IMG/VR virus record: IMGVR_UViG_3300037635_004294
Location: 1 to 22,261 of that record
Origin: a virus
Strand: one strand, 5' to 3'
DNA length: 22,261 nucleotides
In this document: positions 1 through 22,261 of the stretch, one piece after another
How positions within the stretch are numbered: the first letter of the stretch is position 1
How the letters are laid out: each line of letters starts with the position of its first letter
The notes under the pieces: generated by a model
Database searches by the model: none
The model's input: the letters and a program-made list of their open reading frames with translations, nothing else
What the model was told of the DNA's origin: nothing
Position numbers and translations under genes: made by a program

Positions 1-609
1 AGCAATTGTGCCCGTATTGGCTTTTACTTGATAGCCATTTACCAGCGCAGCTAGGAAAGATTCGAAGCTGAAGCCTGCTGATGATGCATTAAAGTTTGTG
101 ATAACTTTTGTTAAAGTTTTATAGAATACAAGGTAAGAGATAGCTTGGGAAATTCTTTTAGTTCTTTCGCCGCCTGCTTGAGCCTCAACCATACTAATGC
201 CATTCGTGTAGAATTGTGAGACACTTCTAATCTTCGTGGCAAAGTCAGAACCCTCAATATTACTTAAGTAGCCTTCCAGTAATTGTCTTTGTGGTCCTTT
301 GATCTCTGCTGCGTCTCCATCTCCGGGTGTACGCACATCTGACCATCCAATTTCTGACACCTCTATATTAGGGATCATTTTAAGGATCATTTCGATTGCC
401 TCGTCATCGCTGGCCGCACTTATATTGGGAGCCTCTTCGGTTATTGTTTCTGCGGATTCTTCAACCGCTTCTTCAATCATGTTGATCAAAGTTTTTATAT
501 CAATCTTTTTAGTTTCTTCAATGAAGTCTTTGTCAATCACGGCGCCCAAAGAGGGAGCCTCTTTCTGTTCTCTAACTTCAACAAACATATCTTTCAAATA
601 ATCGCTCAT
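1..609 (-). CDS. Unidentified phage protein, C-terminus beyond window edge
   Basis: Translating the minus strand from the ATG at 607-609 gives 203 open codons reaching base 1 without a stop, so the C-terminus lies outside the window. The N-terminal 20 or so residues are mixed charge. Residues about 30-65 are strongly acidic and helical (many Glu, with repeated EE pairs), as in linker or chaperone-like segments. From about residue 110 the protein is a normal globular sequence ending in a hydrophobic, helix-rich stretch (SYLVFYKTLTKVI...). I do not recognise the family and see no catalytic motif. It starts 10 bases after the end of the upstream ClpP-like gene (620-1243) and is probably co-transcribed from the promoter at 1675-1703. 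A virion or morphogenesis role is possible because the acidic candidate scaffold gene is close, but that is only context. Confidence 0.75.
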   Translation of the reverse strand, partial: MSDYLKDMFVEVREQKEAPSLGAVIDKDFIEETKKIDIKTLINMIEEAVEESAETITEEAPNISAASDDEAIEMILKMIPNIEVSEIGWSDVRTPGDGDAAEIKGPQRQLLEGYLSNIEGSDFATKIRSVSQFYTNGISMVEAQAGGERTKRISQAISYLVFYKTLTKVITNFNASSAGFSFESFLAALVNGYQVKANTGTIA

Positions 610-619
610 GTATAAAACC

Positions 620-1243
620 TCATATAATTTCGTCAGCAATGCCTAATTCGACCGCTTCTTCTGCTGATAAATAGACATTGACTTTGCGTTCCAGCATTTT
701 TTTAAGTTTAACTCTTGTGAGTTTGGTTTCTGAGATGAGAGCGTCACAGTACATATCCTGCAATTGCTCAATTGCTTCCATCTCATTCATCATATTGTGA
801 AGTGAACCATGGTTGCCACCCATTACCGAATGTATCATAATTCGACAATTCTTGCCTACCTGTCTCTTGCCTTTGGTTCCAGACGCTAACAGTAGTACAC
901 CGGCTGACATCACTTTGCCAAGACCAATTGTTTGAATTTCTGTGGTGTCTCTCACGTTTCTAATCACATCATACATAGCAAACATATCATCTGCATTTCC
1001 ACCATATGTTGATAGGTAGAATTTAACGCCCTTCCTATCTTCTGGCTTCGACTCTAAATTCATCTCGTTAAAGAATAACACACTATGGATGATTTCAGCT
1101 ATCTTTTCTTCGTGAACATCGGCAAAAAGGCCCACAATTCGCAAGTCGGGCTCCTTGGGGCCCCCACCACCTGCGCTTGGATCTAGCAAGATGATTTTTG
1201 GTTCTTCCTGCATGTTTATCAAGTTTTTTATTTTCTTTATCAT
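620..1243 (-). CDS. ClpP-like serine protease (first copy)
   Basis: 207-residue protein of the ClpP/crotonase fold, close to the usual ClpP length. The oligomer-forming core is visible: a strand plus YGG turn at 80-82 (oxyanion side), the nucleophile Ser113 in the motif GKVMSAG, and His138 in MIHSV. The third catalytic residue is less clear. The segment before YLSAEEA (positions 191-197), where ClpP has Asp, carries Glu185 at about the matching place. LSAEEAVELGIADEII is a typical ClpP C-terminal signature. The first 30 residues are not part of the core and include a glycine-rich stretch (24-28), perhaps a propeptide or linker. The start overlaps the stop of the upstream membrane protein (ATGA). 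No Clp ATPase lies in the window, so it may work with the host unfoldase, act alone, or serve as a head-maturation protease. That choice is inference. Confidence 0.87.
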   Translation of the reverse strand: MIKKIKNLINMQEEPKIILLDPSAGGGGPKEPDLRIVGLFADVHEEKIAEIIHSVLFFNEMNLESKPEDRKGVKFYLSTYGGNADDMFAMYDVIRNVRDTTEIQTIGLGKVMSAGVLLLASGTKGKRQVGKNCRIMIHSVMGGNHGSLHNMMNEMEAIEQLQDMYCDALISETKLTRVKLKKMLERKVNVYLSAEEAVELGIADEII

Positions 1244-1626
1244 AATAAGCCCCTCTTAGTATTTAGGTCATCCAAGTATTTCATAGCAGAATCCCAGTCG
1301 TTAAATTCGATAATCGTTGAAAAATGTTCAGGTATGTCTTTTAAAATCTGGGACACTGAGGATTTTTTGAAAAACTTTATATCATTGTCAATCAGTAGCT
1401 TATAATTGTCTACTTGTTCGCTTGAAGCTTCTTTCTTTTCTAGTTGATTGGCTCCGAATGATTTGACATATGAATAGTTTTGTAGGCATCTTGCCAATAT
1501 CAATAAAGATGCGACCACAGAACTTTGCAACAATAGGATACTAGCTTTAGCATTCTTGTATGTCGAGAACGTTCTATGGGTCACATACCCAAATAAAAAT
1601 ACCAAAACGTATAGTAAAAATTCCAC
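1240..1626 (-). CDS. Small membrane-anchored protein of unknown function
   Basis: 128 residues with a GTG start at 1624-1626, preceded by an AGAGG ribosome binding site five bases upstream. The first 16 residues are nearly all hydrophobic (LLYVLVFLFGYV) and form a likely signal anchor. A second hydrophobic helix lies at about 29-46 (ASILLLQSSVVASLLILA), so it may cross the membrane twice. The rest is soluble, charged and probably cytoplasmic, with an acidic C-terminal helix (EFNDWDSAMKYLDDL). I see no enzyme motif. It is the first gene after the promoter at 1675-1703 and overlaps the ClpP-like gene by four bases, so the two are probably made together. A holin-like or protease-partner role is conceivable, but nothing in the sequence shows it. 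Confidence 0.75.
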   Translation of the reverse strand: MEFLLYVLVFLFGYVTHRTFSTYKNAKASILLLQSSVVASLLILARCLQNYSYVKSFGANQLEKKEASSEQVDNYKLLIDNDIKFFKKSSVSQILKDIPEHFSTIIEFNDWDSAMKYLDDLNTKRGLL

Positions 1627-1636
1627 TTTAACCTCT

Positions 1637-1674
1637 AAAAAAAATAACCACTAAAGACAAGCTCTAGTGGTTAT
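1637..1674 (-). terminator. Rho-independent terminator after the acidic protein gene
   Basis: On the minus strand a perfect 10-base-pair stem (ATAACCACTA with TAGTGGTTAT; plus-strand arms 1644-1653 and 1665-1674) encloses an 11-base loop and runs straight into a tract of eight T (1637-1644). It lies about 30 bases after the stop of the acidic protein gene and ends the block that starts at 7698. The T tract directly abuts the ribosome binding site of the next gene. The stem has only four G-C pairs, so read-through is possible. Confidence 0.85.
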
Positions 1675-1703
1675 ATTATAATAGCTTAAGATTGATTTGT
1701 CAA
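1675..1703 (-). promoter_or_regulatory. Perfect-consensus sigma-70 promoter
   Basis: Read on the minus strand: TTGACA at 1703-1698, a 17-base spacer, then TATAAT at 1680-1675, which matches both boxes and the ideal spacing exactly. The expected start site, about seven bases past the -10 box, falls near 1666-1669, inside the 5' arm of the terminator hairpin. A transcript begun here would lack most of that arm and could not form the hairpin, so it should read freely into the genes at 1626, 1243 and 609. The -35 box begins one base after the stop codon of the acidic protein gene. Confidence 0.85.
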
Positions 1704-1704
1704 T

Positions 1705-2307
1705 TTATTTTGTTAGTCTTTTCATAATTCTTTCAGCAAGAGCGTCGACCATTTGCTCTTTCTGGTTAGTTACCTGCAGTCTCTCTGCGACCCTGCGTGC
1801 AACTTCAGAAACCAGATCTTCGTCGGATTCTTCCAAGTTCTCATCTGCTTCCATCATGTCGACTTCATCATCGGCAGCCATTTCAAGTTCATCACCCCCT
1901 TCCGGCTCCAATTCTTCTTCGTCGTCCATTCCCATTTCGTCTCCAGGCTCGTCCATTGCGGCCTTGAGCTTGTCAGCTAATGCAATGATTGCAGCAGCTT
2001 CATCATCTGACAAAGTCATTTCGTCAGCATCACCCATCATATCATCACCCATCATATCTTCAGCATCGTCCATCATATCTTCAGCATCGTCCATCATATC
2101 ATCGCCAGCATCGGCGTCGAGAGCGAGTGCGTCTTCTTCCTCTTCGGGGCCCATATCTTCTTCTTCCAAAGATTGGTCCTCATCCTCATCATCTCTTTTA
2201 TAAATTCCGCCCATCTCTTGAATTTGATCATCACCAACAGTTGTAATGTTAGCAAGTTTCAAAAATTTGCGGATCTCTTGTTCGTTTAGTAAAGTCTTTC
2301 GAGCCAT
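1705..2307 (-). CDS. Highly acidic phage protein, candidate prohead core/scaffold
   Basis: 200 residues dominated by Asp, Glu and Met. The N-terminal 25 residues (MARKTLLNEQEIRKFLKLAN) form a basic to neutral helix. The middle, about 38-165, is almost entirely acidic, including repeats of DDAEDMM. The C-terminal 35 residues (about 166-200) form a second, amphipathic helix with basic residues at the end. This layout, a charged helical rod with conserved ends and a low-complexity acidic core, resembles small acidic prohead core proteins of T4-like phages, and I recall similar proteins in marine phages. Function is therefore inferred from composition only. An excellent ribosome binding site (TAAGGAGAT) precedes the ATG, suggesting high expression. 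A terminator follows directly. A DNA-mimic or chaperone-like role is an alternative. Confidence 0.8.
   Translation of the reverse strand: MARKTLLNEQEIRKFLKLANITTVGDDQIQEMGGIYKRDDEDEDQSLEEEDMGPEEEEDALALDADAGDDMMDDAEDMMDDAEDMMGDDMMGDADEMTLSDDEAAAIIALADKLKAAMDEPGDEMGMDDEEELEPEGGDELEMAADDEVDMMEADENLEESDEDLVSEVARRVAERLQVTNQKEQMVDALAERIMKRLTK
2051..2092. repeat. Two perfect 21-base tandem repeats inside the acidic protein gene
   Basis: The 21-base unit beginning ATCATATCTTCAGC occurs twice without mismatch (2051-2071 and 2072-2092), with partial copies on both sides. It keeps the reading frame and encodes the seven-residue acidic unit DDAEDMM. Such in-frame repeats can expand or contract by slippage and change the length of the acidic core. 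Confidence 0.9.
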
Positions 2308-2323
2308 TATGTAATCTCCTTAA

Positions 2324-2352
2324 GCTATAAAACTCAGTAATAAATAGTGCAA
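2324..2352 (-). promoter_or_regulatory. Weak promoter-like site before the acidic protein gene
   Basis: In the 60-base gap before the acidic gene the minus strand reads TTGCAC (2352-2347), a 17-base spacer and TATAGC (2329-2324). The spacing is ideal but each box matches the sigma-70 consensus in only three or four positions, far worse than the other promoters here. It could be used by a phage-directed sigma factor or be chance. Confidence 0.2.
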
Positions 2353-2368
2353 TATATTCTATATTTCC

Positions 2369-2632
2369 TTAATTTTCAAAAGAACTTAATATTTTGCTGT
2401 TTTTAATTTTTAAAAGTGCTTTCGTTTGTATCTGTTTAATCCTAGCAAACGATACACCAGTCCGGTCTGCAATCTGCCTTAGTGTCATTGGTCCATTTTC
2501 GTGAACTGCAACGAGCGTACAATTTAGCTCGTTTTTAAAATCTATCCACAGGCGGCAGTCTTTATTGGGGCACTCAATGTTCATTTTCTTGCAGGTTCTC
2601 GAACAAAAGTTTAATCCATCTTTATGTTTCAT
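2369..2632 (-). CDS. Sigma-70 region 4-like helix-turn-helix protein with a Cys cluster
   Basis: 87 residues. The C-terminal half (about 48-80) reads MTLRQIADRTGVSFARIKQI followed by a basic helix, which matches the pattern of sigma-70 region 4, where the second helix reads the -35 box and is followed by a KALxKIK-type end. The N-terminal part has four cysteines, Cys10, Cys14, Cys21 and Cys26 (CX3C-X6-CX4C), a possible metal site that normal sigma factors lack. There is no region 2, so it cannot melt a promoter alone. It may act as a co-activator, a truncated late sigma factor or a plain repressor. It is translationally coupled (ATGA) to the upstream small protein, and its own ribosome binding site is weak. 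The next gene is the acidic candidate structural protein, which fits a switch to late genes, but that is inference. Confidence 0.72.
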   Translation of the reverse strand: MKHKDGLNFCSRTCKKMNIECPNKDCRLWIDFKNELNCTLVAVHENGPMTLRQIADRTGVSFARIKQIQTKALLKIKNSKILSSFEN

Positions 2633-2955
2633 AGGTCTGGATGCCCTTCTTCAATGATATCAAACAGGTTAGAAATCTCTCCCTCGCTAAGTCCGAAGTT
2701 CTGTAGTTTTTCTTTCCCCTGCTCGATAAGCTTTTTTGATTTTTGTTTTCTTGTTTTTGATTGTGGCTTTACATCGTCGATATAAGATAAGATCCTATCA
2801 TCGTTGTTTAGGTATCCCGTTATCATACTTCTGAAAAAATCTGATTGCCTTAGATTATCGTGCTTGAGTCTGATTGTCAGTTGAGCATGTCGGTGATCAT
2901 TCTCAGTAAACACCACTCTTTTTGTAAGCTTTCCATATTCAATATCATTCGACAT
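2629..2955 (-). CDS. Small basic protein, possibly DNA-binding, unknown family
   Basis: 108 residues. Residues 10-50 (KRVVFTENDHRHAQLTIRLK...SDFFRSMITGY) look like a short strand followed by two helices, in the order seen in ribbon-helix-helix repressors, with the phrase QSDFFRSMITGYLN resembling their second helix. A strongly basic segment follows (about 63-82: KPQSKTRKQKSKKLI), then an acidic helix ending EEGHPDL. It overlaps the GMP reductase-like gene by one base (TAATG) and the sigma-like gene by four, so the regulator pair is likely made together. DNA binding is inferred only from this pattern. I recall similar small proteins beside the sigma-like gene in marine phages. Confidence 0.65.
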   Translation of the reverse strand: MSNDIEYGKLTKRVVFTENDHRHAQLTIRLKHDNLRQSDFFRSMITGYLNNDDRILSYIDDVKPQSKTRKQKSKKLIEQGKEKLQNFGLSEGEISNLFDIIEEGHPDL

Positions 2956-4007
2956 TACCAGTTCCTCGATAAAATATGTGTTTTACTCTCTGATAATCCC
3001 AGCGACGTCTGGACAATAAATTCTGCTTTGGCGTGTAGCTCCGGTAGGGTCCGGGCGCCTGAATATGAGAATCCCGATCTAATCCCCTTTTCAAGATCTC
3101 TCAGAATTGCTTCCACAGGGCCGCGGTATGGCACTCTACTAGCAACACCCTCGAAAGAGGAGTACTTTCCTCGCCAGTCCATTTGTGCTTCTTTAGAAGC
3201 CATACCTCGATAGCTCTTCCATCTTGAGCCATCTCTGCTCGTCAGTATCTCTCCGGGAGACTCGTCGGTTCCAGAGAGTAGAGAACCGACCATAACAGCA
3301 TCAGCCCCAGCAGCCAGGGCTTTTACAATGTCCCCCGAATTCTTTATGCCGCCGTCTGCAATAATCTTGATATCCCTATCTGTCTGCGCGCACTCAAGGA
3401 TCGTCTGCAGCCCGGGAAGGCCGTGACCAGTCTGGATCCGCGTTGAGCAAATCGAGCCACCGCCAATATTGCATCGAACCGAGTCTGCTCCCCAGTCCGC
3501 CAAGTCATTGATTCCCTCTAGAGTCGCGACATTGCCTGCCATCAGGTGCACATTTTCAATCTTGTGTAATTTTTTAATATTTGCCAATGCATCCTTCATT
3601 AAAATATGATGGCCGTGCGCTACATCCACGCACAGTATACGAGCGCCGTGCCTGATAAGTTCCGAGGCTCTTTCTAGATAGTCTCCAGAGATACCGACGG
3701 CTGCACCAAAAACAGGCGGTATTCTTGTTTTTTTATAGGCATTTTTCATTAAGTTAATTTGCTCTGGTATCGTGTTATACCTATGGATAATTGCGGTACC
3801 GCCGAGTCGACTTGTGACAATGGCCATATCAGTTTCTGATACCGTATCCATTGGTGACGCTATGATAGGTAACTTAAGTTTTAACTTGTCACCCAGGGCC
3901 GACGAAATATCAATTTCGCTTCGTGAGCGTATGTCTGAATATTGTGGCTTCAGTAGCACGTCGTCATAGGAAAGCCCGTTAGGGTATTTTTTAGTTTCTT
4001 GTATCAT
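2955..4007 (-). CDS. GMP reductase / IMP dehydrogenase family enzyme, CBS-less
   Basis: 350 residues forming the TIM barrel of the family. Visible: the N-terminal [16 protein letters not shown] (51-56), the phosphate-binding [10 protein letters not shown] (217-226), and the catalytic loop GGGSICSTR with Cys187 and Thr189. There are no CBS domains, and the length equals that of GMP reductase. The catalytic flap is short and lacks the Arg-Tyr pair (RYFQ type) that IMP dehydrogenase uses for hydrolysis, and the loop after Cys ([14 protein letters not shown]) resembles GMP reductase. The C-terminus ([15 protein letters not shown]), however, resembles IMP dehydrogenase. I favour GMP to IMP reduction with NADPH but cannot settle the direction. 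The gene is coupled to the thioredoxin-like gene (ATGA overlap). It would shift host purine pools during infection. Confidence 0.85.
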
Positions 4008-4378
4008 ATGCTGCTCTCAATAAATTTTCTAATATCTTTAATGTAGTACCAGGTTTTTTCATTTGGCTTTTCTGGATCGCCAAGTACTCTAATTTTAATA
4101 TTCCGGCTTGGGCCCCCCCGAAAGCTAGCAATCGTCGGGACACCATTGATTTTGATTATCTTATCTAAATTGCCTTCAACATCATCAACATTAAAAGCAA
4201 AGAAAAATAAATTCTTACTATCATCTTTGTATGATTCTGCTAAGTCTTGATAGTAATCTTTCAATGCGTGACATAGGTGACATTCTTGTGAGTAAAACTT
4301 CACAATGCAAGTTGCATTTTCAGAAAGCTTACCGTTTTTTAATCTTCTTAGGGTTTCAACCCCTATTCTCTCCACCAT
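4004..4378 (-). CDS. Thioredoxin-like protein
   Basis: 124 residues with a thioredoxin fold. The beta strand CIVKFYS leads into the redox motif CHLC (Cys33 and Cys36), and the cis-proline is in NGVPTIASF (Pro81). CHLC is not the canonical CGPC, so its redox potential may differ, and CxxC proteins of this type can also be glutaredoxin- or disulfide isomerase-like. There is no signal peptide, so it should act in the cytoplasm. A plausible substrate is the C-terminal Cys pair of the phage ribonucleotide reductase, which needs external reductant. The ATG at 4378 is served by AGAGG nine bases upstream and lies inside the previous gene (23-base overlap). It overlaps the next gene by four bases. Confidence 0.85.
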   Translation of the reverse strand: MVERIGVETLRRLKNGKLSENATCIVKFYSQECHLCHALKDYYQDLAESYKDDSKNLFFFAFNVDDVEGNLDKIIKINGVPTIASFRGGPSRNIKIRVLGDPEKPNEKTWYYIKDIRKFIESSI

Positions 4379-4631
4379 TTTTCATAACCTCTTTTATAAT
4401 TTCATTTGCTCTGTTCCAACATTCAGGACAATAAAGCCTGACTGTGTCCTTGTCTTTTACGACAACATTCCAAGTTTTTGCCATCTCTTTACTTTTTTTA
4501 TCAAACGACTTTTCGCAAGTCAGGCACATTTCTGGTAGTTTTTCAAAAAGTGCAACTTGGTTTGCTATCTTTGAACTGCCATCTGCCTTTTTTTGAGCCT
4601 TGTCAAAAGCCCTTCTCTGTTTGCGATTCAC
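4356..4631 (-). CDS. Small zinc-ribbon-like protein of unknown function
   Basis: 91 residues with a GTG start (4629-4631) coupled to the upstream stop (GTGA overlap) and preceded by AAGGA. The N-terminus (MNRKQRRAFDKAQKK) is a basic helix, probably nucleic-acid contacting. Two CxxC pairs, Cys36/Cys39 and Cys68/Cys71, flank a beta segment (WNVVVKDKDTVRLYC) and form a likely zinc ribbon. I cannot assign a function; transcription- or DNA-associated roles are common for such ribbons. Confidence 0.72.
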   Translation of the reverse strand: MNRKQRRAFDKAQKKADGSSKIANQVALFEKLPEMCLTCEKSFDKKSKEMAKTWNVVVKDKDTVRLYCPECWNRANEIIKEVMKNGGENRG

Positions 4632-4984
4632 TTTTTCTTCCTTCTCTTCTGCGAATCGCGATACATTTTAGAACGCTGCATAAGCTCATCATGACCTATG
4701 CTGGGTTCTTCTTCTGCAAGCTCTTCTTCAACATTAACCTCTGTGGGTTCCTCTGGTTGGTTGGACTCAGCCTCGGCCGCGGTTTGGCTGGCAAGAGTGC
4801 CAGAGTATTGCTGCAGCGTGATAAGAGCACCTTCAAGTTGTGCCAGCGCAATAGAATGTTGAACGATCTGATCAACAGTCTCCGTCGACGCAGGCCTGTG
4901 ATATAAGTCTTTAATAATTGCAAATCTCTCAACTGCTCTAGACTTGAGCCTTAAAATTGCTGATTGTAATACTTCTTCGGTCAT
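4628..4984 (-). CDS. Helical, acidic-tailed protein of unknown function
   Basis: 118 residues. The first 65 are predicted amphipathic helices (LRLKSRAVERFAIIKDLYHR and IVQHSIALAQLEGALITLQQ), likely a helical hairpin or coiled coil. Residues about 68-95 are Glu- and Pro-rich and probably disordered, and the last 15 are very basic (QKRRKKK). There is no known motif. The ATG has a GGAG site seven bases upstream, and the gene lies ten bases after the methyltransferase-like gene. An oligomeric adaptor is possible. Confidence 0.7.
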   Translation of the reverse strand: MTEEVLQSAILRLKSRAVERFAIIKDLYHRPASTETVDQIVQHSIALAQLEGALITLQQYSGTLASQTAAEAESNQPEEPTEVNVEEELAEEEPSIGHDELMQRSKMYRDSQKRRKKK

Positions 4985-4993
4985 CGTATACTC

Positions 4994-5467
4994 CTATCTG
5001 TTGATACCTTCTACTCTCCACAATTCATCGCCGCCATCAAATACTACGACTGCTGACGGAAATGGTGCGGAATTCTTACTGTCACCAAACTTTAGGCGAC
5101 CTTTCACAAAGTGAATCTCTGATGCCTTCATTACATACTTGTGCCAATACTTGGTATCGGTTCGGGCCGGAATGAGCATAACTACCTTTGTGCCAGTTTT
5201 CATAGCTTCATTGTAACTTTTTTCGATCCACTTGTCAATACCTCTTCCGTAGGGAGGATTAACAAAGCATGTAAACCCTTCCCAATCTTTTTCTAAACCG
5301 TTCTCGGTTTTTGTAAAGAAGTTGGCACATTTGGTGTTGTGCGTACTTGCACAAGGATCCAAATCAAAAGGTCCAAATCTCCAATTCAATTTGTCAAAGA
5401 ACTCTTGTGGGGTTGCCCAGTTTCCTGTCTTGGAGCTGAACATTGTCTGTTGTGTTTCTTTGTTCAT
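4994..5467 (-). CDS. Phage-type DNA N-6-adenine methyltransferase (Dam family)
   Basis: 157 residues from the ATG at 5465-5467. I prefer this to a 180-residue version starting at 5536, whose extra 23 residues overlap the upstream gene; here AAGGA lies just upstream and the gap to that gene is four bases. The SAM-binding motif is DLDPCAS (35-41), and the catalytic NPPYG (70-74) has the order and spacing of the small phage Dam family (typical length about 150-170). LIPARTDTKYWHKYV and GRLKFG are also characteristic. It should transfer a methyl group from S-adenosylmethionine to adenine N6. The target site is unknown. It immediately follows a DUF262-HNH protein, so it may protect phage DNA from that enzyme or from host restriction. 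Some family members are inactive, so activity is not proven. Confidence 0.9.
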   Translation of the reverse strand: MNKETQQTMFSSKTGNWATPQEFFDKLNWRFGPFDLDPCASTHNTKCANFFTKTENGLEKDWEGFTCFVNPPYGRGIDKWIEKSYNEAMKTGTKVVMLIPARTDTKYWHKYVMKASEIHFVKGRLKFGDSKNSAPFPSAVVVFDGGDELWRVEGINR

Positions 5468-5471
5468 TATA

Positions 5472-6896
5472 TTATTGTTCCTTCTGGTGGTTAAAGTGTG
5501 GTTGATTAGATGTGGCACCTTTCTGGCGGTTATCATAAATCATCATCAGTTCTCCATTATCAATTGTCGTACTGCCGCCATCTTTAATGGATATCATGTG
5601 ATCTGCTTCTAGTTTGCCAGTGTAAAGATCTAAAATAGAAATCTCTTCTCCAGTTCGTAACTTGCCCTCTTGAAGATAAAACATCTTGAGTCGCTGACTC
5701 GTAGTAAACACATCAGAAGAAGTTCTAACGTTGGCCAAAGTGCCATCCTCAAGTAGCGCTGCGAGATCTCTTGTTAAGGCGCGCTTGAACAAATTAAGGC
5801 TCTTTAGAAACGGAGTTCTTTGAGTATGTACTCGTAGCCAATAAGTGTAAGACCTCTCATGCTGATCTTTTTCTAAGACCTTAAGAGAAATTTGCCGGAA
5901 CGCCTGATCTGTTTCTAAAAACCAAGCCATAAACTGCTTATGATTATCAATTTTTATTTCTTTTTTGTGGGAATTAATATAAGTAACCAAATCAAAAAGG
6001 ACTTGTTGGAGGCCTTTCTCCAGCCTGTGTCGCTTAACCAGCTTAATATCTTTCGCGATAAGCGCTACGTCTTTCATTACCTCCGCAACAATACTTGTGG
6101 TGGTTTTTGATAACTCTGGTGTGTCTTCATAAAACGAATCCAATTGTTTAGCGCCGCATTCGGACATGTAACTGCCCTCTATCTTTAGTACAAGCTGTGC
6201 CAAAGCTTCTTCATGTTTGCGTTTGTCCAGGTCTGCTGCGGACATAGTCATTAGGTTTTCGAAAATCAATCTATTCTGTGGCTCATTAGCGGTGTCTCTG
6301 ACAAATTTAGCCATGAGTGACCATCGAGCTTGACGATATTCTTGTTTGTTGAGGTGGGTTGATGTATTCTCTCTTCGAAAAAGTTCACACATCTCAATAA
6401 TTCCGATTTTGCGGAATGTATAATACGTCAGCTTTTCTGTGTAAAGTAAGTCCTCTTGCTCTGACTCCGACAAATCTCTGAAATACTTCTTCTTTTTTCC
6501 TTTTCCGCGAGTAGTTGGATCTAAATCAGTATAAACCGCGAATTCATTGTTAATATATGCATTAAATGTGCTAGCACTGTTATTTCCATCTATGCTGACG
6601 TATTTGTGCCCTTCATCCAGCAGTGCTTTAAAGTATGTTTCGGATTCTGTATCTCTGATATCGACAGCACAGCGATAGCACGACTCTACCTCTGCGTTCA
6701 TAATCTTATTAAACACTTTGCCGGCAAATACGGACTCCATGTACTGTTCTGCTGCTTTCTTCGTCCAGCCGGAGCCTCGCTCCATACCACCCCATCGCTG
6801 AAAGTTGCCGTCCAATTTAGTTTGATTATATTTCTTTCTAATAATGTGTAAAGATTCTTTAGTTTCTTTTACATCGTAAACGTCGTTCCCTTTCAT
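5472..6896 (-). CDS. DUF262 domain protein with C-terminal HNH endonuclease motif
   Basis: 474 residues. The N-terminal third resembles the DUF262/ParB-like NTPase domain of GmrSD, SspE and BrxU: an FQR motif at 32-34, an IDGNN segment at 102-106 where family members have DGQQR, and a helical section IEMCELFRRENTSTHLNKQE that matches the conserved FxRxN...LxxQExR. The usual Arg after the Gln pair is replaced by Ser107 (DGNNS), so NTP use may be altered. The middle is long and helical. The end holds an HNH nuclease core: Asp432-His433 (EADH), Asn447, Asn456, with Arg457 and Lys459. No cysteine zinc pair is seen. Family members cut modified or unmodified DNA as defence. The ATG has a strong AGGAG, and the methyltransferase gene follows by four bases. 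A restriction-like, superinfection-exclusion or mobile-nuclease role are the alternatives. Confidence 0.8.
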   Translation of the reverse strand: MKGNDVYDVKETKESLHIIRKKYNQTKLDGNFQRWGGMERGSGWTKKAAEQYMESVFAGKVFNKIMNAEVESCYRCAVDIRDTESETYFKALLDEGHKYVSIDGNNSASTFNAYINNEFAVYTDLDPTTRGKGKKKKYFRDLSESEQEDLLYTEKLTYYTFRKIGIIEMCELFRRENTSTHLNKQEYRQARWSLMAKFVRDTANEPQNRLIFENLMTMSAADLDKRKHEEALAQLVLKIEGSYMSECGAKQLDSFYEDTPELSKTTTSIVAEVMKDVALIAKDIKLVKRHRLEKGLQQVLFDLVTYINSHKKEIKIDNHKQFMAWFLETDQAFRQISLKVLEKDQHERSYTYWLRVHTQRTPFLKSLNLFKRALTRDLAALLEDGTLANVRTSSDVFTTSQRLKMFYLQEGKLRTGEEISILDLYTGKLEADHMISIKDGGSTTIDNGELMMIYDNRQKGATSNQPHFNHQKEQ

Positions 6897-6938
6897 GCGT
6901 TGTCTCCTTTTATGTTAAACATATTTTTTGTGTCACGT

Positions 6939-7400
6939 TTAGTCATTGTCTGTGCTCCCGAGGGCGCCTGTGCCCCTATCGCTAATTGTAATTGGACTTC
7001 TATACAGGTCTTCTGATACACTCTGCATTGTTCTAAAATGAACTACAGGGATCATAACTAACTGTGCGATCTTGTCACCTTTGCGAACATACTGGGTAGT
7101 AGAGCCTACATTGTGTAGATTAACAAACACCTCGCCATCGTAGCCAGAGTCAACAACACAGGCTCCAACGATCAACGAACGTTTGGCGGCGACTGAACTC
7201 CTGTTCTTTACTTCCAACATATAGCCATGGGGTACTCCAAACCGCAACCCGGTCGGAATCACCTTGCTCGCACCAGGGTCAATGCAGATTGACTGGTTGT
7301 CTTGGTCTGGTGAATAAAAAACATCAAGACCTGCGTCCGATGGGTTCGCTCGATCGGGATCGTGTGCGTTTGGGCGCGTCCGCACATACTCAAGAATCAT
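6939..7400 (-). CDS. dut: dUTP pyrophosphatase (trimeric dUTPase)
   Basis: 153 residues with all five motifs of the trimeric family: motif 1 PSDAGLDVF (20-28), motif 2 NRSSVA (66-71), motif 3 GACVVDSGYDGEV (79-91) with the catalytic Asp84, motif 4 GDKIAQLV (108-115) and the glycine-rich motif 5 RGTGALGST (142-150) near the C-terminus. It hydrolyses dUTP to dUMP, keeps uracil out of phage DNA and supplies dUMP for thymidylate synthesis. Length and order are standard, so it should be active as a trimer. AGGAG precedes the ATG. The start overlaps the preceding small gene by 11 bases. Confidence 0.96.
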   Translation of the reverse strand: MILEYVRTRPNAHDPDRANPSDAGLDVFYSPDQDNQSICIDPGASKVIPTGLRFGVPHGYMLEVKNRSSVAAKRSLIVGACVVDSGYDGEVFVNLHNVGSTTQYVRKGDKIAQLVMIPVVHFRTMQSVSEDLYRSPITISDRGTGALGSTDND

Positions 7401-7644
7401 TTTCGTCTCCTGAAAACATTTGGAAGTTTTCTACTACTTCGTCGATGTTTACTTTTCCTTTGAACAGTCGATATGCCTTGACTGCTGCACTAATCTCATC
7501 AGTGCTGAGCCAATTGTTCTCCTTAAACTCGGTTCGCAAATCTCTCTTCTGCTCCTTGTAAGGTTCCATTGCCTCTTCGATTGCTGCCAGTGAGCGAATA
7601 TACTCCTTGACATAGCGTTTACGCTCTTGGTTTGTTGTAGCCAT
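7390..7644 (-). CDS. Small helical protein of unknown function
   Basis: 84 residues, mostly charged helix with the pattern EEAMEPYKEQKRDLRTEFKE in the first half (about 22-41) and a shorter helix DEISAAVKAYRLFKG in the second. A coiled-coil hairpin is likely. It is the first gene after the promoter at 7670-7698, with a strong AGGAGG site, so it should be made early and well. I recall similar proteins in marine phages but know no function. It faintly recalls small DNA-binding helical proteins of the GapR type, but I cannot support that. Confidence 0.75.
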   Translation of the reverse strand: MATTNQERKRYVKEYIRSLAAIEEAMEPYKEQKRDLRTEFKENNWLSTDEISAAVKAYRLFKGKVNIDEVVENFQMFSGDENDS

Positions 7645-7669
7645 CAGGCCCTCCTATAAGTTCTTTATT

Positions 7670-7698
7670 AATATACCACACCAGTTCTGTGAAGTCAA
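7670..7698 (-). promoter_or_regulatory. Extended -10 sigma-70 promoter
   Basis: Minus strand: TTGACT (7698-7693), a 17-base spacer ending in TGG, then TATATT (7675-7670). The TGn before the -10 box is the extended -10 element. It sits eight bases after the stop of the J-domain gene and drives the block of genes from 7644 down to the terminator at 1637-1674. Confidence 0.82.
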
Positions 7699-7705
7699 CA
7701 GGTTT

Positions 7706-8410
7706 TTATACAATAATTCGAAAAACTTGGTATATAAATTTTTTAATCAAAGCAGTCTTTTCTTCATCAGTTTCAGCTTGAGAAAAATTAAAATTATAGG
7801 TATTCTTGTGAGAATCTACTGTGCCCACGACCTTTTCGCTCTCGCGCTTCATCCAGCGAATTTGTTGGTCATAATTTTTTGGCACCGAGATGTTATACTT
7901 ATCGGCGTAGTCAAGCAATAAATAATATTTTTTGTTCTCAAAGGCGTCATTGGCTTTTTGGAACATATTTATTCTCGACTTTATTTCGTCGTCTGGTAAT
8001 GATTTATCTATTCGGTCAGGGTGAAGTTTGAGGGCAATCTGTTTGAAAAGTTTCGAGAATGATTCGTGCATAGCTATGTCATCGGACGTCATTTCGTACT
8101 CTTCGGCCCCCTCTGAAGGAGGATCATTGTGAATTACCATCGCCGTATCACCAACTGTATCTATATCGGTCTGATTATCAGCGTCGTCGTCAGCTATCTC
8201 TGGACGTCTATATAAATTGTCCAACCTCTCTTTATGGTTCTGATCAAGTTGGGAAATGTCTATATTGTGTTCAGCACAAAATTTGCGATAATACGCTTCG
8301 AATTCAGGTGCTGAGGCCTTTGCTGATTCTCTGGTATATTCCAGTTCGTCGTAGCAAAATCTCAATCGGGAAAGGGCGCGCCTCCACTTTAATTTTTTAG
8401 CAACGGACAT
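7706..8410 (-). CDS. J-domain (DnaJ-like) protein
   Basis: 234 residues. The J-domain lies in the C-terminal half rather than at the N-terminus: helix II LFKQIALKLHPDR with the essential HPD at 130-132, then helix III FQKANDAFENKKYYLLLDYADKYNI. The N-terminal 60 residues are a helical, basic segment. Residues about 72-108 are acidic and probably disordered. HPD motifs stimulate DnaK ATPase, so it likely recruits the host DnaK to a phage substrate, as in assembly or replication. There is no Gly/Phe region or zinc domain, so it is a J-protein of type C. No DnaK is in the window. The ribosome binding site is weak, and the gene follows the ClpP-like gene by 13 bases. Confidence 0.87.
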   Translation of the reverse strand: MSVAKKLKWRRALSRLRFCYDELEYTRESAKASAPEFEAYYRKFCAEHNIDISQLDQNHKERLDNLYRRPEIADDDADNQTDIDTVGDTAMVIHNDPPSEGAEEYEMTSDDIAMHESFSKLFKQIALKLHPDRIDKSLPDDEIKSRINMFQKANDAFENKKYYLLLDYADKYNISVPKNYDQQIRWMKRESEKVVGTVDSHKNTYNFNFSQAETDEEKTALIKKFIYQVFRIIV

Positions 8411-8423
8411 GCTCTATATAGAA

Positions 8424-9029
8424 CTATTCAAACTTGAAAGATACTCGTGTATCTATTATAAGCTCAGGAATATGCGAATAGTTTGCCAGGCCGTGCTTTA
8501 AACATTCATCGGCATCTAAAAACCAATCAGCGTGACCTTTCTCGTGCACAATATCAAGGAAATAATCTTTATGATGCCCACAGTTCTCAGCCATCATTTG
8601 GAAAATCTTTTTGTTTAATCGATCGGTTTCCTCGGCGCTGACCTTGATCTCTTCAACTTTGCCCCAACTCATCGAACTAACTTCGTGAATCATAATTGTA
8701 GCGTCGGGGTCTACGTAGCGCATACCTTCGTGTCCAAAACTAAACAAAATTGCGCCACAAGACATCGCTTTACCTTCGATAATAGTTGCAACAGGAATCC
8801 TGCTGTGTCTGATATTAGAAATCATTGACATTAAACTGTAGACTTGTCCGCCATAGCTGTCAATAATTATTGGCAAAACTGGTTGACCTGTGTTTTGAGC
8901 TTTTGAAACAACAGAAGAAAATGCTTTTGCTGTTGGTTCATCAAATTTGTTGATTCTTGCGACGATCGGTAAATCATCAAGAAGAGATGGTTCCTTAAGA
9001 AGCGGGCTGAACGTTTTGAGTATGTGCAT
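8424..9029 (-). CDS. ClpP-like serine protease (second copy)
   Basis: 201 residues of the ClpP fold. The nucleophile is Ser90 in KAMSCG, the general base His115 in IMIHEV, the glycine turn is SYGG (58-61), and the acid may be Asp168 in HADWFLDADE. The start is near the core with no long propeptide. It differs greatly from the first copy, with only the motifs shared, so the pair is not a recent duplication. The length matches ClpP or phage S14/S49-like proteases. It is placed between the polymerase gene, whose stop overlaps its ribosome binding site, and the J-domain gene, suggesting proteostasis or processing of a replication or head protein. The substrate is unknown. Confidence 0.88.
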   Translation of the reverse strand: MHILKTFSPLLKEPSLLDDLPIVARINKFDEPTAKAFSSVVSKAQNTGQPVLPIIIDSYGGQVYSLMSMISNIRHSRIPVATIIEGKAMSCGAILFSFGHEGMRYVDPDATIMIHEVSSMSWGKVEEIKVSAEETDRLNKKIFQMMAENCGHHKDYFLDIVHEKGHADWFLDADECLKHGLANYSHIPELIIDTRVSFKFE

Positions 9030-9038
9030 TGGTTTTTT

Positions 9039-12000
9039 TTATCCTAACAGTTTAAAAGTTTTGCCGATAGCATACGTGGAAAAGCCCCAGTTCTGATCAT
9101 ATTTCAGTCGAGCCATATATGGTCGGTTAAGGTGTATCTTGTCCTTAGCGGGTTTTACGCCCCAACACCTTATCTTAGTTAGTTCGTTATTGGAGTCAAT
9201 CACCTCAACAATCCAATAAAGCTTACCATTTTTTGTTTTTCTCTCGGCAACTTTGCGAGGAATAAACCAACAAACCTGCAGCTCTTCGTCGAATTCGGAG
9301 ATTGGCGGAATATACTTCTCCTTTAGCCTTTCGACTGTATCATCACTGATAACCAGATTGATTGGAAAGACCCCAGTTAGATCTGATTTAAACTGAATGA
9401 TTTCTTCTTCGGTAAAGTCACCCTCGGGGCGGTACAATTCAATATTTTCGCCGAGCTTTTTCAGGTTCTTGGGGCGATCCACAACGCAGGCAGACCAAAA
9501 GTGCTTACGTCCTGTGAATCTGTCATCAACCAATTGATCAAGGGCTCCACCACGACATAAGGCATCTAAAGATTTCTTATTGAGCTTTGAATAAGTAATG
9601 TTCTCGTTAAACAACATCTCTTCGGCAGTCATGATTGGACGATTAGCTAAAATCTGCTCGATGGCCGCGGAGCCCAAACCTTTGATAGATGTCAAAGGCT
9701 GGATTAACGTCTTACCATCATCGCTGATCTCCCACACTGTGCCTGACTTGTTTACATCAAGTGGTTCGATCTCAAAGCCATACTGTTTTGCAATATTGAT
9801 AGCTTTTTCTTTACGGCTTTCTGGCTCCTTGTCCAAAAACGCAGCCATCCACTCAGCAGGATAATAATTATAGAGCCACGCACATTGATACGAAATAATT
9901 GAGTAGGAGACCGCATGTGACTTGTTGAAGCCATAGCCTGAGAAGAATTCAAACTTATCCCACAGCGATTGGGCCTCGTCTCTATCAATAGCTTTTGCAA
10001 CGCACCCTTTGATGAATTTATCGTGAAGCTTGCCTTTCACAGAACCTTTGCCTGTGCCCTTTTTTGTAAGCACCTTGCGTAGCATATTTCCTTCGTCCAA
10101 AGTAAGACCACCCAGCTTATGTGCAAGCAATGCAATCTGTTCTTGAAAGATAAGGAAGCCAAAAGTTTCTTCAGTGATTGCTCTAGCTTCTGGTGTAAGA
10201 TATTTGATGCGCTGTGGGTGTTCCTTTGCTTCTACATAATCATTATCAACTCCAGCCGAAAGGGGGCCGGGCCTAAAAATGGAGGTAATAGCCGAAACAT
10301 CGATAATGTTAGTTGGTTTTACGCGAGTGCAAAACTGCTGGGCTCCATTTTCTGTAAACTGAAAGATACCGGCCCACTTACCTGAATGGAATATCTTTTT
10401 GTAAACTCCTGGATCGTTCATATCCAAAACATCAGGATGTAGATACTTTTCATAGTAGTCGCGCACTTGTGCGAAGCTTGGGTTTTCGACGTCATGATGA
10501 CGGCGCAACACATGCTCGATGCACCCTTCCATCATCTTCAATGTCGATAAACCAAGCAAATCGAACTTAATGAACCCCATCGGTTCAAGGTGTCGAACGT
10601 TCTGACCCTCTGCCCACGGAGCTTGTCGAACACCACCCGAATTGATCAGTGGCATACTTTTGTCAAGGTTTTCAGCAATAACAACGCCGCCGGCGTGACG
10701 TGAACAAGAGCGAACCTGGCCAACCAGACCCTCAACATGTGTTTTAACTGCTGGATACTTATTAAGATACGTGCGAAGCGTCGGGGAGAATTCAATGACC
10801 TCTTCCCAAGTGGGCGCATACACACCAGCTTTGATACCGTGCTTGCGTTTAGCATCAGGTGTAGCTTCACGGATCATAATAGAGGTGACTGTGTTAACCT
10901 CTGTAAATTCAATGCCGTAGAGTTTCGATATATCTTTAATGAGAGACTTAAGCTGTAGAGTGTTCCAATTGGAGATCGGCGCAACACAATCGGCGCCCCA
11001 CATTTCTACAAGCTTCTCTTTCAACGCCATACTATCAGATACATCGTAATCGATATCTGGGTAATCAGTTGCGTCGGAACGTAAGAAACGAGAAAACAGT
11101 AGTCCATACTTGATTGGGTCAACTTGCGTAATATTGAGAGCATATGCTACCAAGGAGCCGGCTGCTGAGCCGCGGCCCGGGCCAGTGAGCATCATTTCAG
11201 TAGCTACATCGGCAATTGACTTCATCGTGAGGAAGTATTTTGAAAAGCCTCTGTCATCAATGACGTTAAGTTCTTCGCGCAAACGTTGCACATATTTTGG
11301 ATTTTTATGAAACCCTTTCTGCTTTAGACCTTCGAGTGCATAATTAACAAGCGCTTGAGTGGCTGTGAATCCTGCTGGTACAACAAATTCTGGCAGCCGC
11401 ACTGTGTTGTCGGGCAGGAATTTTTCAATGCGCTGGTGGGCGATTCTGTGGGTTTCTTCGATAGATTTCAGAACAGTCGCGTCGTCATACAGGAAACCAC
11501 TTGCTTCGGAGTATTCTTTGTAGCTCTTCCACATCTGATCACCATTCTTGGGATATAGTTCATACCCAATCTCTTCAACACCTTCTGGAAGTTGCGACTC
11601 TTCGTCAGCCCAAGAGGGCCGGCCTTTGCCAAGCCACCCTAGGCGCTTATAAAGCTCCCTGTCCTTCCAGGCTTCTGGGTTGGGATAATGACTATCGGCT
11701 GTGGTGATCAGCTCGACACCAAACTCTTTTGCGACTTGGATTACATATTGGTTAAGTTCGTGCTGTTCTTTGATGTTGTTCCACTGGATCTCTGCGTACC
11801 AACGATCACCAAAGATATCAACCATTTGACGCGTCGATTCGCGCATTGACTCAAGGACAGCTTCGCTGCCCTCTCCTCTGTTCTCCCAATAGTTGCCAGC
11901 ATATACTCCACCTAGACAAGCAGACGATGCAATAATCCCCTCGTTGTACTTCTTCAATAGAGCATAATCAATGCGTGGGTATCGATAGAAGTTCTCAGGC

Positions 12001-12470
12001 TGGTATGATTCTGATACAAGCTTAAACAAGTTACTGAGGCCTGTTTGGTTTTGAGCCAACAGCACAAGGTGGCGCCGGCGCTTCAGAATACCTTGAGTCT
12101 TCTTGCTATCACCCTCATCCTCAACGGTAGCACCTGACTGTGCATCTTTCTTAATAGCGCGTGCCTTCTTCTTATCTTCCATTGCTTGATTATATGCATC
12201 GTGCCATTCTGCGATCGAAGGAGTGAAGTAAGCTTCGCACCCAAAAATAGGCTTAAACTCTTTGCCGGCCTCTTGCATCTTCTTTGCGTGAAGCACTTGA
12301 TATGCAAGACCGTTCATGTTGCCGTGGTCGGTAAGAGCCAAGGCATCGCAACCATTTTGATATGCAAAATCCATATGATCTTGTGGATATCCAATAGCGT
12401 CGAAAATAGACCCCGCAACTGAGTGTGCGTGTAGTCCAACAAATTTAATTTTAGAATCAACTCGATTCAT
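9039..12470 (-). CDS. dnaE: DNA polymerase III alpha subunit (DnaE-like)
   Basis: 1143 residues, nearly the size of bacterial DnaE. The N-terminal PHP domain keeps what look like all nine metal ligands: His14, His16, Asp24, His49, Glu79, His134, Cys185, Asp259 and His261. The polymerase core has PGRGSAAGSLVAY (431-443), the first aspartates in PDIDYD (472 and 474) and the third in IKFDLLGLS (Asp637). The fingers follow (SGYGFNKSHAVSYS), and near the C-terminus an OB-fold segment (WFIPRKVAERKTKNGKLYWI). I see no intein. It is the likely replicative polymerase of the phage, replacing the usual family B or A enzyme. An intact PHP site may give built-in 3'-5' proofreading or pyrophosphatase activity. 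The ATG has GGAGG nearby. The C-terminal tau-binding region was not identified. Confidence 0.96.
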   Translation of the reverse strand: MNRVDSKIKFVGLHAHSVAGSIFDAIGYPQDHMDFAYQNGCDALALTDHGNMNGLAYQVLHAKKMQEAGKEFKPIFGCEAYFTPSIAEWHDAYNQAMEDKKKARAIKKDAQSGATVEDEGDSKKTQGILKRRRHLVLLAQNQTGLSNLFKLVSESYQPENFYRYPRIDYALLKKYNEGIIASSACLGGVYAGNYWENRGEGSEAVLESMRESTRQMVDIFGDRWYAEIQWNNIKEQHELNQYVIQVAKEFGVELITTADSHYPNPEAWKDRELYKRLGWLGKGRPSWADEESQLPEGVEEIGYELYPKNGDQMWKSYKEYSEASGFLYDDATVLKSIEETHRIAHQRIEKFLPDNTVRLPEFVVPAGFTATQALVNYALEGLKQKGFHKNPKYVQRLREELNVIDDRGFSKYFLTMKSIADVATEMMLTGPGRGSAAGSLVAYALNITQVDPIKYGLLFSRFLRSDATDYPDIDYDVSDSMALKEKLVEMWGADCVAPISNWNTLQLKSLIKDISKLYGIEFTEVNTVTSIMIREATPDAKRKHGIKAGVYAPTWEEVIEFSPTLRTYLNKYPAVKTHVEGLVGQVRSCSRHAGGVVIAENLDKSMPLINSGGVRQAPWAEGQNVRHLEPMGFIKFDLLGLSTLKMMEGCIEHVLRRHHDVENPSFAQVRDYYEKYLHPDVLDMNDPGVYKKIFHSGKWAGIFQFTENGAQQFCTRVKPTNIIDVSAITSIFRPGPLSAGVDNDYVEAKEHPQRIKYLTPEARAITEETFGFLIFQEQIALLAHKLGGLTLDEGNMLRKVLTKKGTGKGSVKGKLHDKFIKGCVAKAIDRDEAQSLWDKFEFFSGYGFNKSHAVSYSIISYQCAWLYNYYPAEWMAAFLDKEPESRKEKAINIAKQYGFEIEPLDVNKSGTVWEISDDGKTLIQPLTSIKGLGSAAIEQILANRPIMTAEEMLFNENITYSKLNKKSLDALCRGGALDQLVDDRFTGRKHFWSACVVDRPKNLKKLGENIELYRPEGDFTEEEIIQFKSDLTGVFPINLVISDDTVERLKEKYIPPISEFDEELQVCWFIPRKVAERKTKNGKLYWIVEVIDSNNELTKIRCWGVKPAKDKIHLNRPYMARLKYDQNWGFSTYAIGKTFKLLG

Positions 12471-12693
12471 AAGTGCCCTCCTGAATGTTTCTAGCTTCTA
12501 TAATATAGCACACCTTCTCCAAAGATGCAAGTAAAAAACTCTCTCTACATCCATTTCCTACATTTGTCACAAGCGATTTGCTTTCCCCGTCTATTTTGTT
12601 GACCACTTTCCACAGTTTATTGTTATATGTGAACAGGCCTCCTACTGGGATATGTCCGAGCGTGGTTTTTTCGATATCAAATTCAATCAACAT
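12457..12693 (-). CDS. Small beta-rich protein of unknown function
   Basis: 78 residues. The first 50 residues show short strands and turns: IPVGGLFTYNNKLWKVVNK, then LVTNVGNGC, in the pattern of small SH3-like or translation-SH3 beta barrels. I see no catalytic motif. The start lies inside the preceding gene (11-base overlap) and its stop overlaps the polymerase start by 14 bases, with no clear ribosome binding site, so it is probably translated by coupling. Its fixed place just before the polymerase suggests a replication-related role, which is inference. Confidence 0.7.
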   Translation of the reverse strand: MLIEFDIEKTTLGHIPVGGLFTYNNKLWKVVNKIDGESKSLVTNVGNGCRESFLLASLEKVCYIIEARNIQEGTYESS

Positions 12694-13552
12694 GCGGTAT
12701 CTTGTTGTGGAAACGAGGTTTGAGTAATTCTTTGTTTGGTATCACGATCTCATTGTTGTCACTAATCATTTTAACATAATTCTCCCATTCCCTGTTATCG
12801 AAAAAAAAGTTAGTATGTTCTCTGTGCATCTCTTTAGAGCTTAAGGGGGAAAAGACTGTCTTCAAATCAAATGAGCGCGCTGACCAGCGTTCTTCAAGGG
12901 GTAGCTTTTTAGACGGATATTGCTCGCCCTCCTCGGGGGGCAAATACTCTCTTGATGTTAATTTTTTTATATTATCTCTACATTTTTTATAGTCTTCTCC
13001 GTTCATTGTAAATGAGGTCGGCACTCCATCTAAAATCGTTTTGCTATTGTGTGAAATCATAAAACTCTTCGATTGATCAGTGATAATGTTTCGATTCTCC
13101 CTTATCGGTGTTATATCGTAAACTGACATCGGGAAGGAAATATAGAAATTGTGGGGCTTGAACCACTTTGAAATCTTGTAAGAAGTATACCAGGACATAT
13201 AACATCCATATAAAATAGACCATCCATAAGAATCAAATCGATCGCGATGTTTGGGATTAATTGGAACATAATAAATTGGTATTTCCTTGCGGTTTTCTGA
13301 AGGAAATTTAGTGAAGGTTCGATTAAAGTATACCGGATCATACACCCACTCTCCGATGTGCTTTCTCAAAACAGGTGCCAAGTCGTCGTTGACAACGATC
13401 CATATCGTATTGCATCCGGCTATCGCGCATTCGTGTATGGAGCTTTGCAACATAGTGTAGTCTTTTTCGATTGGCATCAACAGAGGATCATATGGCAGTT
13501 CATAATCGTGTTCGATATTGGCAACTGGAATAATTCCAGCTAGATGTTTCAT
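12683..13552 (-). CDS. Nucleotidyltransferase-like protein, unassigned
   Basis: 289 residues. The N-terminal opening HLAGIIPVANIEHDYELPYD, followed by PLLMPIEKDYTMLQSSIHECAIAGC and TIWIVVNDD, resembles the start of GT-A fold sugar nucleotidyltransferases (strand, glycine-poor loop, PL-P motif, helix, strand). The canonical GGxGTR loop is absent, so catalysis of the usual reaction is doubtful. The later part (WSILYGCYMSWYTSYKISKWF) is aromatic-rich and may form a separate domain. I recall similar proteins in marine phages without assigned function. It forms a cassette with the Rossmann-like gene (ATGA overlap) and the small gene that follows. Confidence 0.72.
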   Translation of the reverse strand: MKHLAGIIPVANIEHDYELPYDPLLMPIEKDYTMLQSSIHECAIAGCNTIWIVVNDDLAPVLRKHIGEWVYDPVYFNRTFTKFPSENRKEIPIYYVPINPKHRDRFDSYGWSILYGCYMSWYTSYKISKWFKPHNFYISFPMSVYDITPIRENRNIITDQSKSFMISHNSKTILDGVPTSFTMNGEDYKKCRDNIKKLTSREYLPPEEGEQYPSKKLPLEERWSARSFDLKTVFSPLSSKEMHREHTNFFFDNREWENYVKMISDNNEIVIPNKELLKPRFHNKIPHVD

Positions 13553-14430
13553 AAGTGCCTCAGAAGTCTATCGTATCCCACACAAGCCTCCGGCAAGTTT
13601 TCATAATAATCTTTTTTGTTAAACTCTGCAATTTTAATATCGCTGGTTTTTGATCTAATTTCGTGCTTGAGCTTACGGATTGTGCGATTGACGCTAGTAG
13701 CTCTAATCTTGTAGTGTTTGAGTTTTCCATTTGGTCCATATCCATTTGACGGGCCCTTCAAGCCTCTTACTTCCATCTCGTGTAAAAGTTTGAAACGAGC
13801 CATCGTTTCTGAGTAGTTAAAGTCTTTTATTTGTTCGGCTGTGAGCAGGGAGACTGCGCAAACATCCTTTACGGGTGTTCGGCCATCAATGCGGTCTGAT
13901 GGATAGAACCACATTTCTTTTGTGAAACAGTCATCTGTCTCTATGAGATCAATTTGTTGCTTACCGCCTCTGTTGATTGCTATCCAATCATAGCATATAT
14001 ATTTGTCGAGGGCAAGTGTTTTTTCTATAACAAATCCCGATGCATTATTATCGTAGAAATAGTGACACGTGTTAAATTCTATTTCTGCTATTTTAGAATA
14101 TTCATTTGAGCAGACTATCTTATTATCTATTTTTCGCAAAGATGTGCAAAGGTTCGATAAAGGACTCTTTGACTCAAGCGATAATATAAATAATAACCGT
14201 TCCCACAACAAAGTTTTAGGAATGCCAACGATAAGTTCTTCAGATGTAGTCTTTATCTTTGTTGGTTTATTGTCGAGCCCCACAGATTCGAGATCAAGTT
14301 CAGGGTCAAGATAGTCGAATCTAAACGGTCTATCATACTCAGAATACAATAAGGGATAATGATGAGTAAATGCAAATAAAACCGCTTCAAAAGAACTGCC
14401 AACAACTACGTTGTCATATTCATAATTCAT
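13549..14430 (-). CDS. Rossmann-like protein of unknown function
   Basis: 293 residues. The start YDNVVVGSSFEAVLFAF has the strand-loop-helix pattern of FAD/NAD-binding oxidoreductases, but the loop is GSSFEA rather than GxGxxG, so cofactor binding is uncertain. A basic C-terminal region (KHYKIRATSVNRTIRKLKHEI) follows an otherwise unremarkable middle. I find no full family match by eye. It overlaps the nucleotidyltransferase-like gene by four bases and the endolysin gene by 11, so it belongs to the same operon. A UDP-galactopyranose mutase-like or other nucleotide-sugar step is possible only by association. Confidence 0.65.
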   Translation of the reverse strand: MNYEYDNVVVGSSFEAVLFAFTHHYPLLYSEYDRPFRFDYLDPELDLESVGLDNKPTKIKTTSEELIVGIPKTLLWERLLFILSLESKSPLSNLCTSLRKIDNKIVCSNEYSKIAEIEFNTCHYFYDNNASGFVIEKTLALDKYICYDWIAINRGGKQQIDLIETDDCFTKEMWFYPSDRIDGRTPVKDVCAVSLLTAEQIKDFNYSETMARFKLLHEMEVRGLKGPSNGYGPNGKLKHYKIRATSVNRTIRKLKHEIRSKTSDIKIAEFNKKDYYENLPEACVGYDRLLRHL

Positions 14431-15421
14431 CTAATATTTTTTTAATGTCCAAGCCAGCGCAATCAATTTTTTCCTTGCTAACATGGTAGTGACTAATGAA
14501 GCCGCTAAACTTACCATATTTAGCGCCCTGTTCATACCCCTTAGAAGTTGTACCGAATTGGTTTGTGGGTGTTTGTAAGGGGACACCGGCAGATGTGTTA
14601 ATTGCTTTCCAGAGCGCTTTGAGTGCCTCAATTTGTTGAGGGTAAAACCCAGTAAAATCACCTAACTCTTCGCCATGTACACGGGCACCAGAAACAATTG
14701 GCCTTTCGCCGAAGCCGTTACGTTTATACCAATCTTGATACTTGGGGTAATAGGCGTTCGAGATTTCCACTCCGACCGAAGCTCGATTAACACGCTCTGA
14801 ACCTGCGTGCCAAGCTCCGTGCTGCATATCCAACGTTTGGTAAATTGTTCCATCGTTGTCTATCAAGAAGTGTACTGAAATTCCTCGTTTATCGAGCACT
14901 GTTTGACAAGAACGCGATGATAAACACACATCCCAGTGGTTGACGAATAGACGAACACCCCTTTTAGGGCGGCCAGTATAATCATAGTAGGAACCTTTTT
15001 TAGTCTTCATACCTCCGGTTTCTGACCAGAGGACCACTTTGTCCCACTCAATAGAATGAAATTCTCCATTATAAACAATATAATTGGAATATTGACAGTC
15101 AGTCGGCTTATAGTCATCGATATCTGCCTGTCGCTCTGTCCAGATGCGTCGATATGTCATAGGGCCGCATAGGCCATCAGGAGATATCCCAGCTGTGCGT
15201 TGCCATTTTTTTATTGCCCTGACGAGTTGTTCGTCAAAATATTTTTGACCAAACCACGACGGATCCCAGCCTAAATTTTTAGCCGATGATTCATTATAAA
15301 AATTCTTATCAATACCCATATTTTCTTCTTTGGTGTGTTGGACAGGTTGCTTGTTACTACCTTGTAAATAGTCCCAAAACGTAATTATCCAATACCAAAT
15401 TAAACGTATTGCCTCTAACAT
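14420..15421 (-). CDS. N-acetylmuramoyl-L-alanine amidase (endolysin)
   Basis: 333 residues if the first ATG (15421) is used. A peptidoglycan-binding domain (about 52-95, with GISPDGLCGPMTYRRIW) is followed by an Amidase_2 domain. The zinc ligands are likely His162 (VNHWD), His313 (SHYHV) and Cys321 (IDCAG), with the eight-residue His-Cys spacing of T7 lysozyme; HGAWHAG (201-207) is the typical substrate-side motif. It cleaves the amide bond between muramic acid and the peptide stem for lysis. Two starts compete: 15421 has GAGG at good spacing and adds a hydrophobic, Trp-rich N-terminus (IRLIWYWIITFWDYL) but overlaps the GroES-like gene by 65 bases; 15319 (MGIDKNF) has a weak site and no overlap. 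The longer form could be a signal-anchor-release endolysin. Confidence 0.92.
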   Translation of the reverse strand: MLEAIRLIWYWIITFWDYLQGSNKQPVQHTKEENMGIDKNFYNESSAKNLGWDPSWFGQKYFDEQLVRAIKKWQRTAGISPDGLCGPMTYRRIWTERQADIDDYKPTDCQYSNYIVYNGEFHSIEWDKVVLWSETGGMKTKKGSYYDYTGRPKRGVRLFVNHWDVCLSSRSCQTVLDKRGISVHFLIDNDGTIYQTLDMQHGAWHAGSERVNRASVGVEISNAYYPKYQDWYKRNGFGERPIVSGARVHGEELGDFTGFYPQQIEALKALWKAINTSAGVPLQTPTNQFGTTSKGYEQGAKYGKFSGFISHYHVSKEKIDCAGLDIKKILDEL

Positions 15422-15641
15422 TTACTTCCTCTATCATAGACTTGTCTACTATTAACCAACTATCTTCACTAAGGGAGTCTGCAAATCTTACTTCTGAGTC
15501 CCATGATTTGACTTTAACGCAGACATGTCTCGCCTCCTCTTTCTTAAAATCAGCCGGAAGTAGGATTCCACTATCGGTCTGCGGCTGCTTGTCTGGCTCT
15601 ACATCAATATGAACATATCGATTTAATGGTTTAAATTGCAT
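15357..15641 (-). CDS. GroES-like co-chaperonin
   Basis: 94 residues from the ATG at 15639-15641, with AGGAGA just upstream; an in-frame ATG seven codons earlier is less likely because it would overlap the upstream gene. The N-terminus FKPLNRYVHIDVEP matches the GroES beginning (KPLxDRVLVKxE), followed by a mobile loop with GILLPADFK (33-41) and a C-terminal strand ending in NYVLGLFTR. It should form a ring capping the host GroEL, as gp31 does in T4. The sequence is divergent and has no GEVVAVG motif, so it may be tuned to fold a phage capsid protein. It lies between the ribonucleotide reductase and the endolysin. Confidence 0.87.
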   Translation of the reverse strand: MQFKPLNRYVHIDVEPDKQPQTDSGILLPADFKKEEARHVCVKVKSWDSEVRFADSLSEDSWLIVDKSMIEEVNVRGNTFNLVLDNYVLGLFTR

Positions 15642-15649
15642 TTTTTCTC

Positions 15650-17617
15650 CTATAATGTGCAAGTGTCGTTAGAACAGAACTTTGTTCCGGCGCCCTCTTC
15701 TTCAGTATCAATGCGCGTAATCGGTGTTATGTTTTTGATCAACTTCTCATACTGTTCTTTGGGGATCGGCTCGTATGGTGCCTGCTCGTAACCAGTTTCT
15801 TCGTATCTCAAAAAAGAAACAGCTTTAAGTCTTGACTCATACATCTCTAAAGCGTCCTTGATATTATCAGCTTCTTCTGGTTTGAATGTTACAGTAATCG
15901 AAACAGAATTATCGGCCCAGTAGTGTTGATACTGTGCTGCTATTTCAAGCTGTTCCCACATATTGACATCTCTCTTTCCCTTTATAAAATATGGCTCATG
16001 TACTGGGAACTCAACGCAAACTGTGTTGGGTGAGTAAACATCATCTTCAATAGCATAGCCCGCGCGTTTGAGCGGTTCAACTAATCGTGAGTCTTTTGAA
16101 AATCGAATTCTCCGAATATAATATTCATCTTCTGGAAAGTGAATTCCCGGTGTGGAACCATTAAGAAGCGAGACGGTTCCCGATGGCTTAATTGACGTAG
16201 TACGGATCGACTTGGGGATGCAGAGCCAGTTTGAATATTCCTCATCTAAATCTTGAATAAATTCATAAGCTTTGTCACACCACTCATACATCTCTCTGCG
16301 ACCGTGTTTATTGAAAGCCTGTACCACTCCAGATTGAGATAATCCAATCCGACGGTTTTTAAGCATTTTAGCGTTTGTTTCTGGCCAGTGTGTGTTGGAA
16401 AGCGTAATTGTTTTTCCGTAAAGATACGCTAGCTTGAGAGTGCGGAGATAATCCTCTAAATTGTCGTGCTTAGCTGGGAATGTCTCCACCAAGCAACAAA
16501 GCTCCGCATCCTCTAATTGTTGCTCAACGCAAGGATTGAAACCAGCAACATTGACATCGTCTAGTCTTTCTCCGTCTTTAAAGCGACCACGAGTTCGAGC
16601 ATTGTCAAGCCAGATGTAGCCTGGCTCTCCATTCTTTTGTGATTGTGCAGCGTGCCAAGTATAATCCATTCCCACAAGAGCATTAAAGGAGTTATTGGAG
16701 CCCCAGCGGTGATGTCTGAGTTTCTCGGAATCGTTTTTCATCTCTAAGTAGTGAGTGTCATCATGGCGACCCATCGCGAGAGCAGCTGAACGGCGAACGT
16801 TGCCGGCCACAACACAGCGACCAATAAGGTTTTCGGTATCAACAATATCTACTGACGAGATCGGTTCCCCGACCTTTTTAGAATATAACTCGATTATACT
16901 CTCGTGCAACTCCTTGAGTGGTCCGTGTCCAGAAGACGTGCCTCCAAATCCTTTGATTTCGGCACCTTCGGGCCTAATTGCTGAATAATCAAATTTTGGT
17001 ACCTTAGTTCCGAATAGAAACCCATCCAGTAGTGTGTGTACAGAATCTACCCAGCCTTCGCGTGAATCGTCAATAATTAATGTATCATTGGTGTATAGTG
17101 GTTCACAGATAGTAAGAGTTCCAGCGCCTTCGGTGTCGAACCCAACGCCGATACCGACCATCAAAGCATCCATCATCCACGCAAAAAGATAACCTCCTTT
17201 TGTGGATAAATCCTTGGTTGAACGAAACGCACAATTAAATAGTCCAGCCGCAGTGCGCTCCTCAATAAACTTGGTGCCCATCATCCACAGGCCGCGGCCC
17301 GGGGGAGTCCATTTTAGATTGAATAGGCGATCGTATGCTTCTTTCGCGGTCTTCTGTGCTTTAGCATCGTTCCATTCAAGTCCCAGAGCAAATACATGCT
17401 GCTTTTGCATATTAAACATTCCTTCGACAACACGACGACATGTCTGCCACCACTCTTCGGTGCCAGTGGCTTCAGGGTCAAATTCATTTAACCTTCTAGC
17501 ATATGTTCGCTTAAAGGTAATATAACCAAGCGGACCCCACGGTACCTCTAGATCCCTATAGGGATCAACAAAAGTGTCTGACAGTCTAAATCTGCGTATG
17601 TTGTCTATTGTTCTCAT
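15650..17617 (-). CDS. Adenosylcobalamin-dependent (class II) ribonucleotide reductase
   Basis: 655 residues resembling the monomeric Lactobacillus leichmannii-type enzyme. Seen: PPGRGLWMMGT (105-115), the redox Cys129 (LFNCAF), the catalytic centre NPCVE (361-365) with thiyl Cys363 and Glu365, the partner Cys374 or Cys375 in ELCCLVE, the substrate loop KPSGTVSLL (477-485) and the C-terminal relay pair Cys648/Cys653 (CX4C). It reduces ribonucleoside triphosphates to deoxynucleotides using B12. There is no small subunit, as expected. Because B12 is required, phage replication may depend on host cobalamin. The start overlaps the helicase stop (ATGA), and AAGGA lies upstream. The C-terminal Cys pair would need a thioredoxin, and one is encoded at 4004-4378. 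Confidence 0.95.
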   Translation of the reverse strand: MRTIDNIRRFRLSDTFVDPYRDLEVPWGPLGYITFKRTYARRLNEFDPEATGTEEWWQTCRRVVEGMFNMQKQHVFALGLEWNDAKAQKTAKEAYDRLFNLKWTPPGRGLWMMGTKFIEERTAAGLFNCAFRSTKDLSTKGGYLFAWMMDALMVGIGVGFDTEGAGTLTICEPLYTNDTLIIDDSREGWVDSVHTLLDGFLFGTKVPKFDYSAIRPEGAEIKGFGGTSSGHGPLKELHESIIELYSKKVGEPISSVDIVDTENLIGRCVVAGNVRRSAALAMGRHDDTHYLEMKNDSEKLRHHRWGSNNSFNALVGMDYTWHAAQSQKNGEPGYIWLDNARTRGRFKDGERLDDVNVAGFNPCVEQQLEDAELCCLVETFPAKHDNLEDYLRTLKLAYLYGKTITLSNTHWPETNAKMLKNRRIGLSQSGVVQAFNKHGRREMYEWCDKAYEFIQDLDEEYSNWLCIPKSIRTTSIKPSGTVSLLNGSTPGIHFPEDEYYIRRIRFSKDSRLVEPLKRAGYAIEDDVYSPNTVCVEFPVHEPYFIKGKRDVNMWEQLEIAAQYQHYWADNSVSITVTFKPEEADNIKDALEMYESRLKAVSFLRYEETGYEQAPYEPIPKEQYEKLIKNITPITRIDTEEEGAGTKFCSNDTCTL

Positions 17618-19002
17618 TTAATTTGTTTCCTTCTTAGTTTCGTGTATTTTTGTTTTAGTAGATCTTTCTGTTGTTTTTGATCAAGTGCTACCGGTGCTGT
17701 AACAACACCACTTGGTGTGTTTTGTTGTTGTGGTGTTTTCGGTAATATTTTTATGTTGACATTCGAGGTATCCATAAATATATTATACACCATTCCATCG
17801 GGTCCGTTTCTATTTTTTGCAATAAATATTTTACCTTGATTGTTCTGCTTATCTTCAATCGTACGTGACACTGAAAGGATAAAATCTGCAACAAAGCATT
17901 TATTGAACGCTTCCGAGATTTGCTCCATTGTAATAACTTCTGCACTCAGACCAGAACGGTTAGTTTGTGAAGCCGTCCAGATGGGGCACTGGAATTCTGT
18001 CGAGAGTGCTCTCAGTTCTTCATAAATAGAGCCTAACTCTTCTCTTTTCTCCTTTCTCATTTGGACAGGCTTAAGCAGATCCGCATAATCTACGATAACC
18101 ATTCCAGGAGTAATGCCCCGCTTAATAAGCCGAGAAAGATGTGCTCGGATTGTATTTGTACTAGCAGATTTGGTAGGGTACTCTTTGACAATAAGAGATC
18201 CATCGATGTCTTTAATTTCTTCATATACTTCCTCTTTAAAGTTAATTATATCAGATAATGGATATCCTGTTATACAACTATCATACCTAGTTGCAATAAC
18301 GGTATCTTGAAGCTCAAGAGTGTAGTGAACAACCGTCTTGCCTTCTTTGAGTGCTTGTGAACCTAGGTGTACAAGTACCATTGATTTTCCTGCTCCGGTT
18401 GGTGCAATAACAACCCCAAGCTCACTCTTACCTAGGCCACCGCCAGTAATGTTATCGATCTCGCTCCAACCGCTAGTAACTGGTCGGCGAAACTTTGGCA
18501 TGAAGCGCTCTTCAAAATCAGCCATATAATCATAACCAAAATTATTTTCAGAACCAAGCTTAAGGGCGTCGTTAATTGTTTTTGAGATTTCATCAAAAGA
18601 ACAGTTTTGGAGCAGACCCACAGAGGTTATCATTGCTTCTTTAAGATTTTGTTTTCTGCAGAAATCTAATGAGATTTCTTTAATATAATCAATGTCAGTG
18701 AGTTCGCGCTGATGCATTCTTGTGAAATAGTCTTCTACTTTTTCTTGAATCACCTCATCCTCTTCGTCAAGCTCCGTTTTAATGATCGTGAGCATCGCAT
18801 CTACAGAAGGATGTTTGTTGTAGCGGTGTCGGAATTGCAGCATCTTTTGAAGAAAGACGCGCAGATATTCTAACTCAATAAAGTTAGCGTCGAGCACTTC
18901 GGTGATCTGATCGGCAAATGGTCGATCTTGAAAGATAAGCTGAACTAGTCCCTCTTGGAAGGCCTTCCCGTACCTCCCAAAGTTTACTTTTTCTGCTTTC
19001 AT
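17614..19002 (-). CDS. DnaB-like replicative helicase
   Basis: 462 residues. The first 150 form a helical N-terminal domain with a long charged segment. The RecA-type motor follows: SGWSEIDNITGGGLGKSELGVV, Walker A APTGAGKS (200-207), the glutamate motif YTLELQD (227-233) and Walker B MVIVDYADLL (301-310, Asp305). An arginine-finger-like SRTIED follows. The C-terminal tail from about 425 is a low-complexity Gln/Lys segment. It unwinds DNA at the fork as a hexamer. The arrangement resembles T4 gp41 and bacterial DnaB, though DnaG-type primase was not seen here. It is the first gene after the promoter at 19027-19054. GAGGGT precedes the ATG. Confidence 0.92.
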   Translation of the reverse strand: MKAEKVNFGRYGKAFQEGLVQLIFQDRPFADQITEVLDANFIELEYLRVFLQKMLQFRHRYNKHPSVDAMLTIIKTELDEEDEVIQEKVEDYFTRMHQRELTDIDYIKEISLDFCRKQNLKEAMITSVGLLQNCSFDEISKTINDALKLGSENNFGYDYMADFEERFMPKFRRPVTSGWSEIDNITGGGLGKSELGVVIAPTGAGKSMVLVHLGSQALKEGKTVVHYTLELQDTVIATRYDSCITGYPLSDIINFKEEVYEEIKDIDGSLIVKEYPTKSASTNTIRAHLSRLIKRGITPGMVIVDYADLLKPVQMRKEKREELGSIYEELRALSTEFQCPIWTASQTNRSGLSAEVITMEQISEAFNKCFVADFILSVSRTIEDKQNNQGKIFIAKNRNGPDGMVYNIFMDTSNVNIKILPKTPQQQNTPSGVVTAPVALDQKQQKDLLKQKYTKLRRKQIK

Positions 19003-19026
19003 CAGTACCCTCGCTTAGTGTATATA

Positions 19027-19054
19027 AGTATACCTGATTTTGTCGTAAAGTCAA
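19027..19054 (-). promoter_or_regulatory. Sigma-70 promoter upstream of the helicase
   Basis: Minus strand: TTGACT (19054-19049), a 16-base spacer, then TATACT (19032-19027). Just past the -10 box the sequence carries an inverted repeat (GTATA and TATAC with a four-base gap, 19020-19033), which may be an operator or chance. It opens the long block from the helicase to the J-domain gene. Confidence 0.75.
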
Positions 19055-19062
19055 CCATAAAA

Positions 19063-20049
19063 TTAAAACATTTCTACTGCGTCGTCAAGACACTCATTAG
19101 AAATCTTGTTTAAATGTGCCTTTAGTTCTTCCCAATTTAACTCACCAAATCCATCTTCGCGCATGAGTTTAATAATCTCAGTTTTGTTAAAATCGCATTC
19201 AAAATTTTCTACAGATTCTTTCACATGTATTTTAGCCTGAACTGACATCTGTGGAGAGTATAGTTGCATCATTTTATAGTTATGCTCAATTAGGTCTTTT
19301 GCTTCTACAACATTAGTAAAAAACTTTAGTTTACTATCTTCTGATTTAGCTTCGCAGTGCCCGATCACATCATCAATGGTGTACGTTTTTGACTCCGACA
19401 AGAAGCCAATGCGCTTAGCGATTGTCTTAAATCCAGCACCTTTCACGCCCGGCAAGTTATCGGAGGCGTCCCCAATTACTGCGCGCGCTAGCGCCATATT
19501 TGTGGGGTGGATTCCTGTTTTTTCAACAATTCTTTTGGAATTCAAGATCTCATCTTTAACTGGGCGCCATAGTACTGTGGTATCATCACAGATTTGCATA
19601 AAGTCATTATCGTTTGATACAATAATTTTTTGCCAGTCTGAGAAATACTCTAATGAGCAGACGTATGAAATCACATCGTCTGCTTCAATCTCAGGCAGCA
19701 TTGTTTGAATAATTGGCATATTGTTGAGGTACTCAACCACACGACCTTGTTGCCAAATCTTGTTTTGCAATTCTTCGTCGTCTGTTAAATTATGTACAGA
19801 TCTGTTCAGTCGAATTGGCTTTCTTCCTGCTTTATAATTTTTATCCATTGTCTTGCGCTTTTTGGAGCCATTGGGACCATCCCAACAAACTACAACCGCG
19901 TTTGGTTTAGTTTGGCGCACTAATTTTTGGAGGATCTTCACAAAACCCTTTAGACCTCCAATAGGCTGTCCGTTTGTTGACACTGACGGGTCTACGATAT
20001 AGGCCCTCAAATATGCATTCAGTGCGTCTACAATTAATACTCGCTTCAT
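19063..20049 (-). CDS. 5'-3' exonuclease / flap endonuclease
   Basis: 328 residues of the FEN/PIN-like family, like T4 RNase H or the 5' nuclease of Pol I. Metal-binding acids are seen in order: Asp8 (LIVDALN), Asp57 (CWDGPNGSKKR), Glu122, Asp124 and Asp125 (EIEADD), Asp147 and Asp149 (SNDND), and Asp194 and Asp197 (GDASDN). The helix-hairpin-like H3TH region is LPGVKGAGFKTIAKRIG (199-215). It removes RNA primers and flaps behind the fork, or recesses 5' ends for recombination. The start is coupled to the UvdE stop (ATGA), with AGGA upstream. The gene is noticeably AT-rich. Confidence 0.93.
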   Translation of the reverse strand: MKRVLIVDALNAYLRAYIVDPSVSTNGQPIGGLKGFVKILQKLVRQTKPNAVVVCWDGPNGSKKRKTMDKNYKAGRKPIRLNRSVHNLTDDEELQNKIWQQGRVVEYLNNMPIIQTMLPEIEADDVISYVCSLEYFSDWQKIIVSNDNDFMQICDDTTVLWRPVKDEILNSKRIVEKTGIHPTNMALARAVIGDASDNLPGVKGAGFKTIAKRIGFLSESKTYTIDDVIGHCEAKSEDSKLKFFTNVVEAKDLIEHNYKMMQLYSPQMSVQAKIHVKESVENFECDFNKTEIIKLMREDGFGELNWEELKAHLNKISNECLDDAVEMF

Positions 20050-20981
20050 ACTGCCATCCTTTGTTTGTTCATTGTATCACGATATTCTAATAATGCAAGC
20101 TCTTTGTGCTTGGCTTCGATCATAACATCAAGATCGTGACCGTAATCGCTGAATGGGTTACGAATCATATCTGAGTGTGCTTGAGGCTTGATCTTGGGGT
20201 TGTTGTGCTCGATAGAGCGCGATTCTGCATAGTGTACGACTGGCTTAATATCGCCCCACGTAGACAAGGCTAGCTCAAGTGCTTCTTGCTCGGACTGACC
20301 GCCGGGGTGCAACATGTGATGGTGATAGTCAAATACAATCGGAATGCCGATGCGCTTGTAAACACCGTCATACAATTCTTTGGTAGAGTATAACGAAGCT
20401 TTGTCGTCGTTCTCGACCGTAAGGCGAGAGCGCACATTGTCAGGTAGGCGATCGAAGTTGCGACAGAAGTTGTCGAGAGCAAACGGCTTGTCACCGTAAG
20501 CGGCACCAACGTGGATATTGAGCTTGGCATAGGGTGTCTGCGGCAAGCCGATAAGGTCGAACAGGTCGCCGTGCACTGACAAGTCAGTCTTGGTAAGTTT
20601 GAATACACGCTCTTTGGGAGACGCTAGCTTGTTGAACGGACCGGGATGTGATGTGATACGCATACCGTGCTCGCGAGCAAAGTTACCTGCGGACAATGCG
20701 GCTGCATGGATAGCACCATAGTTGGGCATGTCGCATAAGTCATACTCGCTAGCCCATGGTACAATGTCTGATGACAACCGATAGAAGTAAATGTCGTTTT
20801 CTAGATTCCACTGCAGAATTTTACGCAGGTCGCGTAGATTTTGGAGCGCAAGCTCTGAAGCATAGTCAATACCACGTTCTTGGAACGTGCGTTTGATCAT
20901 AGTTCTGTTAGTTGTAATACGCTGTGACTTGGGGCGGTTTGAGAACCCCATGTTGATACACGCATAGCCATAGTTTCGCAT
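20046..20981 (-). CDS. uvsE: UV damage endonuclease (UvdE)
   Basis: 311 residues of the UvdE TIM-barrel family. Seen in order: the opening GYACINMGF, the arginine strand RLSSDIVPWAS (68-78), the metal-binding SHPGP (111-115), NIHVGAAYGDK (154-164), VENDD (189-193), FDYHHH (217-222) and a late His/Asp pair near YAESR. It nicks DNA on the 5' side of pyrimidine dimers and other UV lesions, starting excision repair without UvrABC. This is useful to a phage in sunlit water. It carries an excellent AAGGAGGG site and follows a near-consensus promoter, suggesting strong expression. Hand counts of two 60-base rows (20461-20520 and 20641-20700) give 32 and 34 G+C, well above a nearby exonuclease row (19261-19320, 17). 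This may reflect transfer from another genome. Confidence 0.93.
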   Translation of the reverse strand: MRNYGYACINMGFSNRPKSQRITTNRTMIKRTFQERGIDYASELALQNLRDLRKILQWNLENDIYFYRLSSDIVPWASEYDLCDMPNYGAIHAAALSAGNFAREHGMRITSHPGPFNKLASPKERVFKLTKTDLSVHGDLFDLIGLPQTPYAKLNIHVGAAYGDKPFALDNFCRNFDRLPDNVRSRLTVENDDKASLYSTKELYDGVYKRIGIPIVFDYHHHMLHPGGQSEQEALELALSTWGDIKPVVHYAESRSIEHNNPKIKPQAHSDMIRNPFSDYGHDLDVMIEAKHKELALLEYRDTMNKQRMAV

Positions 20982-21010
20982 GAATAACCCTCCTTAATTG
21001 ATTATATCTT

Positions 21011-21039
21011 ATTATAGCCAATCCCAGAGGGAAAGTCAA
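21011..21039 (-). promoter_or_regulatory. Near-perfect sigma-70 promoter upstream of uvsE
   Basis: Minus strand: TTGACT (21039-21034), a 17-base spacer, then TATAAT (21016-21011). Only one base differs from consensus. The -35 box overlaps the stop codon of the 66-residue gene. It drives uvsE and the exonuclease. Confidence 0.85.
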
Positions 21040-21236
21040 GTACTTTCTTTAAATTCGTGCCACATTTTATCTCTTCGCGATATTGCTGTTGCAATCATGT
21101 GGTGGAGCCTAGCCCAATCCGGATTTTTAGACAAAATTCTTTCTGCAATCTCGCCAGGCTGCGGAAAGCCTTCTGGAGTGTGTTCCAGGGACACGTTTTC
21201 ACAGGCGCCACACATATCGTGATGAGTTTTGCTCAT
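21036..21236 (-). CDS. Small CxxC protein of unknown function
   Basis: 66 residues. A CGAC pair (Cys9 and Cys12) near two His (His5, His6) could bind zinc. The rest looks helical and charged, with a short basic segment (ISRRDKMWHEF). The start overlaps the recA-like stop (ATGA), so it is coupled to it and probably real, but no family is recognised. Confidence 0.65.
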   Translation of the reverse strand: MSKTHHDMCGACENVSLEHTPEGFPQPGEIAERILSKNPDWARLHHMIATAISRRDKMWHEFKEST

Positions 21237-22261
21237 TCTTTTACAGGAACGGTGAGATCTTCTTGATCTTCATAATATGTGCTAGCGTCACCTTCACGTT
21301 TGTCGAATTTCTGAACAATTTCTTCGTCCATAATTTTAATAACATGCGCTCGGAACTCTTCATCGGTCTCAATAAGATCAGTCCACTTTGATGGCTGAAA
21401 TTTCTTCGTATATCCATCTGGTGTCGATAAGGTGTACCAAGCACCTGCGGACGTTAGGCTATCCGCCCCCTTGATGGCGTCAAACCAACTCTCTTCGTCT
21501 CGAATACCAATTTCGTCAGTACCCCATAAAATTCTGAAAGCACATGAGCGACCTTGGGTACCAAAGCGGGATTTTTCTAGCTTTACTTTAACTTCTGAGC
21601 CAATTCTAAATCCTTTATCATCCTCGATGAAGGAGGATTTTGCTTTTCGACCAGTAAGCCAAATACGTAGAGAATACGCATAATGCATAGCTTTGCCACC
21701 AGGAGTAATATAAGGCGTTGTCATAGCAATAATACGCGCTGTCGGACCTTGTGGAATATTGGTCTTTAATTGATTAAGAACGATGAACGTTGCCTGTTTA
21801 TCTGCTAAGGGGATTGTCAACTTCGACATACCCTTGGCGAGAATGCGAGCCTTCACGGCCATTGACGATTGTGGGTTGAAGTCACCTTCAACGTCCGAGA
21901 TCGATGGCGTAAAAGCCAAAGAATCCCAGATTAAAACTAGTTTCTCATCAGTAGCTCCAAGAAGCTCTTCAATAGTCTCCAATACAAACTCGACAGAGGA
22001 TGCTTGAACGTACATTAAGCGGTTTAAATCGCACCCTGAGCGCTCTAAAAAACTTGGGTCGATTGCTGATTCGGAATCAAAATATACTACAAGCTTGCCC
22101 TGTTTCTGGGCATTTGCTGCAATCTGTGCGGCCATATAAGATTTACCCGTTGATTCAAGACCTGCAATCTCCGTCACCTTCCCTACTGGGATGCCAGCAA
22201 CGCGGCCTTTACAGATAATAGAATCGAGCCACCGGGAGCCTGTTGGGATCCACTCCTTAAC
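21233..22261 (-). CDS. RecA/UvsX-like recombinase, N-terminus beyond window edge
   Basis: 342 residues are visible, and the reading frame stays open to base 22261, so the true start lies outside. An internal GTG at 22177 is not the start, because IPTGSRWLDSIICKG upstream of it matches the RecA lead-in (STGSxxLDxALG). Walker A is GLESTGKS (34-41 from the edge), the catalytic Glu is in YFDSESA, Walker B is VLIWDSLAF (Asp113), and LNQL plus TPGGKAMHYAYSLRIWL form the L2 DNA-binding region and beyond. It should pair homologous strands for recombination-dependent replication and repair. An acidic C-terminal tail (EGDASTYYEDQEDL) is typical of RecA. It is the first gene seen in transcription order and lies before the repair genes. 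Confidence 0.94.
   Translation of the reverse strand, partial: VKEWIPTGSRWLDSIICKGRVAGIPVGKVTEIAGLESTGKSYMAAQIAANAQKQGKLVVYFDSESAIDPSFLERSGCDLNRLMYVQASSVEFVLETIEELLGATDEKLVLIWDSLAFTPSISDVEGDFNPQSSMAVKARILAKGMSKLTIPLADKQATFIVLNQLKTNIPQGPTARIIAMTTPYITPGGKAMHYAYSLRIWLTGRKAKSSFIEDDKGFRIGSEVKVKLEKSRFGTQGRSCAFRILWGTDEIGIRDEESWFDAIKGADSLTSAGAWYTLSTPDGYTKKFQPSKWTDLIETDEEFRAHVIKIMDEEIVQKFDKREGDASTYYEDQEDLTVPVKE

What the first reader, a model, noticed from the sequence alone, without database searches (positions are those of the whole stretch)
1637..1703. Terminator and consensus promoter share the same bases
A perfect TTGACA-N17-TATAAT promoter lies directly against an intrinsic terminator. The predicted start site (about 1666-1669) falls within the 5' arm of the hairpin, so transcripts begun at this promoter would lack most of that arm and escape termination, while transcripts from upstream would be stopped. 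It looks like a compact insulator that separates two transcription units and resets expression. The boxes and the stem are visible directly; the selective escape is inference.
Basis: partly seen in the sequence, partly recalled or inferred. Interest (0 to 1): 0.62.

Follow-up and report, generated by a model that had tools for sequence, protein, structure and literature searches.

The report
Fused phage promoter and transcription terminator
In a large group of uncultured, mostly marine tailed phages, a perfect bacterial promoter is fused to a stop signal for transcription so that new RNAs begin halfway into the stop hairpin and probably slip past it while RNAs arriving from the gene before are stopped, which makes a roughly 70-base divider between two sets of genes.

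Summary
On the minus strand, TTGACA-N17-TATAAT (1703-1675) abuts a 13-bp hairpin (1674-1644) and seven T (1643-1637), filling the gap between one stop codon and the next gene's Shine-Dalgarno. The same fusion sits at the same place (acidic-protein gene / element / small membrane-protein gene / ClpP-like gene) in 44 of 48 IMG/VR loci found through the ClpP protein alone. In all, 103 distinct elements were collected, in 57 ClpP clusters at 90% identity; the promoter is 12/12 in 81. The stem covaries (7 of 11 pairs change on both sides; 0/500 shuffles), while hairpin span varies from 23 to 40 nt, which argues against a protein operator. The same hairpin in bacterial genomes has an abutting promoter in 3/128 cases, against 58/85 in viral contigs. 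Computed U-tract-anchored stem energy falls from a median of -14.1 to 0 kcal/mol when RNA starts at +7. Two lineages keep a strong stem and about 18 elements a weak one, so escape is not universal. The nearest known kind, PeSL cassettes of T4-like phages, has terminator then promoter without overlap and is repeated; this element is single-copy, locus-bound, reversed and overlapping. Start site, termination and escape are not measured.

The parts
1698..1703 (-). -35 box TTGACA; begins 2 nt after the stop codon of the upstream gene
   Evidence: conserved in 103 relatives
1675..1680 (-). -10 box TATAAT, spacer 17
   Evidence: spacer 17 in all 44 ClpP-selected loci that carry the element; spacer 17 was also a criterion of the 103-member filter
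1666..1669 (-). predicted transcription start region (best guess A1668, C at -1), inside the 5' arm
   Evidence: inference from -10 spacing; not measured
1644..1674 (-). terminator hairpin: 13 bp, loop CTTGT; 5' arm 1674-1662, 3' arm 1656-1644
   Evidence: covariation in relatives
1637..1643 (-). T7 tract after the stem
   Evidence: 4-8 T in the 8 nt after the stem in all 101 relatives measured
1632..1636 (-). Shine-Dalgarno-like AGAGG, 5 nt before the GTG start at 1626
   Evidence: sequence
1240..1626 (-). first gene downstream: small membrane-type protein, 128 aa
   Evidence: homologue downstream of 102 of 103 elements
620..1243 (-). second gene downstream: ClpP-like protease (Pfam PF00574, 7e-30)
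1705..2307 (-). upstream gene that the terminator would end: acidic 200-aa protein, function unknown
   Evidence: homologue upstream of the family elements listed

Best explanation
It is a promoter-terminator fusion that works as a one-way boundary. RNA polymerase arriving from the acidic-protein gene (1705-2307) transcribes both arms of the hairpin, which folds directly before the T tract, and is released. Host-type sigma70 RNA polymerase starts anew at the consensus promoter at about A1668. Its RNA lacks the outer six bases of the 5' arm, so the pairs next to the T tract cannot form, and it reads on into the membrane-protein and clpP-like genes. Shown: the sequence anatomy, its conservation, covariation of the stem, and the computed loss of the U-tract-anchored stem. 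Inferred: promoter use, the exact start site, termination of upstream RNA, and escape of promoter-born RNA.
For: 12/12 promoter by chance 0.01 per window. The fusion is present in 44 of 48 loci chosen only by ClpP homology. A search for the hairpin alone recovers the promoter in 58/85 viral hits against 3/128 bacterial hits, Fisher p = 2.5e-27. TATAATAACCA is followed by an overlapping terminator in 21/82 cases against 0/63 for the scrambled control TATAATACCAA. Stem: 97% of cells paired, 7 pairs changed on both sides, 0/500 shuffles reach the covariation score. U-G pairs (14 of 31 at one position) would be A-C on the other strand, so the structure is in the RNA of this strand. +7 lies in the 5' arm in 103/103. 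Anchored stem energy falls from median -14.1 to 0; window -13.7 to 0. A promoter firing straight into an intact terminator would be useless, yet both halves are kept in 57 ClpP clusters.
Against: No RNA data exist. In L015/L110 and L023/L085 the stem begins 3-4 nt after the -10 box, and RNA from +7 would keep a -13 to -14 kcal/mol stem. Four elements have an intermediate geometry, and a clade (L021-L042) carries a second AACCAT-like copy in the loop that could rebuild a weak stem (about -3.6 to -6.4) with a mostly interrupted T tract. Many stems are A+T-rich, and termination strength in the unknown host is unknown.
Confidence: 0.74

Rival explanations
1. Promoter-proximal attenuator: promoter-born RNA can still form a shorter terminator, so the element sets a fixed fraction of escape or responds to some factor, giving short leader RNAs.
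For: Two lineages keep a strong anchored stem after +7, and 18 elements keep -4 to -6.4 kcal/mol; one clade has a duplicated AACCAT that can pair with the 3' arm.
Against: 81 of 101, including the window, have no anchored stem of -4 or better after +7; that clade's T tract is mostly interrupted (TTTCATTT).
Confidence: 0.12
2. The hairpin mainly serves the promoter-born RNA: the remaining 5'-terminal stem-loop protects the mRNA from decay or shapes translation, and termination is incidental.
For: In the class with offset 2 (window included) the remaining stem starts exactly at the predicted first base, and inner pairs covary.
Against: It does not explain the conserved outer pairs upstream of the start site (columns 11-16, including A-U to G-C and C-G to U-A double changes) or the T tract that follows the stems.
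Confidence: 0.06
3. The inverted repeat is a DNA operator for a dimeric repressor over the start site.
For: An inverted repeat overlaps the initiation region.
Against: Arm-to-arm span varies from 23 to 40 nt, arm sequences covary, and pairing uses U-G wobble; the fixed half-site spacing expected of an operator is absent.
Confidence: 0.03
4. Promoter and terminator merely sit side by side by chance or by genome compaction, without functional coupling.
For: The stretch from the -35 box to the next start codon is only about 55-90 nt across the family.
Against: 44/48 conservation, a fixed order that only makes sense with escape, 58/85 against 3/128 association, and -10/core offsets mostly 0 or 2.
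Confidence: 0.05

Closest known systems
PeSL cassettes (promoter-early stem-loops) of T4-like phages, Arbiol et al. 2010 (doi 10.1093/gbe/evq006) and Comeau et al. 2014 (doi 10.1093/gbe/evu129, titled 'Composite conserved promoter-terminator motifs'); papers not held, cited through PMC4503421 and from memory
   Same: A small composite of a strong sigma70-type promoter and an intrinsic terminator between phage genes, in myoviruses; terminator for the gene before, promoter for the gene after.
   Different: In the RB49 stretches scanned here the clear terminator-promoter cassettes have the hairpin ending 14-18 nt upstream of the -35 box: terminator first, no overlap. PeSLs are described as numerous and mobile; this element is one copy per contig at one conserved locus, with promoter first and the start site inside the hairpin.
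Intrinsic (Rho-independent) terminators
   Same: Stem directly followed by a T tract.
   Different: The 5' arm is split by a start site, so function would depend on where the RNA began.
RB49 promoter upstream of gene 39 (L123, around 3201)
   Same: 12/12 promoter overlapped by a 12-bp hairpin with a T tract.
   Different: There the hairpin straddles the -10 box, so the 5' arm is promoter spacer; one case seen, no conservation tested.
Transcription attenuators with alternative hairpins
   Same: RNA folding near the 5' end decides between stop and go.
   Different: Here the choice would be made by the RNA's start point, with no ligand or ribosome needed; known from general knowledge, not tested.

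Membership tests
sigma70-type promoter | -35 TTGACA and -10 TATAAT at 16-18 nt | tested here: met
   12/12, spacer 17
sigma70-type promoter | initiates transcription in the host | not testable with these tools
   no RNA data; host unknown
intrinsic terminator | stable stem directly followed by a T tract in the sense strand | tested here: met
   13 bp, -14.9 kcal/mol, T7; stem covaries
intrinsic terminator | releases RNA polymerase | not testable with these tools
   needs Term-seq or in vitro assay
PeSL cassette of T4-like phages | composite of sigma70-type promoter and stem-loop terminator | tested here: met
   anatomy of the window; whether the promoter is an early one is untested
PeSL cassette of T4-like phages | terminator precedes the promoter without overlap (as found in RB49) | tested here: not met
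   order reversed and overlapping in 103 relatives
PeSL cassette of T4-like phages | many similar copies per genome, in plastic regions, mediating shuffling | tested here: not met
   one copy in each of 12 large contigs of 36-195 kb, at a syntenic locus
DNA operator (inverted repeat) | fixed half-site spacing and conserved half-site sequence | tested here: not met
   span 23-40 nt, covarying arms, U-G pairs
known Rfam RNA element | match to an Rfam model | tested here: not met
   no match at the element; only three sub-threshold matches elsewhere in 1-6000

The most novel reading that the evidence does not exclude
A dedicated class of start-dependent terminators: one hairpin that stops or passes polymerase according to where the RNA began, kept across a deep clade of marine myoviruses, with lineage variants (second AACCAT copy, shifted stem) that tune how much promoter-born RNA is also stopped.
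Probability: 0.3. Interest if true: 0.7.

Novelty: new variant of a known kind. Interest (0 to 1): 0.58.

Why it matters
It would be a very small natural insulator: it ends one transcription unit and starts the next in about 70 bases, with no protein factor beyond RNA polymerase. It can be tested directly in E. coli and could serve as a compact part in gene circuits. It also marks a conserved regulatory boundary in a group of uncultured phages known only from metagenomes, where the control DNA is better conserved than the membrane protein it precedes.

Tried and rejected
DNA search of the surrounding 2.1 kb in cultured phages: no match; the 68-nt element: only chance-level matches. The acidic upstream protein as a scan query: one locus only, replaced by the ClpP query. 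ClpP of cultured Vibrio phage pv27 (35% identity): no comparable promoter in the flank. Element as a repeated mobile cassette within genomes: rejected, one copy per contig. Rfam: nothing at the element. Operator reading: rejected on variable spacing. Literature: full texts of the PeSL papers and of Putzeys 2024 not held; searches for overlapping promoter-terminators found nothing on point, and the passages searched in the ONT-cappable-seq papers on LUZ100 and CKA15 do not describe the arrangement.

Full report
The window is a 22.3-kb virus record. All of its evident genes lie on the minus strand. They include a ClpP-like protease, IMP dehydrogenase, a thioredoxin-like protein, a sigma70 region-4 protein, a DnaE-type polymerase, a B12-type ribonucleotide reductase, a RecA-like recombinase and UvdE. 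A 195-kb relative (contig of L023) encodes terminase, portal, tail sheath, PhoH, a UvsX-like recombinase and GroEL, so the group is made of large contractile-tailed phages; the terminase is 48% identical to that of Flavobacterium phage immuto and 44% to that of Microcystis phage Mel-JY01. No cultured phage matches the locus at DNA level.

Observation. On the minus strand the order is: stop codon of the acidic-protein gene (1707-1705), TTGACA 1703-1698, 17 nt, TATAAT 1680-1675, hairpin 1674-1644 (13 bp, loop 5), T7 1643-1637, AGAGG 1636-1632, GTG 1626. The promoter is the only 12/12 in the window, with 0.01 expected; the hairpin is the longest inverted repeat and folds at -14.9 kcal/mol against a shuffled mean of -6.1.

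Conservation. A scan of viral contigs with the ClpP protein alone returned 48 loci at 45-98% identity. In 44, the best promoter in the 900 bases before clpP is 11-12/12 with spacer 17 and is followed at once by the hairpin; the four without it (L043, L046, L047, L049) are among the most divergent and lack a convincing membrane-protein homologue. Pattern searches then brought the total to 103 distinct elements: 81 at 12/12, 19 at 11/12, 3 at 10/12, with the AACCA core of the 5' arm 0, 2, 5 or 6 nt after TATAAT (72, 25, 4 and 2 cases). 102 of 103 are followed by the membrane-protein homologue, and the 89 whose ClpP could be read form 57 clusters at 90% and 27 at 80% identity. The filter that defined the 103 used spacer 17 and the core motif; the ClpP-based set is the one free of that choice.

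Controls. The promoter plus AACCA is followed by an overlapping terminator in 21 of 82 cases, against 0 of 63 for the promoter plus ACCAA.

Structure. On 31 distinct elements from the ClpP-based set, the 11-pair stem is 97% paired, 7 pairs change on both sides, and no shuffle of 500 reaches the covariation score; sliding the partner by one base drops pairing to 32-44%. RNAalifold finds the same stem. The frequent U-G pairs indicate that the structure belongs to RNA of the sense strand. Spans from 23 to 40 nt do not suit a protein operator.

Mechanism. With the start at +7 after the -10 box the RNA begins inside the 5' arm in all 103. Considering only stems whose base is within 2 nt of the T tract, the median energy is -14.1 for RNA from upstream and 0 for RNA from +7; for the window -13.7 and 0; 81 of 101 have nothing better than -4 after truncation, 18 keep -4 to -6.4, and 2 keep about -13 to -14. 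The promoter lies upstream of the terminator, so without escape it could not express the genes after it; keeping both halves in this order in so many lineages is the strongest argument for escape. That promoter-born RNA escapes, and that upstream RNA stops, remain inferences.

Exceptions. In L015/L110 and L023/L085 the stem starts 3-4 nt after the -10 box and would survive initiation at +7. A clade (L021-L042) has a second AACCAT-like copy in the loop that could pair with the 3' arm in promoter-born RNA, mostly next to an interrupted T tract. These may be attenuating variants, or their start sites may lie further downstream.

Known relatives. PeSLs of T4-like phages are the nearest kind by name and parts. 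Scanning 90 kb of RB49 (L123-L125) with the same method found cassettes with the terminator 14-18 nt upstream of the -35 box, plus one promoter whose -10 box sits inside a terminator-like hairpin and others whose hairpin follows the -10 box. The present element therefore uses the same two parts but in the other order, overlapping, and at a single locus per genome. The PeSL papers themselves could not be read here, so statements on their mobility and number rest on PMC4503421 and memory.

Verdict. Real, strongly conserved, and best read as a start-dependent terminator fused to a promoter; a new variant of the composite promoter-terminator kind. Whether such an element has been described in a paper not held here cannot be excluded.

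Noticed in passing
window 5210-5238 (-); also contigs of L023, L004, L051, L016: An 11/12 promoter-like site (12/12 in four relatives) lies inside a methyltransferase-like gene, where the conserved peptide GIDKWIEKxYN spells TTGACA-N17-TAtAAT; coding constraint or a real internal promoter cannot be told apart.
   Followed up: partly
contigs of L023 (138013), L004 (4489), L012 (4225), L051 (3849): A second 12/12 promoter about 2.4-2.9 kb downstream precedes a GroEL gene, without any hairpin, often with TATAATATAATATAAC.
   Followed up: partly
L106 11766 and 12435 (-); L115 18402 and 18800 (+): Consensus promoters of tRNA genes carry a G+C-rich inverted repeat straddling the -10 box (for example CCCTCTCGGTTATAATAAGAGGG), and L115 holds a series of similar promoter cassettes.
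   Followed up: no
L021, L022, L025, L029, L031, L036, L039-L042: A second AACCAT-like copy in the hairpin loop could pair with the 3' arm in promoter-born RNA.
   Followed up: partly
L123 around 3201 (-) (RB49, before gene 39): A 12/12 promoter whose -10 box lies inside a 12-bp terminator-like hairpin followed by a T tract.
   Followed up: no
window 8424-9029 (-): A second, divergent ClpP-like gene in the same phage (PF00574, 1.2e-23).
   Followed up: no
window 2369-2632 (-): An 87-aa protein with a sigma70 region-4 match (PF04545, 9e-08) is encoded two genes before the element; it might influence promoter choice.
   Followed up: no
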